From the NCBI GenBank assembly GCA_009773355.1, contig WRPG01000027.1, forward strand, positions 1-62,144: a stretch of DNA of 62,144 bases. The letters are read 5' to 3'. The stretch is from Limisphaerales bacterium (GTDB lineage: Bacteria > Verrucomicrobiota > Verrucomicrobiia > Limisphaerales > SXTU01). This document shows positions 1 through 62,144 of the stretch, piece after piece. Position numbers and translations under genes: made by a program. The notes beneath the pieces are model-generated. The model worked only from the letters and a program-made list of their open reading frames with translations. It was not told the origin of the DNA and did no database searches. The stretch's first letter is position 1. Every line of letters begins with the position of its first letter.

Positions 1-48
1 GCCCAGCAAAAACCCACGCTCCTCTTCACCGATCGACCACGTTGAAAC

Positions 49-93
49 TGTCCTGCTTTGCTAACTACAAAAATGTCCTGCTTTGAAAACTAC
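49..93. repeat. short direct repeat
   Basis: A 12-base word (TGTCCTGCTTTG) occurs at 49-60 and again at 74-85, each followed within a few bases by AACTAC. Unit length is about 25 bases. No gene is visible in the first 150 bases. It could be the end of an element that extends outside the window; function unknown. Confidence 0.5.
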
Positions 94-112
94 GCGACAG
101 TGAGGTGGAAAC

Positions 113-136
113 GTGTTGCGTGTTCCGTGTTGCGTG
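113..136. repeat. iterated-word repeat, single arm (GTGTTGCGTG type)
   Basis: Three imperfect copies of the word TGTTGCGTG in tandem. The same words form full inverted pairs at 21008-21088 and 26970-27041. Here only one arm is seen, 16 bases upstream of the first microprotein. Confidence 0.6.
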
Positions 137-152
137 ATTTGACTCAGTGCCC

Positions 153-269
153 ATGAACCTTCTCGCCATGTTCGGCTGGCCGGAAATCATCCTCGTGGGC
201 GTGGTTGTGACCGCCATTCTCTGCTGGCGCATCTTCAGCCAAAACTCAAACGAGAAGAAGGACGAGTAG
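153..269 (+). CDS. single-pass membrane microprotein (38 aa)
   Basis: An ATG opens a 38-residue frame starting MNLLAMFGWPEIILVG and ending NEKKDE. One hydrophobic segment (about residues 9-29) is followed by a short hydrophilic, charged tail. The N-terminal GWPE-plus-hydrophobic pattern recalls the start of TatA-type helices, but no amphipathic helix follows, so a TatA call is not made. It is followed after 3 bases by a second small membrane protein and then by a third whose tail (NEKHDE) nearly matches this one, which suggests a small operon with duplicated members. Function unknown; a coding call is supported mainly by the repeated architecture. Confidence 0.5.
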   Translation: MNLLAMFGWPEIILVGVVVTAILCWRIFSQNSNEKKDE

Positions 270-272
270 GCC

Positions 273-446
273 ATGCGCAACTCGTTTTACTGTTTGCTCG
301 CTGCCCTTTTGCTCGTGGCTACTGGTGTGCCTCATTGCGTTGCTTCTGTGCATGCGGTGGTGCTGTTTGCCCTCGCACTCGGGATTGTCTTCGCCGGCAT
401 CGCGTTGGACTGGAACCGATGGTCGAAGCAAAGGGAGGACGACTAA
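273..446 (+). CDS. two-segment membrane microprotein (57 aa)
   Basis: A 57-residue frame starting MRNSFYCLLAALLLVATG with a first hydrophobic segment (residues 4-24) that could be a signal anchor, a second segment (about residues 27-46), and a charged tail ending KQREDD. It begins 3 bases after the previous microprotein stop and lies 26 bases before the next, consistent with co-transcription. No family is recognised. The acidic/basic tail is shared in style with its two neighbours. Confidence 0.5.
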   Translation: MRNSFYCLLAALLLVATGVPHCVASVHAVVLFALALGIVFAGIALDWNRWSKQREDD

Positions 447-472
447 ACTCAGGCTGCCACCATCCAATCCTC

Positions 473-580
473 ATGCGCATGTCACTCATCGGACTCCTCG
501 TCATCGGGCTGGTGGTCGGCCTCATCATCGCCGCCGTCTTCGCCTTCACCCGCAGCGGGAACGAGAAACACGATGAGTAA
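473..580 (+). CDS. single-pass membrane microprotein (35 aa), paralogue of the first
   Basis: A 35-residue frame beginning MRMSLIGLLVIGLVVG with one strongly hydrophobic segment (residues 4-25) and a tail ending GNEKHDE, almost the same as the NEKKDE tail of the 38-residue protein at 153-269. A longer in-frame start at 335 would overlap the preceding gene, so the internal ATG is preferred. Its last 8 bases overlap the start of the acetyltransferase gene (ATGAGTAA), which suggests translational coupling. Function unknown. Confidence 0.5.
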   Translation: MRMSLIGLLVIGLVVGLIIAAVFAFTRSGNEKHDE

Positions 581-1136
581 GCGTCAGCGAACCGCGCTCG
601 TGCCGGCGACTTGCAGTCGCCGTTCTGCGCGGACGCAGCAGACCAAGACGGCGACTACAAGTCGCCGGCACGGACCCATCGCAATTCGCGCCGCACGCGC
701 GACCGACGGCAGCATCATCGCCCGGTTCAACCGCGAGATGGCGTTGGAGACTGAGGGCCGGAGGCTGGGTCCGCAGCGCGTCCGGCGCGGCGTGAAGGCG
801 TTGCTGGCCGATGCGGCCAAGGGCACCTACTACGTTGCCGAGTCGGGCGGCGAAGTCATCGGCCAGCTTCTCATCACTTACGAGTGGAGCGACTGGCGGA
901 ACGGCAACTTCTGGTGGATTCAAAGCGTGTTCGTCGCGCCGGACTGGCGGGGCAGGGGAGTCTTCAAGGTCCTCCACGCGCACGTCGAGCGGCTCGCGCA
1001 GAAGCGGAAGGACGTGTGCGGCGTGCGGCTCTACGTGGACGCCCACAACACGAAGGCGAAGGAGGTCTATGCCCGGCTCGGATTGAGGGCGACGCATTAC
1101 GAGCTGTGGGAGACGGACTTTGTGCTGGGCCGCTGA
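573..1136 (+). CDS. GNAT family N-acetyltransferase
   Basis: The 187-residue product carries a GNAT fold from about residue 36. The strand IQSVFVAPDWRGRGVFK holds the acetyl-CoA pyrophosphate loop (RGRGVF, a Q/RxxGxG/A variant), followed by the C-terminal YVDAHNTKAKEVYARLGL segment typical of the family. It would transfer an acetyl group from acetyl-CoA to an amine; the substrate cannot be read from the sequence. The only ATG (573) overlaps the preceding microprotein stop. Residues 10-33 are encoded by an inverted repeat (600-671), so the N-terminal extension looks repeat-derived, and the ancestral start may have been lost or replaced. Confidence 0.8.
   Translation: MSKRQRTALVPATCSRRSARTQQTKTATTSRRHGPIAIRAARATDGSIIARFNREMALETEGRRLGPQRVRRGVKALLADAAKGTYYVAESGGEVIGQLLITYEWSDWRNGNFWWIQSVFVAPDWRGRGVFKVLHAHVERLAQKRKDVCGVRLYVDAHNTKAKEVYARLGLRATHYELWETDFVLGR
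600..671. repeat. REPIN-like inverted pair inside the acetyltransferase gene
   Basis: Left arm GTGC + hairpin CGGCGACT-TGC-AGTCGCCG; the right arm is its near-exact inverted copy (loop TGT). The 72-base element lies in frame in codons 10-33 of the GNAT gene. The head is GTGC rather than GTAG or GGAG. Confidence 0.8.
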
Positions 1137-1172
1137 AGTGTCGGCGCGTTCCCTTGGCTTGAACTTGCTGTG

Positions 1173-1255
1173 GTGGGGCGCGACGTCCTCACCGCGCCGC
1201 CGAGGTCTGGTGGCATGCGGGTGGCCGACGGCGGGCTGAGGACAGCCCGCCCTAC
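1173..1255. repeat. REPIN-like element, GTAG/GTGG heads
   Basis: The right arm read on the minus strand is GTAG + GGCGGGCT-GTCCTC-AGCCCGCC. The left arm is GTGG + GGCGCG...CGCGCC with the shared loop core GTCCTC. It fills most of the 160-base gap between the acetyltransferase and the convergent receiver gene. Confidence 0.65.
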
Positions 1256-1296
1256 CCATCGTAGGTGCATGGGAACTGAATAGTGCGCAGGCTATT

Positions 1297-2658
1297 TCAC
1301 ACTGCGATCACCCGGTTCAGCACCACCTCCACGCCCTCGCGCGCGGCGTCCACTTCCAGGTTGCTGCCGTGGATGGCGGCCAGCTCGCGTGCCCATTCCT
1401 GCATGGCGTCAATCTTCGCGTCGTCGTGGTCGGGGTCGTGGTGGAAAAGGAAAAGTTTTTTCACCTTCGCGATGACGGCGAGCGCGACGGCGTCGTCCAC
1501 GCAGGTGTGGCCCCAGCCGATGTGGGACTTGTATTCCACGCCGTCGTATTGCGAGTCCATGATGACCACGTCGCAGTCGCGGATGAACTCGATGAGCTTC
1601 TCGTCCTGTTTCTGGGCGAAGGCGAGCACCTCGTAGGATTGCGCGCTGTCCGTGACGGGGGCCATGCGCAGGCGCGAGTGCGGCTCGTTGTCGGGCAGGA
1701 AGGCGATGGAGCCGCCGCTGGTCTCCAGCCGGTAGCCGACGCAGATGCCGGGGTGGTTCATGAAGGCGGCGGTGACCTTCACCTGGCCGATGTTGAACTG
1801 CATCTCCTTCAGCTCCTCGACTTGCAGGTAGCCGGGCAACTGCTGCATCGAGACCGGGAAGTAGGGGCTTTCCATCTGGCTGCTCAGGACGCTCTGGAGG
1901 CCGACGCGCGCGCCCTCGTAGCCCTTGATGCGAATCTGGTTGTGCGGGCTGTAGGCCGGGATGAAGAACGGGAAACCCTGGATGTGGTCCCAGTGCGTGT
2001 GCGAGATGAGGATGGTGACCTCGATGGGCTGGGACTTGAACTCCCCCGCGAGCTTGCGCCCGAGGTTGCGGATGCCGGTGCCGGCGTCGAGCACGATGAG
2101 TTCGCCGTCGGCGCGCACCTCGACGCAGGTGGTGTTGCCGCCGTATTTCAACGTCGTGTCGCCCGGCGTGGCGATGGAGCCGCGCACGCCCCAGAAGCGG
2201 ACGGTGGGCGGCGTGCCGATGGCGCGGCGGAAATACGTCGTGTCCGGCGGCGTCGGGCCTTTGCTGACCGGCGGCGTCCGGCGGATGAAGGTGGTGCCGC
2301 CTTCGAGCTCGAGGATGTGCAGCAGCTCGGCGGGCTTGATGGGCTTGAGCAGGAAGTCATCCGCGCCGGCGTCCAGCGAGTTGGTGCGGTCTGCCGCGTA
2401 GTTGCTGCTGGAGATGACGACGATGCGGGGCTGGGGGAGAAAGGTCTGGTTCGAGCGGATGGAGCGGCAAACCTGGTAGCCGTTGACGCGCGGCATCAGC
2501 AGGTCGCAGACGATGACGTCGGGCCGTTCGGCGACGGCCAGCTCGATGCCCTTGTCCCCGTCATCCGCCTTGAGCACGCGCCAGCCGGCGTCCTCCAGCG
2601 TGCGCGCGAGCACCGTGAGCACGATGGAATCATCGTCAATGACGAGGGCGGTTTTCAC
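1297..2658 (-). CDS. response regulator receiver fused to metallo-beta-lactamase-fold hydrolase
   Basis: A GTG start gives 453 residues. Residues 1-120 are a receiver domain: acidic pocket D8-D10, phospho-acceptor D52 (VCDLLMP), S83 and K105 (LLKPIKP). After a linker, residues 152-453 form a metallo-beta-lactamase domain beginning VRFWGVRGS, with the zinc motif H220-T-H222-W-D224-H225 and a C-terminal LFHHDPDHDD. This subtype resembles the RNase Z/phosphodiesterase branch with the WGVRGS start. Phosphorylation probably controls the hydrolase; the substrate (perhaps a cyclic nucleotide or another phosphodiester) is not known. An in-frame extension to 2712 exists but lacks homology to receiver starts. 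It is divergent from recN and no partner kinase is adjacent. Confidence 0.85.
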   Translation of the reverse strand: MKTALVIDDDSIVLTVLARTLEDAGWRVLKADDGDKGIELAVAERPDVIVCDLLMPRVNGYQVCRSIRSNQTFLPQPRIVVISSSNYAADRTNSLDAGADDFLLKPIKPAELLHILELEGGTTFIRRTPPVSKGPTPPDTTYFRRAIGTPPTVRFWGVRGSIATPGDTTLKYGGNTTCVEVRADGELIVLDAGTGIRNLGRKLAGEFKSQPIEVTILISHTHWDHIQGFPFFIPAYSPHNQIRIKGYEGARVGLQSVLSSQMESPYFPVSMQQLPGYLQVEELKEMQFNIGQVKVTAAFMNHPGICVGYRLETSGGSIAFLPDNEPHSRLRMAPVTDSAQSYEVLAFAQKQDEKLIEFIRDCDVVIMDSQYDGVEYKSHIGWGHTCVDDAVALAVIAKVKKLFLFHHDPDHDDAKIDAMQEWARELAAIHGSNLEVDAAREGVEVVLNRVIAV

Positions 2659-2795
2659 GTGGCTGTGGTGACCGGGTGCCGCTAGGACACCAGCAACGCC
2701 GCGTGAAAGCAAGCCGAAGGGCGGGCCGGCGGGAAAGGCGCGGCAGAAATTCCTTGCCCGCCCCGCGTCCGCCGGAATGATTCCGCCGCCGCACG

Positions 2796-4484
2796 ATGCT
2801 GACCAACCTGCGCATCAAGAACCTCGCCCTCGTGGCCGACCTCACGCTGGAGCTGCGTCCCGGGTGCAACGTCATCACCGGCGAAACCGGCGCGGGCAAG
2901 TCCATCATCATCGGCGCGCTGAACCTCGTCCTCGGCGAGCGCGCCGACCGCACGCTCATCCGCGCGGGCGCGGACAGTTGCGCGGTGGAGGCGGTCTTCG
3001 AGGTGGCCCGGCTGCGCGGGCGGCTGGCCCCGCTGCTGGAGGCGCACGGGCTGGAGCCGTGCGAGGAAAACCAGCTCGTGCTCAAGCGCGTCTTCACCGC
3101 CGCCGGCGCGAACCGCCAGTTCGTCAACGGCTCGCCCGCCACGCTCGCCACGCTCGCCGCCATCGGCGAGGGGCTGGTGGACATGCACGGGCCGCACGAC
3201 CATCAGTCGCTGCTGCACCCGGCCAAGCAGCTCGCCATCCTCGACGCGTTTGGCGGCCTGCAGCCGCAGGTGGTCGCGTTCGCGGAACTGGTTCGCCGCC
3301 GCGCCGCGCTGGCGGCGGAAAAGGCCGCGCTCATCGTGGACGAGCAGACTTACGCCCGGCAGCTCGATTTGCTCCGCCACCAAGTCCAGGAGATCACCGC
3401 CGCGCGGCTCCGACCGGACGAGGAAGCCGAGGTCGAGGCCGAGCACCACCGCGCGAGCAACGCCGCCCGCCTGCTGGAGTTGTCGCAGTCCGCGCTGAGT
3501 GCGCTCGATGGGGAGGACGGCTCGCTGCTCAACCAGCTTGGCGCGCTGGGCCGGACGTTGCAGGAGCTGGGGCGGGTGGACGGCTCGCAAACGCGGTGCG
3601 CCAAGGCGCACGAACAGATCGTCGCCGCCGTCCAGGAACTCAGGTCGGACCTCTCCCGCTATGCCGAACGCGTGGACCTCGACCCGGCCCGGCTGGCGCA
3701 GTTGGAGGAGCGGCTCAACCTGCTCCACTCGCTCAAGCGCAAATACGGCGCGTCGCTCGCCGAGGTCATCGCGTTTGGCGACGCGGCGAAGGCCAAACTG
3801 CACAGCCTCGAACAGCGGGACGCCGAGCTGGCGCGCTTGAACGACGCGCTGGCCCAACTGGACGGTGAACTGGCCCGCGCGGGCCGCGACCTGACCGCCG
3901 CGCGGCGCAAGGTGATCCCCCGGCTCACCAAGGCCGTGAGGCGGCAGTTGCAGGATCTGGGCTTCCAGCAGAGCGAGTTCGGCATCGCACTCACGAACCC
4001 GGCGGAGGCCGCTCCGCGTTCCGAGTTCCGCGCTCCGAGTTCGACCGGCTTCGACTCGGTTGAATTCCAGTTCGCCCCCAACCCCGGCGAGCCGGCCCGG
4101 CCGCTTCGGGCCATCGCCTCCAGCGGTGAGATGGCGCGCGTGATGTTGGCGCTCAAGACGGTGCTCGCGGCGGAGGATGAGGTTCCCGTGCTGGTGTTTG
4201 ACGAGGTGGACGCGAACGTGGGCGGCGAGACCGCCCACGCCGTCGGCGACAAGATGCGGCAGATCGCCCGCGCCCGGCAGGTGCTGTGCATCACCCACCT
4301 CGCGGCCGTCGCGGCGGCGGCAGACACGCACTTCGTCGTGACCAAGGAAGTCCGCGATGGCCGAACGCGCTCGGACATCCAGCCCTTGAGCGCGAAGCAG
4401 CGCGTGGACGAGCTGGCCCGAATGCTCGGCGGGCAGGGCGAAGCCGCGCGCACGCACGCCGCCGCGCTGCTGGCCGCCAACTGA
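2796..4484 (+). CDS. recN: DNA repair protein RecN
   Basis: The 562-residue SMC-like ATPase is involved in double-strand break repair. The N-terminus MLTNLRIKNLALV leads to Walker A GETGAGKS (residues 29-36). A long helical coiled-coil middle follows, then the ABC signature IASSGEMARVML and Walker B VPVLVFDEVDANVGG, ending near the usual family length (~555). A candidate promoter, TTGCCC (2754) and ATGATT (2777) with a 17-base spacer, lies upstream. Residues about 406-416, just before the signature region, are encoded by an iterated word tract (4015-4043) in a normally variable loop. The next gene starts 9 bases after the stop. Confidence 0.95.
   Translation: MLTNLRIKNLALVADLTLELRPGCNVITGETGAGKSIIIGALNLVLGERADRTLIRAGADSCAVEAVFEVARLRGRLAPLLEAHGLEPCEENQLVLKRVFTAAGANRQFVNGSPATLATLAAIGEGLVDMHGPHDHQSLLHPAKQLAILDAFGGLQPQVVAFAELVRRRAALAAEKAALIVDEQTYARQLDLLRHQVQEITAARLRPDEEAEVEAEHHRASNAARLLELSQSALSALDGEDGSLLNQLGALGRTLQELGRVDGSQTRCAKAHEQIVAAVQELRSDLSRYAERVDLDPARLAQLEERLNLLHSLKRKYGASLAEVIAFGDAAKAKLHSLEQRDAELARLNDALAQLDGELARAGRDLTAARRKVIPRLTKAVRRQLQDLGFQQSEFGIALTNPAEAAPRSEFRAPSSTGFDSVEFQFAPNPGEPARPLRAIASSGEMARVMLALKTVLAAEDEVPVLVFDEVDANVGGETAHAVGDKMRQIARARQVLCITHLAAVAAAADTHFVVTKEVRDGRTRSDIQPLSAKQRVDELARMLGGQGEAARTHAAALLAAN
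4015..4043. repeat. iterated 8-nt word tract inside recN
   Basis: Words GTTCCGAG, TTCCGCGC and TCCGAGTTC follow one another in frame and encode roughly RSEFRAPSS, between conserved blocks of RecN. It resembles other in-frame word tracts in proA, pyrD and lgt. Confidence 0.55.
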
Positions 4485-4492
4485 CGCCGCGC

Positions 4493-4927
4493 ATGAGCGA
4501 TCCGGATCAGCCGCGTGATTCCCCGCCTCCGCGCGAGAACTGGCGCGCGCTGCTGGGCCTTGTTCTGTCCAGCGCGGTTGTCGCCAGCCTGTGCTGCCTG
4601 CCCAGCGTGGTGCTCGTGCTCTTCGGCCTCGCGTCCGTCAGCACGGCGGCCGCGCTGTCGGACCAGTTGTATTGGGGGCCGGCGCGTTATGTCCTCTACG
4701 CGGTGAGCGTCGCGCTCATGGTGGCCGGCCTGGTGGTTTATTTCCGCCGCCGGGGCATCTGCACGCTGGCGGCCGCGAAACGCGAGCGGAACCGCATCGT
4801 GAACACCACGCTGCTCGTGCTGGTCGGCGGCGTGCTGGCCTACCTCGTCTGGAACTACCTCATCCTCGACCTCATTGGCATCGCCGCCGGCCTGCCGTGG
4901 AAGCTGCCGGCCTGGTGGCCGTTCTGA
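4493..4927 (+). CDS. small multi-pass membrane protein, MerT-like
   Basis: The 144-residue product has a short hydrophilic N-terminus, then about four hydrophobic segments (roughly residues 22-48, 62-82, 105-123, 124-135). The first contains a vicinal cysteine pair in SLCCLPSVV, and a further Cys lies in RRRGICTLAAA. MerT-type mercury transporters share the paired Cys in the first helix, but no mer regulator or reductase is nearby, so a transport role is only a possibility. The start ATG is 9 bases after the recN stop, suggesting the two are co-transcribed. Confidence 0.6.
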   Translation: MSDPDQPRDSPPPRENWRALLGLVLSSAVVASLCCLPSVVLVLFGLASVSTAAALSDQLYWGPARYVLYAVSVALMVAGLVVYFRRRGICTLAAAKRERNRIVNTTLLVLVGGVLAYLVWNYLILDLIGIAAGLPWKLPAWWPF

Positions 4928-5003
4928 GCGGGGCTTGGAGCACGACTGAGGGCTTGGCCACACCAAGACGAAGGGGAAAACTTCCAAGTCCGGGCCGCCC
5001 TTT

Positions 5004-5078
5004 TGGAGCCAGTGGTCGGGATTGAACCGACGACCGACGGTTTACAAAACCGTTGCTCTGCCACTGAGCTACACTGGC
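5004..5078 (-). tRNA. tRNA-Thr (anticodon UGU)
   Basis: On the minus strand the acceptor GCCAGTG pairs with CACTGGC. The D-arm GCTCAGTGGCAGAGC is intact, anticodon stem ACGGT/ACCGT flanks the loop TTTGTAA (anticodon TGT), and the T-arm is GTCGG-TTCAATC-CCGAC. The CCA end is encoded. Length 75. Confidence 0.95.
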
Positions 5079-5267
5079 CACCGACGCGGCAGGGATACAC
5101 GCGCGGGCGGGCTTTTGAAAATCCTTTTCTCCGGCTCGTAACCTCGGTTCATGGCCTCGCGTCCATCGGGGCGGTGCCGCAGCCCCGGCGTGAATACGGT
5201 CGCGATCCGGGGCGTTAAAAGGGCGACACCGGTTGAAACCAGCGACCGCAGCAAAACGACAGACCTT

Positions 5268-6665
5268 ATGGACCCGAAGCAACATCAGCCGCAACTCGCC
5301 GACCTCTTCGCCACGCGCCGCCAGTTCCTGAACCGGTTCGGCATGGGCATGGGCGCCCTGAGCCTCGCCTGGCTCCTCGATCCCGAGGGCAAGGCCCGCG
5401 CCGGCACCGCGTTGAACCCGCTCGCGCCGAAGCAGCCGCACTTCACCAGCCGCGCCAAGCGCGTCATCCACATCTTCGCGCAGGGCGGCCCGTCGCACAT
5501 TGACACCTGGGATCCGAAGCCCGCGCTCGCCCAGCACGGCGAGTCCAAGGTGGACGCCATCGGCGGCGTGCCGCTGCCCACGCAGTTCAAGTTCGAGAAG
5601 CGCGGCAAGTCCGGCGTCGAGGTCAGCGAAATCTGGCCGCGCCTCGGCGAGATGATTGACGACATCTGCGTCATCCGCTCGATGACCACGGACATCCCGG
5701 CGCACGAGTTTGCCACGTTGATGATGAACACCGGCTCGGGCCGGCTCGTGAAGCCCTCGTTCGGCTCCTGGGTCACCTACGGCCTCGGCACGGAGAACCA
5801 GAACCTCCCCGGCTTCATCGCCTTGGGCGGTGGGCTGGGCGGCGCGTCCAACTGGCGCTCGGCGTTCCTGCCCGGCGCGTATCAGGGCACGCTGGTCAAC
5901 AATCCCTCCGCCTCGGTGGAGAAGATCATCGAGAACATCAAGAGCCAGCACCTCAGCCTCGCCCGGCAGCGCGAGCAGCTTGATCTCGTCAAGTCCTTCA
6001 ACGAGCTGCACCAGGAGAAGCTCGGCCAGGAGGCGTTGCTTGAGTCCCGCATCCAGTCCTTCGAGCTGGCGTATCAAATGCAGACCGAGGCCACGGACGC
6101 CTTCGACATCTCGCGCGAGCCGCAGAGCGTGCGCGATCTCTACGGCGACACGCCGCAGGGCCGGCAGCTCCTCGTCGCCCGCCGCCTCGTTGAGAAGGGC
6201 GTGCGCTTCGTCCAGACGTGGCACAACGGCTGGGACCATCACACCGCCGTCGGCACGAACCTCCGCCGCAAGGCCGGCGAATCCGACCAGGCCATGGGCG
6301 CGCTGCTCAAGGATCTAAAGCAGCGCGGAATGCTGGACGACACCCTCGTTGTCTGGGGCGGTGAGTTCGGCCGCACGCCACGCCACGACCGCGGCCAGCG
6401 CGGCGAGCCGGGCCGCGACCACCACAACCGGGGCTTCTGCGCCTGGGTGGCGGGCGGCGGCACCAAGGGCGGCCAGACTTACGGCGCGACCGACGAGTTC
6501 GGCTACAACGCCGTCGAGAACAAGGTCCACAACCACGACCTGCACGCGACGCTGTTGCACGCGCTCGGCTTCGACCACGAGAAGCTCACCTTCCGCTACA
6601 ACGGCCGCGACTTCCGCCTGACGGATGTCTACGGCAGCGTGGTCAAGGGCATCCTCCAGGCCTGA
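5268..6665 (+). CDS. DUF1501 family secreted protein (Tat leader)
   Basis: A 465-residue protein. The ATG at 5268 is chosen because it gives a twin-arginine leader (RRQFLNRFGMGMGALSLAW) at residues 17-35. The rest is a DUF1501 domain of the alkaline-phosphatase-like superfamily: IHIFAQGGPSHIDTWDPKP near the N-terminus, WDHHTAVG in the middle and WGGEFGRTPRHD towards the C-terminus. In planctomycetes and verrucomicrobia this family is normally paired with PSCyt/PSD proteins, as here with the next gene. The biochemical role is unproven; export across the inner membrane is likely. Confidence 0.9.
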   Translation: MDPKQHQPQLADLFATRRQFLNRFGMGMGALSLAWLLDPEGKARAGTALNPLAPKQPHFTSRAKRVIHIFAQGGPSHIDTWDPKPALAQHGESKVDAIGGVPLPTQFKFEKRGKSGVEVSEIWPRLGEMIDDICVIRSMTTDIPAHEFATLMMNTGSGRLVKPSFGSWVTYGLGTENQNLPGFIALGGGLGGASNWRSAFLPGAYQGTLVNNPSASVEKIIENIKSQHLSLARQREQLDLVKSFNELHQEKLGQEALLESRIQSFELAYQMQTEATDAFDISREPQSVRDLYGDTPQGRQLLVARRLVEKGVRFVQTWHNGWDHHTAVGTNLRRKAGESDQAMGALLKDLKQRGMLDDTLVVWGGEFGRTPRHDRGQRGEPGRDHHNRGFCAWVAGGGTKGGQTYGATDEFGYNAVENKVHNHDLHATLLHALGFDHEKLTFRYNGRDFRLTDVYGSVVKGILQA

Positions 6666-6708
6666 TCGCACTTCGTTGCGCTTTGGCCGCATGGAATTTT
6701 TTCAGACC

Positions 6709-6742
6709 GGGCAGGCGCGCCGCCTGCCCTGTTCCTTTTTCA
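6709..6742 (+). terminator. candidate rho-independent terminator
   Basis: A perfect 9-bp stem GGGCAGGCG-CGC-CGCCTGCCC is followed by a T-rich run (TGTTCCTTTTTC) 44 bases after the DUF1501 stop. The run is interrupted, so attenuation before the cytochrome gene rather than full termination is possible. Confidence 0.5.
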
Positions 6743-6817
6743 GGGTCGCGGCCGCAAGAAAAGTCGTGTTTTCGCAGTATCCTTTGTTCCCAAGTCGCCG
6801 TCCAAGCTCGTGAACTT

Positions 6818-9800
6818 ATGAAATCGCAATTGCTCATCTTCCGAGTTGTGGCCGCCGTCGCCGCCACCATCCAGCCCGCCCGGGCGGCCGCCGAGAAGCT
6901 CGACCCCGAGCAGCTTCAGTTCTTCGAGAAGAAGATCCGACCCGTCCTCGCCGAGCACTGCTACAAGTGCCACTCCGCGAAGGCCGAGAAGGTCAAGGGC
7001 AGCCTGTTGGTGGACACGAAGGCCGGCCTGCTCAAGGGCGGCTCCAGCGGCGCGGCCGTCGTGCCCGGCAAGCCGGACAAAAGCCCGCTCATCAAGTCCA
7101 TGAAATCCACCGACGCGGACGAGATGATGCCGCCCAAGGGCGACCGCCTTTCGCCCCAAGTCATCGCCGACTTCGAGACCTGGGTGAAGATGGGCGCGCC
7201 CGACCCGCGCACGGACACCACCGGCGTGGCCGCGCTCTCCGTGGACTGGAACAAGGCGCGCGACCACTGGGCTTACCAGCCGGTGAAGGCTCCGGCCGTG
7301 CCGAAAGTGAAGGACGCGGACAAGTGGGCCAGGAACGATCTCGACCGGTTTGTGCTCGCGAAGCTGGAGTCAAAGGGCATGGAGCCGTCGCCGCTCGCCG
7401 ACAAGCGCACGCTCATCCGCCGCGCGACCTTCGACCTCACCGGTCTGCCGCCGACGCCACAGGAGGTCAGTGACTTCCTCGCGGACAATTCGACCAGGGC
7501 CTTCGAGAAGGTGGTGGATCGTCTCCTCGGCTCGCCCGCCTACGGCGAGCGCTGGGGCCGGCACTGGCTGGACGTGGCGCGCTACGCGGACACGAGCGGC
7601 GACCGGAACAACAACCCGCGCAACAAGACCCTTTACCCGTTTGCCTGGACCTATCGCGACTACGTCATCCAGGCCTTCAACGAGGACAAGCCCTACGACC
7701 AGTTCATCCGCGAGCAGCTTGCCGGCGACCGTGTCGCCTCCTCCGAGAACAAGGCCCCGCTGGCGGCGATGGGCTTTCTCACGGTGGGCAAGCGTTTCAT
7801 GGGCAACGTGAACGAGGTCATTGACGACCGGATTGACGTGATCACGCAGGGCCTCATGGGCGTCACCGCCGCGTGCGCGCGCTGTCACGACCACAAGTTC
7901 GACCCGGTCTCGCAGAAGGATTATTACGCGCTGCACGGGGTGTTCAGCTCGTCGGTCGAGCCGTCGGAGGAGCCGATGCTGGCCAAGCCGAAATCCGAGG
8001 CGGACTATCAGGACTTCCTCAAGAAGTCCGAGGAGATCCAGGCGCGCGTCGCGAACGCCAAGAACGTCGTCGAGGAGCGCCTGCTCGACGGCTTCCGCAA
8101 CGCGGTGGACAAGTATCTGCTCGGCGTGCGCGACGCGCAGTTGACCAGCAAGACCAGCGTCCAGATTCGCAACGCCCGCGGCCTCGACCTCGACCTGTTC
8201 AGCCAGTGGACCGACTACCTCAAGGAGCCGGAGCGCAAGACCGACGCCGTGTTTGGGCCGTGGCTGGCGTTGGCCGCGCTCAAGGACGGGGAGTTCGCGG
8301 CGCAGGCCCCCGCGCTGGCCGCGAAGCTCGCGGCGGACAAGTCGGTGAACGAACTGGTGGCGAAGCTGCTCACGCCGGCTCCGGAAAGCATCACCGCGTT
8401 GGCGGAGGGCTACGGCAAGCTGTTCCGCGAAACCGAACGTCTGCACGACAAGGGCGAGCAGCCCGAGGGCGCGCGCGCCGCACTGAACGACGTGCTCCAC
8501 GGGAAGGGCACCCCCATCCGCCTCAGCGCCGCCAGCCTCCGCCGCGTCGCGGGCGCGGCCCTGAACAACGCCGAGGCCACGGAGCGCGCCAAGCTCGAAA
8601 CGCTGAAACGCGAGCATCCGGGCAGCCCGCCGCGCGCGATGGCGCTCAACGACCTCGACCGTGCGCGCGATTCCTTCGTGATGATTCGCGGCGAGCCGAA
8701 CAACCGCGGCCCCGTCGTGAAGCGCCGCTGGCTGGAAATCTTCGGTGGCTCGGACAGCAAGCCCTTCACCACCGGCTCCGGCCGCCTCGACCTCGCCAAC
8801 GAGGTCGCCAACAAGGACAACCCGCTCACCGCGCGCGTCTTTGTGAACCGCGTGTGGAACTGGCACTTCGGCGACGCCATCGTGCGCACGCTCGGCGACT
8901 TCGGCCTGCGTTCTGACCCGCCTTCCAACCAGGAGCTGCTCGACTTTGTCGCGTCCCGGTTCATGGCCGACGGCTGGAGCGTGAAGCGGCTGCACAAGCT
9001 GATCCTGCTCTCCGCCACCTGGCAGCAGGCCACGCATGACAACCCGGCGAACTCCCGGCTCGACCCCGGCAATGCGCTCCTTTGGCGGCAGAACCTCCAG
9101 CGCCTCGACTTCGAGACCATGCGGGACACGCTCATGGTGCTTGGTGGCAAGCATCAGTTCGACGAGCGGGGCGGCCCCTCCGACGAGGACGTCAACGCCT
9201 CGGGCCGGCGCACCATTTACGGCTACATTGACCGCGCCCGGATCGCGGATTCCCTGCGCATCTTCGACTTCGCCAACCCGGACATGACCTCGCCGGGCCG
9301 CGTGCTGACCACCGTGCCGCTCCAGGCGCTCTACCTGATGAACAACGGCTTCGTGGTCGAGCAGGCCCGTCATGTGGCCGCCCGCCCGGAGCTGCTCTCC
9401 GGCGCGAAGGACGAGGAGAAGGTCCAGTTCCTCTACCAGCTTTTCTTCCAGCGCGCCCCCTCGGCGGCGGAGTTGAAGCTGGCGGTGGACTACATCGCCG
9501 ACCAGCAGGCCAAGCCCGCCACCGGCGGCGCGGACCTGCGCGCGTGGCACTACGGCTACGGCGAATACGACCCCGACGCGAAGAAGCTCGCGAGCTTTGA
9601 GCCGTTCCCCGCTTTCCTGCGGGATTCATGGGTGATCGCCGACAAGGCCGCCTTGCGCAAGGGGCCGGAGCCGAAGAAGGAGGGCAAGGGCAAGGTTGCG
9701 ATGGCCTCCACCACGGCCTTCAACGTGACCTTGAACGCGGTGGGCGGCGTGCCGGGCGACCGGAAGCATTCCGTCGTCCGCCGCTGGATCGCCCCGCGCG

Positions 9801-10192
9801 ACGGCGTCGTCAGCATCGCCGGCAAGCTGGAGCACGACGCCATGACGGGCGACGGGGTGGAGGCGTTCGTCGCGCTCGGCGCGGGCGGACAGCTCGGCGC
9901 CTGGCAGGCCGCCGGCAAAGATGTGGCGACGAACCTCAAGGACATCAAGGTCAAGCGCGGCGACACGATTGACTTCATCGTCACCAGCCGGGGCACCTCG
10001 GACAGCGACGCCTTCCGCTGGGCGCCCACCATTCACATGTCCGGGGTGAAGCGCGGCGAGGAATATGTCTGGAACGCGCAGCAGGAGTTCAGCGGCCCGG
10101 TGAAGCAGAAGCTGGAGGCCAATCCGTTCAGTCCGTGGGAGCGCCTCTCGCAGGCGCTGCTCATGAGCAACGAGCTGATCTACGTGCACTGA
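6818..10192 (+). CDS. planctomycete-type cytochrome protein (PSCyt1-DUF1549-DUF1553)
   Basis: A 1124-residue secreted protein. A signal peptide (residues 1-24) is followed by a PSCyt1 c-type cytochrome domain with heme motif C48-Y-K-C51-H52. The DUF1549 block starts around WARNDLDRFVLAKLE and contains a second CARCH sequence near residue 353. The DUF1553 block holds the NRVWNWHFG and TTVPLQALYLMNNGFV motifs. The C-terminal ~200 residues are an extra beta-rich region inserted around a conserved LMSNELIYVH end. The family is thought to act with DUF1501 partners in exported redox or polymer-degrading complexes, but its reaction is not established. ATG 6818 is chosen because it begins the signal peptide. 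Confidence 0.9.
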   Translation: MKSQLLIFRVVAAVAATIQPARAAAEKLDPEQLQFFEKKIRPVLAEHCYKCHSAKAEKVKGSLLVDTKAGLLKGGSSGAAVVPGKPDKSPLIKSMKSTDADEMMPPKGDRLSPQVIADFETWVKMGAPDPRTDTTGVAALSVDWNKARDHWAYQPVKAPAVPKVKDADKWARNDLDRFVLAKLESKGMEPSPLADKRTLIRRATFDLTGLPPTPQEVSDFLADNSTRAFEKVVDRLLGSPAYGERWGRHWLDVARYADTSGDRNNNPRNKTLYPFAWTYRDYVIQAFNEDKPYDQFIREQLAGDRVASSENKAPLAAMGFLTVGKRFMGNVNEVIDDRIDVITQGLMGVTAACARCHDHKFDPVSQKDYYALHGVFSSSVEPSEEPMLAKPKSEADYQDFLKKSEEIQARVANAKNVVEERLLDGFRNAVDKYLLGVRDAQLTSKTSVQIRNARGLDLDLFSQWTDYLKEPERKTDAVFGPWLALAALKDGEFAAQAPALAAKLAADKSVNELVAKLLTPAPESITALAEGYGKLFRETERLHDKGEQPEGARAALNDVLHGKGTPIRLSAASLRRVAGAALNNAEATERAKLETLKREHPGSPPRAMALNDLDRARDSFVMIRGEPNNRGPVVKRRWLEIFGGSDSKPFTTGSGRLDLANEVANKDNPLTARVFVNRVWNWHFGDAIVRTLGDFGLRSDPPSNQELLDFVASRFMADGWSVKRLHKLILLSATWQQATHDNPANSRLDPGNALLWRQNLQRLDFETMRDTLMVLGGKHQFDERGGPSDEDVNASGRRTIYGYIDRARIADSLRIFDFANPDMTSPGRVLTTVPLQALYLMNNGFVVEQARHVAARPELLSGAKDEEKVQFLYQLFFQRAPSAAELKLAVDYIADQQAKPATGGADLRAWHYGYGEYDPDAKKLASFEPFPAFLRDSWVIADKAALRKGPEPKKEGKGKVAMASTTAFNVTLNAVGGVPGDRKHSVVRRWIAPRDGVVSIAGKLEHDAMTGDGVEAFVALGAGGQLGAWQAAGKDVATNLKDIKVKRGDTIDFIVTSRGTSDSDAFRWAPTIHMSGVKRGEEYVWNAQQEFSGPVKQKLEANPFSPWERLSQALLMSNELIYVH

Positions 10193-10214
10193 GTCCTGGT
10201 TCCCTCACCCAGCC

Positions 10215-10247
10215 GGCGCGGACCCCCCGTCCGCGCCGTTTGCTTTT
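10215..10247. terminator. bidirectional terminator hairpin between convergent genes
   Basis: An 8-bp stem GGCGCGGA-CCCCCCG-TCCGCGCC is followed by GTTTGCTTTT. It lies between the cytochrome gene (+) and the convergent exonuclease-family gene (-). Confidence 0.55.
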
Positions 10248-10264
10248 CCGTGACTCCCCGGTTG

Positions 10265-11419
10265 CTACTTGCGGGCGGTGATCAGCTCGAAAGTCGCCGC
10301 CATGCCCAGATGCTGGGACTTCCGGCCTTCCTCCGCCTCGCAGTGGATGGGGCGCAGGCCGGTCTTGCCGCAATAGATGTTGTCCAGCCGCAGCCACGGC
10401 GGCAGCGAGGTGTCGCCGGGGAAGGTGGCCCCGACGCCCTGCCCGCGCTCGTTGAAGGCCTCGATCCAGTTCTCGCGATAAAGCCGGTAGGTTTTCCCGT
10501 GCGTCGGCACGTTGAAGTCGCCGCAGATAATGAAGGGAACCTTCGCGGTGCGGGTGAGGTTGATCATCTCCTGCGCCAGCTTGAGCTGGTGTTGGAAGAA
10601 CTTCTCGTTCTCCTCGCGGACCTTGCTCCCGTGGCCGCCCTCGCGCCCAAGCAGCGCGGAGAAGGCGCCCAGCCCCTTCATCGCGTTCAACTGGTCGCGC
10701 GGCGTCGGCATGTGGACCATGAAGATCAGGAGCGGCTGGCCGTGCGCCTCGATCTCGAACCACGCCGCCACCCGCTGCCGGGGATCGGCGGGGTCGGGCA
10801 TCGGCAAGGCATCGGCGGCGCGGATGGGGAACTTGCTGATGAGGGTGAACTGGTCTTTCACCACCACGTAGCGGTCGGGATACATCTTGGCGTGCTCCGG
10901 CCCGCGGTTGGCGCTGGCGTCCTGCAACGCGATCAGGTCCGCCTTCTGGAGGTCGGCGAAGTCCTTGAAGCTCGTCTTGTGGCTCTGGCCGATGTTGTTG
11001 GTGACGATCTTGACGGTCGGGTTCAGCGCGACCGGCCAGTCGTGCCAGCGCAGGTCCATGAAGCCGAAGATGATCACCGGCACGCACAACACCTGCGGCA
11101 GCAGGAGCCGCGCGTAGAAGAGCAGGGAGGGCGGCGCGAGCACGGCCAGCGGCACCAGCCAGCCCCACGGCGGGAGATACATCCCCGTGCTCAGAAACTG
11201 GTAATCCTCCGCGTAGTATTCGATGCCGATCAGGATCACCAGGAGCGCCACGCAGTAGATCGCCGTCAGCGCCGTCAGCGTGAACCGCGTCCACGTCAGC
11301 AGGCGTTGCACCATGCTCACGTCGTCCGGGTGCGGGACGCCATGCTCGCGCGGGCGGGCTTGCTGCGGCTCGAAGGGGGGTTCGTCGGGGTTGTCCGGGG
11401 GATAATCGCGCGCAGCCAT
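10265..11419 (-). CDS. membrane-anchored endonuclease/exonuclease/phosphatase family protein
   Basis: A 384-residue protein starting MAARDYPPDNPDEPP. Three hydrophobic segments lie at roughly residues 40-62, 80-96 and 100-120. The C-terminal EEP domain has the strand VKIVTNNIGQ, the block ADLIALQDAS, HMPTPRDQ, and the metal site CGDFNVPTHG. Two catalytic positions differ from typical EEP enzymes. The usual LQE glutamate is an aspartate (LQD), and the usual SDH near the C-terminus is SQH (KSQHLGMAATFE). The architecture is YafD-like. It may cleave a phosphodiester at the cell surface, or be weakly active or inactive. The start at 11419 is the first ATG that gives a plausible cytoplasmic leader. 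Confidence 0.75.
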   Translation of the reverse strand: MAARDYPPDNPDEPPFEPQQARPREHGVPHPDDVSMVQRLLTWTRFTLTALTAIYCVALLVILIGIEYYAEDYQFLSTGMYLPPWGWLVPLAVLAPPSLLFYARLLLPQVLCVPVIIFGFMDLRWHDWPVALNPTVKIVTNNIGQSHKTSFKDFADLQKADLIALQDASANRGPEHAKMYPDRYVVVKDQFTLISKFPIRAADALPMPDPADPRQRVAAWFEIEAHGQPLLIFMVHMPTPRDQLNAMKGLGAFSALLGREGGHGSKVREENEKFFQHQLKLAQEMINLTRTAKVPFIICGDFNVPTHGKTYRLYRENWIEAFNERGQGVGATFPGDTSLPPWLRLDNIYCGKTGLRPIHCEAEEGRKSQHLGMAATFELITARK

Positions 11420-11556
11420 AAGGTCGTGTCCGAGGGACGGCGGGCCTGTCGTGCCGTCTTGATTGCTGGCGGAAAGAAGTAGTCGCCGCCCGCCGGGATT
11501 GCACGGAAAAAGAAGCGCCTTGGCGGGGAGAACTGCCGGCGCGGGGAGATGCTCCG

Positions 11557-11757
11557 CTACTCGTTGATCCCGCTGTGCGAGAAGTCCGCCGGCTCCGGGA
11601 ACCACAACTCCTCCTGCTCCTCCCAGCGGGAGAGCTTGCGCGCGCCGCCTGCGGGACCGGCCCCGGCGACGGGAACTTCAGGCGGCGGGACATCCAGCGG
11701 GAACAACGCGGCCGGCGGCAGCTCCGGCGCTGGCGACGATGATGGCTGCGTGCTCAT
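11557..11757 (-). CDS. possible small proline-rich protein (66 aa)
   Basis: A 66-residue frame starting MSTQPSSSPAPELPP, rich in proline and alanine in the first 40 residues, then a charged segment KLSRWEEQEELWFPEP. AGGA lies 9 bases before the ATG, one of the few Shine-Dalgarno-like sequences in the window. It sits between the divergent argA and the exonuclease-family gene and is oriented with the latter. No family recognised. If it is not a gene, the 531 bases between 11420 and 11950 hold no other recognisable feature. Confidence 0.45.
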   Translation of the reverse strand: MSTQPSSSPAPELPPAALFPLDVPPPEVPVAGAGPAGGARKLSRWEEQEELWFPEPADFSHSGINE

Positions 11758-11950
11758 GTCAGGCGTTTCCTGTAAGGGACTCCCGGTAAGTTGTTCATGA
11801 TTCCCAATCGCGCAAGGGACTATTTTCCGCCGCCCCAATCTTGCCGGTTCCCGAACCTCGCTTGCCCGCGCCGCTGGCGGTGAACTTTCTCGTTGAATCC
11901 CGCCGCCCGCTTGCCCCTTATTTACGCCGCGACCGCCAGCGCCAACCAAC

Positions 11951-13228
11951 GTGAAACCCACCGACCTCCGGGGCATCCTCCAATACATCCCCCGCTTCCG
12001 CGAAAAGACCTTCGTCATCGCCGTGGATGGCGCGGTCGTGACCGATGAGAATTTCGCCAACCTCCTGCTCGACGTCGCCGTCCTGCGCTCGCTGAACATC
12101 CGCGTCGTGCTCGTCCACGGCGCGGCGGCGCAAATCCAGGCGCTCGGGGCCGAGCGCGGCATCACGCCCTCGAACCTCGACGGCACCGGCATCACGGACG
12201 CGCCCACGCTCCAGCTCGCCCTCACCGCCGCCAACCGCCTCACGCACGAAATCCTCGAGGGCCTCTCCACCAACGACCTGCGCGCCGCCAGCCCCAACGC
12301 CGTCATCGCCTCGCCGATGGGCATCCTGCAGGGCGTGGACCAGCTTTTCACCGGCAAGGTCGAGCGCGTGGACACCGAGCTGCTCCAGACGCTCCTCGCC
12401 GCCGGCATCACGCCCGTCATTCCCCCGCTGGGCTTCGACGGCGACGGCAAGACCTACCGCGTCACCTCGGACACCATCGCCCTCGCCATCGCCACCGCGC
12501 TCAAGGCGACGAAAATCCTCTTCATCACCACCAGCGACGGCCTCTTCCACCAGGGCAAGCTGCTCAAGCAAGTCCTCGCCGCCGACCTGCGCGCCTTGAT
12601 TGAAAAGAAGGAGCTTTCTCCCGAGGACACCGCGCGCGCCCGCGCCGCCGCCGCCGCCTGCCTGCAAGGCATCCCCCGCGTCCACCTCATCAACGGCCGC
12701 ACCGACGAGTCGCTCCTTGCCGAAGTCTTCTCCAACGAGGGCGTCGGCACGCTCATCTACGCCGACGAGTTCCAGCAAATCCGCCCCGCGCAGAAGAAGG
12801 ACATCCGCGCCCTGCTGCGCCTCACCAAGAACTCCGTCCTCAGCGAGGAGCTGATGAAGCGCACGCGCGCCAGCATCGAGAAGCACCTCGGCGACTACTA
12901 CGTCTTCGACATTGACCGCAACCCGGTCGCCTGCGTCGCGCTGCACGTCTATCCCGAGGCGAACACGGGCGAGCTGGCCTTCCTTTTCGTCGCGCCCTCG
13001 CACGAGAACCAGGGCCTGGGCAAGAAGCTCATCCAGTTCGTCGAGAACAAGGCCCGCGAGCTGGGTCTCGGCGAGCTGGTCACGCTCTCCACGCAAGCCT
13101 TCACCTACTTCCAGAGCAAGGGCGGCTTCACCGAAGGCACGCCCGAGGACCTCCCCCCCGCCCGCCGCGAGAAGTATGAGCAGAGCGGCCGCAACTCGAA
13201 GGTGCTGGTGAAGAAGCTGGGGAAGTAA
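11951..13228 (+). CDS. argA: amino-acid N-acetyltransferase (N-acetylglutamate synthase)
   Basis: A 425-residue enzyme for the first step of arginine biosynthesis, acetyl-CoA + glutamate. Residues about 20-290 form an amino-acid-kinase fold (VVLVHGAAAQIQ, ITPVIPPLGFDGDGKTYRV, LFITTSDGLF) that normally serves as the regulatory/arginine-binding part. Residues 285-425 form the GNAT catalytic domain with the acetyl-CoA loop ENQGLGKKLIQ. The length and two-domain order match ArgA. The start is GTG; an upstream TTATTT could be a -10 element but the start-site distance is long. It is followed 8 bases after the stop by a GTAG-headed repeat. Confidence 0.92.
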   Translation: MKPTDLRGILQYIPRFREKTFVIAVDGAVVTDENFANLLLDVAVLRSLNIRVVLVHGAAAQIQALGAERGITPSNLDGTGITDAPTLQLALTAANRLTHEILEGLSTNDLRAASPNAVIASPMGILQGVDQLFTGKVERVDTELLQTLLAAGITPVIPPLGFDGDGKTYRVTSDTIALAIATALKATKILFITTSDGLFHQGKLLKQVLAADLRALIEKKELSPEDTARARAAAAACLQGIPRVHLINGRTDESLLAEVFSNEGVGTLIYADEFQQIRPAQKKDIRALLRLTKNSVLSEELMKRTRASIEKHLGDYYVFDIDRNPVACVALHVYPEANTGELAFLFVAPSHENQGLGKKLIQFVENKARELGLGELVTLSTQAFTYFQSKGGFTEGTPEDLPPARREKYEQSGRNSKVLVKKLGK

Positions 13229-13235
13229 GGCCCGC

Positions 13236-13326
13236 GTAGGTGACGAGGTGACGAGTCTCCAATCAACTCGGAGCGCGAAACCCGGAACGCGGAAACAAGT
13301 CAGAGACTCCTCACGTCGTCTCCTAC
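13236..13326. repeat. REPIN-like element, GTAG heads (GACGTGAGGAG family)
   Basis: The outer ends are GTAGG and CCTAC. The right arm read on the minus strand is GTAGGAGACGACGTGAGGAG; the left arm is the variant GTAGGTGACGAGGTGACGAG. It is 91 bases long, 8 bases after the argA stop. The same family is at 32334-32483 and 58272-58348. Confidence 0.8.
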
Positions 13327-13366
13327 GGGGTTGGGCAGGGCCGGCTGCGGCGCGACTTCGGATGCA

Positions 13367-14818
13367 CTATCGCTCAATGACCCGGTAGAAGCGCCGTGGC
13401 AGGCTGGGCGAATCCGCGTCATCCACCTGCACATGGCCGTTGGTCACACTCACGCCGTTGGTGACTCGCACCCACGCGTTCGTGTTGGAGAGGTTGGTCG
13501 TGCCCCAGACCTCGAAGCCGGGCAGATCATTCGTCGTCAGGGTTCCGCCATCGCTGTCTCCGAAGCGGAGTCGAAACTGCCCGCTGCCCAACGGCTCCGG
13601 CGGTTGAAGGCGCTGTGGCACCAGAACCCGCAGCCGATAGCCGCCGCTCGTCACCGTGCCGGCTGCGTTCGTCACCGTCACGGAATACAGCCCGGACTGG
13701 CCGCGAACCACATTCGTGACTGTCAAGACCGGGCCAGTTTGCCCCGCAAGGTTCGTCCCGTCCTTGTGCCACTGGTGGGAAAAGGGCGCGGTGCCGGTGG
13801 CTGTCACGCTGAAGCTGACATTCTGTCCGGCGGCCACCGCCTGGTTCCCTGTCTGCCGGATGATGGTGGGGGCGATGGCTGGCGCTGTGCCAAGAATTCC
13901 CATGGTGTGACGAGCCCCCGCCGCGATCGCCGTTATTCCGCCCAAACCTGCTGGGACATTCGTTTGACCTTCGGTATTGTCTCCCCACGCCACCACGGTG
14001 CCATTGGTCTTTAGCGCCACATTGAAAGCGAAACCCGCCGCAACGGCTTTCACGCCGCTTAAACCATCAGGAACGGGCACGATTCCACTCATATACTCAT
14101 CAAGATTGCCCCATTGCACCACAGTGCCATCGCTCTTCAAGGCCACAACGTGATGACCGCCGGTCGCAATCGCTACGACGTTGCTTAATCCAGAAGGAAC
14201 TCGAACAGCCCCAGGAAATGGACCGATGTATCCCCATGCTGCGACTGTGCCATCGCGCTTCAAAGCCACCGTGTGCCAGGTTCCAGCCCCAATCGCCACC
14301 ACGTCGCTCAAACCAGACGGAACGGATGACAGGCCGCTTCGATTGTCTCCCCATGCCACCACCGTGCCGTCGCTCCTTAGAGCTACCGTGTGGCCCAAGC
14401 CCGCCGCAATGGCCGTGACGCCGCTCAAGCCGGCAGGAACATTCGTCTGTCCATAGTCGTTCAATCCCCACGCCACCACCGTGCCGTCGCTGATCAGCGC
14501 CACGGTGTGGAATTGTCCGCAGGCAATGGCCGTCACTCCGCTCAAGCCGGCTGGAACAGTCGCTTGGCCGTTCGCGTTCAGCCCCCACGCCAACAGCGTG
14601 CCTTTGTTCTTCAAAACCGCAGTGTGATACATGCCTGCTGCAATCGCTGTCACTCCATTCATGTCGGCAGGAAAAGTTGCCTGACCGAACTCGTTGCCCC
14701 CACCCCATGCCACAACCGAGCCGGGCGTGGCCGCGTCAACTAGCGCCGTCGCCAGTGCCAGCCAGAGGCAGAGCGCCGAAAGAAGTATTGTTCGGTCAGT
14801 CCTAATGGGAGCGAACAT
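13367..14818 (-). CDS. secreted RCC1-repeat protein with Ig-like domain
   Basis: A 483-residue protein. Residues 1-29 are a signal peptide. Residues about 30-320 contain six to seven RCC1-type repeats (for example GTVVAWGLNDYGQTNVPAG followed by TAIAAGLGHTVAL), predicted to form a beta-propeller. Residues about 325-405 are an Ig-like domain (AVAAGQNVSFSVTATG, GLYSVTVTNAAG). The C-terminus carries a short beta region ending RRFYRVIER. It is probably extracellular or surface-bound, with a binding rather than enzymatic role. Base composition looks less GC-rich than its neighbours, which could reflect repeat expansion or transfer; I have not computed it. Confidence 0.85.
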   Translation of the reverse strand: MFAPIRTDRTILLSALCLWLALATALVDAATPGSVVAWGGGNEFGQATFPADMNGVTAIAAGMYHTAVLKNKGTLLAWGLNANGQATVPAGLSGVTAIACGQFHTVALISDGTVVAWGLNDYGQTNVPAGLSGVTAIAAGLGHTVALRSDGTVVAWGDNRSGLSSVPSGLSDVVAIGAGTWHTVALKRDGTVAAWGYIGPFPGAVRVPSGLSNVVAIATGGHHVVALKSDGTVVQWGNLDEYMSGIVPVPDGLSGVKAVAAGFAFNVALKTNGTVVAWGDNTEGQTNVPAGLGGITAIAAGARHTMGILGTAPAIAPTIIRQTGNQAVAAGQNVSFSVTATGTAPFSHQWHKDGTNLAGQTGPVLTVTNVVRGQSGLYSVTVTNAAGTVTSGGYRLRVLVPQRLQPPEPLGSGQFRLRFGDSDGGTLTTNDLPGFEVWGTTNLSNTNAWVRVTNGVSVTNGHVQVDDADSPSLPRRFYRVIER

Positions 14819-14887
14819 TACCGGATTTCACCCCGGCACTGCAATTGTTACCACCTCCCACATTGATCATCGCGTCGCGGCCATGCA

Positions 14888-15301
14888 ATGTCCCGCGGTG
14901 GAACCGTCAGCGCATTGCACCGGAACATCGTGGGCCATCCGCTAAAACTCCTCTTCGTTTGCAGCCGCAACCGCTGGCGCAGCCCGACGGCTGAGAAGCT
15001 CTTCCACGGCGTGGACGGTCTCCAGACCCGCTCCGCCGGCACCGAGGAGGGCGCGCGCGTCAAAGTCACCGCCGGGCACCTCGGCTGGGCGGACCTCATC
15101 TTCGTGATGGAGCCGAAGCACGCGCGCCGCCTGCGCGCGAAGTTCGCCGGGGAACTCGCCGGCAAGCCCGTCCTCTGCCTGCACATCCCGGACGACTTCC
15201 AGTTCATGCAGCCGGAGCTGGTTGCCTTGCTGGAGTCCACCGTCACCCCGCATCTGGCTGCTGACGAAATGAGAAGTGAAACCACGGATGAACACCGATG
15301 A
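14888..15301 (+). CDS. small predicted protein-tyrosine phosphatase (COG4551-like)
   Basis: A 137-residue frame with the phosphatase P-loop FVCSRNRWRSPTAE (C-X5-R-S) at about residues 23-36. It has the downstream HLGWADLIFVMEPKHA segment and the HIPDDFQFMQPELVALL end typical of the ~105-residue COG4551 proteins. The native start is unclear: family members begin a few residues before KLLFVC, where this gene has no ATG. GTG at 14930 is the likeliest alternative. The last seven residues and the TGA stop are read from the left arm of the repeat that starts at 15279, so the C-terminus is repeat-derived. Confidence 0.8.
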   Translation: MSRGGTVSALHRNIVGHPLKLLFVCSRNRWRSPTAEKLFHGVDGLQTRSAGTEEGARVKVTAGHLGWADLIFVMEPKHARRLRAKFAGELAGKPVLCLHIPDDFQFMQPELVALLESTVTPHLAADEMRSETTDEHR

Positions 15302-15402
15302 ACACGGATGTCCGAAAACTCGCTTCGCCTCGTTCGCCGAGAGAACGAAGGGTTTGCTGTTCTGTCTTTCCCATCCGTGTCTATCTGTGTCCATCCGTGG
15401 TT
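15279..15402. repeat. iterated-word inverted pair (AACCACGGATG type)
   Basis: The left arm iterates words such as ACGGATGA and ACACGGATG. The right arm is its inverted copy ending CCATCCGTGGTT. 124 bases in all; the left arm provides the stop codon of the phosphatase gene. A second copy is at 57720-57863. Confidence 0.85.
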
Positions 15403-15419
15403 GAAATGTCGCTTCTAGC

Positions 15420-15974
15420 ATGAAGCCCCCGCGCCTGCCCACCGCCTTCCGCCGCGCCTGCACGCGCCTCGGCGTGGTGCCGACGCGCCATGTCTTTGCC
15501 GTCCGCATCGCGGAGCAACGGGCGGCGTTGTTTGAACTCACCACACAGGGGAACCGTCGCGTCGCCAAGCTCGTGAAGGAATTTGTCTGCTCCACCTCGA
15601 AGTTCGGCATCGGCCAGGTTGCCGGCTCGAACTGCACGCCGCTGGGCTTGCACCGCATCGCGGAGAAGCACGGCGCGGACGCGGAGCCGGGCACGGTCTT
15701 CAAGGGCCGCAAGCCCATCGGCCACCTCCGCGACGGCCTGCCGCTGGAGTCCATCACCACGCGCATCCTGTGGCTCGACGGCCTTGACCCCGGCTTCAAC
15801 CACGGAGGCAACGTGGACACCTTCGCCCGCTACATCTATATCCACGGCTTCGGCGATCAGACCAGCCTCGGTCGCCCCGCCTCCCACGGCTGCATCCACC
15901 TCGCAGATGCCGACCTCATCCCGCTGTTCGAGCTGCTGCCCGTCGGGACGCTGGTGTGGATTGCCGAACGGTAG
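15420..15974 (+). CDS. L,D-transpeptidase (YkuD domain)
   Basis: A 184-residue protein with a YkuD catalytic domain at about residues 24-182. The active-site block is GRPASHGCIHLADADL with nucleophile C158 preceded by H156; a second histidine is in YIYIHGFG. Enzymes of this family make or remodel 3-3 peptidoglycan crosslinks or anchor proteins to peptidoglycan. No clear signal peptide is seen (the N-terminus MKPPRLPTAFRRACTRLG is basic), so the route of export is open. The TAG stop (15972-15974) is part of the GTAG head of the repeat at 15971. Confidence 0.88.
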   Translation: MKPPRLPTAFRRACTRLGVVPTRHVFAVRIAEQRAALFELTTQGNRRVAKLVKEFVCSTSKFGIGQVAGSNCTPLGLHRIAEKHGADAEPGTVFKGRKPIGHLRDGLPLESITTRILWLDGLDPGFNHGGNVDTFARYIYIHGFGDQTSLGRPASHGCIHLADADLIPLFELLPVGTLVWIAER

Positions 15975-16034
15975 TCGCAGGCTTCAGCCTGCGCTTCTCC
16001 AACAACTTATTCGCAACCTGAAGGTTGCGACTAC
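15971..16034. repeat. REPIN-like element, GTAG heads, TTCA loop
   Basis: Left arm GTAG + TCGCAGGC-TTCA-GCCTGCG. The right arm on the minus strand is GTAG + TCGCAACC-TTCA-GGTTGC. 64 bases. The TAG in the left head is the stop codon of the L,D-transpeptidase gene. The loop is constant while the stem differs between arms. Confidence 0.9.
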
Positions 16035-16059
16035 GGGATGCGGAGAACGCCGTCCGGCT

Positions 16060-16097
16060 TTGGACGTTGAGCGTTGGAAGTTGAACGTTGGACGTTT
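16060..16097. repeat. iterated word tract upstream of proA
   Basis: Words GACGTTGA, GCGTTGGAA and GTTGAACGTTGGACG follow in tandem. A TTGGAC at 16088-16093 in this tract lies 19 bases before TACTTT (16113-16118), which itself is 6 bases before the proA ATG. The tract may therefore supply part of the proA promoter. Confidence 0.55.
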
Positions 16098-16124
16098 CCC
16101 CTGCCTTTGCCTTACTTTGCCGCC

Positions 16125-17423
16125 ATGTCGTTGCTCGACCAGATGACGCAGCTCGCGCAGCAGGCCAAGGCCGCATCGCGCGAACTTGCGAAGCTTTCCA
16201 CTGACGAGAAGAACCGCGCTCTTCTCGCGATGGCGGATGCTCTGCAAGCCAGCGCTCCCGCGCTCCAGGCCGCCAACGCCAAGGACATGGCCACCGGTGC
16301 GCAGATGGGCCTCTCCGCCGCGATGCTCGACCGCCTCAAGCTGGACGACAAGCGCATCGCCGCGATGGCGAAGGGGCTGCGCGAAGTCGCCGCCTTGCCC
16401 GATCCCGTGGGCCGCATCCTCGACGAGCGCACGCGTCCGAATGGCTTGCGCCTCCAGAAAATCGCCACGCCCATCGGCGTCGTCGTCATCATCTACGAGT
16501 CGCGCCCGAACGTGACCGCCGATGCCGCGAGCCTGTGCTTCAAGACCGGCAACGCCACCATTCTGCGCGGCGGCAAGGAGGCGCTCCACTCCAACACCGT
16601 CATCGCGGAGACGATGGTGGCCGCCGGGAGGCAGGCGCTCGCCGGCTCGTCAGGAGCCTCGCCCCACCTGTTTCCAAAGCACGCGATCCAGGTCGTGCCC
16701 ACCACCGACCGCGAGGCCATTCCCGCGCTGCTCTCGCTCACGCAATACGTGGACCTCTGCATGCCACGCGGCGGCGAGGGCCTCATCCGCGCCGTGGCCG
16801 AGTGCAGCAAGGTGCCGGTCATCAAGCATTACAAGGGCGTCTGCCACATCTTCGTTCACGCCGCCGCCGACCTCGCGATGGCGGAGAGCATCGTGATGAA
16901 CGCCAAAGTCCAGCGCCCCGCCGTCTGCAACGCGGCGGAAACGCTGCTGGTGGACAAGGCCGTGGCGGACAAGTTCCTTCCCGCCATTGCCGCGAAACTC
17001 GGAGAGAAGAGCGTCGAGCTCCGCGCCGATGCCGGGGCAACCGCGCTCATTACGCATTACGCATCACGCATTACGCCCGCCACTGAGCAAGACTGGTTCA
17101 CGGAATACAACGATTACATCCTCAACGTCCGCGTCGTGGACGGCGTGCAGGCCGCCATCGCCCACATCAACCACTACGGCTCCGCGCACAGCGACAGCAT
17201 CGTGACGGGCGACGAGGCGGCGGCGCGGCGGTTCCTCGCCGAGGTGGACAGCGCGGCGGTCTATTGGAACGCGAGCACGCGCTTCACCGACGGCGGCGAG
17301 TTCGGCATGGGCGCGGAGATCGGCATCAGCACCGACAAGATCGGCGCGCGCGGCCCGATGGGCTTGGACGAGCTGTGCACCTACAAGTGGCTCGGCTTCG
17401 GCAGCGGGCAGGTGCGGGGATGA
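16125..17423 (+). CDS. proA: gamma-glutamyl phosphate reductase
   Basis: A 432-residue NADPH-dependent enzyme making glutamate-5-semialdehyde for proline synthesis. Landmarks are ESRPNVTADAASLCFKTGNA, the HYKGVCHIFVH block, the catalytic cysteine C268 in RPAVCNAAETLL, and the C-terminal GPMGLDELCTYKW. The ATG at 16125 is chosen because it begins the conserved N-terminal helix and sits exactly 6 bases after a TACTTT -10-like box. Residues about 309-317 (LITHYASRI) are encoded by an iterated word tract inserted in the segment before ATEQDW. proB is not adjacent. The next gene overlaps by 4 bases (ATGA). Confidence 0.95.
   Translation: MSLLDQMTQLAQQAKAASRELAKLSTDEKNRALLAMADALQASAPALQAANAKDMATGAQMGLSAAMLDRLKLDDKRIAAMAKGLREVAALPDPVGRILDERTRPNGLRLQKIATPIGVVVIIYESRPNVTADAASLCFKTGNATILRGGKEALHSNTVIAETMVAAGRQALAGSSGASPHLFPKHAIQVVPTTDREAIPALLSLTQYVDLCMPRGGEGLIRAVAECSKVPVIKHYKGVCHIFVHAAADLAMAESIVMNAKVQRPAVCNAAETLLVDKAVADKFLPAIAAKLGEKSVELRADAGATALITHYASRITPATEQDWFTEYNDYILNVRVVDGVQAAIAHINHYGSAHSDSIVTGDEAAARRFLAEVDSAAVYWNASTRFTDGGEFGMGAEIGISTDKIGARGPMGLDELCTYKWLGFGSGQVRG
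17048..17075. repeat. iterated 8-nt word tract inside proA
   Basis: Four copies of CATTACG/CATCACG-type words in tandem (CATTACGCATTACGCATC...), in frame within proA, encoding ITHYASRIT. The tract falls between conserved blocks. Confidence 0.8.
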
Positions 17424-18148
17424 AAGTCGCGAACGTCATCCACAAGGAGCGTGGTCACGTAATGTGCCGGCTCATCAAGGAGGCGTCCTTCGATGAGTGG
17501 TTGACCTACCTGTTTGACAGGCCCGAATGCGAATACGGAGGCCACTGGAGTTTCGGTCGGCCTGATGACGAACCGGTGTGGGATGCGCCAAGGGAAGTTT
17601 CCGCCGAATTCATCGCTCGCACTTACGAAGACCCGAAGTTCTGGATGGGGCGTTTCACCAACGCGCAGATTGCGGCAGGTTTGGAATACACCTGGAACCC
17701 GAGCTACAGCGACGTGGGGTTCGCCATTCGCGATGAACCAACTCCCATGCCGCTGCGACTACGGGCCGTGCGGGCGTTGGTTCCGCTCTACCAGAACTGT
17801 TTCCAGTCCCGCTGCGACGCTGGTTTGAGCCATCTCAGCGAGCGACTTGATAACCCAATGAACGGTGCCTGCTACATGTATTGGGATGTCAGCCCCTTCG
17901 TTGCCCAGCCGGAAAAACCCGAGCCTCGGCTCGTGGATCAAGAGTGCCTGAAGGTCATGGAAGTCACCTTGCAAATTGACCACGATGCCTGCCGGGAGAG
18001 CGCCTTGCATGGGCTTGGCCACTGGCAAAGCGACTACCCCGCGAGAGTTGCCTCCCTCATCGAACAAGGGTTGAAGCATAAGGGAGCACACTTGCGCCCA
18101 GAACTATTGCGTTACGCAGCGGCGGCGGTGCGTGGTGATGTTCAGTGA
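17420..18148 (+). CDS. unknown protein, translationally coupled to proA
   Basis: A 242-residue soluble protein with no recognised domain. Its start overlaps the proA stop (ATGA). The N-terminal half is rich in aromatic and acidic residues (FDEWLTYLFDRPECEYGGHW). The C-terminal half looks helical, with an ESALHGLGHWQSDYPARVASLI repeat-like helix pair and a terminal RPELLRYAAAAVRGDVQ, reminiscent of HEAT-type repeats. It contains seven or more cysteines, including CFQSRCDAG. Codon use looks less GC-rich than proA. A later ATG at 17462 (MCRLIKEASF) is a possible alternative start. No function can be assigned from sequence alone. Confidence 0.7.
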   Translation: MKVANVIHKERGHVMCRLIKEASFDEWLTYLFDRPECEYGGHWSFGRPDDEPVWDAPREVSAEFIARTYEDPKFWMGRFTNAQIAAGLEYTWNPSYSDVGFAIRDEPTPMPLRLRAVRALVPLYQNCFQSRCDAGLSHLSERLDNPMNGACYMYWDVSPFVAQPEKPEPRLVDQECLKVMEVTLQIDHDACRESALHGLGHWQSDYPARVASLIEQGLKHKGAHLRPELLRYAAAAVRGDVQ

Positions 18149-18158
18149 AGGGGACATC

Positions 18159-19187
18159 TCACGGCTTCACCGCCGTCACGATGCTCCGGTCGGCGGCGGT
18201 GAGCGTGTGCTTTAGTTCGCGGAAGCCCACTTGCGCGAACAGCTCCGCCAGCTCGCCCAGCGAGTAGCATTTCCCCTCCGTCGAGTGCATGAGGATGACG
18301 GAATACTCGGCCACCGGCAGCGGGCCGGTCTTGTCCGTGTGCAGGTGCATGTCGTGGATGACCAGCAGCCCGCCGGGCGGGAGCGCGGCGAAGGATTTAT
18401 CCAGCAATTGCCTCACCACCGGCGTGTCCCAGTCGTGCAGGACGTTCGAGAAGAGGTGCATGTCGTAGCCCGCCGGCAACGGGTCGCTGAACATGTCGCC
18501 GGGCCGCACGTCCACGCGGGCCGCGTAGCCGCGCTCGGCGATGTGCCGGGCCGCGACGAGGTCCACGGGCGGCTTCTCGAAGACGGTCGCCTGCACATCG
18601 GGATGGCCCGCCGCGATGGCGCAGGCGTAGATGCCCGAGCCGCCCGCGATGTCCAGCAACTGAGTGCGCCCGCCGGGTTGCAGCGCCTTCGCGACGGCGC
18701 GCCCGAGGTAGATGCCCCGGCAGTCCATCGCCGCCGTGAAGCGCCGCGCGAAGTCCTCGTCCTCCATCGCCTTGCTCCATTCCTTCTCGGACTTCGAGCT
18801 GCCCCAGTTCGCGGGCTTGTCGGTGCGGAGCACTTTGAGCATGTCGAGCGTGACGGGCCGGTCCTTGAGCGAGCCGAAGTAAGGCCCGAGAAACCACGGC
18901 GAGCCTTGCACAAGATGTTCCCGCGCGACCTCGGAGACGTGGTGAACGCCGTTCTCCTCGCGGACAAAACCGTTGGCCTTGAACAGCGTCAGCATCACGT
19001 CCACGGGCCGCGCGGCGAGCTGCAACTCGCGGCAGATCGTCGCCGCGTCGGACGGATGCGCGGCGAGCCAGGTGAAGAAGTCGAGGTGGACGACGGCGGC
19101 GTTGAGCAGGTCCACGGCGTAGATGCCGTCGCGGTAGCGGTAGAGGCGCAGCGGGTCGGCGGACGGGTCGCGGGTCAGGTCGAGCAT
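18159..19187 (-). CDS. SAM-dependent O-methyltransferase (methyltransf_2 type)
   Basis: A 342-residue protein. Residues about 10-90 are a winged-helix dimerisation domain (YAVDLLNAAVVHLDFFTWLA). Residues about 150-342 are the methyltransferase fold with the SAM loop LLDIAGGSGIYACAIA and the HLFSNVLHDWD motif shared with plant-type and hydroxyneurosporene O-methyltransferases. The substrate is unknown. The ATG at 19187 is preferred; the open frame runs further upstream but only through a repeat (19249-19347). It faces the proA-linked gene tail to tail and is divergent from the alkaline phosphatase gene. Confidence 0.85.
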   Translation of the reverse strand: MLDLTRDPSADPLRLYRYRDGIYAVDLLNAAVVHLDFFTWLAAHPSDAATICRELQLAARPVDVMLTLFKANGFVREENGVHHVSEVAREHLVQGSPWFLGPYFGSLKDRPVTLDMLKVLRTDKPANWGSSKSEKEWSKAMEDEDFARRFTAAMDCRGIYLGRAVAKALQPGGRTQLLDIAGGSGIYACAIAAGHPDVQATVFEKPPVDLVAARHIAERGYAARVDVRPGDMFSDPLPAGYDMHLFSNVLHDWDTPVVRQLLDKSFAALPPGGLLVIHDMHLHTDKTGPLPVAEYSVILMHSTEGKCYSLGELAELFAQVGFRELKHTLTAADRSIVTAVKP

Positions 19188-19248
19188 GGGTGGATGCTGC
19201 GGGAGGCGAGGGGCAGGGCAAAGGGGAAAGTGAGTGTCGGCTCCGCTC

Positions 19249-19347
19249 GGAGTCCCGGCTTCAGCCGGCACGGTGGCCTTTCTCCCGGATGCTTCGCGCG
19301 CAGCGTCATTGATGGCTGGACGGCGCGCCGCCTGAAGGCGGGACTCC
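19249..19347. repeat. REPIN-like element, GGAG heads, TTCA loop
   Basis: Left arm GGAGTCC + CGGC-TTCA-GCCG. The right arm on the minus strand is GGAGTCC + CGCC-TTCA-GGCG. 99 bases. It lies between the divergent methyltransferase and alkaline phosphatase genes. Confidence 0.85.
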
Positions 19348-19370
19348 AAACTGCCCGCACGGGTTCAGCA

Positions 19371-19399
19371 TTGGCAAACCGCCGCCCCGCTCCTAGCTT
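19371..19399 (+). promoter_or_regulatory. candidate promoter, near-leaderless alkaline phosphatase gene
   Basis: TTGGCA (19371-19376), 17-base spacer, TAGCTT (19394-19399), then 6 bases to the ATG at 19406. A start seven bases past the -10 box would fall on the ATG. Confidence 0.5.
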
Positions 19400-19405
19400 T
19401 CCGTC

Positions 19406-21001
19406 ATGTCTTTGAACCGCCGTCGCTTCTTCACCCGCACCGGCCTGCTCGCTGCCGCGTCCGCTGCCGCGCCCGCCGTCGTTCGCGCCGCCGAGCCGGG
19501 CAACGCCCGCCCCGGTCAGAAGCCCGCGCGCATCATCCACCTGGTCGCCGATGGCATGGCGATGGCCACGCTCACGATGGCCGACCACCTCTCGCGCGCC
19601 GTGCGCGGGCGCGGCTTGTCATGGATGAACCTTTACAACCAGCCCGGCACCGTCAGCTCGCTCATGGACGTGCGCTCGCTGAACTCCGTCGTGACTGATT
19701 CCTCGGCGTCGTCCTGTGCGTGGGGCAGCGGGTCACGCATCGTCAACGGCACGGTCAACATCCTGCCCGACGGCACGATTCTGACGCCGCTCTACACGCT
19801 CTTCGGCCAGCAGGGCTGGAAGCGCGCGCTCGTCACGACCACGGAGATCACCCACGCCACGCCGGCCGGCTTCGCGGCCAGCGGCCTGAAGCGCGAGGCG
19901 GCGGAGGGCATCGCGGTGCAATACATGGAGCGCGGTGTTGAAGTCCTGCTCGGCGGCGGGCAGAAGTTTTTCGATCCCGCCAAGCGCAAGGACAAGCGCG
20001 ACCTGCTGCCCGACTACCGCCAGGCCGGCTATCAGGTCTTCAAGACGGCGAAGGAATTTGCCTCCGCCAAGAACGACGGTAAATGGCTCGGCATCTTCGC
20101 CAACAGCCACCTGCCGTTCACCGTGGACTGGACCCACGACGCCAAGCACAAGGAGACCGTTCCGCACCTCGCCGACCTGACGCGCCGCGCGCTGGCGAAG
20201 CTGGAGAACGAAAGCCGCTTCATCATGCAGGTCGAGGGCGGGCGCGTGGACCACGGCGCGCATATGTGCGACGCGGTTGCGGCGCTCTACGACCAGCTTG
20301 CATTCGACGAGGCGATTGACGCGTGCCTCGACTTCCAGCGGCGTCACCCGGACACGCTCCTCGTCATCACCACCGACCACCCGACCGGCAACCCCGGCCT
20401 CAACGGCCTCGGGAGCAACTACGGTTTCAGCTCCGCGCTCTTCACCAACGTCCAGCGCGTGAAGAAGTCCTTCAGCGAAATGCTCAAGCAGCTCAACGTC
20501 CCCGGCCCTGACACGCCGCCGCTGGCGAAGGGCGCGGTCGCCCCGGCGGTCCAGCAAGACCCGAAGGTCATCGCCGATGTGATTCGCGAGGCGACAGACT
20601 ATCAGGTGTCGTTGGAGAAGGCCGCTGTGCTCGCGCCGTATCTGGCGCGCAAGGGCAAGGCGCAGTTCACGCTGATGAGCAGCGCCGTGGCCCAACTCGG
20701 CCAGCTCATGGGCAACCACCTCGGCATCGGCTGGACGGGCACGGCGCACTGCTCGGACTTCGTGCCGCTGGTCGCCACCGGCCCGGGCGCGGAGCGCTTC
20801 CGCGGTTTCATCCAGAACACGGATGTCTTCCGCCACTACACGCAGCTCGCGGGGATTGACTTCAAAAACCCGTCCGTGCCCATCCGGGAGAATCTCAAGG
20901 TCGGTCCCGATTTGGACAAGGAGCTGCAAAAGGAGCGGGAGAAGGAAGCGAAGGAGAAGTCCGCCGCGCTGTGGGAGCAACAGCACTGGGTGGCGGCATG
21001 A
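19406..21001 (+). CDS. alkaline phosphatase (PhoA type, Tat leader)
   Basis: A 531-residue periplasmic phosphomonoesterase. A twin-arginine leader (NRRRFFTRTGLLAAAS) is followed by IIHLVADGMAMATLTM (first metal Asp), the nucleophile block VTDSSASSCAWG with S99, the EITHATPAGFAAS histidine, QVEGGRVDHGAH, and ITTDHPTGNPGLNG. The metal ligands of the PhoA family are all visible. The C-terminal ~40 residues are a charged tail (KELQKEREKEAKEKS). It would release phosphate from organic esters outside the cytoplasm. It has its own promoter and is followed after the stop by an iterated-word repeat. Confidence 0.92.
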   Translation: MSLNRRRFFTRTGLLAAASAAAPAVVRAAEPGNARPGQKPARIIHLVADGMAMATLTMADHLSRAVRGRGLSWMNLYNQPGTVSSLMDVRSLNSVVTDSSASSCAWGSGSRIVNGTVNILPDGTILTPLYTLFGQQGWKRALVTTTEITHATPAGFAASGLKREAAEGIAVQYMERGVEVLLGGGQKFFDPAKRKDKRDLLPDYRQAGYQVFKTAKEFASAKNDGKWLGIFANSHLPFTVDWTHDAKHKETVPHLADLTRRALAKLENESRFIMQVEGGRVDHGAHMCDAVAALYDQLAFDEAIDACLDFQRRHPDTLLVITTDHPTGNPGLNGLGSNYGFSSALFTNVQRVKKSFSEMLKQLNVPGPDTPPLAKGAVAPAVQQDPKVIADVIREATDYQVSLEKAAVLAPYLARKGKAQFTLMSSAVAQLGQLMGNHLGIGWTGTAHCSDFVPLVATGPGAERFRGFIQNTDVFRHYTQLAGIDFKNPSVPIRENLKVGPDLDKELQKEREKEAKEKSAALWEQQHWVAA

Positions 21002-21007
21002 ACTGAC

Positions 21008-21088
21008 GTGTTGCGTGCTGCGTGTTGCGTGACTCAGTCCAAACGCGCTCGAACTAAAGCACGCAACACGCAACACGAAGCACGCAAC
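21008..21088. repeat. iterated-word inverted pair (GTGTTGCGTG type)
   Basis: The left arm iterates GTGTTGC/GTGCTGC words; the right arm is the inverted copy (CACGCAACACGCAACACG). It spans the gap between the alkaline phosphatase and TPR genes and ends one base before the TPR gene ATG. Confidence 0.85.
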
Positions 21089-21089
21089 C

Positions 21090-21854
21090 ATGTTCGCCTT
21101 CCTCTTCACCGACCTGACGCTCTTCCTCGCGCACCCGTTGGGCTGGCTGTTCATCGCCTTCAACCTCTGGATGCTCGTGGACGCCTTCCGGCGCGAGGAG
21201 TGGATGTGGGTGGCGTTCATCATCCTGTTCCCGCTGCTCAACGCGGTGCTCTACTACTTCATGGTCTATCGCGGCGCGCCGTCGCTGCCCTCGCGCGGCT
21301 TCGTGCTGCCCGGCCAGCACGACCGCGACCGCATCGCCGAGCTGGAGAAGCAAATCCAACTGCTCGACAAGGCGCACCATCACTCCGAGCTGGGCGACGT
21401 GTATTTCGAGCAGAGCAAGTTCAAGGAAGCGGAGGCGTGCTACCTGCGCGCGTTGGAGCGCGACCCCAAGGACATTGACACCCGCGCGCACCTCGGCCAG
21501 TGCCTGCTGTGGTTGGGTCGGGCCGCCGAGGCGCGCGGCTATCTGGAGGACGTGTGTGTCGAGAACCCCAAGCACGACTACGGCAACTCGCTCATGGCCC
21601 TCGCCGAGGCCCGCGCCGCGCTCGGTGACAGCGACGGCGCGATAGCCGTGTGGGAGCAAGTCGTCACGCAGCACTCGCACGCCCGCGCCCGCGTGCAACT
21701 GGCGGAGCTGCTCGCCGCGAAAGGTCAGGCCGACCGCGCCCGCCAGCTCGCCGGGGAGGTTATTTCCGAGGACAAGGTCGCGCCGGAGTATCAGCGCAAG
21801 CAGGAGCAGCCGTGGGTCGCGCGGGCGAAGAAGCTGGTGAAGGTGCTCCGTTGA
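21090..21854 (+). CDS. TPR-repeat membrane protein
   Basis: A 254-residue protein. Two hydrophobic segments, about residues 8-30 and 37-58 (WVAFIILFPLLNAVLYYFMV), suggest an N-terminal membrane hairpin of PLD-nuclease-N/phospholipase-leader style. Residues about 85-240 form a tetratricopeptide solenoid (ELGDVYFEQSKFKEAEACYLRALERDP is one unit). Probably a cytoplasmic protein-interaction scaffold fixed to the membrane. The start codon follows the end of a repeat by one base, so the ribosome site must lie in repeat sequence or the mRNA starts very close. The partner is unknown. Confidence 0.85.
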   Translation: MFAFLFTDLTLFLAHPLGWLFIAFNLWMLVDAFRREEWMWVAFIILFPLLNAVLYYFMVYRGAPSLPSRGFVLPGQHDRDRIAELEKQIQLLDKAHHHSELGDVYFEQSKFKEAEACYLRALERDPKDIDTRAHLGQCLLWLGRAAEARGYLEDVCVENPKHDYGNSLMALAEARAALGDSDGAIAVWEQVVTQHSHARARVQLAELLAAKGQADRARQLAGEVISEDKVAPEYQRKQEQPWVARAKKLVKVLR

Positions 21855-21868
21855 CCGCAGCGCTCCGC

Positions 21869-23155
21869 TCACTCATGCCGCAGCGCCTCGATGGGATCGA
21901 GGGCCGCCGCGCGCGAGGCCGGGTAAATCCCGAACACCACGCCCACCGCGCCGGAGATGCCGAAGGAGATCAGCACGGACATCGGCGTGACGATGGTCTT
22001 CATGTCGGTGAGCTGCGACACGAGCAGCGGCGTCGCCACGCCCACGACGACGCCAATCAACCCGCCGCCCACTGACAGCACGACGGTCTCGACGAGGAAC
22101 TGCGTGATGATGTCCTTCTTCTTCGCGCCCAGCGCGCGGCGGATGCCAATCTCGCGCGTCCGCTCGGTGACGGTCGCAAGCATGATGTTCATGATGCCGA
22201 TGCCGCCGACGACGAGTGAGATGGCGGCAATGGAGCCGAGCACAATGTTGAAGATGCGCTTGGTCTGCTCGGCCTGCCGGAGCAGCTCCAGCGGCACGAT
22301 GACCTCGTAGTCGGTCTTGGAGTGGAAGCGTTTGAGGAGGTTGCGGATCACAGGCACGGCCACCTCGACGTCCTCGACGGTGTTGAACTGGAGCGTCACC
22401 TGGTGGAGCTGCACCTTTTCGGCCTCGAAGGAGCCGGCGCTGCGCTTGAAGATGGTTTCGCCGAAGCGGCTCTTGGTCGTGGCGAGCGGCACGTAGATGT
22501 TGTTGTCGAGCGGCTGGCCCTCCATCTGGCCGGACTGCGGGCGCTTGTCGGCGGCGGCGCGCTCGCGCACCAGGCCGACCACGGTGAAATACTCGGAGCC
22601 GATTTTCACCTCCTGCTCCAGCGGATCCTGGTAGGGAAACAAATTCTCCGCGAGGCTCACGGTCAGCACGCACACGTTGTTCATGTGCGTCTCATCCGTC
22701 TCGGTGAGGAAGCGCCCGCGCAGGATGTCCACGCCGGACATCTCGGTGTAAATCGGGTGCGTGCCGATGATCTGTGCCTGCTGGACCAGGTTGTTGAAGC
22801 GCACCTCGTCGCGGATGATGCGCATGGGCAGCACGCGCTTGATGCCGGGGATGGTGCTGTCCAGCCGCGCCACGTCACCGTAGGTGATGCCGTATTCGTT
22901 GACGTAGCTGCGCCCGGCCGAGGCGGTTTTGGAGTCCTGCGCCGGCTTGATGCTGCGCAGGATGATGTTGCTGGAGCCAAGCTTTTTGATGGCCTCCTGC
23001 GCCTCGTAGCTCGCGCCCTCGCCGATGGCCAGCATCGCGATGACCGAGCACACGCCGAAGATGATGCCCAGCATCGTCAGGCCGGAGCGCATCTTGTGCA
23101 GCAGGAGGCTCTTGACCCCGAGCTGCATGATGCGGATGAGCGATCTGGCGCGCAT
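21869..23155 (-). CDS. MacB-type ABC transporter permease
   Basis: A 428-residue permease. The N-terminal helix (residues about 20-45, [20 protein letters not shown]) is followed by a large periplasmic MacB core domain. Three C-terminal helices carry the conserved FtsX block [20 protein letters not shown] and [20 protein letters not shown] at the very end. The fold and length match MacB/LolC-like mechanotransmission permeases that export lipoproteins, peptides or drugs. No ATPase gene is adjacent in the window, so the partner must lie elsewhere or be shared. ATG 23155 is preceded by a good -35/-10 pair. Confidence 0.9.
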
Positions 23156-23170
23156 TGCGTGGCGGGGAGG

Positions 23171-23199
23171 ATAATACGCACGCGGAACATCGCCAGCAA
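23171..23199 (-). promoter_or_regulatory. candidate promoter of the MacB-type permease gene
   Basis: On the minus strand: TTGCTG (23199-23194), 17-base spacer, TATTAT (23176-23171), then 15 bases to the ATG. The predicted leader is about 8-9 bases. Confidence 0.55.
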
Positions 23200-23260
23200 A
23201 AGCTTCGCCCATGGAATTTCTGCTGGGCAAACCGCCGTTTCCCCCTAAATTCACGGCCTT

Positions 23261-24404
23261 ATGTTCGACATGGTGAAAGTCCAGTTGGTCGCCACGGCAG
23301 AAAAACTCGCCCAGATGCGGAGGTTTCTTTGACTGGCCGGGCACGCAGAAACGGCTGGCGGAGCTGGACTCCGTGATGGCGCAGGAGTCGTTTTGGAACA
23401 ACCGCGAGTCGGCACAGAAGGCCATTGACGAGGCGAACGCCCTCCGCAAGAAGGTGGACCCGCTCCTCGCCGCCGAGAAGCAGCTCGAGGATTTTCGCAT
23501 GATGGTCGAACTGGGCGAGGCCGAACCCGTCGAAGCCCAGCCCGCCGTGCTTGCCGAGGTCACGCGCGATCTGGACAAATTCGTCAAGGAACTCGACGCG
23601 CTGGAACTGCGCTTCCTCCTCAAAGGCCCGCACGACAAGAACGGCTGCATCCTCAGCATCAACGCCGGCGCGGGCGGCACCGAGGCGCAGGACTGGGCGA
23701 ACATGCTGTTGCGCATGTATCAGCGCTGGGCCGAGCTGCGCGGTTGGAAGGCGGAAGTGACCGACATTCTCCAGGGCGAGGTCGCCGGCGTGAAGAGCGC
23801 CACCATGACCATCGAAGGCGAGAACGCCTACGGCTTTGCCAAGGCCGAGCGCGGCGTGCATCGCCTCGTCCGCATCTCGCCGTTTGATTCGAACCAGCGC
23901 CGGCACACGAGCTTCGCCAGCGTGGACGTCATCGCGGAGATTGAGGAGGCCGGCGACATCGTCATCAACCCCATTGACCTGAAGACCGACACCTTCCGCT
24001 CCGGCGGCAAGGGCGGGCAGAACGTGAACAAGGTCGAGACCGCCGTCCGCATCACGCACGTTCCCACCGGCATCATCGTCGCGTCGCAAGGCCAGCGCTC
24101 GCAGCACCAGAACCGCGCGACGTGCATGAAGATGCTCCTCGCCAAGCTCTACGCGCTCCGCGAGGACCAGCAGAAGTCCGAGATGGAACGCTTCTACGGC
24201 GAGAAGGGCGCGATTGGCTTCGGCCAGCAGATTCGCAGCTACGTCTTCCAGCCCTACCGCATGGTGAAGGACCTCCGCACCGGCGTGCAGACCAGCAACG
24301 TGCAGGCCGTGATGGACGGCGCGCTGGACGACTACGTCAACGCCTGGCTCCGCGCCGGCTGCCCGCAGAAGCGGATGCAGGGGGTGCAGGATGAAGAAGA
24401 GTAA
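23261..24404 (+). CDS. prfB: peptide chain release factor 2 (programmed +1 frameshift)
   Basis: Reads UAA/UGA stop codons. Codons 1-23 (23261-23329) end at an in-frame TGA (23330-23332). A +1 shift at CTT-T-GAC continues from 23331 to 24404, giving 380 residues. The shifted frame holds the RF2 anticodon tripeptide SPF ([15 protein letters not shown]) and the peptidyl-transferase motif [12 protein letters not shown] near residue 251. The TGA is an autoregulatory stop, not a mutation. Starting downstream at 23373 would truncate the conserved N-terminal domain. It ends 1 base before an iterated-word repeat. Confidence 0.95.
23318..23333 (+). promoter_or_regulatory. prfB +1 frameshift site
   Basis: CGGAGGTTTCTTTGAC: an internal Shine-Dalgarno-like GGAGG three bases before the slippery CTT, followed by TGA-C. 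This is the same arrangement as the classic RF2 autoregulation site; low RF2 favours slippage past the TGA. Confidence 0.93.
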
Positions 24405-24405
24405 G

Positions 24406-24533
24406 CAGTGTTCAGTGTTCAGTATTCAGTCGCGAACGTGGCTCGACGGCTTACTGAACACTGGTTACTGAATACTGAATACTGAATACTGAATACTGAA
24501 TACTGAATACTGAAGACTGATTACTGAACACTG
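24406..24533. repeat. iterated-word inverted pair (ACTGAATA type)
   Basis: The left arm is CAGTGTTCAGTGTTCAGTAT. The right arm has about nine tandem copies of the 8-base word ACTGAATA with variants, ending ACTGAACACTG. It lies between prfB and trpC and ends 2 bases before the trpC start. Confidence 0.9.
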
Positions 24534-24535
24534 CC

Positions 24536-25366
24536 TTGGCCACCATCCTCGACACCATCCTCGACACCATCCTCGACACCATCGTCGCCCAGAAGCGGCT
24601 CGAAATCGCCAAGCTCGCCAGCGAGCCGGTGACGGCGGCGGAGCTGCGCGCCGCACTGAAACAGCGCGGGCTGCGCGACTTCTTCGGCGCATTGCGCAAG
24701 CCCCGGCGTGGCGATGTGGCGCTCATCGCCGAGGTGAAGAAAGCGTCGCCGTCCAAAGGCGTCATCCGCGCGGACTTCGACCCGGTGCGCATCGCAAAGG
24801 AATACGAGGCGGCGGGCGCGAGCTGTCTCTCCGTCCTCACAGACGAGAAGTTCTTCCAAGGCTCGCTGGACTACCTCGCAGCCATCCGGGCCGCCGTGGA
24901 GCTGCCGCTGCTGCGCAAGGACTTCATCATTGATGCCCGGCAAATCCGCGAGGCCGTCCAGTGGGGCGCGGACGCCATCCTGCTCATCGTCGCGATTCTG
25001 GACGACCGCCAGCTCCGTGAGTTCCATCAGCTTGCTACCGACGCCGGGCTGGCCGCGCTGGTCGAAGTCCATGACGAAGCCGAACTGGAGCACGCCCTTG
25101 CTGCCGGCGCGACGCTCATCGGCGTGAACAACCGCGACCTGAAGTCCTTCACCGTGGACATGGCCACCACCGAGCGCATCGCCACGCGGCTCTTCTCCGG
25201 CCCCGGCACGAACCACGCCGCGCTGCTCGTCGCCGAAAGCGGCATTCACACACGCGCCGATGTGCTGCGCCTAAAGCGTGCCGGTGCTCGCGCCATTCTC
25301 GTGGGCGAGTCGCTCATGCGCGAGGCCGACCTCGCCGCGAAGGCGCGGGAGTTGTTAGCCGGCTGA
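24536..25366 (+). CDS. trpC: indole-3-glycerol phosphate synthase
   Basis: A 276-residue TIM-barrel enzyme of tryptophan synthesis. Conserved blocks are AEVKKASPSKGVIR (catalytic Lys), SVLTDEKFFQGSLDYL, PLLRKDFIID, DAILLIVAIL, GVNNRDLKSF and VAESGIHTRADV. The only start near the conserved N-terminus is TTG at 24536, two bases after the ACTGAATA repeat. The first residues contain a tandem ILDT x3 from a 12-base triplicated unit. Members of this family usually begin MxxILDxIVAxKRxE, so two extra units have been gained. Other trp genes are not in the window. The next gene appears to have its own promoter inside the trpC 3' end. Confidence 0.93.
   Translation: MATILDTILDTILDTIVAQKRLEIAKLASEPVTAAELRAALKQRGLRDFFGALRKPRRGDVALIAEVKKASPSKGVIRADFDPVRIAKEYEAAGASCLSVLTDEKFFQGSLDYLAAIRAAVELPLLRKDFIIDARQIREAVQWGADAILLIVAILDDRQLREFHQLATDAGLAALVEVHDEAELEHALAAGATLIGVNNRDLKSFTVDMATTERIATRLFSGPGTNHAALLVAESGIHTRADVLRLKRAGARAILVGESLMREADLAAKARELLAG
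24545..24580. repeat. 12-base tandem repeat in trpC 5' end
   Basis: Three exact copies of ATCCTCGACACC, encoding ILDT three times. A length of 12 keeps the frame, so copy number can vary without breaking the gene. Confidence 0.9.
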
Positions 25367-25380
25367 GTTTCGCCTACGCT
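25352..25380 (+). promoter_or_regulatory. candidate promoter inside trpC 3' end
   Basis: TTGTTA (25352-25357), 17-base spacer, TACGCT (25375-25380), then 6 bases to the ATG at 25387 of the receiver-PAS-phosphatase gene. Confidence 0.45.
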
Positions 25381-25386
25381 GCCGCC

Positions 25387-26913
25387 ATGAAACAGCCCTT
25401 GCGCGTCCTCGTGGTCGAGGACTCCGAGTTCGACGCCAAGATGCTGGTGCGCCTGCTGGACCGCGGCGGCTACGCCACCGCTTACGAGCGCGTCCAGACC
25501 GCCGACGACATGGCGCGCGCGCTGTCGGAGAAGGAGTGGGACATTGTCCTGTCCGACTACAACCTCCCCGGCTTCAACGCCACGCTCGCGCTCCAGCTCC
25601 TCCAGGCCACCAAGCTCGACATCCCCTTCATCATCGTCTCCGGCGGCATCGGCGAGGACATCGCGGTGGCCGCGATGAAGTCCGGCGCGAGCGATTACCT
25701 GATGAAGGGCAACCTCGCGCGGCTCATTCCCGCCGTGGAGCGCGAGTTGCGCGACGCCGCCGTCCGCCATGCGCGCCGCAAAGCCGAGAGCGAGCTGCGC
25801 GAGAGCGAGCAACGCTACCGCCTCCTGTGGGAAACCGCCACCGACGCCATCCTGCTGATGGACACGAAGAGCGACATCCTCTTCGCGAACCCGGCGGTGC
25901 AGGGCATCTTCGGCTACGCGCCGACAGAACTGGTCGGGAAAAACTTCGCGATGCTCCTGCCGGAGAAGCTCCGCGCCACCTCGGACACGACCTTTCAAAA
26001 GCCCGGCCACATCGTCACGACTGCGCAGCGGCGAACGCTCGAAACCGCCGGCCTCAAGAAGGACGGCAGCGAGGTGCTGCTGGAGCTGGCCTTCAACGAC
26101 ATCGAGCTGGGCGGCCAGCGGCTGTTCGTCGCGTTCATCCGCGACATCACCGAGCGCGAGCGCAACCGGCGCGAACTGCTCGAGCACGCCGAGCAGTTCC
26201 GTGTGGCGCGCGAGATTCAATCGCACCTCTTCCCGAAAGCGCCGCCGCAGTTGCCCGGCTTCGACATCGCGGGCGCGAGCTTCCCGGCGGCGGCGGCGGG
26301 CGGCGATTACTTTGACTTCGTTCCCATGGCCGACAGCGGCCTCGGTCTTGTGGTGGGCGACGTGACCGGGCACGGCATCGGTCCCGCGCTGCTGATGGCC
26401 GAGACGCGCGCGTATGTGCGCATCGCCGGCCTGAACCGCGCCGACCCCGGCGAGGTGCTCACGCGCACGAACATCGCGCTGGCGGAGGACATCGGCTCGG
26501 AGCGCTTCGTGACGCTGTTCCTCGGCCGGCTCGACGCAGCGGAGCGCCAGCTCACCTACGTCAGCGCCGGCCATCCACCGGGCTACCTGCTCGCGCCCGA
26601 TGGCAGCGTGAGGATGGAATTGCGCCGCACCGGCGTCCCGCTCGGGATGCGGCCCAACACCGAGTATCGCAACGCTTCGCCCGTGTCGCTTTTGCCGGGG
26701 GAAGTCGCGTTGCTCCTCACCGACGGCATCGAGGAGGCGATGGGGCCGGGCGACGAGATGTTCGGCACCGACCGGATGCTGGATGTGCTGCGCGCCAGCC
26801 GCGACCAGTCCGCCGCGCAAATCGTGGACGCGCTCTACCTCGCCGTGCGCGAGTTCTGCAAGGGTGCCGAGCAGGAAGACGACGTGACGGCGATTGTGCT
26901 GAAGGTGCTGTGA
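25387..26913 (+). CDS. receiver-PAS-PP2C (SpoIIE-type) serine phosphatase regulator
   Basis: A 508-residue signalling protein. Residues 1-125 are a receiver (E11-D12, phospho-acceptor D57 in LSDYNLPG, K108 region DYLMKGN). Residues about 140-260 are a PAS domain (LLWETATDAILLMDTKSDIL). A helical linker follows, then residues about 280-508 are a PP2C/SpoIIE phosphatase (GGDYFDFVPMADSGLG, GDVTGHGIGPALLMAETRA, LLLTDGIEEAMGPGDEMFG, EQEDDVTAIVLKVL). It resembles RsbU/RsbP-like activators that dephosphorylate anti-sigma antagonists. No kinase or antagonist gene is adjacent. Transcription probably starts at the ATG. Confidence 0.92.
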   Translation: MKQPLRVLVVEDSEFDAKMLVRLLDRGGYATAYERVQTADDMARALSEKEWDIVLSDYNLPGFNATLALQLLQATKLDIPFIIVSGGIGEDIAVAAMKSGASDYLMKGNLARLIPAVERELRDAAVRHARRKAESELRESEQRYRLLWETATDAILLMDTKSDILFANPAVQGIFGYAPTELVGKNFAMLLPEKLRATSDTTFQKPGHIVTTAQRRTLETAGLKKDGSEVLLELAFNDIELGGQRLFVAFIRDITERERNRRELLEHAEQFRVAREIQSHLFPKAPPQLPGFDIAGASFPAAAAGGDYFDFVPMADSGLGLVVGDVTGHGIGPALLMAETRAYVRIAGLNRADPGEVLTRTNIALAEDIGSERFVTLFLGRLDAAERQLTYVSAGHPPGYLLAPDGSVRMELRRTGVPLGMRPNTEYRNASPVSLLPGEVALLLTDGIEEAMGPGDEMFGTDRMLDVLRASRDQSAAQIVDALYLAVREFCKGAEQEDDVTAIVLKVL

Positions 26914-26940
26914 GTGGCCGACGATCAGAGCCGGCTTTCC

Positions 26941-27041
26941 GTAGCCGCCGACGTGAGGAGGCGGAAACCGTGCTGCGTGCTGCGTGTTGCGTGCCTGCGA
27001 CCGAACGCGCCCGGCACGCAGCACGCAACACGCAACACGCA
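26941..27041. repeat. compound repeat: GTAG half-element plus GTGCTGCGTG inverted pair
   Basis: 26941-26965 is a single arm of the GTAG + CCGCC...GGCGG family (loop GACGTGAGGA). 26970-27041 is a full inverted pair of GTGCTGC/GTGTTGC words. The two abut, and the arsS-like gene starts 8 bases later. Confidence 0.8.
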
Positions 27042-27049
27042 GTCGGAGT

Positions 27050-28051
27050 TTGAACCGCTTTGCGCAATCCCTTTCCCGCCACGGCCTCGCGCTGCGCCGC
27101 GCGCCGTTGCACACGCTGCAAATCAACGTCGGGCGCAAGTGCAACCAGACCTGCCGCCACTGCCATGTGGACGCGGCACCGTGGCGCACGGAAATGATGG
27201 ACGCCGAGACCGCCCGCCGCGTCGCCGACTGGATTCAAGCGCATCGCCCCGCCGTGGTGGACATCACGGGCGGTGCGCCGGAGTTGAGCGAGCATTTCCG
27301 TTTGCTCGTCGAGACGGCGAGAGCGAGCGGCGGCCATGTGATTGACCGCAACAACCTCACCATCATCGAGACGGAGTCGTTCGGCTGGCTGCCGGAATTC
27401 CTCGCGGCGAACGAGGTGGAAGTCATCGCCTCGCTGCCGTGCTACCTGGAGGAGAACGTCAATGCCCAGCGCGGCGACGGCGTGTTCGAGAAAAGCATCC
27501 GCGCGTTGAAGAAACTCAACGCCGTCGGCTACGGCACGCGGTTGCCACTGAACCTGGTTTACAACCCGCTCGGGCCGAAGCTCCCGCCGCCGCAGGCCGA
27601 GTTGGAGGTGGATTTCAAAGCCGCGCTGCGCGCCCGCTTCGACATCGAGTTCACACACCTCTTTACCATCACCAACCAGCCCATCGCCCGCTTCGCGGAG
27701 GACTTGCGTGCGCGCGGCGAGTGGGATGCCTACCTTGAGCTGCTCGCCAATTCGTTCAATCCCGCGACCGTGGACGGCCTCATGTGCCGGAGCACACTGA
27801 GCGTCGGCTGGCGTGGCGAACTCTACGATTGCGACTTTAACCAGATGCTCGGGATGCAACTGCGCGGTAGCCGCCGAGGTGGGGAGGCGGAGGGTTCCGG
27901 CGCGAGTCGCGTTCCGCCTCCTGACCTCGGCGGCTACTTTCTCTGGGACGTGACGCCCGCGAAACTGGCTGGCCGTGCCATCCTCACCGGCGACCATTGC
28001 CTCGCCTGCACGGCCGGCGCGGGCAGCAGTTGCGGTGGCGTGCTGGCGTAG
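27050..28051 (+). CDS. radical SAM protein, ArsS-like (arsenosugar biosynthesis family)
   Basis: A 333-residue radical SAM enzyme. The cluster motif is CNQTCRHCHVDAAPW near residue 26, followed by DITGGAPELS. Near the C-terminus are the paired motifs LYDCDFNQMLGM and HCLACTAGAGSSCGG, the signature of the ArsS/DUF3641 family. ArsS acts in arsenosugar formation with ArsM; no arsM is in the window, so the role here is unproven. TTG at 27050 is taken as start because upstream frame is pure repeat. Residues about 273-296 are encoded by a GTAG-headed inverted repeat (27867-27937). The TAG stop is the GTAG head of the next repeat. Confidence 0.88.
   Translation: MNRFAQSLSRHGLALRRAPLHTLQINVGRKCNQTCRHCHVDAAPWRTEMMDAETARRVADWIQAHRPAVVDITGGAPELSEHFRLLVETARASGGHVIDRNNLTIIETESFGWLPEFLAANEVEVIASLPCYLEENVNAQRGDGVFEKSIRALKKLNAVGYGTRLPLNLVYNPLGPKLPPPQAELEVDFKAALRARFDIEFTHLFTITNQPIARFAEDLRARGEWDAYLELLANSFNPATVDGLMCRSTLSVGWRGELYDCDFNQMLGMQLRGSRRGGEAEGSGASRVPPPDLGGYFLWDVTPAKLAGRAILTGDHCLACTAGAGSSCGGVLA
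27867..27937. repeat. REPIN-like element inside the arsS-like gene
   Basis: Outer ends GTAG and CTAC. Left arm GTAG + CCGCC...GGCGG; the right arm is its inverted copy with loop GAGGTCAGGA. 71 bases, read through in frame, between the conserved FNQML and LWDV blocks. Confidence 0.88.
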
Positions 28052-28115
28052 TCGCAGGCTTCAGCCTGCGACCACGGAAGCACGTCAAGCTCCGCCTCCT
28101 GACCTCGGCGGCTAC
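28048..28115. repeat. chimeric REPIN-like element shared by two convergent genes
   Basis: The left arm is GTAG + TCGCAGGC-TTCA-GCCTGCGA. The right arm, read on the minus strand, is GTAG + CCGCC...GGCGG of another family. The left TAG (28049-28051) is the stop codon of the arsS-like gene. The right TAG (28114-28112 on the minus strand) is the stop codon of glnD. Confidence 0.88.
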
Positions 28116-30910
28116 TTCGCCCGCTGGTCGAAGTTCAGCAGCGCGGTGCGGAGGCGGGCCTCGATGGTGTGCTGGCGGTGGGGAGCGGTGATTTTCTCCC
28201 CGTTCAGCTCGGTGACGTAGAAGCTGTCCATCGCCGCGCCCTTCTCGGTGCTGATCTTGGCGATGGAGATGTCGAGGCCCAGCTCGCTCATCGTCTGGGA
28301 CAGCGTGTAGAGCAGGCCGACGCGGTCCTCGGTCTCCACGTCAATCACCGTGCAACGCCCGGAGGTCTCGTTGTCGAAGACAATTTCCGTCGCGATGCGC
28401 TCGCCCTCCAACGACTGGTAGAGCGGGTTCGCCACTTTCTGTTTCGCGATGAGCGGGTCAAAGTCCACATGGCCGACGAGCGCCTTGCTGAGGAGCTGGT
28501 CGAATTTTTCCTGCTCCTCCTTTGCGGCGAGGACGCCAGTGCGGGCACTGGTCACGTCGAAGGTGTCCAGCACCACGCGGTCGGCGCGCGTGAAAATCTG
28601 GGCGCTCAGGATGTTCAATCCGGCCGCGGTGAAGGAGCCGGCCAGCTTGCTGAACAGGCCCGCGCGGTCCCAGGTGCAGATCTTCACGCGCGAGCAGCCG
28701 CGGTCCGGCTCGTCCGTCCACTCGATGGCCGGGGCGAGCGACACGTCCGGGTCGTTGCCGAGGAGGTTGCGCATGAAGCGGTTGGTCAGCGCGAGGTCGG
28801 CGATGATTTCCGGGGCGGTGTGGATGAGGAAATAGCGCGGCGGCAGCGTGCCGAAGTGGGCCTGGGCCTCGCCGAGCTGCACCTCGCGCGGGAGCAGGCG
28901 CACGACCTCGTCGAAGAGCAGTTCGCGCTGCTTCTCTTCAACCCGGATGAAGATGGTCGCGCCGGTCAGCTCGGCGAGCGTCTTGCGGTGGAGCGTCCAG
29001 AGCAGCATGTCCTTGAAGCTGTTCCAGAGCTTGTCGCTGGTGCCCAGCGAGTCGGCCAGCGTGTGGAGCGTGAGCTTGTTCAGGTTGTCCGGGGTCTGCA
29101 CCAGCCCGGCGAAATGGCGGACCACCGCCGGGTCGTCGAGGTCGCGGCGCTGGGAGATTTGAATGATGGCCAGATGATGCTCCACCAGCAGCCGCAGGAT
29201 GTGCGTGGTCGCGCCGTCCAGCCGGAGGCGGTGGGCGACGCGCTCGGCGAGCTGCGCGCTGTCGAGTTCGTGGCGCTTGCCGCGCACGGCCTTGCCGGAG
29301 TCGTGCAGGAGCAGGGCGAGGTAGAGGATGAACGGGCGCTCGATCTTCTGAAACAGCTCCTGATACGGCGTTGCGTTGGGCACGCGGCCGGCCCAGATGT
29401 CGTCGAGCTTCTGGAGGCACATCAGCGTGTGCTCGTCGGCGGTGTAGATGTGGAAGAACTCGTGCTGGACGAGGCAGGTGAGCTTGCCGAACTCCGGCAG
29501 GTATTTGCCGAGGAAATCCACCTCGTGCATGGCGCGCAGGGCGGCGGCGACGTTGCCGCGCTGGCCGAGGATTTCGCGGAAGCTCTCGTGGACGTGGTCG
29601 TTGCGGAGGAAGTCCGAGTCCACCAGCCGCAGCTCCTGCCGGAGCAGTTGGGCGGTGTCGGGGTGCAGCTTCGCCCCGCGCTGCTGGGCGTAAAGAAACA
29701 CGCGCATCAGCCGGCTCGGATCCTCGCGGAAGACGCGCGGCGACAGGTGCCGCAGCTCGCCCTCGACGAGGCGGAAGCCGTCCACCTCGGGGTCGGGCGG
29801 CTTGCGGCGGCCGGGCAGGAACTTCTTGAGGAAGGGCATCCGCACGGGCTTGGGCAGCAGCGCGAGGCGGCGCTCCACCGTGCGTGTGATCATGTCAATG
29901 TTGCGCGCGTGCAGGTAGTAGTCGCGCATGAACTGCTCCAGCCGCCGGCTGGGCGAGCGGTCGGGGTAGCCGAGGTTGTGCGCGACGGCGGGCTGGACGC
30001 TCTTGGAGAGCACGTCGCCCGCGCGGTTGGTGTGGTAATGGAGCTCGTTGCGGGCGCGCAGCAGGTAGTCGTAGGCCGCGTCAAGCTGCCGGCGCTCGGC
30101 GGCATTGATGTATTCCTTGGCCTGCAAATCGGCGAGGCTGCGCGGGCGGTCCTTGGTGAAATACGCCATCCACAGGAGGTTCTGGTAGTCGCGCAGGCCG
30201 CCGCAGCCGTTCTTGATGTTCGGCTCCTGCATCAGCACCGAGTTGCCGTATTTCTGCCGGCGCGACTCCTGGTCCGCAAGCCGCGCCGCGATGTAAATCT
30301 CCTCGTGCCCGCGCACGCAGCGGGCCAGCACCACCGCCTGCATCTCGCGGAACAGCGCCTCGTCGCCACAGAGCAGGCGCGCCTCGATGAGCGAGGTCTT
30401 GGTCTGGATGTTCTCGTTGGCCGCCGTCACGCAGTCGTCGAGCGTGCGCACGGAGTAGCCGACCTTGAGGCCGAGATCGAAGAGCGTGTAAAGCAGGCCG
30501 TCCGGCTCGGTGAGCAGCCTGATGAACGGATGCACGCGGCCGCGCGCGGCGGCGGCGCTGTCGCCCGTGTGCAGCAGCATGATGTCAATGTCGCTGTGCG
30601 GGTTCAGCTCGCCGCGCCCGTAGCCGCCGATGGCGGCGAGCGCGTAACGCGGCAGGCTGGCGCGCGCGTCGGCGGGGAGCGTGTTGACCAGCGACTCCAG
30701 AATGTGCCGGTGCAGGGCGTCCAGCACGACCGCCCGCGCGCGGCACACCTCGCGTCCGCTGCCGCCGGCGCGGTGCAGCATCTTGAGCCGCGCCGTCTCG
30801 AGCTTGAGGAACTGCTTGTAGCGCGGCAGCTCGCGCGCCGGCACGCGGCCCGCCGGCAGCGTGAGGCGCTTGAAAGCGCTGGCTTCGATTTTGTCCGCGA
30901 GACTCGGCAT
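28112..30910 (-). CDS. glnD: bifunctional uridylyltransferase/uridylyl-removing enzyme
   Basis: A 932-residue sensor of glutamine that uridylylates and deuridylylates PII. The nucleotidyltransferase motif GGYGRGELNPHSDIDIM lies at residues 95-111 (D107, D109). The HD phosphohydrolase motif is LALLLHDSGKAVRGK. Two C-terminal ACT domains follow, one around SRVKICTWDRAGLFSKLAGS and one around VIDVETEDRVGLLYTLSQTM. The length fits the family. ATG 30910 has a plausible promoter upstream. The final AAG-TAG runs into the GTAG head of the convergent repeat. No PII gene (glnB) is in the window. Confidence 0.95.
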   Translation of the reverse strand: MPSLADKIEASAFKRLTLPAGRVPARELPRYKQFLKLETARLKMLHRAGGSGREVCRARAVVLDALHRHILESLVNTLPADARASLPRYALAAIGGYGRGELNPHSDIDIMLLHTGDSAAAARGRVHPFIRLLTEPDGLLYTLFDLGLKVGYSVRTLDDCVTAANENIQTKTSLIEARLLCGDEALFREMQAVVLARCVRGHEEIYIAARLADQESRRQKYGNSVLMQEPNIKNGCGGLRDYQNLLWMAYFTKDRPRSLADLQAKEYINAAERRQLDAAYDYLLRARNELHYHTNRAGDVLSKSVQPAVAHNLGYPDRSPSRRLEQFMRDYYLHARNIDMITRTVERRLALLPKPVRMPFLKKFLPGRRKPPDPEVDGFRLVEGELRHLSPRVFREDPSRLMRVFLYAQQRGAKLHPDTAQLLRQELRLVDSDFLRNDHVHESFREILGQRGNVAAALRAMHEVDFLGKYLPEFGKLTCLVQHEFFHIYTADEHTLMCLQKLDDIWAGRVPNATPYQELFQKIERPFILYLALLLHDSGKAVRGKRHELDSAQLAERVAHRLRLDGATTHILRLLVEHHLAIIQISQRRDLDDPAVVRHFAGLVQTPDNLNKLTLHTLADSLGTSDKLWNSFKDMLLWTLHRKTLAELTGATIFIRVEEKQRELLFDEVVRLLPREVQLGEAQAHFGTLPPRYFLIHTAPEIIADLALTNRFMRNLLGNDPDVSLAPAIEWTDEPDRGCSRVKICTWDRAGLFSKLAGSFTAAGLNILSAQIFTRADRVVLDTFDVTSARTGVLAAKEEQEKFDQLLSKALVGHVDFDPLIAKQKVANPLYQSLEGERIATEIVFDNETSGRCTVIDVETEDRVGLLYTLSQTMSELGLDISIAKISTEKGAAMDSFYVTELNGEKITAPHRQHTIEARLRTALLNFDQRAK

Positions 30911-30922
30911 CCGGTGCGGCGG

Positions 30923-30950
30923 ACGATAGGGAAACGCCTTCAAAAGGCAA
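30923..30950 (-). promoter_or_regulatory. candidate glnD promoter
   Basis: On the minus strand: TTGCCT (30950-30945), 16-base spacer, TATCGT (30928-30923), then 12 bases to the ATG. Confidence 0.4.
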
Positions 30951-30998
30951 GCGGGCCACCCTGCGATGGCGGACCGCCGGTCCCGGCGCGAATCCAAC

Positions 30999-31026
30999 TT
31001 GGCGCAGGCTGGTTCCGAATTATACT
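30999..31026 (+). promoter_or_regulatory. candidate promoter, leaderless propeller gene
   Basis: TTGGCG (30999-31004), 16-base spacer, TATACT (31021-31026), then 6 bases to the ATG at 31033. Confidence 0.55.
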
Positions 31027-31032
31027 CCGGCC

Positions 31033-32337
31033 ATGCTACTTCTTCGTCTGGCCCCGCACGGGCGTGCCTTCGTCGCCGGCGCAGGATTTCTCGCCTGCGT
31101 CACCTCGCTCCCCGCCGCCGACTGGCCCGCGTGGCGCGGGCCGAATGGTGACGGCTCGTCTCCGGAGAAAAATGTCCCGCTGCAATGGAGCGCCACCGAG
31201 AACGTGCGTTGGAAAGTCGAGCTGCCCGAGCCGGGCGATTCCTCGCCGGTCGTTTGGGCCGACAAGCTTTTCCTCACGCAGTCCTTCGAGAAGGACGGCG
31301 GCCGCACCGTGATGTGTTACGACCGCCGCGATGGGAAGCTGCTCTGGAAGTCCGGCACGACGTGGACGCAGCGCGAGCAGCGCTACGGCAAGAACCCGCA
31401 CTGCGCCGCGTCGCCGGTGACGGACGGTGAGCGGGTCATCGCCTTCTTCGGTTCGGCGGGGTTGTTCTGCTTGGACATGAACGGCAAGGAGCTGTGGCGG
31501 CGCGACCTCGGCCCGCACGCGCACGAGTGGTCCTACGCCGCCTCGCCGCTCATGCACGGCGACGTGTGCGTGCTCTACTTCGGCCCCGGCGCGAACGCCC
31601 GGCTCATCGGCCTCGACAAGAAGAACGGCAAGACCCTGTGGGAGTTCAAGGAGCCGGCCCCCGAGTCCCGCCCGCGCACCGACGGCTTCAAGGGCCAGGA
31701 GGCGAAGGGAACCATCGGCACGTTCGCCACGCCCATCATCGTGCGCGCCGGCCAGCGCGATGAACTCATCCAGACCTTCCCGCAATTCACGCGCGCCTTC
31801 GACTCGCGCACGGGCAAGGCACTCTGGCACTGCGATGGCTTGAACGAACTCGTCTATTGCTCGCCCGTGGCCGGCGAGGGCGTGCTGGTGGCGATGGGCG
31901 GCTTCTTCGGCACCAGCCTCGCCGTGAAGACCGGCGGCAGCGGCGACGTGACCGGCACACACCGGCTCTGGCAGACCGTCCGCACCAAGAACCGCCTCGG
32001 CACTGGCGTCATCTCCGGCGGCCATGTTTTCATCCTCAACACCGAGGGCATCGCCGAGTGTCTGAACCTCAAGACCGGCGAATCCCTCTGGCAGGAGCGC
32101 GTGAAAGGCACCGGCAGGAAGGGCGATTCGTGGTCCTCGATGGTGTTGGTGGACGGCCACATCCTCTGCCTCAACCAAAGCAGCGAGACCATCGTCCTCA
32201 AGGCCAGCCCGAAGTTCGAGCTGGTGCGCGTGAACGCGCTGGACGGCGACCTCTGCAACTCCACCCACGCCATCAGCCACGGGGAAATCTTCATCCGCAC
32301 GCACAAGCATCTGTGGTGCATTGGGAAGAATCGGTAG
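31033..32337 (+). CDS. secreted PQQ-like beta-propeller protein
   Basis: A 434-residue protein. A signal peptide (about residues 1-28, ending LPAADW) is followed by WRGPNGDGSSPEKNVPLQW, the usual start of verrucomicrobial/planctomycete BamB-like propellers. Repeated blades have the GKLLWKSG/GKTLWEFKEP pattern. Two similar secreted propellers occur at 40076-41305 and 53800-55008, so this is a paralogous set. PQQ binding is not assured: the family includes non-enzymatic propellers. The TAG stop is the head of the GTAG repeat at 32334, so the mRNA 3' end is structured right at the stop. Confidence 0.88.
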   Translation: MLLLRLAPHGRAFVAGAGFLACVTSLPAADWPAWRGPNGDGSSPEKNVPLQWSATENVRWKVELPEPGDSSPVVWADKLFLTQSFEKDGGRTVMCYDRRDGKLLWKSGTTWTQREQRYGKNPHCAASPVTDGERVIAFFGSAGLFCLDMNGKELWRRDLGPHAHEWSYAASPLMHGDVCVLYFGPGANARLIGLDKKNGKTLWEFKEPAPESRPRTDGFKGQEAKGTIGTFATPIIVRAGQRDELIQTFPQFTRAFDSRTGKALWHCDGLNELVYCSPVAGEGVLVAMGGFFGTSLAVKTGGSGDVTGTHRLWQTVRTKNRLGTGVISGGHVFILNTEGIAECLNLKTGESLWQERVKGTGRKGDSWSSMVLVDGHILCLNQSSETIVLKASPKFELVRVNALDGDLCNSTHAISHGEIFIRTHKHLWCIGKNR

Positions 32338-32483
32338 GAGACGACGTGAGGAGTCTATGACTTCCGCCACATCGGAGCGCAGGTGTCCAACCTGCGCGTT
32401 CGCAACTTGGCTTCCTCGCGCAGAGTGGACTCCTGCGCTCCTGCTCCTGGGGTTGAAGCGAGCCTTCTCACGTCGTCTCCTAC
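32334..32483. repeat. REPIN-like element, GTAG heads, containing a second element
   Basis: Outer arms are GTAGGAGACGACGTGAGGAG (32334) and the inverted copy ending CGTCGTCTCCTAC (32483). The left head supplies the stop codon of the propeller gene. A GGAG-headed element (32374-32441) sits between the arms. Confidence 0.85.
32374..32441. repeat. nested REPIN-like element, GGAG heads
   Basis: Left arm GGAG + CGCAGG-TGTCCAA-CCTGCG. The right arm on the minus strand is GGAG + CGCAGG-AGTCCAC-TCTGCG. Same family as 48024-48090. It is located wholly inside the GTAG element. Confidence 0.82.
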
Positions 32484-32581
32484 GCGAAGGTTCGGCGAAT
32501 TTCCCGCCGCCCTTGCGCCGTCGAACAAGGCGTTCAAACAACTGCGTGCCGACCGCTCCTCAACCAAATCCCCTCGCCGCC

Positions 32582-33910
32582 ATGACGCGCCGTCGCTGGC
32601 TGCAGGGCGGGGGCGCGCTGGCCGGGGCGATGTTGTGGCCGCAGTTGCTCCGCGCGAAGGAAACGCAGAAGGCCGGCAGTTCCCCCGCGCGCGCCTGCAT
32701 CGTCATCTACCTTCAGGGCGGCCTCTCGCACTACGAGAGCTTCGACCCGAAGCCGGACGCGCCGTCCGCCTATCGCAGCACGTTCAGCGACATCCCCACG
32801 ACGCTGCCGGGCATTCACTTCGCGGAGCACCTGCCGTTGCTGGCGAAGCGCGCCCACAAGTTCAGCCTCATCCGCAGCGCCTACGTGGACTCGCCGAGCC
32901 ATCCGGTGGCGATTTACCAGACGCTGACCGGCGGCGATTTGCCCGATGCCTCGGTCGAAGCGAAGAACCGCAACCTCGCGCACCCGAGCATCGGCTCGGT
33001 CATCGCGCGGGCGTGCGGCGCGCGGGCGCCGTTGCTGCCGCCTTACGTCGCGATTCCGCACTCCGGCCAGCTTGGAAACCGCGTCCACTACGCCACGGCG
33101 GGTCCGCTGGGCGTGGCGTATGAGCCGCTGGAGTCCGGCATCCCGCCCGAGGACGCGCGCACGCCGTTCGGCGGCCCGCAGGATTTGCGGCTAAACCAAG
33201 GTCTCTCCGGCAAGCGTCTCGAAGACCGGCTCATGCTTTTGAGCGCGCTCGGGGGCCAGGCTTCCGCTGCCGCCGTGGATGGACTCGACAAGTATCACCG
33301 CCACGCGCTCGAAATGCTTTCCGGCGGCGCGGCGGGTGGAGCCTTCGACCTCAGCCGCGAGCCGCTGCGCCAGCGCGAGCGTTACGGCCATCATCTTTGG
33401 GGCCAGCAGACCATTCTCGCGCGCCGGCTAGCCGAGGCGGGCGTGCCGTTCACCTTGCTCAACTACACGCTCAACCAGGAGCGCGGCCAGGACTGGGACA
33501 CGCACGAGGACAATTTCAACCTGATGAAGGACCGCCTGCTCCCGCCGATGGATCTCGCGGTGAGCGCGCTGCTGGACGATCTCGAAGAGCGCGGTCTGCT
33601 GGATACGACACTCGTGGCCATGTTCGGAGAGTTTGGGCGCACGCCCAAGATCAACGCCAATGCAGGCCGTGACCATTGGGAGAAAGTCTTCTCCGTGATG
33701 CTCACCGGAGGCGGCTTGAAGCGCGGCGTGGTGGTCGGCTCCAGCACCAAGGCCGGTGACCTGCCGCTCGACCGCCCCGTCCATTTCAACGACGTGCTGG
33801 CGACCATCTACCGACAGCTTGGAGTCGCGACCGACGAGGTCTTCCACAACGCCTTCGGCCAGCCGGTGCCGGTGCTGGCGCGCGGCAAGGTGATTGAGGA
33901 GCTGGTTTAG
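32582..33910 (+). CDS. DUF1501 family secreted protein (Tat leader)
   Basis: A 442-residue protein. MTRRRWLQGGGALAGAMLW is a twin-arginine leader. The DUF1501 domain follows (CIVIYLQGGLSHYESFDPKPD, DWDTHEDNFNLMKD, VAMFGEFGRTPKINANAGRDHW). It is the second DUF1501 protein in the window (the first is at 5268-6665). Here the upstream neighbour is a propeller rather than a PSCyt protein. Function unproven; exported. The ATG at 32582 is chosen for the leader; the 244 bases upstream are almost entirely repeat. Confidence 0.9.
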   Translation: MTRRRWLQGGGALAGAMLWPQLLRAKETQKAGSSPARACIVIYLQGGLSHYESFDPKPDAPSAYRSTFSDIPTTLPGIHFAEHLPLLAKRAHKFSLIRSAYVDSPSHPVAIYQTLTGGDLPDASVEAKNRNLAHPSIGSVIARACGARAPLLPPYVAIPHSGQLGNRVHYATAGPLGVAYEPLESGIPPEDARTPFGGPQDLRLNQGLSGKRLEDRLMLLSALGGQASAAAVDGLDKYHRHALEMLSGGAAGGAFDLSREPLRQRERYGHHLWGQQTILARRLAEAGVPFTLLNYTLNQERGQDWDTHEDNFNLMKDRLLPPMDLAVSALLDDLEERGLLDTTLVAMFGEFGRTPKINANAGRDHWEKVFSVMLTGGGLKRGVVVGSSTKAGDLPLDRPVHFNDVLATIYRQLGVATDEVFHNAFGQPVPVLARGKVIEELV

Positions 33911-34140
33911 CTTTCGTTGGTTTTCCCTTTTGGCAAGTCGTGTCGGAAAGACAAGCCCGCCGGAATCGCTTGGGGCAATCCCGGCGGGCGGTGCGATCCG
34001 GGTGACGGCGGTTGTCACGGGACGGGAGCGGCTGGCCTACACAACAGTTGGGTCGCGACTCGACACCCGGATCGTGAACGTGGGAGGAGCGGGCAACAGA
34101 GATATTCCCGGAAGGCAAGGTCTCGCCCAGGCGGGCGGGC
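33911..34140. other. intergenic region between convergent genes
   Basis: 230 bases between the DUF1501 gene and the convergent unknown gene. It holds an imperfect hairpin (CCCGCCGG at 33956 pairing with CCGGCGGG) that could act as a terminator. A frame of 88 codons crosses it, but it has no coding features I trust. Confidence 0.4.
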
Positions 34141-35028
34141 TTACGCGGAAGCGTATTTGATCCGCAGGTCGCCCAGATGGCCGCCTTTGCGCTCGGTGTC
34201 AAAAATCACCTTTGGCTCCACGCTGGCAGCACGGCTGATGATGTAGCAGGCCGCCTCGTCTTCCCGAAGCTGGTGGAAGGGATAGAACGGCATCCGCGTC
34301 ACCCGCACGTCAAGCAGGGAGCCGGACTGCACGGCGCGATGCAGCTCCTTCATCAGCCGGTGCCCGCTCTGGATGAGGTGGCGAAACTGCTGCACTTCCT
34401 CCGCCAGCCCGAGGTCGTAGAAGATGGCGGCGATCTGACGGAGGCGGATGAAGTATTCGCACCGGCTCTCGGACCACTCCAGTTCGGCCTGCTTGTCCTT
34501 GAAGGCGAAGACTTGAACGAGGTGGAAGATGGTGTCCTCCGCTGGAGCCGGAGCATCGGCGTCCAGATACAGGCGCTTGGTTTGCTTGAGCCGCGCGTCA
34601 ATCAGGTCAAGCCGGCCCTCGCGGTTGAAGCGGTGGGTGATCTTCACCAGGTCGTAGGAGCCGATGGACACGCGGTAGTTGGTCGTGAGGAAGAGATGGT
34701 CGAAGACGACCTTGACCTCGACCGGCGCGTCCTTGGTGCTCGGCAGCCGGCCGATGTAGCTCCGCTCGGCCATGTTGAAGACGGGCACGGGTGTCTGCTT
34801 GAGCTGCTCCCATTGCGCGGTGCCGACGTGGCCGAGGCGCTGGGCGAGTTTGCGGACGCGTTGCGCGAGCTGGTAGTGGGGGCCTTGCCGGTAGGGCTGT
34901 GTCTTGCGCTCCAACTCCCGGACTTCGTCCAGACTGATGGGGGCTTGCGCGACCAGGCGACGCTCGAAGTCGGCGATGCTGTCCGCCAGGAACTCTGGCG
35001 CCTCAAGGGCTGGAGGTGCGGACAACAT
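34141..35028 (-). CDS. unknown conserved-looking protein next to a sigma factor
   Basis: A 295-residue soluble protein without a recognised family. The N-terminal ~75 residues are helical and charged (ERRLVAQAPISLDEVRELERKTQPYR). A beta-rich middle (RSYIGRLPSTKDAPVEVKVVFDHLFL, TNYRVSIGSYDLVKITHRFN) is followed by a helical region (CEYFIRLRQIAAIFYDLGLAEEVQQFRHL). A C-terminal beta part ends KGGHLGDLRIKYASA. It is divergent from the sigma-factor gene with about 100 bases between, so the two might share regulation. No signal peptide or membrane segment is seen. Confidence 0.7.
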   Translation of the reverse strand: MLSAPPALEAPEFLADSIADFERRLVAQAPISLDEVRELERKTQPYRQGPHYQLAQRVRKLAQRLGHVGTAQWEQLKQTPVPVFNMAERSYIGRLPSTKDAPVEVKVVFDHLFLTTNYRVSIGSYDLVKITHRFNREGRLDLIDARLKQTKRLYLDADAPAPAEDTIFHLVQVFAFKDKQAELEWSESRCEYFIRLRQIAAIFYDLGLAEEVQQFRHLIQSGHRLMKELHRAVQSGSLLDVRVTRMPFYPFHQLREDEAACYIISRAASVEPKVIFDTERKGGHLGDLRIKYASA

Positions 35029-35130
35029 TCTTAACTGAACGTCAGAGGCGTGTGCGGCGCGGATATTCCCAGGACTTTTATCCGGGCAAAGCTTGTGGAA
35101 TAAGCCGCCCCTTCCGGCCCTCTAACCCCC

Positions 35131-35673
35131 GTGGACGAACCGGACTTCGACCAGCTCGTGAGCGACTACTACCAGCCGCTCTATCGTTTTGCGTTGAGCC
35201 TGACGGAGCGCGAATCCGAGGCGTGCGACCTCACGCAGCAGACGTTTTTCCTCTGGGCGTCCAAGGGCCAGCAGTTGCGGGACCGCTCGAAGGTCAAGTC
35301 CTGGCTCTTCACCACGCTGCATCGGGAGTTCCTCGGCTCGCGTCGCCGCACGACGCGCTTCCCGCATCACGAGATCGAGTCAGTCGAGCGCGAATTGCCG
35401 CCGGTGACGCCCGCCACCGTCAACGAGATGGACGCCGGCACCGTGATGCAGGCGCTGATGAACGTGGACGAGGTCTATCGCGCGCCGCTCATGCTGTTTT
35501 ATCTCGAAGACCACTCTTACCTGGAAATCGCCGCCGTCCTCGACGTGCCCGTCGGGACCGTCATGTCACGCCTCGCGCGCGGCAAGGCGCAGTTGCGCGG
35601 CCTCATCGCGGACCAGGCCGCCGGCGAGGAACGGAAAATCGTCCCGCTGCCGGAACTCCGCCAAGCCCATTGA
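35131..35673 (+). CDS. ECF-type RNA polymerase sigma factor
   Basis: A 180-residue protein. The sigma region 2 is FDQLVSDYYQPLYRFALSL ... DLTQQTFFLWASK. The region 4 helix-turn-helix is YLEDHSYLEIAAVLDVPVGT + MSRLARGKAQLR. The start is GTG. It is followed after 4 bases by a gene for a membrane-anchored protein with anti-sigma architecture, so the pair probably responds to an envelope or environmental signal. The target promoters are unknown. The 102 bases between it and the divergent unknown gene contain no clear -35/-10 pair of the type seen elsewhere in the window. Confidence 0.9.
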   Translation: MDEPDFDQLVSDYYQPLYRFALSLTERESEACDLTQQTFFLWASKGQQLRDRSKVKSWLFTTLHREFLGSRRRTTRFPHHEIESVERELPPVTPATVNEMDAGTVMQALMNVDEVYRAPLMLFYLEDHSYLEIAAVLDVPVGTVMSRLARGKAQLRGLIADQAAGEERKIVPLPELRQAH

Positions 35674-35677
35674 CCCG

Positions 35678-36505
35678 ATGAACAACGAAGAAGCCAAATT
35701 CATCCTCCGCGCCTACCGCCCCGGCGGCCAGGACGCCGCCGACCCGCAGTTCGCCGAGGCGCTCGATCAGGCGCGCCGCGACCCGGAGTTGTCCCGCTGG
35801 CTGGCCGAACAGACCGCCCTCGACACCGCCATCGGCGGCAAGCTCCAGGCCATCCCCGTGCCAGCGGACTTGAAGGCCAGCATCCTGGCCGGACGGAAGG
35901 TTGTCCCGATCAAGCCGGAGCCGTGGTGGCGGCGGAGCATTCACCCGGTGGCGGCCACGGCAGCGGTGGCCATGACCTTCGCGACCATCGGCTTCCTGGC
36001 CCTGCGGGAGCCGCCGGAGCCGAAGGCGGACTTCGCGCGGTTCACCAAGGACATCACCGACTACCTCGGCAAGGGCTACGGGGTGCTGCCCCGGCACGCG
36101 CACCTGGCGACGACCGAAGCGGGCTATTTTGGCAGCCAGAGCTATCGGATGAACTACCGCAGCCCCAGCCTCGATGACATTCGACACTGGCTGGCCGCCA
36201 ACGGCGGACACAGCGACTTCATCAGCCCCAGAGGGTTGAGACAGCCATTGAACCTCGGCTGCGCGGTGATGGATTGGTGGGGGCGGCGCATCACGCTGGT
36301 CTCCTTCCAGATCGGGCGCAACCTGCCGCACGACAAGGTGCATCTCGTCGTCATCTCCAGCGCGGACCTGCCTGACCCGCCGGTGCGGGGCCAGCCAAAC
36401 TTTGGTGAACGGGAGGGCTGGACCGCCGGCTCGTGGAACGATGGCAAGCTGACCTACTTCCTCCTGGCTCCGGGCGATCGCCGGGTGTTGGGAAAGTATT
36501 TGTGA
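35678..36505 (+). CDS. putative membrane-anchored anti-sigma factor
   Basis: A 275-residue protein. The cytoplasmic N-terminus (residues 1-88) has DPQFAEALDQARRDPELSRWLAEQ, a pattern seen in planctomycete/verrucomicrobial anti-sigma proteins. One transmembrane segment lies at residues 91-110 (VAATAAVAMTFATIGFLAL). An extracytoplasmic C-terminal domain of about 160 residues follows. The role is inferred from position directly after the ECF sigma gene and from the topology; no canonical zinc-binding anti-sigma motif (HX3CX2C) is present. Confidence 0.75.
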   Translation: MNNEEAKFILRAYRPGGQDAADPQFAEALDQARRDPELSRWLAEQTALDTAIGGKLQAIPVPADLKASILAGRKVVPIKPEPWWRRSIHPVAATAAVAMTFATIGFLALREPPEPKADFARFTKDITDYLGKGYGVLPRHAHLATTEAGYFGSQSYRMNYRSPSLDDIRHWLAANGGHSDFISPRGLRQPLNLGCAVMDWWGRRITLVSFQIGRNLPHDKVHLVVISSADLPDPPVRGQPNFGEREGWTAGSWNDGKLTYFLLAPGDRRVLGKYL

Positions 36506-36562
36506 GCCGCCAGCCGGCTCAGGGGCGGCGTTGCGGCAGCGGACTCTCCCGCCGGTCCGGCT

Positions 36563-38104
36563 TCACTCCCACTCAATCGTCCCCGGCGGCTTGCTGGTGA
36601 TGTCGAAGACGCAGCGGTTGACGCCCTTCACCTCGTTGATGATGCGCGTCGCGAGCTTCTCCAGAATCTCGTAGGGCAGCTTCACCCAGTCGGCGGTCAT
36701 GCCGTCCTGGCTCTCCACCGCGCGCACGCAGATGGTGAAGTCGTAGGTGCGTTCATCGCCCATCACGCCCACGCTCTTGCACGGGAGCAGCACGGCGAAG
36801 CTCTGCCAAATCTTGTAGTAGAGGCCGCTGCTCTTCATCTCCTCGACCACGATGGCGTCCGCCTCGCGCACGATGCGGAGCTTGTCCGCCGTGAGGTCGC
36901 CCAGCACGCGCACGGCCAGGCCGGGGCCGGGGAAGGGCTGGCGATAGACAATCTCCTTGGGCAGCCCGAGTTCGAGGCCGAGCACGCGCACCTCGTCCTT
37001 GAACAGGCAGCGCAGCGGCTCGACGAGCTTGAACTTCATGTTCTTGGGCAGCCCGCCGACGTTGTGGTGGCTCTTGATGAGCGCCGCCGGGTTGCCCGCG
37101 ATGGGCACGGATTCGATCACGTCGGGATACAGCGTGCCCTGCGCGAGGAACTTCGCCTTGCCGGCCCTTTTCGTCGCGGCCTGGAACACGTCAATGAACG
37201 CCCTGCCGATGATCTTGCGCTTCTTCTCCGGCTCGGTGACGCCTTTGAGCTTGGTGAGGAAGAGCTTGGTGGCGTCCTCGTATTGCAGCTTCACCTTGAA
37301 GTTGCGGCCAAAGACCTCCTGCACGACCTCGGCTTCCTTCGCGCGGAGCAGGCCGTTGTTGACGAAGATGCAGGTGAGCTGGTCGCCGATGGCCTTGTGC
37401 AGGAGCGCGGCGGCCACGCTGGAATCCACGCCCCCGCTCAGGCCGAGGATCACGCGCTCGGAGCCGACCTGCGCGCGGATGTCCGCGACGGCCTTCTCCA
37501 GATAATTGCGCATCGTCCAGTTCTTGCCGCAGCCGCAGATGCCGTGGACGAAGTTGCTGTAGACCTCGCGTCCGCGCGGGGTGTGGACGACCTCGGGATG
37601 GAACTGAAGGCCGAAGATGCGGCGCTCGCGATGCTCGATGACCGCGTAGTCGCTGTTCTCCGTGGTGGCGACGACGGCGAAGTCCTTCGGCAGCTTGGTG
37701 AGCTTGTCGCCGTGGGAGTTCCAGACTTGCAGCGTTGCTGGGAGGTTCTCGAAGAGCGCGCAGCTCGCGTCGTGGACGGTGAGCGTGCCCTTGCCGTATT
37801 CGCGCTTCTGGCCTTTCTCGACCCTGCCGCCGTTGAAGTGCGCGAGGAGCTGCACGCCGTAGCAGATGCCGAGGATGGGCACGCCGAGCTTGAAGATGGC
37901 CTTGTCCGGCAGCGGCGCGTCCTTGGCATACACGCTCGACGGCCCACCGGACAGGATGATGCCGCGCGGGGCCATGGCGGCGATTTCATCCGCCGGGGTG
38001 TCGTAGCGGACGATGGTGGAATACACGTTGCACTCGCGGATGCGGCGCGCGATGACCTGCGTGTATTGGGAACCGAAGTCGAGGATGACGATTTGCTCGC
38101 TCAT
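36563..38104 (-). CDS. guaA: GMP synthase (glutamine-hydrolysing)
   Basis: The 513-residue enzyme converts XMP to GMP. The N-terminal glutamine amidotransferase has the nucleophile block [15 protein letters not shown] and [11 protein letters not shown]. The ATP-pyrophosphatase motif [14 protein letters not shown] follows. The C-terminal dimerisation domain ends [18 protein letters not shown], the usual family end. It is a standalone gene, convergent with the anti-sigma gene. Confidence 0.97.
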
Positions 38105-38164
38105 GCGAAAGCGGGAGTGTTTGCCTGTGCGGGGAAAACTTGGCGAGGAAAAACGCTGGGAGCT

Positions 38165-38195
38165 GCCCGCCGTGAGCCATCAGCCGTCAGCGGGC
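38165..38195. repeat. small hairpin with iterated words
   Basis: GCCCGC and GCGGGC flank the iterated words GTGAGCCATCAGCCGTCAGC. It lies in the gap between the small lipoprotein gene and guaA, just upstream of guaA. Confidence 0.5.
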
Positions 38196-38216
38196 AAATG
38201 GAACCGGGAACGAGGT

Positions 38217-38597
38217 TCATTTCTTCGCCGCCGGCGCGGCCTCAATGGGCACATACATGAACGACCCGTCCGCCGGCTTGTATTCCAGCTTCATGCCCTT
38301 CGGCGCGGGAGGCAGCGCGGGCAGGAAGCCGGGCACCAGCTCGGTGAGATCCTTCGGCGGCCGGCTCTCGCTGGCCTCAAACTTCTGGATGGCATCAATG
38401 AGCCGGGCCGTCTCCAGCCGGCCAAGGCTGGCCTTCTGCGCCTTGCCGATGGCGGCGATGTAGTCCAGCGGCGCGGCCACGGGGTTTTCGCCGAGCTTCT
38501 GCGGCTCCGGCTTCGGCTCGGCCTTGGGCTTGGGATCGTCGCCGCACGCCGCGAGCAAGGCGGCGAGCGCGAGGGCGGGCAGGAACTGGAGTTTCAT
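38217..38597 (-). CDS. small lipoprotein
   Basis: A 126-residue protein with a lipoprotein signal (LALAALLAACGDDPKP; lipobox LAAC, Cys18). A proline/lysine-rich linker (KPKAEPKPEPQK) is followed by a ~90-residue domain ending KGMKLEYKPADGSFMYVPIE. The C-terminal pattern (LTELVPGFLPALPPAPKGM) is similar to the lipoprotein at 57916-58209 and to minor pseudopilin C-termini, so the two may be related. A very good -35/-10 pair is placed 6 bases before the ATG. Function unknown. Confidence 0.78.
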   Translation of the reverse strand: MKLQFLPALALAALLAACGDDPKPKAEPKPEPQKLGENPVAAPLDYIAAIGKAQKASLGRLETARLIDAIQKFEASESRPPKDLTELVPGFLPALPPAPKGMKLEYKPADGSFMYVPIEAAPAAKK

Positions 38598-38603
38598 GGC
38601 CGG

Positions 38604-38631
38604 AAAGTAGCAACGCGCCGCCGTTAGCCAA
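38604..38631 (-). promoter_or_regulatory. candidate promoter, leaderless lipoprotein gene
   Basis: On the minus strand: TTGGCT (38631-38626), 16-base spacer, TACTTT (38609-38604), then 6 bases to the ATG at 38597. Confidence 0.5.
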
Positions 38632-38637
38632 GCCCAT

Positions 38638-39987
38638 TCAGACCGACTGCCACTGCGCCACCGTGTCATCGAGATAGCGCTCGACGGTCTCGACCGCAGT
38701 CGTGAACTGGTAGCGCGTGAGCACCTCGTTCTGTCCGACCTGCGCGAGCTGGTGCGCGAGGTCCGGCGCCTGGATGAGTTCAAGCATCCGGTTGGCGAGC
38801 AGGCCGGCATCCCCGGACGGGAACGCCAGGCAGCTCTCATGGGAGCGGAACAGCTCCTCCGCGCCGTGGCCCTGGTTCACGATCACCGGCAGGCCGCACG
38901 CCATCGCCTCCAGGGGCGAGCCGACAAACGACTCCTCGCGCTCCACCGGGTAGATGAAGGCGTCGTGCGCGTGGTAAATGAGCGGCAGCTCGCGCTGCAA
39001 TCCGCCCGAGCGGAACTCGACCGGCGCGTCCTGCCCGACGGCGAGCGTTCGCAGCCGGGCCAGCACCTCGGAGTTGCCGCGCCCATACACGGTGAGCGTG
39101 GCCTTCGCGCCCTGGGCGCGGACGAACTTGAGCGCCTCGATGGCCGTGGCGACGCCGCAGTGCGGGGTGAGGCGCGCGACGACGAGAAACTTTTTGACCG
39201 CCGCGGACGCGGGCTTCACTTCCCCATGAAAGAGGCGCGTGTCCACGCCGGGATGAATCACCTCGCCGTGGGCGACGCGGAAACCGGCCTCCGCCGTGGC
39301 CGTCTGCAAGGCCGGACTGCTGAAGTAGAGCCGCTGGAAATGAAACGCCCCGATGGAGTTTGGCTTGAACCCGGTGTCCGTCTGCTGATCAAAGACCGCC
39401 GGCAGGCGGCTGGTCCCCGGCTCGATGAACGTGGGCGTGGCCGCGTCCCACTTGGCACGCTGGCCGGAGACTTCCAGCCCGGTGCGCTGGATTTTGTGCA
39501 TCGCCGGCACGCGCTCGCGGTTCCACCAACTGAGCCACGGGTCATCGCGCAGCTCCTCCGCCAGCCAGGTGTCCGCCATGTCGAAGCAGGTGGGGACGCC
39601 CGTCCGGCGAAGCGTGACGAGCAGGGATTTGGAAAGGCCCCGCAGGCTGAAAATGTGGATGACGTCCGGCTCAAACTCCGCGATGGCGGCGCGGAGCACC
39701 TCGTTGTTCCGCGCCTCCAGCTCGCGCAAATCCCCCAGCCCGCTGACCGCCGGCTGCCCGAAGATCCCGTTCAGGCGAAGCCGCCGTTGCACCAGCGCGT
39801 CGCCCTCGGAGCCGGAGCCGTAGGCGCGCGCGGTGTGGCCGGCCTCGGAGGCGAGTCCACAGGTGGAGGTCAGCACGCGCAGGGTGTGCCCGCGCTCGCG
39901 CAGCGCGTCGGTCAGGTTCTGGCAGCGGAAGTCGTCCGTGTCCGCCAGGTGCGGTGGGAACAGGTTGGTGACGACGAGAATCTTCAC
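38638..39987 (-). CDS. glycosyltransferase family 4-type protein
   Basis: A 449-residue GT-B glycosyltransferase. The GTG start gives VKILVVTNLFPPHLADTDDF, the usual N-terminal strand and loop. The acceptor domain includes FEPDVIHIFSLRGLSKSLL. The C-terminal donor domain has VIHPGVDTRLFH, FLVVARLTPHCGV, TLTVYGRGNSEV and the nucleotide-sugar block PVEREESFVGSPLEAMACGLPVI (E-X7-E type). It would add sugars to a lipid or polysaccharide acceptor at the cytoplasmic membrane. No polysaccharide cluster surrounds it, so the product is unknown. Confidence 0.9.
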   Translation of the reverse strand: MKILVVTNLFPPHLADTDDFRCQNLTDALRERGHTLRVLTSTCGLASEAGHTARAYGSGSEGDALVQRRLRLNGIFGQPAVSGLGDLRELEARNNEVLRAAIAEFEPDVIHIFSLRGLSKSLLVTLRRTGVPTCFDMADTWLAEELRDDPWLSWWNRERVPAMHKIQRTGLEVSGQRAKWDAATPTFIEPGTSRLPAVFDQQTDTGFKPNSIGAFHFQRLYFSSPALQTATAEAGFRVAHGEVIHPGVDTRLFHGEVKPASAAVKKFLVVARLTPHCGVATAIEALKFVRAQGAKATLTVYGRGNSEVLARLRTLAVGQDAPVEFRSGGLQRELPLIYHAHDAFIYPVEREESFVGSPLEAMACGLPVIVNQGHGAEELFRSHESCLAFPSGDAGLLANRMLELIQAPDLAHQLAQVGQNEVLTRYQFTTAVETVERYLDDTVAQWQSV

Positions 39988-40075
39988 TGACCGGCAGGCT
40001 AGCCACGCGCGCCGGGGTTGGCGAGCCGAATGCCACCAGTTTGAGCCGGCGACGGCAAACCGACGGCGCGGGCGC

Positions 40076-41305
40076 TTATTTCCCCTTCACGTCAAAGCAG
40101 AAGAGCAGCTCCTGGTCGCGCAGGTAGAGCTTGCCGTCGCTGACGACGGGGTGGGTCCAGACCTTGCCCTTCGGGTTACGCTGGGTGGTCTGCGGCGTGA
40201 GTTTGAAGCGGCTCCTCTCGGTCCAACCCTTCGGGTTCGGCTCCACGAGGGCAACGGTGCCGCTGCTTTCCTCCAGACAGTAGAGCATGCCGTCGGCGCA
40301 ATGCACCGCGCCTTTGCCGAAGTTCTTGGAGGCCCACGCCACCTCGCCGGTCTTGAAGTCCTGGCAGGTCCAGCCGCCCTTGTCGGAATGGCCGTAGAGC
40401 TTTTCGCCGATGAGGATGACGCCGCCGTGGTGGTTGACCATGTTGTCGTTGCGATACACTTCGCTGACCGCGTTGCCGGGGCCGATCTTGACCAGCTTGC
40501 AGCCGATGCCGTAGCCGGAAGTGATATAGACATGGCCGTCCTTGAAGATGGGCGTGGGGATGACGGCGATCTTGCCGGGCCACTCCGACTTCCAAAGCAC
40601 CTTGCCCGTCTTGGCCTCGACACCCGCGACGTTTTGCATCGTGAGCTGGATGTATTGGCGCGTGCCATTGTGGGTGACGGTAATGGGTGACGAGTAATGC
40701 GCGCCGTCGGTCCAGTCGGTGCTCTGCCAGACCTTCTTGCCCGTGGCCCGATCCAGCGCGAGCAGCGTGCCCTGCCCGCCGCCGGGTGTGCAGATGACCT
40801 TGCCCTCGTCCACGAGCACAGACTCGCAATAGCCCCAGTTCGGCGTGCGCCCGCCGAAGTCCCGCATCATCGCCTTCCAGACCTCCTTGCCGTCGGCGGC
40901 CTTCACCGCAAGCACGCCGCCGTTGCCGCCCATCGCAAAGACCATGTCGCCGTCCACCGTGGGTGTGGCGCGCGGGCCGTCGCCCCAGCCGTTCTTGAGA
41001 ATCGGCCCGACCGGCGTGGTCCAAAGCTCCTTGCCGGTCTTCACGTCCACCGCGATGAGCAGCTCCGTGTCCCCGCGCAGGCCGATGGTGAACAACCTGC
41101 CGCCGGCGATGGCATAGCCGGAGTAGCCGAGGCCTACGTCCTTGTTGATCCAGACCAGCTTGGGGCCGCCCTCGGGCCAGCTCTTGAGCAGGCCGGTTTC
41201 TTTGGAAATGTCAGTGCGGTCGGCCCCGCGCCACTGCGGCCAGTCGGCGGCGGTGGTCACGAGCGCGGCGGCGGTGAGGGCGGCGAGCAAGAGCGGTTTC
41301 TTCAT
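40076..41305 (-). CDS. secreted PQQ-like beta-propeller protein
   Basis: A 409-residue protein. A signal peptide (MKKPLLLAALTAAALVTTA) is followed by ADWPQWRGADRTDISKETGL, the family start. Blades contain TGKELWTTPVG, GKEVWKAMMRD, ATGKKVWQSTDW and TGKVLWKSEWPG. It is closer to the propeller at 53800-55008 (shared SRETG/SKETG start) than to the one at 31033. Probably periplasmic or extracellular; whether it binds PQQ or is a redox enzyme is not known. ATG 41305 begins the signal peptide. Confidence 0.9.
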   Translation of the reverse strand: MKKPLLLAALTAAALVTTAADWPQWRGADRTDISKETGLLKSWPEGGPKLVWINKDVGLGYSGYAIAGGRLFTIGLRGDTELLIAVDVKTGKELWTTPVGPILKNGWGDGPRATPTVDGDMVFAMGGNGGVLAVKAADGKEVWKAMMRDFGGRTPNWGYCESVLVDEGKVICTPGGGQGTLLALDRATGKKVWQSTDWTDGAHYSSPITVTHNGTRQYIQLTMQNVAGVEAKTGKVLWKSEWPGKIAVIPTPIFKDGHVYITSGYGIGCKLVKIGPGNAVSEVYRNDNMVNHHGGVILIGEKLYGHSDKGGWTCQDFKTGEVAWASKNFGKGAVHCADGMLYCLEESSGTVALVEPNPKGWTERSRFKLTPQTTQRNPKGKVWTHPVVSDGKLYLRDQELLFCFDVKGK

Positions 41306-41371
41306 GTTGGAGTGGACGGATTGGTTGATGTCGGGGTTACTGACGGGAGGCGTGGCGGAAACTTCAAGCGC

Positions 41372-41468
41372 GCGAGCGCGGCCTTCAGGCCGCAGAAACG
41401 GGGGGAGCAGCGCGACATCCGAACGTGTTGATCCGAATTGGCCTGCTGCGGCGTGAACGCCGCTCTCC
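41372..41468. repeat. REPIN-like element, TTCA loops
   Basis: Left arm hairpin GCGGCC-TTCA-GGCCGC. The right arm on the minus strand is GGAG + AGCGGCG-TTCA-CGCCGC. The head is clear only on the right. It lies 4 bases downstream of the stop of the amidase/muramidase fusion. Confidence 0.65.
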
Positions 41469-41472
41469 TCGC

Positions 41473-43929
41473 TCACCGATACAGCAGAAACGGCTCGCGG
41501 CGCTTCCGATATGCCTCCAGGTCCGCCGCCCATCCCGCGCGCAACTCTGCCACCGTCTTGCCGGCCTTGATCCCCGCCAAGACCGTCGGCTCGCGCAGGA
41601 GCACCTGCATCTTGTCCGCCGCGAAGTTCGTCCCGTAGAGCCGCTGCATCGTGACCGCGATGGTCAGGCCCACGTCCACGGCGTTGAGCGCGTCGCGGTC
41701 GGTCAGCACGATGCGCACTCCGCCGCAGGGCTTGTCCTTGAACGTGCTGTAGGTCGGCGTGAAGCGCACCGCGTGGAAGCGCACGCCCGGCAGCCCCGCG
41801 CGGTTCAGCTCGGCGGCGAAGCGCACGTCGTTGGTCACATACGGCGCGCCCACGACCTCGAACGGCGTGTCCGTCCCGCGTCCGACGCTGACGGCCTGCT
41901 CCAGCAAGCCGACGCCGGGATAAAGCGCCGCCGCCGCGAGACTCCGCATGTTCGGCGACGGATTCGTCCACGGCTGGCCGAACTCATCGAACCACTGGTT
42001 GCGCGACCAGCCCTCGACGGGAATCACCGTGAGGTCCGCGCCGAAGCCGCGCTCCGCGTTCACCATCCGCGCGACCTCGCCCAGCGTCATGCCGTGGCGC
42101 AGCGGCACCTTGTGCCACGCGACGAACGAGTTTGTGCCGACGAGCAACGGGCCTTCCACCGCGTTGCCGCCGATGGGATTCGCGCGGTCGAGCACGATGA
42201 ACTTCTTCTTTGCCTTGGCCGCCGCTTCCATGCAGTTAATCAGCGTGGCCGGATACGTGTAGAAGCGGCAGCCGATGTCCTGGATGTCGAACACGAGCGC
42301 GTCGAGTCCCGCGAGCTGCTCCGGCGCGGGCGTGCGGCGGACGCCGTAGAGGCTGAAGACGGGCAGGCCCGTCTGCTCGTCCTTCGAGTCGGAAACTTTC
42401 TCGTCCAGCGCGCCGCGAATGCCGTGCTCCGGGCTGAACAGCGCGATGAGCGAGACGCCCGGAGCCTTGTGCAGCAGGTCAATCGTCGCGTTGCGCGCGC
42501 GGTCCTGGCCGGTGTGGTTCGTGATGAGGCCGAGCTTGAGACCTTTGAGCTGCGCGAACTTGTTCTTCGCCAGCACATCAATGCCATTGAGCACTGGCGC
42601 GGCGGTGTCCACGGGCACCGCACTCGGGCGCAAGCGGCCTGAAGTCGCGGCGTCCTCGCGTGGCGACAGCGCGCCGGGGACGTAGGCGAAGTTGAAGTTC
42701 CGCACCGCCTCGGCCGCGAGCGTGCCGAGCTTGGAACGCAGTGCGATGACGCTGCCGGCTTCGGTCGGGTGGTTCCGGTTCGAGAGGAAAATCAGGAACG
42801 TCTTCGAGAACGGGTCAATCCAGATGCTCGTGCCCGTCCAGCCCGTGTGGCCGTAGGAGCCGATGGGGAAGAGCTTGCCGCGCGGGCCGCTGTAGCTCGT
42901 GTCAATGTCCCAGCCCAGACCGCGCCGGCCCGCGACGCCCGGTGGCGTCTGCACCGAAGTCCAGAGGCGCACGGTGTCGGGCTTGAAGACGCGCGTGGAG
43001 CCAAGCGAACCCTCGTTGAGCATCATGCGGGCGAATAGCGCGAGGTCGTGCGCCGTGGTGAAAAGCCCCGCGTGTCCCGCCACGCCGCCCATGCGCCGTG
43101 CGCGGGGGTCGTGGACGACGCCGCGCACGGGCTGGCTGTTCTCAACCTCCGTAGGCGCAATGCGCGCGAGCTTGCTGCGCGGCGAGTTGAAGCCGGTGTC
43201 CGTCATCCCGAGCGGGCCGAAGACTTCGCGCTGCACGAACTGGTCGAGCGGCAGCCCGCTGACGCGCCGGACGATTTCGCCGACCAGATACAGGCCAGTG
43301 TCGCTGTAGATGATTTTGGTGCCGGGCGGCGCGGAGAGCTTCTCCTCGCACGCGAGCCGGATGGCCGCGTCGTAGCCGTTCCAGTCCGGCTTCAAACTCA
43401 CATCCGGCCGCAAACCCGACGTGTGCGTGAGCAACTGCCGCACGGTGATGACTTCCTTCCCCAGCGTGCCAAACTCCGGGATGAACTTCACAACTCTATC
43501 TTCGAGGCCGACCTTGCCCTGCTCGATGAGCCGCATCATGGCCGGCGTGGCCGCGATGACCTTCGTGAGCGACGCGGCATCGAAGATCGTGTCCTCAGAC
43601 ATCGGCTCGGCGGCGGGGATGAGGGCGCGATGGCCAAAGTGCTTTACGTATTCCTTCCCGTGCACCTTCTCCAGCCACAGCACCCCGCCGGGCAGTTTCT
43701 TGTCGACGATGGTCTGCGCGATGGCGGTGTCCATCTCAGCCAGCTTGTTTGTGTGAAATGTCCACGAAAGTTCCGGTGGGAAAACAGGGTCTATGCTGGG
43801 TGGTGGAGCTTTCGGCCTTTCAGGAAACACCGTGACCTTCGGCGCAGACCGCTGCGACTGGCAGCCGACGACGAGCAGAACGGCGCACAGTAACGCGGCG
43901 AGAAGCGATTGAGTTCGGCGCAAGTGCAT
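41473..43929 (-). CDS. serine hydrolase (AmiE/beta-lactamase-like)-NamZ (DUF1343) fusion lipoprotein
   Basis: An 818-residue protein. A lipoprotein signal ends LLVVGC (Cys23). Residues about 60-430 are a penicillin-binding/class C beta-lactamase-like domain with S120-L-T-K123 (SxxK), Y208-S-D (YxN variant) and GHTGWTGT (KTG equivalent). Residues about 450-818 are DUF1343, the NamZ exo-beta-N-acetylmuramidase family (LGLITNHTGQDR, FSPEHGIRG, DIQDIGCRFYTY, DRANPIGGNAVEGP). In Bacillus subtilis the separate proteins AmiE and NamZ act in peptidoglycan fragment recycling beside NagZ. Here both appear in one polypeptide, so muropeptide turnover at the cell envelope is likely. Confidence 0.88.
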   Translation of the reverse strand: MHLRRTQSLLAALLCAVLLVVGCQSQRSAPKVTVFPERPKAPPPSIDPVFPPELSWTFHTNKLAEMDTAIAQTIVDKKLPGGVLWLEKVHGKEYVKHFGHRALIPAAEPMSEDTIFDAASLTKVIAATPAMMRLIEQGKVGLEDRVVKFIPEFGTLGKEVITVRQLLTHTSGLRPDVSLKPDWNGYDAAIRLACEEKLSAPPGTKIIYSDTGLYLVGEIVRRVSGLPLDQFVQREVFGPLGMTDTGFNSPRSKLARIAPTEVENSQPVRGVVHDPRARRMGGVAGHAGLFTTAHDLALFARMMLNEGSLGSTRVFKPDTVRLWTSVQTPPGVAGRRGLGWDIDTSYSGPRGKLFPIGSYGHTGWTGTSIWIDPFSKTFLIFLSNRNHPTEAGSVIALRSKLGTLAAEAVRNFNFAYVPGALSPREDAATSGRLRPSAVPVDTAAPVLNGIDVLAKNKFAQLKGLKLGLITNHTGQDRARNATIDLLHKAPGVSLIALFSPEHGIRGALDEKVSDSKDEQTGLPVFSLYGVRRTPAPEQLAGLDALVFDIQDIGCRFYTYPATLINCMEAAAKAKKKFIVLDRANPIGGNAVEGPLLVGTNSFVAWHKVPLRHGMTLGEVARMVNAERGFGADLTVIPVEGWSRNQWFDEFGQPWTNPSPNMRSLAAAALYPGVGLLEQAVSVGRGTDTPFEVVGAPYVTNDVRFAAELNRAGLPGVRFHAVRFTPTYSTFKDKPCGGVRIVLTDRDALNAVDVGLTIAVTMQRLYGTNFAADKMQVLLREPTVLAGIKAGKTVAELRAGWAADLEAYRKRREPFLLYR

Positions 43930-43944
43930 GGCTTGAGTGCGGAG

Positions 43945-43973
43945 ATTCTACGCGGCGCAGTCGCAGCGAGCAA
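43945..43973 (-). promoter_or_regulatory. candidate promoter of the amidase-muramidase fusion gene
   Basis: On the minus strand: TTGCTC (43973-43968), 17-base spacer, TAGAAT (43950-43945), then 15 bases to the ATG. Confidence 0.5.
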
Positions 43974-43998
43974 GCCGGGTGGCGGCAGGCGTCCTGCA

Positions 43999-44188
43999 CC
44001 CCAGTAGGTCAGGCATCCTACCTGACATCTAACTCCATCAAGGTGCTCCCGTGCAGACGCGCACTCGGTCTCCTCACGCACCCCGTTTCGCCTCAAGGCG
44101 GATTTGCCCGCTATCTGAACTGGAGCCGTCTGCGAAGCTCGCCCGCGGTGTCAGATGGATGTCAGGCAGGATGCCTGACCTACTGGGG
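43999..44188. repeat. long REPIN-like element, GTAG heads
   Basis: Left arm CCCCA-GTAG + GTCAGG-CATCCTA-CCTGAC. The right arm on the minus strand is CCCCA-GTAG + GTCAGG-CATCCTG-CCTGAC. 190 bases. The right head supplies the TAG stop of the golvesin-domain gene (44182-44180, minus strand). Confidence 0.88.
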
Positions 44189-44776
44189 AAGGAACTGCAC
44201 CGCGTCCGCGATCACGACCTTGCCCTCCGTGCCTTCGTTCGAGAGGCGCACCCAACCGTTCGTGCCGGCGGCGAAGCGGAAGGTTCCGAGCGTGCGCCAC
44301 AGCCTTCCGTGCGGCGGTTCCTCTTGCTGGTTGATGCGCAGCTTCGTCTCGCCGTCGGCGTGGCGGATGGTGACGGGCGCATTGGTCGCGCGGCGGATGT
44401 TGTAGCAATGCGCCAGGCGCACTTCATAGCGGCCCGCGTGCGGCAGGTTTGGCGTGAAGGTCACTGACTTCTCGCCCTTGCCGTCCTTCATGTCGTGCAG
44501 GTAACCGACGCCGACATAGGGCGGCGTGTGCGTGGAGTATTGCCACTTGCCCACAAGCGTCGCCGCCGTCTCGTCCACGACGATGCCCGGCAGCTTCGCG
44601 GGATCGGCGACAACGAACGGCACCAGCTCCGGCCGGTCCACCTCGCCCGGCGCGTGCGTGTTCGGCACGGCGGCGGGATGCGGCTTCAAAGCGATCTTGG
44701 CCGTCTGCGCCACAGACAGCACGGCAAGAGCAAGCAAGACGAAGCCGGTGCGGACGGGTGCGTTTGCAGGGTTCAT
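44180..44776 (-). CDS. secreted golvesin C-terminal-like domain protein
   Basis: A 198-residue protein. The N-terminus has a signal peptide-like segment (PVRTGFVLLALAVLSVAQTA). Residues about 65-198 match the golvesin C-terminal/xanthan-lyase-associated beta domain: GIVVDETAATLVGKWQYS, PYVGVGYLHDMKDGKGEKSV, FTPNLPHAGRYEVRLAHC, APVTIRH, LRINQQEEP and VVIADAVQFLP. In other proteins this domain accompanies lyases or FAD-dependent oxidoreductases; here it stands alone, so a binding role is likely. The stop TAG is the head of the repeat at 44183, and the last codon CAG is also repeat sequence. Confidence 0.8.
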   Translation of the reverse strand: MNPANAPVRTGFVLLALAVLSVAQTAKIALKPHPAAVPNTHAPGEVDRPELVPFVVADPAKLPGIVVDETAATLVGKWQYSTHTPPYVGVGYLHDMKDGKGEKSVTFTPNLPHAGRYEVRLAHCYNIRRATNAPVTIRHADGETKLRINQQEEPPHGRLWRTLGTFRFAAGTNGWVRLSNEGTEGKVVIADAVQFLPQ

Positions 44777-44850
44777 GTCAGAGGAGAGACTGGCAGAATT
44801 GGACCCGGGCGGCACGCGGAATTGTGCTGCCGGCAGTGCTGCTGATGCGA

Positions 44851-44879
44851 TTGCCGTGCCTTCGAGCCACGGCTACGCT
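44851..44879 (+). promoter_or_regulatory. candidate promoter of the SGNH-propeller-azurin gene
   Basis: TTGCCG (44851-44856), 17-base spacer, TACGCT (44874-44879), then 8 bases to the ATG at 44888. Confidence 0.45.
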
Positions 44880-44887
44880 CCGTGTCC

Positions 44888-47800
44888 ATGAACTGCCTTC
44901 GCATCTTGGCGCTGCTGCTTGGCGTGATTTTGTCCCACCGCCTGAACGCGGCGGCTCCGAACCCTGTGGCCGCCGCCCCGCTCGACGTCATCTGCGGCCA
45001 GGTCGCGAGCGTCCCGGCCACCGCGCTGCCGCTCAAGCTCGAGCGCGGGGCGCGCGTCGTGCTCATCGGCAACGGGCTGTTCGAGCGGATGCAGGAGCAT
45101 GGGTGGTTCGAGGCCATGGTGCTGCAACGCTTCGCCAAGGAAGAACTCGTCCTGCGCACGCTGGCCTGGCCGGGCGATGAAATCACCGTGCAGCCGCGGC
45201 CCGAAGCGTTCGGCGATTTGCACAAGCACCTCGCGGCGCAGAAGGCGGACGTGATCTTCGCGGCCTACGGGTTCAACGAGTCCTTTGCCGGCGTGGAGGC
45301 GCTGCCGCAATTTGAACGCGACCTCGCGCAGTTCATCGTCAGCCTCCGCCTCCGCCGCTACAACGGAAAGACCCCGCCGCAGGTCGTGCTCGTGTCACCG
45401 ATCCCGCACGAGGACGTGAAGAATCCAAATCTGCCCGACGGCAAGGCGAGCAACGCGCGGCTGAAACTCTACTCCGAGGCCATGGCCCGCGTGGCCAAGC
45501 GCTGCGGCGCGGCCTTCGTGGATGCGTTCACCCCGACGCGCGTGGCGATGGAGATCGCAGCGAAGCGCACACCACTTACCGAAAACGGCATCCACCTCAC
45601 CGACGCTGGCTACCGCAGCTTTGCGGAGCACCTCTTTCGCGGAATCTTCGAGGAGTCTGCGCCCGCGCCCTTGCCGGCGCTCAAGGCCGCAGTCGAAGAG
45701 CGGAACAAGCAGTTCGTCCGCCGCTATCGCGCGCTCAACGGCTTCTACATCACCGGCGGCCGCAAGGAGCCTTACGGCGTGGTCAACTTCCCCGGTGAGT
45801 TCGAGAAGTTCGACCAGATGGTGGCCAACCGCGACCGCCGCGCGTGGGACATTTCGCAGGGCAAACCCGTCCCACCGCAGGTGGATGACAGCAACATCCC
45901 GCCGCTCCCGAAGATCACCGGCGACCGCGCCATCAACGAGTGGCTCTCGCCCGCCGACGAACTGAAGGCGTTCAAGGTGGACCCGCGTTTCGAGGTCAGC
46001 GTCTTCGCGTCCGAGGAAATGTTCCCGGACCTCGCCAAGCCCATCCAGATGCGCTGGGACACGCGGGGTCGGCTCTGGGTTTCCTGCTCCACGACCTATC
46101 CGCAGGTCATCCCCGGCGAGGAGCCGAATGACAAAATCATCATCCTCGAAGATACGAACGGCGACGGCCGCGCGGACAAGTGCAGCGTCTTCGCCACGAA
46201 CCTGCACATCCCGCTCTCGTTCGAATTCGGCGACGGCGGGCTTTACGTCAGCGAGCAGCCGCACCTCACGTTCATTGCGGACACCGACAGCGACGGGCGC
46301 GCGGACTTGCGCAAAATCGTAATGACCGGCTTCGGCACGGAGGACTCGCACCATTCGCTGCATGACTTCACGTGGTCGCCGGATGGCGATTTGCTCTTCC
46401 GCGAAAGCATCTTCCACCACAGCTCTGTGGAGACGCCCTACGGCCCGGTGCGGGCGCGGGACAGCACCTTCTTCCGCTTCACGCCGCGCACGCAGCGCCT
46501 GCGGGCGTTCGGCTCCTACATGAGCACGAACCCGTGGGGCCTGACCTTCGACGAGTGGGGCTGGCATCTCGGGAGCCATCCGGTGTTCGCCAGCGCGGTG
46601 CATGCGTTGAACGCGCCGTTCCCGCAGCAGCATGTGCCGGCGGGGAATTTCTTCCCGGCCTACAGCGGCACCTGCGGGCAGGAGTTCATCTACAGCCGGC
46701 ACTTCCCCGACGAGCTGCAAGGCTGCTTCGTGCGCGTGCGCTACAAGCCGGTCAATACCGTCGAGCTGCATCGCTGGGTGGAGAAGGACACGCACTTCGA
46801 GGAGGAGCGCATCGGGCACATCCTGCAGTCGGCGAACCTCTCCTTCATCCCGGTGGACGTGCGCTTCGGCCCGCACGGCGACCTCTTCATCTGCGACTGG
46901 TATAACCCGGTGAAGGGCCACATGCAGTATTCCCTGCGCGACACGCGCCGCGACAAGACCAGCGGCCGCATCTGGCGCGTGACGGCGAGAGGCCGCCCGC
47001 TGCAAGCCGCGCCAAAAATCGCCGGCGCGCCGATCCCGCAACTGCTCGACTTGCTCAAGTCGCCCGACTACCGCACGCGCTACACGGCGAAGCTCGAACT
47101 CCGCGAACGCGACGCGCAGCAGGTGAAGGCCGCGCTCGACGCCTGGCTCGCGGGCCTCGACGCAAAAGCCCCGCGCCATTTGCATCATCAGCTCGAAGCG
47201 CTCTGGCTCACGCGCAGCCTCGGCGCGGAAAATCCTTCGCTCCTCGCCAAGCTCCTCGATGCCCCGAACCACCACGTTCGCGCCGCAGCGACGCACCAGT
47301 TGCGCTGGGCCGCGCCGTCGGCCACCACGCACGCCCAGCTCCGCGCCCGCGCCAACGACACCAACGGCCTTGTGCGCCTCGAAGCCGCCATCACCGCCAG
47401 CTACATCGGCACCGTCGAGGCACGCCGCGCCGCGCTCGACCTGCTCGCGCACCCGATGGACAACTATCTCAACTACGCCCTCCGCACCGCGCTCGACTCC
47501 GAGCCGCTGCGGAAGTTCGCGCCTGCGGCGGGCAAGCTGGATGCGGAGCATCCAAAACTTCCTGCGTTCTTCGCGCTCACCAGCCCGAAGGCCAAGGGCG
47601 CGGCGAAGAAGGAAGCGCCCGACCCGTTCGACAAGTTGAACCCGACCGTCATCCGCATGAGCACCGTGGCGGAGCGGATGCTCTTCACCGTGCTGGAGTT
47701 CAAGGTGAAAGCCGGCGCGCCGGTGAAGCTGATCTTCGAGAATCCCGACGCTACGCCGCACAACCTGCTCATCGTCCAGCCCGGCTCCGAGGACGCGATT

Positions 47801-48019
47801 GGCAACGCCGCGAACGAGATGGCGAAACTGCCTGACGCGTTCGAGAAAATGGACTTCATCCCCAAGTCCGACGCCATCCTGCACTCGACGAAAATGCTGA
47901 AGCATAACCAGTCCGAGACACTGCGCTTCCATGCGCCGAGGCAGGCCGGCAAGTATCCCTACATCTGCTCCTTCCCCGGCCACTACCTCGTCATGCGCGG
48001 CGTGATGGTGGTGGAGTGA
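44888..48019 (+). CDS. SGNH hydrolase-dehydrogenase-type propeller-HEAT-azurin fusion
   Basis: A 1043-residue secreted protein (signal peptide 1-22). Residues about 30-255 are an SGNH/GDSL-like domain with VVLIGNGLFERM in place of the GDS block and NGIHLTDAGY holding the catalytic-type His. Residues about 350-700 are the PVC membrane-bound-dehydrogenase beta-propeller (RGRLWVSCSTTYPQ, EDTNGDGRADKC, FGPHGDLFICDWYNP). Residues about 715-880 are HEAT-like helices. The C-terminus is a type-1 copper domain with H958 (TPHNLLIV), C1027, H1032 and M1036 in CSFPGHYLVM, the azurin spacing. The usual CxxCH heme domain of this family is absent; electron transfer through copper is a reasonable inference. 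Confidence 0.88.
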   Translation: MNCLRILALLLGVILSHRLNAAAPNPVAAAPLDVICGQVASVPATALPLKLERGARVVLIGNGLFERMQEHGWFEAMVLQRFAKEELVLRTLAWPGDEITVQPRPEAFGDLHKHLAAQKADVIFAAYGFNESFAGVEALPQFERDLAQFIVSLRLRRYNGKTPPQVVLVSPIPHEDVKNPNLPDGKASNARLKLYSEAMARVAKRCGAAFVDAFTPTRVAMEIAAKRTPLTENGIHLTDAGYRSFAEHLFRGIFEESAPAPLPALKAAVEERNKQFVRRYRALNGFYITGGRKEPYGVVNFPGEFEKFDQMVANRDRRAWDISQGKPVPPQVDDSNIPPLPKITGDRAINEWLSPADELKAFKVDPRFEVSVFASEEMFPDLAKPIQMRWDTRGRLWVSCSTTYPQVIPGEEPNDKIIILEDTNGDGRADKCSVFATNLHIPLSFEFGDGGLYVSEQPHLTFIADTDSDGRADLRKIVMTGFGTEDSHHSLHDFTWSPDGDLLFRESIFHHSSVETPYGPVRARDSTFFRFTPRTQRLRAFGSYMSTNPWGLTFDEWGWHLGSHPVFASAVHALNAPFPQQHVPAGNFFPAYSGTCGQEFIYSRHFPDELQGCFVRVRYKPVNTVELHRWVEKDTHFEEERIGHILQSANLSFIPVDVRFGPHGDLFICDWYNPVKGHMQYSLRDTRRDKTSGRIWRVTARGRPLQAAPKIAGAPIPQLLDLLKSPDYRTRYTAKLELRERDAQQVKAALDAWLAGLDAKAPRHLHHQLEALWLTRSLGAENPSLLAKLLDAPNHHVRAAATHQLRWAAPSATTHAQLRARANDTNGLVRLEAAITASYIGTVEARRAALDLLAHPMDNYLNYALRTALDSEPLRKFAPAAGKLDAEHPKLPAFFALTSPKAKGAAKKEAPDPFDKLNPTVIRMSTVAERMLFTVLEFKVKAGAPVKLIFENPDATPHNLLIVQPGSEDAIGNAANEMAKLPDAFEKMDFIPKSDAILHSTKMLKHNQSETLRFHAPRQAGKYPYICSFPGHYLVMRGVMVVE

Positions 48020-48023
48020 GAGT

Positions 48024-48090
48024 GGAGCGCAGGTGTCCAACCTGCGTGCGCCTGCCTCACTCGAACGCGCAGGTTGGACACCCGCGCTCC
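48024..48090. repeat. REPIN-like element, GGAG heads
   Basis: Left arm GGAG + CGCAGG-TGTCCAA-CCTGCG. The right arm on the minus strand is GGAG + CGCGGG-TGTCCAA-CCTGCG. 67 bases, filling the gap between the fusion gene and the convergent pyrD (2 bases from the pyrD stop). Confidence 0.92.
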
Positions 48091-48092
48091 GT

Positions 48093-49238
48093 TCAGCAGG
48101 CTTTCGTGCCGACTGCCGCTCGGAGTTCGCTCAGCCCTTCCACTTCCAGCCGCCAGCGGAGACCTTGGACAATGTCGCGCACGAGTCCGGGGCCTTCATA
48201 GACGAGGCCGGAGTAAACCTGCACGAGCGATGCACCTGCCGTGATCTTCTCCCACGCATCTGCCGCGCAGGAAATGCCACCGACACCAATGATTGGCACT
48301 GCGCCCTTGGTCTGCCGAAAGAGATGCCGAATCACCTCGGTGCTGCGGGCGCGGAGCGGGCGTCCGCTCAGGCCGCCGGTTTCGGCGTAAATCTGATTCA
48401 GCCGTGCGTCGTCCGTCGCTGGTCGCGCGATGGTTGTGTTCGTCGCGACGATGCCGGCGAGTTGGCGCGGACCGACGAGTTCGAGGATTTCATCGAGCGC
48501 CTCGAAGGTGAGGTCGGGTGCGACCTTCACGAGAATGGGCTTGGGGTGGTTTCGAGTTTGGGGTTTGGAGTTTGGAGTTTTGGCAGACCTGGCCTGCTTG
48601 CTGTTCACCTGCTGGAGCGCGGCAAGAATCTCGTCCAGCGCGGACTTGTCCTGAAGCTGGCGGAGGTTCGGCGTGTTGGGGGAGCTGACGTTGACGACGA
48701 AGAAGTCGGCATGCGGCCAGAGGACGCGGAGGGAGTTGGCGTAGTCGTCTGCTGCCTCGTTCAGCGGAGTTACTTTGGATTTGCCGAGGTTGATGCCGAC
48801 GGGGTGGTTTGGCCAGCGGCCTTGCTCGCGCCAGTCGGCGAGCCGCTCGGCCAGCACGCGCGCGCCGCCGTTGTTGAAGCCCATGCGGTTGACGAGCGCT
48901 TCGTCCGCCACGGCGCGGAACATGCGCGGCAGGGGATTGCCGGGCTGCGCGTGCCACGTCACACCGCCCAGTTCGCTGAAACCGAAGCCAAGCGATTTCC
49001 AGACCGGGACGGCGGCGGCCTGCTTGTCCATGCCGGCGGCGAGGCCCACGGGGTTCGGGAAGCGCAGGCCGAAGAGTTCGAGGGGGAGCTCCGGCACGCC
49101 GTAAGCACAGTCGAGCGCGCGGCAGGCCCACTGCTGCCGAGCTGCCCAGCCCAGCGCGGCAAGGGTGCGGTTGTGAATCGCCTCCGAGTCCTGCGTGAAG
49201 AGCGCCGGGCGGATGAGCGAACGGTAGAACCAACTCAT
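48093..49238 (-). CDS. pyrD: dihydroorotate dehydrogenase (quinone), class 2
   Basis: A 381-residue membrane-associated flavoenzyme of pyrimidine synthesis. The N-terminal amphipathic helix (MSWFYRSLIRPALFTQD) is typical of class 2. FGLRFPNPVGLAAGMDKQA, NRMGFNNGGA, NVSSPNTPNLRQLQ (active-site Ser), ILVKVAPDL, VATNTTI and VYSGLVYEGP are all present. Between the helix ILAALQQVN and the PILVKVAPD strand about eleven residues (AKTPNSKPQTRN) come from an iterated word tract (48551-48583). It is convergent with the fusion gene across a GGAG-type repeat. Two in-frame starts exist upstream; ATG 49238 begins the helix. Confidence 0.95.
   Translation of the reverse strand: MSWFYRSLIRPALFTQDSEAIHNRTLAALGWAARQQWACRALDCAYGVPELPLELFGLRFPNPVGLAAGMDKQAAAVPVWKSLGFGFSELGGVTWHAQPGNPLPRMFRAVADEALVNRMGFNNGGARVLAERLADWREQGRWPNHPVGINLGKSKVTPLNEAADDYANSLRVLWPHADFFVVNVSSPNTPNLRQLQDKSALDEILAALQQVNSKQARSAKTPNSKPQTRNHPKPILVKVAPDLTFEALDEILELVGPRQLAGIVATNTTIARPATDDARLNQIYAETGGLSGRPLRARSTEVIRHLFRQTKGAVPIIGVGGISCAADAWEKITAGASLVQVYSGLVYEGPGLVRDIVQGLRWRLEVEGLSELRAAVGTKAC
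48551..48583. repeat. iterated 8-nt word tract inside pyrD
   Basis: Words GTTTGGGG, GTTTGGAG and GTTTGGAG in tandem, in frame (minus strand AACTCCAAACTCCAAACC), encoding KTPNSKPQTR in a surface-loop position. Confidence 0.82.
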
Positions 49239-49272
49239 GCGGCGCGAGGCTAGCCAAGCCTGGGCGCGGCAG

Positions 49273-49304
49273 GAAAGAAAAAGGGCCGGCATCGCTGCCG
49301 GCCC
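49273..49304 (-). terminator. rho-independent terminator of the oxidoreductase gene
   Basis: On the minus strand a 9-bp stem GGGCCGGCA-GCGA-TGCCGGCCC is followed by TTTTTCTTT. It lies 26 bases beyond the stop of the oxidoreductase gene. The clearest terminator in the window. Confidence 0.85.
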
Positions 49305-49329
49305 CTCGTGAATCTGAGTGTGCGCTGTG

Positions 49330-50826
49330 TCAGGCGGAGATCGCCGGGACGACGAACGGCTTGCGGTAGTCGCGCGTGAGCAGCTTGTCCGCGGCGGCGT
49401 TGCCGATGAACTTTTCGGTCTTGGGGTTCATCGTGAGCACGGGGCCGATGGTCAGCTTGTTCTTCGTGACATCCACATGGTTGGCCTTGAGATGCTCGAC
49501 CATGCGGTCGAAGGTCGCCGCCGCATCGCGGTCGCCCTTGATCTGCTCCTTGATGGCGTCCGGATTCTTCTGCATGCCGAGGCGGTAGGAGATGTTGCCA
49601 GTGTGGCAGAGCGCGCTGCTGAGGTGGCCGTCAAGAATGTCGGCGTGCAAGTCTTCGTGCTTCCGGCTGCGGACAGCGTCGAGGAAGTTGGCGAAGTGAT
49701 CCACCGAGCCGGTCCATTTCTTGATTTCCTTGCCGCTCTTGTCGTAGGCCGTCGCGCCGGAGTAGCTCGGCACGGTGACGTGGCCGCCTTCGCAGTGGAC
49801 GATGACCCCGATCTGCGCCCCCATGAAGTTGTCCATGGACTCCTTCTTCTGCTTGCTCTTCTTCCCGTCCTTCACGACCTCCTCGACGATGCCGGGCTTG
49901 GCGGGCAGACCGCGCACTTCGAAGATGAGCGGAGCCTTCTGGTAATCGTGATAGACGATCTGCGTGTTCGGCGTCTGGCCGTCGTCCACGTAGCCCAGGC
50001 GACCGCCAACGCTCCACACGCGGGGGCTGAGTTCCATCTCGCCGGTGAACCAGCGGGCGAGGTCCATCTGGTGGATGCCCTGGTTGCCGAGGTCGCCATT
50101 GCCGTAGTTCCACTGCCAGTGCCAGTCGTAATGCAGCTTCGCGCGCAGCAACTCATCCTTCGGAGCTGGACCGCACCAGAGGTCGAAGTCAATGCCGGCG
50201 GGGATGGGCTGCGGGGCACCCGTCTTCCCGATGGTGTCGCGCCGCTTGTAGCAGGTGCCGCGAACGATGAGGATTTTGCCGAGCTGGCCGGACTGGACGA
50301 ACTTCACGGCTTCGCCGATGCCCGCGCGCGAGGAGCGGCTCTGGGTGCCGGTCTGGACGATTTTCTTGTGCTTCCGGGCGGCGTTCACGAGCTGGCGGCC
50401 CTCCCAGACGTTGTGGGAGACGGGCTTCTCGACATACACGTCCTTGCCGGCCTGGATGGCCCAGATGGCGGCCAGCGAATGCCAGTGGTTCGGCGTGGCG
50501 ATGGTGACGAGGTCAATGTCCTTGTTCTCGAAGGCTTTCCTCATGTCGGTGTAGGCCGTCACCTTGAAACCCTTCTTGTCGAGCTGGTCCACGCCACCGC
50601 TCAGGACTTTCTGATCCACGTCACACAGCGCGGTAATTCGCACGCCGCGATCCTTGAGTGCGAGCATGCCCCCGATGTGCGACTGCCCGCGGCCGTGAAA
50701 GCCGACGACCAGGGTGTTGAGGGTGTCGCCAGGGCTTTTCTGCGCCCAGGAGGTCGGAGCGATGTAGAAGACGCCGGCGGCGGCACCGGCAGTCTTGAGG
50801 AATCCACGACGGTCGAAGTATTTCAT
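49330..50826 (-). CDS. Gfo/Idh/MocA-family oxidoreductase with Tat leader
   Basis: A 498-residue protein. The leader MKYFDRRGFLKTAGAAAGVF contains the twin-arginine motif. An NAD(P)-binding fold follows (LNTLVVGFHGRGQSHIGGML, VTIATPNHWHSLAAIWAIQAG), then the catalytic lysine block DVYVEKPVSHNVWEG. The C-terminal alpha/beta domain includes DFDLWCGPAP and YGNGDLGNQGIHQMDLARWF. This exported subfamily is common in planctomycetes and verrucomicrobia and probably acts on sugars. It is monocistronic, with a strong terminator downstream. Confidence 0.9.
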   Translation of the reverse strand: MKYFDRRGFLKTAGAAAGVFYIAPTSWAQKSPGDTLNTLVVGFHGRGQSHIGGMLALKDRGVRITALCDVDQKVLSGGVDQLDKKGFKVTAYTDMRKAFENKDIDLVTIATPNHWHSLAAIWAIQAGKDVYVEKPVSHNVWEGRQLVNAARKHKKIVQTGTQSRSSRAGIGEAVKFVQSGQLGKILIVRGTCYKRRDTIGKTGAPQPIPAGIDFDLWCGPAPKDELLRAKLHYDWHWQWNYGNGDLGNQGIHQMDLARWFTGEMELSPRVWSVGGRLGYVDDGQTPNTQIVYHDYQKAPLIFEVRGLPAKPGIVEEVVKDGKKSKQKKESMDNFMGAQIGVIVHCEGGHVTVPSYSGATAYDKSGKEIKKWTGSVDHFANFLDAVRSRKHEDLHADILDGHLSSALCHTGNISYRLGMQKNPDAIKEQIKGDRDAAATFDRMVEHLKANHVDVTKNKLTIGPVLTMNPKTEKFIGNAAADKLLTRDYRKPFVVPAISA

Positions 50827-51020
50827 GTGCTGAGTGGGTGGTTTTCGGTTGGTTGTTGCTGGTGGCGGACAAATGGACGCGGCCCCGCAGCGCGGGCTTC
50901 AAGCCGAACCAGACTGGGCGACCGGCTCAGGGACACGTTGCGGGAGAGTATCAGCAAAGCGCGGCCTGACTTAGCAACCACATTCTTTGCCGGGGCCAAG
51001 GCCTCGTGGGCCGAGCGGAT

Positions 51021-51050
51021 TTGACAAGCGCTTGGTGGACACCCTTAACT
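51021..51050 (+). promoter_or_regulatory. candidate promoter, leaderless sulfatase gene
   Basis: Consensus TTGACA (51021-51026), 17-18 base spacer, CTTAAC/TTAACT (51044-51050), then 5-6 bases to the ATG at 51056. Confidence 0.5.
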
Positions 51051-51055
51051 CAGCC

Positions 51056-52348
51056 ATGACTTTGCTCCGCCGCGCCACGCTGGCTGCCGCCGTCCTGCTC
51101 GCCGCCTGCCGCCTGTCCGCCGCCTCGCCGAACATCGTGATGATCGTCTCGGACGACCACCATTGGGGCGACTACTCCTTCATGGGGCACCTGCACCTCC
51201 AGACGCCGCACCTCGACAAACTCGCGGCGCAGAGCCTCACCTTCACGCGCGGCTACGTGCCGTCGAGCCTCTGCTGCCCCAGCCTCGCCTCGATGATCAC
51301 CGGGCTGTATCCGCACCAGCACAAGGTCACGAGCAACGACCCGCCGCTGGTGCCGGGGATGAAGGGCGCGGAGTTCCAGAAGTCGAAGCACTTCGCCGAC
51401 GGCCGCGAGCTGATGTCGAAGTTCATTGAGGCCGTGCCCACGCTGCCGCGCGAGCTGGCGAAGCAGGGTTATCTCAGCCTCCAGACCGGGAAGTGGTGGC
51501 AGAAGCACTACAGCCGCGGCGGCTTCACCCACGGCATGACGCAGGGTGGCCGCCACGGCGATGCCGGCCTCGACATCGGGCGCAAGACCATGCAGCCGAT
51601 CTACGATTTCATCGCCACCGCGAAGCAGGAGAAAAAGCCGTTCTTCGTCTGGTATGCGCCGATGATGCCGCACGACCCGCACACGCCGCCGCAGCGCCTG
51701 CTCGACAAATACAAGGACAAGACGCCGTCGCTCCAGGTGGCGAAGTATTGGGCGATGGTGGACTGGTTCGATGAGACCTGCGGCCAGCTCCTCGCGCACC
51801 TCGATGAGCAGAAGCTCGCCGAGAACACCATCGTCGTCTATGTCACCGACAACGGCTGGATCACCAACCCCAACACCGGTCGCTACGCCGAGAAATCCAA
51901 GCAGTCCCAATACGACGGCGGCCTGCGCACGCCCATCATGGTCCGCTGGCCGGGCAAGGTGAAGCCTCAGCGGTCCCCGCACCTCGCCACTTCGCTCGAC
52001 CTCATGCCCACGCTGCTCCACGCCGCCGGACTCAAGCCGACGCCGCAGATGCCGGGCTTGAACCTGCTGGACGAAAAAGCCGTCGCGGCCCGCAAGGCCG
52101 TCCATGGCGAGTGCTTCACCCACAACTTCGTGGACATGCAAAACCCTGCCTCGAGCCTCAAGTGGCGCTGGATGATCGAAGGCGACTGGAAACTCGTCGT
52201 GCCCGAGAAGCGCAACCAGCCCAACGACGTGGTGGAGCTTTACGACCTGGGCAAAGACCCGCACGAGGAGAAGAACCTTGCCAGCGCGGAGCCGGGCCGG
52301 GTCGCCAGTTTGACCAAGGCGCTCGACGCGTGGTGGCCGGCGAAGTAG
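51056..52348 (+). CDS. secreted sulfatase-family protein with altered active-site motif
   Basis: A 430-residue protein with signal peptide (MTLLRRATLAAAVLLAACRLSA; a LAAC lipobox-like sequence is present). The sulfatase fold is clear: PNIVMIVSDDHHWGDYSF (metal Asp pair), LQTGKWWQKHY, VVYVTDNGWI and QYDGGLRTPIMVRWPG. The formylglycine motif, normally C/S-X-P-S-R, reads C73-C74-P-S-L77: the cysteine is present but the arginine is leucine. The change may stop normal Cys-to-formylglycine conversion, or the enzyme may be processed differently or be a phosphohydrolase. It probably acts on sulfated polysaccharide or a related ester outside the cell. Confidence 0.85.
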   Translation: MTLLRRATLAAAVLLAACRLSAASPNIVMIVSDDHHWGDYSFMGHLHLQTPHLDKLAAQSLTFTRGYVPSSLCCPSLASMITGLYPHQHKVTSNDPPLVPGMKGAEFQKSKHFADGRELMSKFIEAVPTLPRELAKQGYLSLQTGKWWQKHYSRGGFTHGMTQGGRHGDAGLDIGRKTMQPIYDFIATAKQEKKPFFVWYAPMMPHDPHTPPQRLLDKYKDKTPSLQVAKYWAMVDWFDETCGQLLAHLDEQKLAENTIVVYVTDNGWITNPNTGRYAEKSKQSQYDGGLRTPIMVRWPGKVKPQRSPHLATSLDLMPTLLHAAGLKPTPQMPGLNLLDEKAVAARKAVHGECFTHNFVDMQNPASSLKWRWMIEGDWKLVVPEKRNQPNDVVELYDLGKDPHEEKNLASAEPGRVASLTKALDAWWPAK

Positions 52349-52420
52349 CTCGGGCGTTCCACCTGACCTGCTTGGAGCGGACTTGCCAGCGATAGTCCGC
52401 GTTCGCACTCTCCGCCCGTT

Positions 52421-53620
52421 GTGGCTGACCAACACTTCCTCATCATCGGCGGCGGCATCGTGGGCATGGCCACCGCCATCAAGCTCGCGCGCCGGTTGCC
52501 GGGCGCGCGCATCACTGTCCTCGAAAAGGAAGCGGGCGTCGGTCGCCACCAGAGCACGCACAACAGCGGCGTGCTGCACTGCGGCCTCTACTACAAGCCC
52601 GGCTCGCTCAAGGCCCGCCTCGCCGTCAGCGGCGTGGCGGAGATGACCGCGTTCTGCCGCGAGCACGCCATCCCGCACGATGTCTGCGGCAAGCTGGTCG
52701 TGGCGGTGGACGACCCCGAGATCGCACGACTGAAGGACTTGCAGACTCGCGGCACGCAGAACGGCCTCGCCGGGCTGCGCTGGTTGAACCACGAGCAGAT
52801 GCGCGAGATTGAACCGCACGTTGGTGGCGTTGCCGCCTTGCACGTCCCGCAGGAAGGCATCGTGGACTATGCGAAGGTCTGCGCCACGATGCTGGAGTTA
52901 ATCACGAAGGCCGGGAACCGCGTCGTGACCTCCGCCCGGGTCACGGCCCTGCGCGAGAACGCCTCCGGCTGGGTGGCGGAGACGACGGCGGGCGCGTTCG
53001 AGGGCACGTTCATCGTCAACTGCGCCGGGCTGCACAGCGACCGCGTGAGCGAACTCGCCGGCGAGCGCCGTGACGTGCGCATCGTGCCGTTCCGGGGCGA
53101 ATACTATCAGCTCAGGAAGGAGCGCGAGTCGCTCGTTCGCCACTTGATCTACCCGGTGCCCGACCCGCAGTTCCCGTTCCTCGGCGTGCATTACACGCGG
53201 ATGATCCACGGCGGCATCGAGGCCGGGCCGAACGCCGTGCTGGCCTTCTCCCGCGAGGGCTACACGAAGACGGACATCCGCGTCGCCGACCTCTGGGACG
53301 CGGTGACGTTCAAGGGGCTGTGGAACTTCCTCGGCCGGCACAAGCGCATGAGCTGGGAGGAAATCAAACGCAGCTTCAGCAAGCGCCTCTTCTGCGAGTC
53401 GCTTCAGCGGCTCGTCCCGGAAATCCGCGAGAGCGACCTCGCGCCCGGCGGCGCGGGCGTGCGTGCACAGGCCATGTCGCCCGACGGCACGCTCGTGCAG
53501 GACTTCTGCCTCGTCGCGCGGCCCAAGGCGCTGCACGTCCTCAACGCGCCCAGCCCCGCCGCGACCGCTTCGCTCGCCATCGGCGAGGAAATCGCGGGAC
53601 AAGTCACCGCCGCACTCTGA
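52421..53620 (+). CDS. lhgO: L-2-hydroxyglutarate oxidase
   Basis: A 399-residue FAD-dependent oxidase that turns L-2-hydroxyglutarate into 2-oxoglutarate. The N-terminal dinucleotide fold is HFLIIGGGIVGMATAIKLA. The family block is GRHQSTHNSGVLHCGLYYKPGS, followed by VPQEGIVDYAKVC, FRGEYYQLR and PDPQFPFLGVHYTRM (typical of LhgO), with a conserved end VRAQAMSPDGTLVQDF. The GTG start at 52421 immediately precedes the conserved fold. It lies 72 bases after the sulfatase gene on the same strand; a joint transcript is possible but functional linkage is not obvious. Confidence 0.92.
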   Translation: MADQHFLIIGGGIVGMATAIKLARRLPGARITVLEKEAGVGRHQSTHNSGVLHCGLYYKPGSLKARLAVSGVAEMTAFCREHAIPHDVCGKLVVAVDDPEIARLKDLQTRGTQNGLAGLRWLNHEQMREIEPHVGGVAALHVPQEGIVDYAKVCATMLELITKAGNRVVTSARVTALRENASGWVAETTAGAFEGTFIVNCAGLHSDRVSELAGERRDVRIVPFRGEYYQLRKERESLVRHLIYPVPDPQFPFLGVHYTRMIHGGIEAGPNAVLAFSREGYTKTDIRVADLWDAVTFKGLWNFLGRHKRMSWEEIKRSFSKRLFCESLQRLVPEIRESDLAPGGAGVRAQAMSPDGTLVQDFCLVARPKALHVLNAPSPAATASLAIGEEIAGQVTAAL

Positions 53621-53631
53621 CACCCGCCGCC

Positions 53632-53757
53632 TCTTGGACTGCGGCGGCAAGCGAAGCGCGACGCCGCTTTCGACCGCAGAGAGGTTTCCAAATCACGCTG
53701 CGCTGCCGTCCGCTCAAAAGCGCCGTCGCCGCTGCGCTCTGCCGGCGCACTCCAAGA
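53632..53757. repeat. large inverted pair (CTTGGA...GCGGCG type)
   Basis: The left arm begins TCTTGGACTGCGGCGGCAAG and the right arm is an imperfect inverted copy ending CGCACTCCAAGA. Each arm contains a GCGGCG/CGCCGC stem. 126 bases, between lhgO and the third propeller gene. Confidence 0.82.
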
Positions 53758-53765
53758 CGGCTGCC

Positions 53766-53793
53766 TTGACTCCCGAACGCCTCCGGCCAAGCT
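53766..53793 (+). promoter_or_regulatory. weak candidate promoter of the third propeller gene
   Basis: TTGACT (53766-53771), 16-base spacer, CAAGCT (53788-53793), then 6 bases to the ATG at 53800. The -10 box is poor; it is listed because its spacing matches other starts. Confidence 0.3.
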
Positions 53794-53799
53794 CCCGTC

Positions 53800-55008
53800 A
53801 TGCGCTTCACAATTGCCGCCGCCGCTTTACTCGCCGCGCTCGCTGCCCCCGCCGCCGACTGGCCCATGTTCCGCGGCCCGGACTTGAACGGCATTTCCCG
53901 CGAGACGGGCTGGAGTTCCACCTGGCCCGCCGACGGGCCGAAGGTCGCGTGGCGCGCGAAAATTGGCCTTGGCTTCTCCACCGTCGTCGTGAGCGGCGGC
54001 AAGCTCATCACCACCGGTCACGACGGTCGCGCAAAGGGGCAGGACACCGTCTGGTGCTTGGATGCCGCTACCGGCCGGGAGCTTTGGAAGCACAGTTACG
54101 CCGCGCCGCTGGGCAACAAGTATTTCGAGGGCGGCACCACGGGCACACCGACGATTGACGGCGACCGCGTCTTTCACCTGAGCCGGCAGGGCGACTTCTT
54201 CTGCCTGGAACTGACGACCGGCAAGGTGGTTTATCAGAAGCAACTCGTGACTGAGCTGGGCGTCGAGGTGCCAGAGTGGGGCTTCGCGTCGTCGCCACTC
54301 GTCGAGGGCAAGCTCGTCATCTTGAACGTCGGCAGCCACGGTGCCGCGCTCGACAAGGCCACTGGTAAAGTCGTCTGGCAGAACGGCAAAAGCTCCGCCG
54401 CCTACGCCACGGCGGTTCCCTTCGACCTCGACGGCACGCGCTGCGCCGCGCTGCTCACGCATCGCGAATGCGCGGCGGTGGAAGTCGCCACCGGCAAGGT
54501 GCGCTGGCGGACCAAGTTCGTCACCGGCTACGACACCAGCGCCAGCGCCCCGGTGGTGCATGACGGGACGTTGCTGCTCTCCGGCGAGAGCGCCCCGGCC
54601 GTGAAGCTCAACCTGCGCGACGGCTCGTCCGTGGCCGGTTGGAAGACCGACACCGCCGTGCAGTTCAACGCCGGGGTCGTGCTCGGAGGTCATCTCTACG
54701 CCTTTCACGGAGTCGGAGGGAAACCCGGCGGCGAGCTGCGCTGCCTCGACTGGCAGAGCGGCGCGACCAAGTGGGCACAGAAGGGAATGGGCGTCGGCTC
54801 GCTCATGGCGGCGGACAGGAAGCTGATTGTGTTGAGCGAAACGGGCGAACTGCTCGTCGCCGCCGCGAACCCGCAGAAGTTTGAAGTCCTCGCCCGCGCG
54901 CAGGTCGTCGGCAAGAAATGCTGGACGGTTCCCGTGCTCGCGAACGGCCGCGTCTACGTCCGCAACACGCCCGGCGATTTGCTCGGGGTGGAGGTGGGCG
55001 CGAAATAG
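53800..55008 (+). CDS. secreted PQQ-like beta-propeller protein
   Basis: A 402-residue protein with signal peptide (MRFTIAAAALLAALAAPA), then ADWPMFRGPDLNGISRETGW. Propeller blades include ATGRELWKHSYAAPLGN, TGKVVYQKQLVTELG, TGKVVWQNGKSS and TGKVRWRTKFVTGY. It is a paralogue of the propeller at 40076-41305 (similar start and blade order). Periplasmic or extracellular location is expected. No catalytic residues can be assigned, and PQQ binding is not established for this subfamily. tRNA-Pro follows on the same strand. Confidence 0.9.
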   Translation: MRFTIAAAALLAALAAPAADWPMFRGPDLNGISRETGWSSTWPADGPKVAWRAKIGLGFSTVVVSGGKLITTGHDGRAKGQDTVWCLDAATGRELWKHSYAAPLGNKYFEGGTTGTPTIDGDRVFHLSRQGDFFCLELTTGKVVYQKQLVTELGVEVPEWGFASSPLVEGKLVILNVGSHGAALDKATGKVVWQNGKSSAAYATAVPFDLDGTRCAALLTHRECAAVEVATGKVRWRTKFVTGYDTSASAPVVHDGTLLLSGESAPAVKLNLRDGSSVAGWKTDTAVQFNAGVVLGGHLYAFHGVGGKPGGELRCLDWQSGATKWAQKGMGVGSLMAADRKLIVLSETGELLVAAANPQKFEVLARAQVVGKKCWTVPVLANGRVYVRNTPGDLLGVEVGAK

Positions 55009-55076
55009 GGATTGAAAGCCGGCTGCCGGCTCCTACACTGCCGCCCGCCTGTTCGTTCGCGAAGAGGTGGTTGGCT

Positions 55077-55153
55077 CGGGGCGTAGCGTAGCTTGGTAGC
55101 GCGTCTGAATGGGGTTCAGAAGGTCGTGAGTTCAAATCTCACCGCCCCGACCA
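55077..55153 (+). tRNA. tRNA-Pro (anticodon GGG)
   Basis: Acceptor CGGGGCG pairs with CGCCCCG. The D-arm AGCTTGGTAGCGC is present, anticodon stem TCTGA/TCAGA flanks loop ATGGGGT (anticodon GGG, G37), and the T-arm is GTGAG-TTCAAAT-CTCAC. The CCA end is encoded. Length 77. Confidence 0.95.
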
Positions 55154-55166
55154 TCTTCCCTGCGGT

Positions 55167-56807
55167 TCACTTCGCGTTTTTCTTCTTCCCCTTGCCCCCA
55201 CCCACCGGCTCTGGATCGCTGAAGGGCGGCTGATCGAAGGTCTTGCCGCCGCCGGTCACGCGCGGGTCGTTCGCGTCTTGAAGCAGCTTCATCAGGCGCG
55301 CGGACAGGGCGCGTTTCTGTGCGGCGAAGGCGGGGTCGGCGGCGAGGTTCTTCACCTGGTCGGGGTCGTTCTTCAGGTCGTAAAGCTCCTCAGCAGGGCG
55401 CTTGGCGAAGGCGAGGTCGAAGTGCCATTTCCACTGCGCGTCGTGCTGATGCGCGATGAGCCAGGTCTTCGTCGGGCTGGCGTCCATGTCCGGGAACGCG
55501 GCGCGCGTGTTGTTGCCCACGTCTTTCAAATCCGGCGTGCTCTCGGCGGCGGAGTAAGGCGCGCCCATCGGCCAGCGGTCGGGCGCGAAGTTGCGGATGT
55601 AGAGGAAATCCGGCGTGCGCAGCGAACGCATCGGGTAAGGGAGATTGCCCTCGCGGGCCATGCCGACGTGGCGCTCGCGACCGGAGACAGACCAATCGCG
55701 GCTCTTGTCCACGAGGCCGGATTTTTCCGACTTGAGCAATGGCACGAGGCTCCTGCCGTAAAGCTTCTCCGGCGGTTTCACGCCGCCGATTTCGAGGAAG
55801 GTCGGGCACAGGTCGGGGATGCGCGCGAGGTCGTCAATCACGCGGCCCGGCTTCGTGCCGGGGTAGCGGATGGCGAGCGTCACGGCGGTGCCGTGGTCGT
55901 AGAGGTTGCACTTGCCGCTGGTCACGCCCGGCATTCCGTGGTCGCCGCTGAGGACGACGACGGTCTTCTCCAACTCGCCGGCTTCTTCCAACCGCTTCAG
56001 CAGCACGCCGACGTAGGCATCCACCGCCTGCGCTTCGCCGAGGTAATCCGCCACGTCCTCGCGGATCTCCGGCACGTCCGGCATGAACTTGGGCAGCTTG
56101 CCCGTCAGCGCGTCCGGCTCGATGCCCCAGAGCTGCTTGCCGCTGCCTTTGATCCACGAGCGATGCGTCGTGGTCGTGCCGAACCAGTAATGCCACGGCT
56201 GGCCGGGCTTCCGCGCGGCGAGGAAGTCGTCGAAGTTCCCGCGCACCTGCGCCAGGATTTTCTCCCGTGCGGCGGCGACCGTCTGGCCGTCCGCGACCAT
56301 CTTGGTGACCTCCTCGGAGAAGTTGTTACAGGCGTTGCCGGCCTTCTGATAGGCGTATTGCTGCCCGCCGAAGCCCGCGTCCGCCGGCGTGCCGGGACTC
56401 CACACTTTGAAGCTCTTGCCGATGTGATAGCCCGCGTCGCGCAGCAGCAGCGGGAAGGTGGGAATCTTCTCATCCCACACTGCGCCTTGCAGGATGGCCG
56501 CGCGCCCCGTCTGGAAGAAGTAACGCCCCGACAGCAGCGAGCTGCGGCACGGCGTGCAGCTCGGCGCGTTGACGAAGGCGTGCTTGAACAGCACGCCCTC
56601 GCGCGCCACGCGGTCCACGTTCGGCGTCCTGACCACGTCGTTGATGGTGGGCCGGCCATCCAGCCCCTTGTAGCAACTGGCGTAGCGGCCCCAGTCGTCG
56701 GCGAAGACGAAGAGGATGTTCAGGCGCGGCGCGTCCGCCGCGAAACTGTGGGCAGCCGAAAGAATCAATCCGGCCAGCAGCGCGAACGCGCGAATCGAAG
56801 TGCTCAT
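55167..56807 (-). CDS. secreted sulfatase
   Basis: A 546-residue protein. A signal peptide (MSTSIRAFALLAGLILSAAHSFA) is followed by LNILFVFADDWGRYASCY (metal-binding Asp pair). The formylglycine motif is C84-T-P-C-R88 (NAPSCTPCRSSLLSGRYFF), with the modifiable cysteine and the required arginine present. VVVLSGDHGMPGVTSGKCN (metal site) and LYGRSLVPLL follow. The C-terminus ends in a lysine-rich GKGKKKNAK tail. It would hydrolyse sulfate esters of external polymers after formylglycine activation. It converges on tRNA-Pro. ATG 56807 begins the signal peptide. Confidence 0.92.
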   Translation of the reverse strand: MSTSIRAFALLAGLILSAAHSFAADAPRLNILFVFADDWGRYASCYKGLDGRPTINDVVRTPNVDRVAREGVLFKHAFVNAPSCTPCRSSLLSGRYFFQTGRAAILQGAVWDEKIPTFPLLLRDAGYHIGKSFKVWSPGTPADAGFGGQQYAYQKAGNACNNFSEEVTKMVADGQTVAAAREKILAQVRGNFDDFLAARKPGQPWHYWFGTTTTHRSWIKGSGKQLWGIEPDALTGKLPKFMPDVPEIREDVADYLGEAQAVDAYVGVLLKRLEEAGELEKTVVVLSGDHGMPGVTSGKCNLYDHGTAVTLAIRYPGTKPGRVIDDLARIPDLCPTFLEIGGVKPPEKLYGRSLVPLLKSEKSGLVDKSRDWSVSGRERHVGMAREGNLPYPMRSLRTPDFLYIRNFAPDRWPMGAPYSAAESTPDLKDVGNNTRAAFPDMDASPTKTWLIAHQHDAQWKWHFDLAFAKRPAEELYDLKNDPDQVKNLAADPAFAAQKRALSARLMKLLQDANDPRVTGGGKTFDQPPFSDPEPVGGGKGKKKNAK

Positions 56808-56901
56808 GCCGCGACCGTAGCGGAACCGCCCACCGGAGCGCAGCGGAAAAATGGCTTGACCGGCCTTCCTGCCGGAATTCGTATGCCACCGAAATTCACC
56901 C

Positions 56902-57687
56902 ATGAACCCCGCCCGCCACGCTGGAGACCGCACGGCCTTCACCCTCATCGAACTGCTCGTCGTCATCGCCATCATCGCGATCCTGGCCGGGATGCTGTTG
57001 CCGGCCTTGGGCAAGGCCAAGGCCAAGAGCAAGGGCATCGCCTGCGTGAACAACCTGCGGCAGATTGCCCTCGGCTCGACGCTTTACTCGGATGCGTGCG
57101 ATGACCGGATCGTCAAGCTCTGCACGGACACGGCCAACGCGTCTTTGTTCATCCCGATGCCACCGGGGACGCCCATCCTGCCCAGCAACACGCGGGTCTG
57201 GTGGATGGACTACATCCGGCCCTTCTTCGGCGCCTCGATCAAGAGCTACCAGTGCCCCGGATACGAGTTCAAGGACGCCGGGAGCACGCCGGCCTTCGGG
57301 GTGGGGATTGCCTACGCGGAACTGGCCACCACTTGGAGCGATGTCACGACTGTTCGCGTCCAGGCCGTGTCCCAACCATCCGCCACGATCATTTTCGCGG
57401 ACTGCGCGCTCCTCGTGGCCGAGCCGCTCCCCGGAAATCAAACTGAGCCGGACCCAGACAAGTGGGTTTCCAACTCGCTCGCGGTGGGCACGCGGCCGTA
57501 TTACTTCAAATCGCCCGGCAGCATCCTCTCCGGGGCCGCCGGCGACCCGAGCACGCCGCGCCCCGTCAACCGGCACAACCAGCGGGGCAACATGGGCTTC
57601 GTGGACGGCCATGTGGAGGCCATGCGCACCAGTCAAGCCGGCTGGCTCCTGCCGCGCGGCGATTCGCGCGCGCTGTGGGACAAGTGA
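56902..57687 (+). CDS. type II secretion-like pseudopilin with H-X9-DG motif
   Basis: A 261-residue protein. The prepilin leader ends at [20 protein letters not shown] (the glutamate at position 5 of the mature form), cleaved and methylated by a prepilin peptidase. The globular region has cysteines in CPGYEFKD, and the C-terminal motif [12 protein letters not shown] (H-X9-DG) is typical of the large pseudopilin families of planctomycetes and verrucomicrobia. It is expected in the inner membrane as part of a secretion or surface-fibre apparatus. No secretion machinery genes are adjacent. Confidence 0.92.
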
Positions 57688-57719
57688 AATGAATCCGAAT
57701 TCCGAAATGGGAATGGGAG

Positions 57720-57863
57720 AACCACGGATGCACACCGATGAACAACACGGATGAAAACAAGCGCCCGGCAAGGCCGGCATTTTTTCCACCCGCCGAATGC
57801 GGTGGGTCGCGAGTCCCCGCACAGTGCCCAGCTATCCGTGTTCATCCATGTCCATCTGTGGTT
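57720..57863. repeat. iterated-word inverted pair (AACCACGGATG type)
   Basis: The left arm starts AACCACGGATGCACACCGAT; the right arm is the inverted copy ending CCATCTGTGGTT. 144 bases. Flanking words (GAATCCGAATTCCGAA before, AAATTCGGAGTTCGG after) form a second outer inverted pair. It occupies most of the gap before the small lipoprotein gene. Confidence 0.85.
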
Positions 57864-57915
57864 CAAATTCGGAGTTCGGGCTGAATGCTCCTGCGACGGA
57901 CGGAACCGCCACTAC

Positions 57916-58209
57916 ATGAGAACACTCCTTCTGCTCGCCCTGCTGGTCGCGGCCCTGCCCGGCTGCAAGAAACGGCCTGCCCCTGAAGCTCCTGCGAGCG
58001 TCCAACCCGCCACGCCCCCGGACCCGCAAAGGGACCTCGCCGAACTTTCGATGGCAGTCCGCGCCTATTACCTGTCCCAAGGGAAACACCCGGCCACGCT
58101 GGACGACCTGGTCCAGGCCCGCTGCATCTACCGGTTGCCCACCGCGCCGCCGGGCAAGAAATACGCCATTGACGCGAAGAAGCTGGAAGCCGTCCTCGTG
58201 GACCAGTGA
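57916..58209 (+). CDS. small lipoprotein
   Basis: A 97-residue protein with a lipoprotein signal (MRTLLLLALLVAALPGCKKR, Cys17). A proline/alanine linker is followed by a domain RDLAELSMAVRAYYLSQGKHP + TLDDLVQARCIYRLPTAPPG resembling the N-terminal helix and loop of minor pseudopilin globular domains. It may be related to the lipoprotein at 38217-38597. It follows the pseudopilin gene, from which it is separated by a repeat. Function unknown. Confidence 0.75.
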   Translation: MRTLLLLALLVAALPGCKKRPAPEAPASVQPATPPDPQRDLAELSMAVRAYYLSQGKHPATLDDLVQARCIYRLPTAPPGKKYAIDAKKLEAVLVDQ

Positions 58210-58271
58210 GCGCGTCGTCTGTGGTAGTGTGAATCGAAATCCCCCCGGCGACGCGGCCCCGCTCCACTCTC

Positions 58272-58348
58272 GTAGGAGACGACGTGAGGAGTCTCTGATT
58301 TGGTTCTGCGTTCCGAATTGATTGGAGACTCGTCACCTCGTCACCTAC
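58272..58348. repeat. REPIN-like element, GTAG heads (GACGTGAGGAG family)
   Basis: The left arm is GTAGGAGACGACGTGAGGAG. The right arm on the minus strand begins GTAGGTGACGAGGTGACGAG. 77 bases, between the small lipoprotein gene and lgt. Confidence 0.85.
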
Positions 58349-58393
58349 TGACCACGCTCGACGCTGCCAGCGACACGGCTTAGTCTCCGCGCA

Positions 58394-59194
58394 GTGCACG
58401 AAATCGCATTCCGCATCGGCAGCCTGACGGTCCACTGGTATGGCATCCTCGTGGCCCTCGGGTTCATGGCCGGCTATTGGACCGCCCAGCGGCGCGGCCT
58501 GCGCGACGGCCTCTCACCGGACGCGGTGGCGGACGTGGTGTTCTGGCTGTTCCTCGGCGGCATCGTCGGCGCGCGGGTGCTCTACGTCGTCAGCTACTGG
58601 CGCGAGGAGTTCGCCGGGCAGCCGCTTTCGCACATCTTCACCACCCGCAGCGGGTTCGTATTCTACGGCGGGCTGATCGGCGCGACGATTTGCGGCATCG
58701 CCTTCGCGCGGTGGAAGAAGCTGCCGGTATGGAAGCTCGCCGACGCGCTGGTGCCCAGCGTGGCGCTCGGCCACGCGCTCGGGCGGATGGGTTGCTTCAT
58801 GACGGGCTGCTGCCACGGGCGCGCATGCGAACTGCCCTGGGCGGTGCATTTTCCGGCGGACCATGTGACCAAGGGCGTCGGCGTGCACCCCACACAGCTC
58901 TACGAGTCGGGCCTGAACCTCGCGCTCTACGGCGCGCTGGCGTGGTGGTATCGGCGGAAGCAGTTCGATGGGCAAATCTTCGCCATTTACCTGATGGCCT
59001 ACGCGCCGGTGCGCGCGCTGGTGGAACACTTCCGGGGCGATTACGCGCCGACGAAGTTCATCGGCCCGCTCTCGCCGGGGCAGCTTGTGAGCATCGCCAT
59101 CTTCGCGGCGGGTGTTGGTTTCTACGTGTGGTTCAAGTCCGGCGGCGGTCAAAGCCCCAAAGTCAACGAGTCCAAAGTCCAAAGCCCCGCATGA
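58394..59194 (+). CDS. lgt: prolipoprotein diacylglyceryl transferase
   Basis: A 266-residue integral membrane enzyme that adds diacylglycerol to lipoprotein signal cysteines. About seven transmembrane segments; conserved blocks are VHWYGILVALGFMAGYW, RSGFVFYGGLIGA, the signature GHALGRMGCFMTGCCHG and HPTQLYESGLNLAL. The start is GTG. The last ~15 residues (QSPKVNESKVQSPA) come from an iterated word tract. The stop overlaps the next start (ATGA). It begins the tight run lgt-rluD-rnhB-yraN. Confidence 0.95.
   Translation: MHEIAFRIGSLTVHWYGILVALGFMAGYWTAQRRGLRDGLSPDAVADVVFWLFLGGIVGARVLYVVSYWREEFAGQPLSHIFTTRSGFVFYGGLIGATICGIAFARWKKLPVWKLADALVPSVALGHALGRMGCFMTGCCHGRACELPWAVHFPADHVTKGVGVHPTQLYESGLNLALYGALAWWYRRKQFDGQIFAIYLMAYAPVRALVEHFRGDYAPTKFIGPLSPGQLVSIAIFAAGVGFYVWFKSGGGQSPKVNESKVQSPA
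59150..59188. repeat. iterated word tract at the 3' end of lgt
   Basis: Words CAAAGCCC, CAAAGTC, CCAAAGTC and CAAAGCCC in tandem, in frame, encoding the terminal residues of Lgt just before the ATGA overlap with rluD. Confidence 0.75.
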
Positions 59195-60129
59195 GCGAAC
59201 GTTCCGACACCTTCACCGTCGAGGTCACGCTGCCCAGCGAGCGGCTCGACCGCTTCCTGCACACGCGTTATCCGATGGCCTCGCGCAGCGCGCTCCAGCG
59301 GCTCATCGAGGAAGGCGAAATCACCGTCAACGGCGAGAAGGTGAAACCCACGCACGCGCCGCACGCGGGCGAAGTCGTCGCCGTCCATTGGCCCGACCCG
59401 CGTCCCGACAAGGCCGAGCCGGAGGACATGCCCATCACCGTGCTTTACGAGGACGAGTCGCTGCTCGTCGTGAACAAGTCGCCGGACATCGCCGTGCATC
59501 CGGGCAACGGCCACGAGCGGCACACGCTGGTCAACGCGCTGCTGCACCATTGCAAGGGCCAGCTCAGCGGCATCGGCGGCGTGGCGCGGCCGGGCATCGT
59601 GCACCGGCTGGACTTGGAGACGAGCGGCTGCCTGGTCGTGGCGAAGAGCGACGCGATTCACACCGCGTTGTCCGAGCAGTTCGCGAACCGCGAGGTGGAG
59701 AAAATTTACCACGCCATCATCTGTGGCGCGCCCTCGCGGAATCAGGGCGAAATCAAGGTCGCCATCGCGCGCCATGTGACGCATCGCAAGCGCATGGCGG
59801 CGACCGAGGGCGGCGGACGCTCGGCGTGGACAAGCTACGAGGTGGCGCGCCGGTTGAAGGCCTCGACGCTCGTGCATTGCCGGCTGCACACGGGCCGCAC
59901 GCATCAGATTCGCGTCCACTTCGAGCACCTCGGCTACCCGCTCGTGGGCGACTCGATTTACGGCAAGAAGCAGAACGCGAAGTTCCGCGAGCTGACGGGC
60001 TACGAGGCGCCGCGCCAGATGCTGCACGCGGCGCGGCTGGCCTTCACGCATCCGAAAACGGGCAAGGTGCTCGCGTGTGAAGCGCCTTGGCCGAAAGATT
60101 TTGCCGAGGCGGTCGAAGTATTGAGTTGA
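59191..60129 (+). CDS. RluD-type 23S rRNA pseudouridine synthase
   Basis: A 312-residue enzyme. The N-terminal S4 RNA-binding domain (SERLDRFLHTRYPMASRSAL) leads to the RluA-family catalytic domain with HRLDLETSG (catalytic D141) and the C-terminal GRTHQIRVHFEHLGYPLVGD. It is most like RluD, which modifies helix 69 of 23S rRNA, although RluC specificity cannot be excluded. The ATG overlaps the lgt stop by 4 bases; rnhB starts 3 bases after the stop. Confidence 0.9.
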   Translation: MSERSDTFTVEVTLPSERLDRFLHTRYPMASRSALQRLIEEGEITVNGEKVKPTHAPHAGEVVAVHWPDPRPDKAEPEDMPITVLYEDESLLVVNKSPDIAVHPGNGHERHTLVNALLHHCKGQLSGIGGVARPGIVHRLDLETSGCLVVAKSDAIHTALSEQFANREVEKIYHAIICGAPSRNQGEIKVAIARHVTHRKRMAATEGGGRSAWTSYEVARRLKASTLVHCRLHTGRTHQIRVHFEHLGYPLVGDSIYGKKQNAKFRELTGYEAPRQMLHAARLAFTHPKTGKVLACEAPWPKDFAEAVEVLS

Positions 60130-60132
60130 AGC

Positions 60133-60888
60133 ATGGCAAAGGCCGCCTCACTCAACGGGCGCAGGACGCGGGGGAGCGCGGACGCCCACGTCCGCGCAAA
60201 GCGAGCGCAAGCCGCGGCGGACGTGGCCGTCCGCGCTCCAGCGATGGACCGCCTCGCCCACGAGCGCGAGCTGCTGGCCACTGGCGTGACGCTCCTCGCC
60301 GGACTCGACGAGGCGGGTCGCGGGCCGCTGGCGGGGCCGGTGGTCGCGGCGGCGGTGATGTTTCCGGCAGACTGGCTGGGCGAGAATTTTCCTGCCGAAT
60401 TGGAGAAGCTGAATGACTCGAAACAACTCACCGAGGCGCAGCGGGAGCATTACTTCACTTGGCTCACGTCGCGCTTGGAAGTCCGCTTCGCCATCGCGGC
60501 GGCGGATGCGGCGGTGATTGACCGCATCAACATCCTGCAAGCCACGCACCGCGCGATGAACGACGCGCTCGCGCAACTCACGCCGACGCCCGCGCACGTC
60601 CTCGTGGACGGCTTGCGCGTGAAGTCGCTGCGCCTCCCACAGACGCCGCTGGTGAAGGGCGACGCGCGCAGCTACTCCATCGCCGCCGCGAGTGTGCTGG
60701 CGAAGGTCACGCGCGACCGGCTGATGCGGGAGTTTGACCGGCGGTTTCCCGGCTACGGCTTTGCGGAGCACAAGGGCTACGGCACGCCCGCGCACCTCGC
60801 GGCGATTGCGAAGCTCGGACCGTGTCCCATCCACCGCCGCAGCTTCGCGCCATTGAAGGCGGAGCAGGAGGAATTCGTTCTGAGATGA
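60133..60888 (+). CDS. rnhB: ribonuclease HII
   Basis: Cleaves RNA in RNA/DNA hybrids and removes misincorporated ribonucleotides. Catalytic blocks are LAGLDEAGRGPLAGPVVAAA (Asp-Glu), VLVDGLRVKSL and DARSYSIAAASVLAKVTRDR, with GYGFAEHKGYGTPAHLAAI at the C-terminus. From ATG 60133 the product has 251 residues, but residues 14-36 come from a GGAG-headed repeat. ATG at 60244 gives a 214-residue protein of normal family length and may be the true start. The 3' end overlaps yraN by 4 bases. Confidence 0.92.
   Translation: MAKAASLNGRRTRGSADAHVRAKRAQAAADVAVRAPAMDRLAHERELLATGVTLLAGLDEAGRGPLAGPVVAAAVMFPADWLGENFPAELEKLNDSKQLTEAQREHYFTWLTSRLEVRFAIAAADAAVIDRINILQATHRAMNDALAQLTPTPAHVLVDGLRVKSLRLPQTPLVKGDARSYSIAAASVLAKVTRDRLMREFDRRFPGYGFAEHKGYGTPAHLAAIAKLGPCPIHRRSFAPLKAEQEEFVLR
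60173..60239. repeat. REPIN-like element, GGAG heads, at the 5' end of rnhB
   Basis: Left arm GGAG + CGCGGACG-CCCA-CGTCCGCG. The right arm on the minus strand is GGAG + CGCGGACG-GCCA-CGTCCGCCG. 67 bases, open in the rnhB frame and ending 4 bases before the alternative ATG at 60244. Confidence 0.9.
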
Positions 60889-61322
60889 AGCCCGTGAAGA
60901 AACTCTGGCAGAAGCTGAAAGCCCTCGCGGCCACCGACCAGCCGGAGCATCTCCGGCGCGGCCAGCTCGGCGAGCGCGCGGCGAAGGCGCACTTGCAGGC
61001 GCACGGCCTCAAGTTCCTCACCGCGAACTTCCGCTCCTCGCGCGGAGAGATTGACCTCGTCTTCCGCGACCATGACTGCCTCGTTTTTGCCGAAGTGAAG
61101 ACCCGCTCGTCCGAGGAATGGGGGCGCCCTGCGGCCGCGGTGGACGCGCGGAAGCGGCGGTTGCTCTCCCAAACCGCGCTGGATTATTTGCGGCTGCTGA
61201 AGAACCCCGAAGTGAAGATCCGGTTCGACATCGTCGAGGTTCTGCTACAAGACGGAAGGGTTCGTGAGGTGCGGCACCTGCCGGACTCCTTCCCGTTGGC
61301 CAAACCATATCGCTACGGGTGA
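60885..61322 (+). CDS. YraN-like (UPF0102) predicted nuclease
   Basis: A 145-residue protein. HLRRGQLGERAAKAHLQAHG begins the conserved domain, followed by NFRSSRGEIDLVFRD and LVFAEVKTRSSEEWG, which carry the E...D...ExK pattern of the restriction-endonuclease-like fold. UPF0102 members are usually 110-125 residues, so about 20 residues are extra at the N-terminus. The start overlaps the rnhB stop (ATGA). The rnhB-yraN neighbourhood is common in bacteria. The biochemical role is not established. Confidence 0.9.
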   Translation: MKPVKKLWQKLKALAATDQPEHLRRGQLGERAAKAHLQAHGLKFLTANFRSSRGEIDLVFRDHDCLVFAEVKTRSSEEWGRPAAAVDARKRRLLSQTALDYLRLLKNPEVKIRFDIVEVLLQDGRVREVRHLPDSFPLAKPYRYG

Positions 61323-61522
61323 AGGCGCGGCGGGTTGCGGATGCCTCCCCACCTCCGGGTTCGCATCCGTCGGCGAACGGGCTGCCGTGCCGCCCAGCAA
61401 GGGAACCTTCCGGCCGAGGCCGGCGTTCCGCAAAACACGCCACCAACGCAAGGGCGCATTTGGCGGCGATTGCCACCGGCGGTTGGACACCCGCTCCCTT
61501 CTCCGCTACAACCGGCCCGCCC

Positions 61523-62144
61523 ATGCACCACACCGCCGAGCCGTTGCAGCAGGTTGACCGGGTCTTCGTCCGCTGGCGCGGGCGGCGGCTGGTTTATTTC
61601 GCGGGGTGCGATTACTACCGGCTCGCCAGCCATCCGCGCGTGCTCGCCGCCGTCCGGCGCGGGCTGAAGGCGTTCGGGTTGAACGTGGCGTCATCCCGCA
61701 AGACGACCGGGAACCACGCGCTCTACGAGGAGCTGGAACGCGAGCTGGCGCGGTTCTTCCAGGCGGAGCGCGCGGTGCTGGTGGACAACGGCTACATGAC
61801 CAACCTCGCCGTGGCCCAGGCGCTCCGGGGCGAGTTCACCCATGTGCTGCTGGACGCGCGGTCGCACACGAGCGTGGCGGATGCCGCCGTGCTGATCGGC
61901 GCGAAGGTCGTGCCGTTCGCGCATCGCGACGTGGCGGATTTCCAGCGGCGGTTGCGCGGGCTGGGCAGGGGCGCGCGGCCCATCGTCTTCACGGACGGGA
62001 TGTTCTCCCACGACGGCTCGGTCGCGCCGCTGGCGGGGTATCTCGCGGCGTTGCCAGCCGATGCCATGCTGCTGGTGGACGACGCGCACGGCGCGGGCGT
62101 GCTGGGCGCGCGCGGGCGCGGGACGCCGTCGCACGGCGGCGTGC
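61523..62144 (+). CDS. PLP-dependent aminotransferase-like enzyme (alpha-oxoamine synthase family), partial
   Basis: 207 residues before the window ends; no stop seen. The sequence matches the KBL/BioF/HemA family of fold-type I enzymes: LVYFAGCDYYRLASHPRV, SSRKTTGNHALYEELERELA, VLVDNGYMTNLAVAQAL, LLDARSHTSVADAA and the cofactor-binding LLVDDAHGAGVLGARGRGT. The PLP lysine lies beyond the end. These enzymes join an amino acid with an acyl-CoA; which one cannot be said. Starting at ATG 61523 gives an N-terminus of normal length. The 200 bases before it hold no gene I can support. Confidence 0.85.
   Translation, partial: MHHTAEPLQQVDRVFVRWRGRRLVYFAGCDYYRLASHPRVLAAVRRGLKAFGLNVASSRKTTGNHALYEELERELARFFQAERAVLVDNGYMTNLAVAQALRGEFTHVLLDARSHTSVADAAVLIGAKVVPFAHRDVADFQRRLRGLGRGARPIVFTDGMFSHDGSVAPLAGYLAALPADAMLLVDDAHGAGVLGARGRGTPSHGGV

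Follow-up and report, generated by a model that had tools for sequence, protein, structure and literature searches.

REPINs were described as regularly spaced, inverted doublets of headed hairpins with a less conserved spacer, which occur in many copies and have a RAYT gene lying between like hairpins (Bertels and Rainey 2011, PMC3116915; Nunvar et al. 2010, PMC2817692). In the model presented in PMC8266576, the last two bases of the head, A and G, choose the CT cleavage site. GTAG-tagged REP dimers were reported in hosts including the verrucomicrobium Opitutus terrae; in that account the dimers were also found inside longer palindromes, and RAYT was flanked by GTAG REPs in most, not all, GTAG species (PMC3733652). 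Insertion of small bacterial repeats into one another was described for the pneumococcal BOX, RUP, and SPRITE elements (PMC3049150).

The locus analyzed here is a clean instance of nested small mobile repeats, an event of the kind already described in PMC3049150, although the pneumococcal elements belong to other repeat families and another phylum. IS elements targeting REPs (PMC1525189) resemble our case in that a mobile element lands in a REP. Those are, however, full IS with REP-specific insertion according to that source, whereas here a small doublet lies in a spacer. We consider it quite likely that the spacer of an earlier GTAG-headed doublet, already present between the genes for a beta-propeller and a DUF1501 protein, received a GGAG-headed, REPIN-like doublet by insertion. 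The nest leaves the understanding of the system unchanged, and its interest is that a series of steps at one locus (empty, outer only, outer plus inner) orders two hairpin families without a clock.

The window, that is, the whole stretch of 62,144 nt that was analyzed, is contig C96 of a Limisphaerales genome of 6.16 Mb in 162 contigs (G000), and it was compared with ten genus mates (G001-G010). The initial annotation had described a GGAG pair (32374-32441) lying wholly inside a GTAG pair (32334-32483), and both inverted pairs were found at those coordinates (Table 1). It had also noticed that the outer element gives the propeller gene its stop codon; indeed, the TAG stop occupies 32335-32337, within the GTAG head. 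The outer arms are 23 nt each, 91% complementary, and separated by 104 nt, and the inner arms are 25 nt each, 88% complementary, and separated by 18 nt, forming an inner element of 68 nt. Folded as single-stranded DNA, the 150-nt composite reached -50.1 kcal/mol (z -8.76), a value attained by none of 200 shuffles. The start of the DUF1501 gene was set by similarity to relatives; the open frame itself starts at 32321 and crosses the composite.

Table 1. Positions of the genes and repeat parts at the nested locus in the window
Feature	Position	Strand	Remarks
Upstream gene, PQQ/BamB-like beta-propeller protein	31033..32337	+	ORF; PF13360 PQQ_2, E 2.2e-21
Outer left arm	32334..32356	+	GTAG head and weak imperfect hairpin
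Putative left remnant of outer spacer	32357..32373	.	
Inner left arm	32374..32398	+	GGAG head and hairpin; 7-bp stem CGCAGGT/ACCTGCG, loop GTCCA
Inner spacer	32399..32416	.	
Inner right arm	32417..32441	-	AGGAGTCC-type, inverted; differs from left arm in 3 of 25 nt
Putative right remnant of outer spacer	32442..32460	.	Ends TTGAAGCG
Outer right arm	32461..32483	-	Inverted; 2 mismatches to left arm
Downstream DUF1501 gene	32582..33910	+	Adjoins beta-propeller gene in 6/10 genus mates

The outer arms are of the type GTAGGAG(A/C)CGACGTGAGGAG. With at most one mismatch, the outer core GACGACGTGAGGAG was found at 110+131 = 241 places in G000, against 2+2 = 4 for the reversed control, and at 11-123 places per genome in the ten genus mates (control 2-8), exceeding the control in all 11 genomes. 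Within the window, all 23 nt of the focal left arm recur identically at 13304-13326 (other strand) and 58272-58294, and another GTAG-type doublet at 27867-27937, near the 3' end of the ORF 26984-28051, is read through. Three sub-types differ by stem changes on both sides: GAGAC/GTCTC, AGCC/GGCT, and CCGCC/GGCGG. The 27 distinct arms (of 67) paired in 0.807 of cells, above the maximum of 0.726 in 500 shuffles; these shuffles, like those for the inner arms below, ignore relatedness, and a few oddly matching arms retained in the set lowered the paired fraction. A single focal outer arm folded no better than its shuffles (z 0.27, 122/200). None of the 16 Y1_Tnp loci in the 11 genomes was flanked by outer arms in a scan that reached about 1.5 kb and allowed 4 mismatches; the outer pair of L052 lies in the neighboring dadA-like gene, and L212 has a single weak match, with 4 mismatches, some 0.8 kb off. 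The outer family shares with the GTAG REP dimers, as described in PMC3733652, the GTAG head, the dimeric form, a spacer within the described 20-100 nt, and presence inside ORFs with the addition of 20-30 residues, but differs from that description in the weak hairpin of the single arm and in the 16 Y1_Tnp loci without an outer-flanked RAYT. It is probably a GTAG-headed REP family whose transposase partner was not found in these 16 loci.

We collected 29 inverted outer pairs from 830,678 nt of G000, a sample that includes the window and stretches of C24, C74, and C159 partly picked for long-spacer candidates. In 25 of the 29, the 20-nt arms were 29-57 nt apart, so the range of about 30-45 given by the initial annotation was slightly narrow, while its statement that the focal spacer is unusually long held. 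The remaining four spacers measured 109, 110 (the focal pair), 200, and 354 nt. By eye, GGAG doublets lay inside the focal pair and the C24 pair, another palindromic repeat lay inside the C74 and C24 pairs, and the C159 pair contained neither. Removal of the 68-nt inner element from the focal pair leaves 42 nt, in the ordinary range, in agreement with the earlier reading of the spacer as usual length plus insert. Spacer ends like TTGAAGCG were also seen by eye in several other outer copies.

The inner family begins with GGAGCGC. With at most two mismatches, the focal inner arm was found at 89+85 = 174 places in G000 (control 0+0) and at 0-3 in each of the ten mates. When any pair of the form GGAGCGC...GCGCTCC was counted, G000 had 139 against 31 for the control pattern, and the mates had 3-47 against 10-30; the excess was most evident in G008 (47 vs 16), and G001, G002, and G006 had no excess over control. 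The focal left arm forms a strong hairpin (fold z -4.01). The inner stems covaried (paired fraction 0.939; highest value among shuffles 0.908), and 22 of 37 inner-type doublets were exactly 67 nt long.

Three matches to Y1_Tnp were present in G000. One of them, at C27:165344-165580, lies within a unit that has GGAG hairpins at both ends (L052, 1060-1140 and 1817-1943), and its protein scored 90.1 bits against NCBIfam NF047646, 'REP-associated tyrosine transposase' (cut-off 80). This unit was absent from G001, G002, G008, and G010, where its flanking genes lie close together. A second RAYT, in G008 (83.8 bits), is flanked by GGAG hairpins with a different stem (L207), and in both genomes the hairpins surrounding the RAYT have the genome's own stem. 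A Y1_Tnp match of G006 surrounded by GGAG hairpins (L210) was not accepted as a firm RAYT; its E value was 7e-5 and it lies inside an open frame of 1159 residues.

The inner family thus has the inverted pair of headed hairpins at regular spacing, a high dispersed copy number (174 arms in G000, control 0), and a RAYT gene flanked by like hairpins, as well as the less conserved spacer described for REPINs in PMC3116915 and PMC2817692. Its head is GGAG instead of the GTAG/GTGG of those sources, and therefore we call it REPIN-like only; it also comes from another host group. GGAG does keep A and G as its last two bases. The family is REPIN-like, and its doublets would be mobile as a unit by the action of RAYT. 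With 11 genomes, several GGAG and GTAG sub-types, and two RAYTs with matching hairpins, the genus offers a view of RAYT/REPIN co-evolution outside the usual hosts.

All ten mates match parts of the query, and six keep the two genes adjacent. G003 and G010, where the upstream gene was not found beside the DUF1501 gene, and G005 and G007, with other sequence after the upstream gene, were left out. Neither element was present at the locus in five of the six informative mates (G001, G002, G004, G008, and G009), whose alleles scored like shuffles for outer arms (fractions 0.09-0.99). In the sixth, G006, an outer pair is present in decayed form at that same place, and here too the gene ends at a TAG within the left arm. 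The G006 arms agree with the consensus in 15/17 (left) and 11/12 (right) positions, and the summed score was reached by none of 2000 shuffles; the right arm, shortened to 12 nt, had a shuffle fraction of 0.0095 when taken alone. The locus (L059) is identical to VHDH01000051.1. The inner doublet is not in the G006 locus, and GGAGCGC does not occur at the focal locus in any of the six mates.

The comparison with relatives proposed in the initial annotation thus yielded an outer-only allele at the same place. It did not yield the exact target site: divergence of the G006 spacer prevents a base-by-base alignment, and the flanks are too diverged for a base-level empty-site comparison of target-site duplication or target base. 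The two findings named in advance as contradicting an insertion were not obtained. The composite was present in none of the six informative mates, and in the sampled DNA outer arms enclosed 2 of the 42 GGAG doublets whose arms matched well (18/23 bases or more alike; 8 of 50 rows dropped), a fraction that is no nesting rate because both stretches (the window and C24) were sampled as already known. With both families being dispersed repeats, the outer pair standing alone in G006, and the spacer arithmetic fitting, the proposal of one mobile unit inserted into another is supported. The relative age of the families fits as well: counts of the outer core are above control in all 11 genomes, and G000 is the only one in which the focal inner sub-family is abundant.

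Given the outer-only allele of G006 and the five empty mates, stepwise formation of the composite is most likely, with the outer pair arriving before the inner one. A GTAG doublet would have settled between the beta-propeller and DUF1501 genes, and a GGAG doublet would then have entered its spacer. The inner doublet may have been moved in trans, as single-stranded DNA, by the RAYT of C27, which would recognize it through its GGAG-headed hairpins, and it would have carried its own spacer along. The outer pairs of G000 and G006 would derive from one insertion.

The history of the outer pair was examined with four trees, in one of which G006 stood next to G000. That tree, built from up to nine DNA segments, separated G000 and G006 weakly from the other nine genomes (SH-aLRT 84.5, bootstrap 64). 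G006 was placed with G003 and G004 in a one-gene protein tree (85/85), which left the place of the window genome open, and in a two-gene DNA tree (71/71). A seven-genome protein tree joined G000, G004, and G006 (100/100), with G004 and G006 nominally together (40/61). G004 is empty at the locus, so under these three groupings a single shared outer insertion would need a loss. The simplest reading is one outer insertion in the ancestor of G000 and G006, perhaps with a loss in G004, and a second outer insertion is possible.

If the G006 pair were an independent insertion at a permissive spot by the stop codon, the shared allele would be no proof that the outer element came before the inner. Three of the four trees, lacking G006 next to G000, speak for this, and so does a dadA-like FAD oxidoreductase gene in which one in-frame site has been hit by different elements (L052:2351-2423, G000 C27:166194-166266; L307-L315), so that the outer pair of G006 could also be a separate hit. 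At the dadA-like site, G000 and G010 carry a GTAG doublet of one sub-type, G005 and G008 carry one of a different sub-type, and the aligned sequence of G004 reads as a GGAG doublet; the site is empty in G001, G002, G003, and G006 (four of the eight mates examined, with G007 and G009 left out). All differences among the allele lengths (195, 198, 210, and 120 nt) are divisible by three, and the insert adds about 25-30 residues. A second doublet, of GGAG type, lies in frame in the same gene (L052:2758-2844, G000 C27:166601-166687) and was absent from all four relatives aligned there. Insertion of different elements at one site thus occurs in the genus, perhaps because few gene positions tolerate insertion; PMC3733652 describes a like case in recB. 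We nevertheless regard an independent insertion in G006 as unlikely. The outer core was found at only 6+5 places in G006 (control 2+0), and with so few copies a chance second hit at the focal locus is improbable. Sub-type and position match between G006 and G000, and the location of the inner pair inside the outer one by itself argues for outer-first.

It is doubtful, but conceivable, that doublets of different families share a preference for certain permissive spots, among them one another's spacers and single in-frame sites in genes, with a landing machinery that favors DNA already extruded or single-stranded. If this were true, targeting and not chance would have produced the nest. Another nest was present in G000 at C24:20220-20613 (L009), where an outer pair has a 354-nt interior with a GGAG doublet and a palindromic repeat of the CCCCTCATCCGGCC type. 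A third, at L236:1405-1563 (G010 C41), is an outer pair of mixed sub-type enclosing a GGAG doublet with a different stem. The pattern GTGAGGAG-N8..38-GGAGCGC occurred at 36 places in 8 of the 11 genomes (control 20), and among the 30 pattern loci scanned only the focal locus (L243) and L236 had two outer arms with a recognized GGAG hairpin between them. Several other pattern loci were rejected as nests, being ordinary outer spacers of the GCGGAGCGC type. At C28:66016 (L227), a GGAG doublet lies beside one outer arm only.

We also considered whether the inner arms had inserted singly around pre-existing DNA, in which case the inner spacer would be old outer spacer and not cargo. Inner spacers do mostly differ while the total length is nearly fixed (exactly 67 nt in the 22 doublets above), and short look-alikes were seen by eye in the empty alleles of two sites. 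In 19 comparisons of spacers with empty alleles at seven sites, however, the lowest shuffle fraction was 0.10, and a host-derived spacer was unsupported at all seven. Retaining the 18-nt inner spacer at the focal locus would give an outer spacer of 60 nt, above all 25 ordinary pairs. Some doublet copies, moreover, have a spacer in common: 14 of 666 spacer pairs scored at least 9, beyond the shuffles, and four scored at least 12, which no shuffle did, although common CG ends raise these scores. Doublets of G000 and G007 at one site (site E) have similar spacers (14/21 bases, by eye), which also speaks against single arms. The focal spacer had no close match among those of the 36 other doublets (best score 9, C110:17947). 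Arms inserted one by one are thus very improbable. From the ordinary 42 nt left after removal, the empty alleles lacking the spacer, and the copies sharing spacers, we conclude that the inner spacer most likely travels with its arms as a unit.

A chance concentric arrangement of unrelated palindromes, or repeats misjoined in assembly, is hardly credible: the contig does come from an incomplete genome and both elements are repeats, but both families are far above their controls, the sequences on either side match the same gene pair in six relatives, and further nests occur at C24:20220-20613 and in G010 (L236).

Other repeats were noticed in the course of this analysis. A further dispersed repeat, about 147 nt long (L142:8847-8993), has many matches in G000 and some in the mates. 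The window also contains a cluster of short AGTATTCAGT-type repeats at 24400-24534 and a long inverted repeat at 43999-44188, with 36-nt arms lying 118 nt apart.
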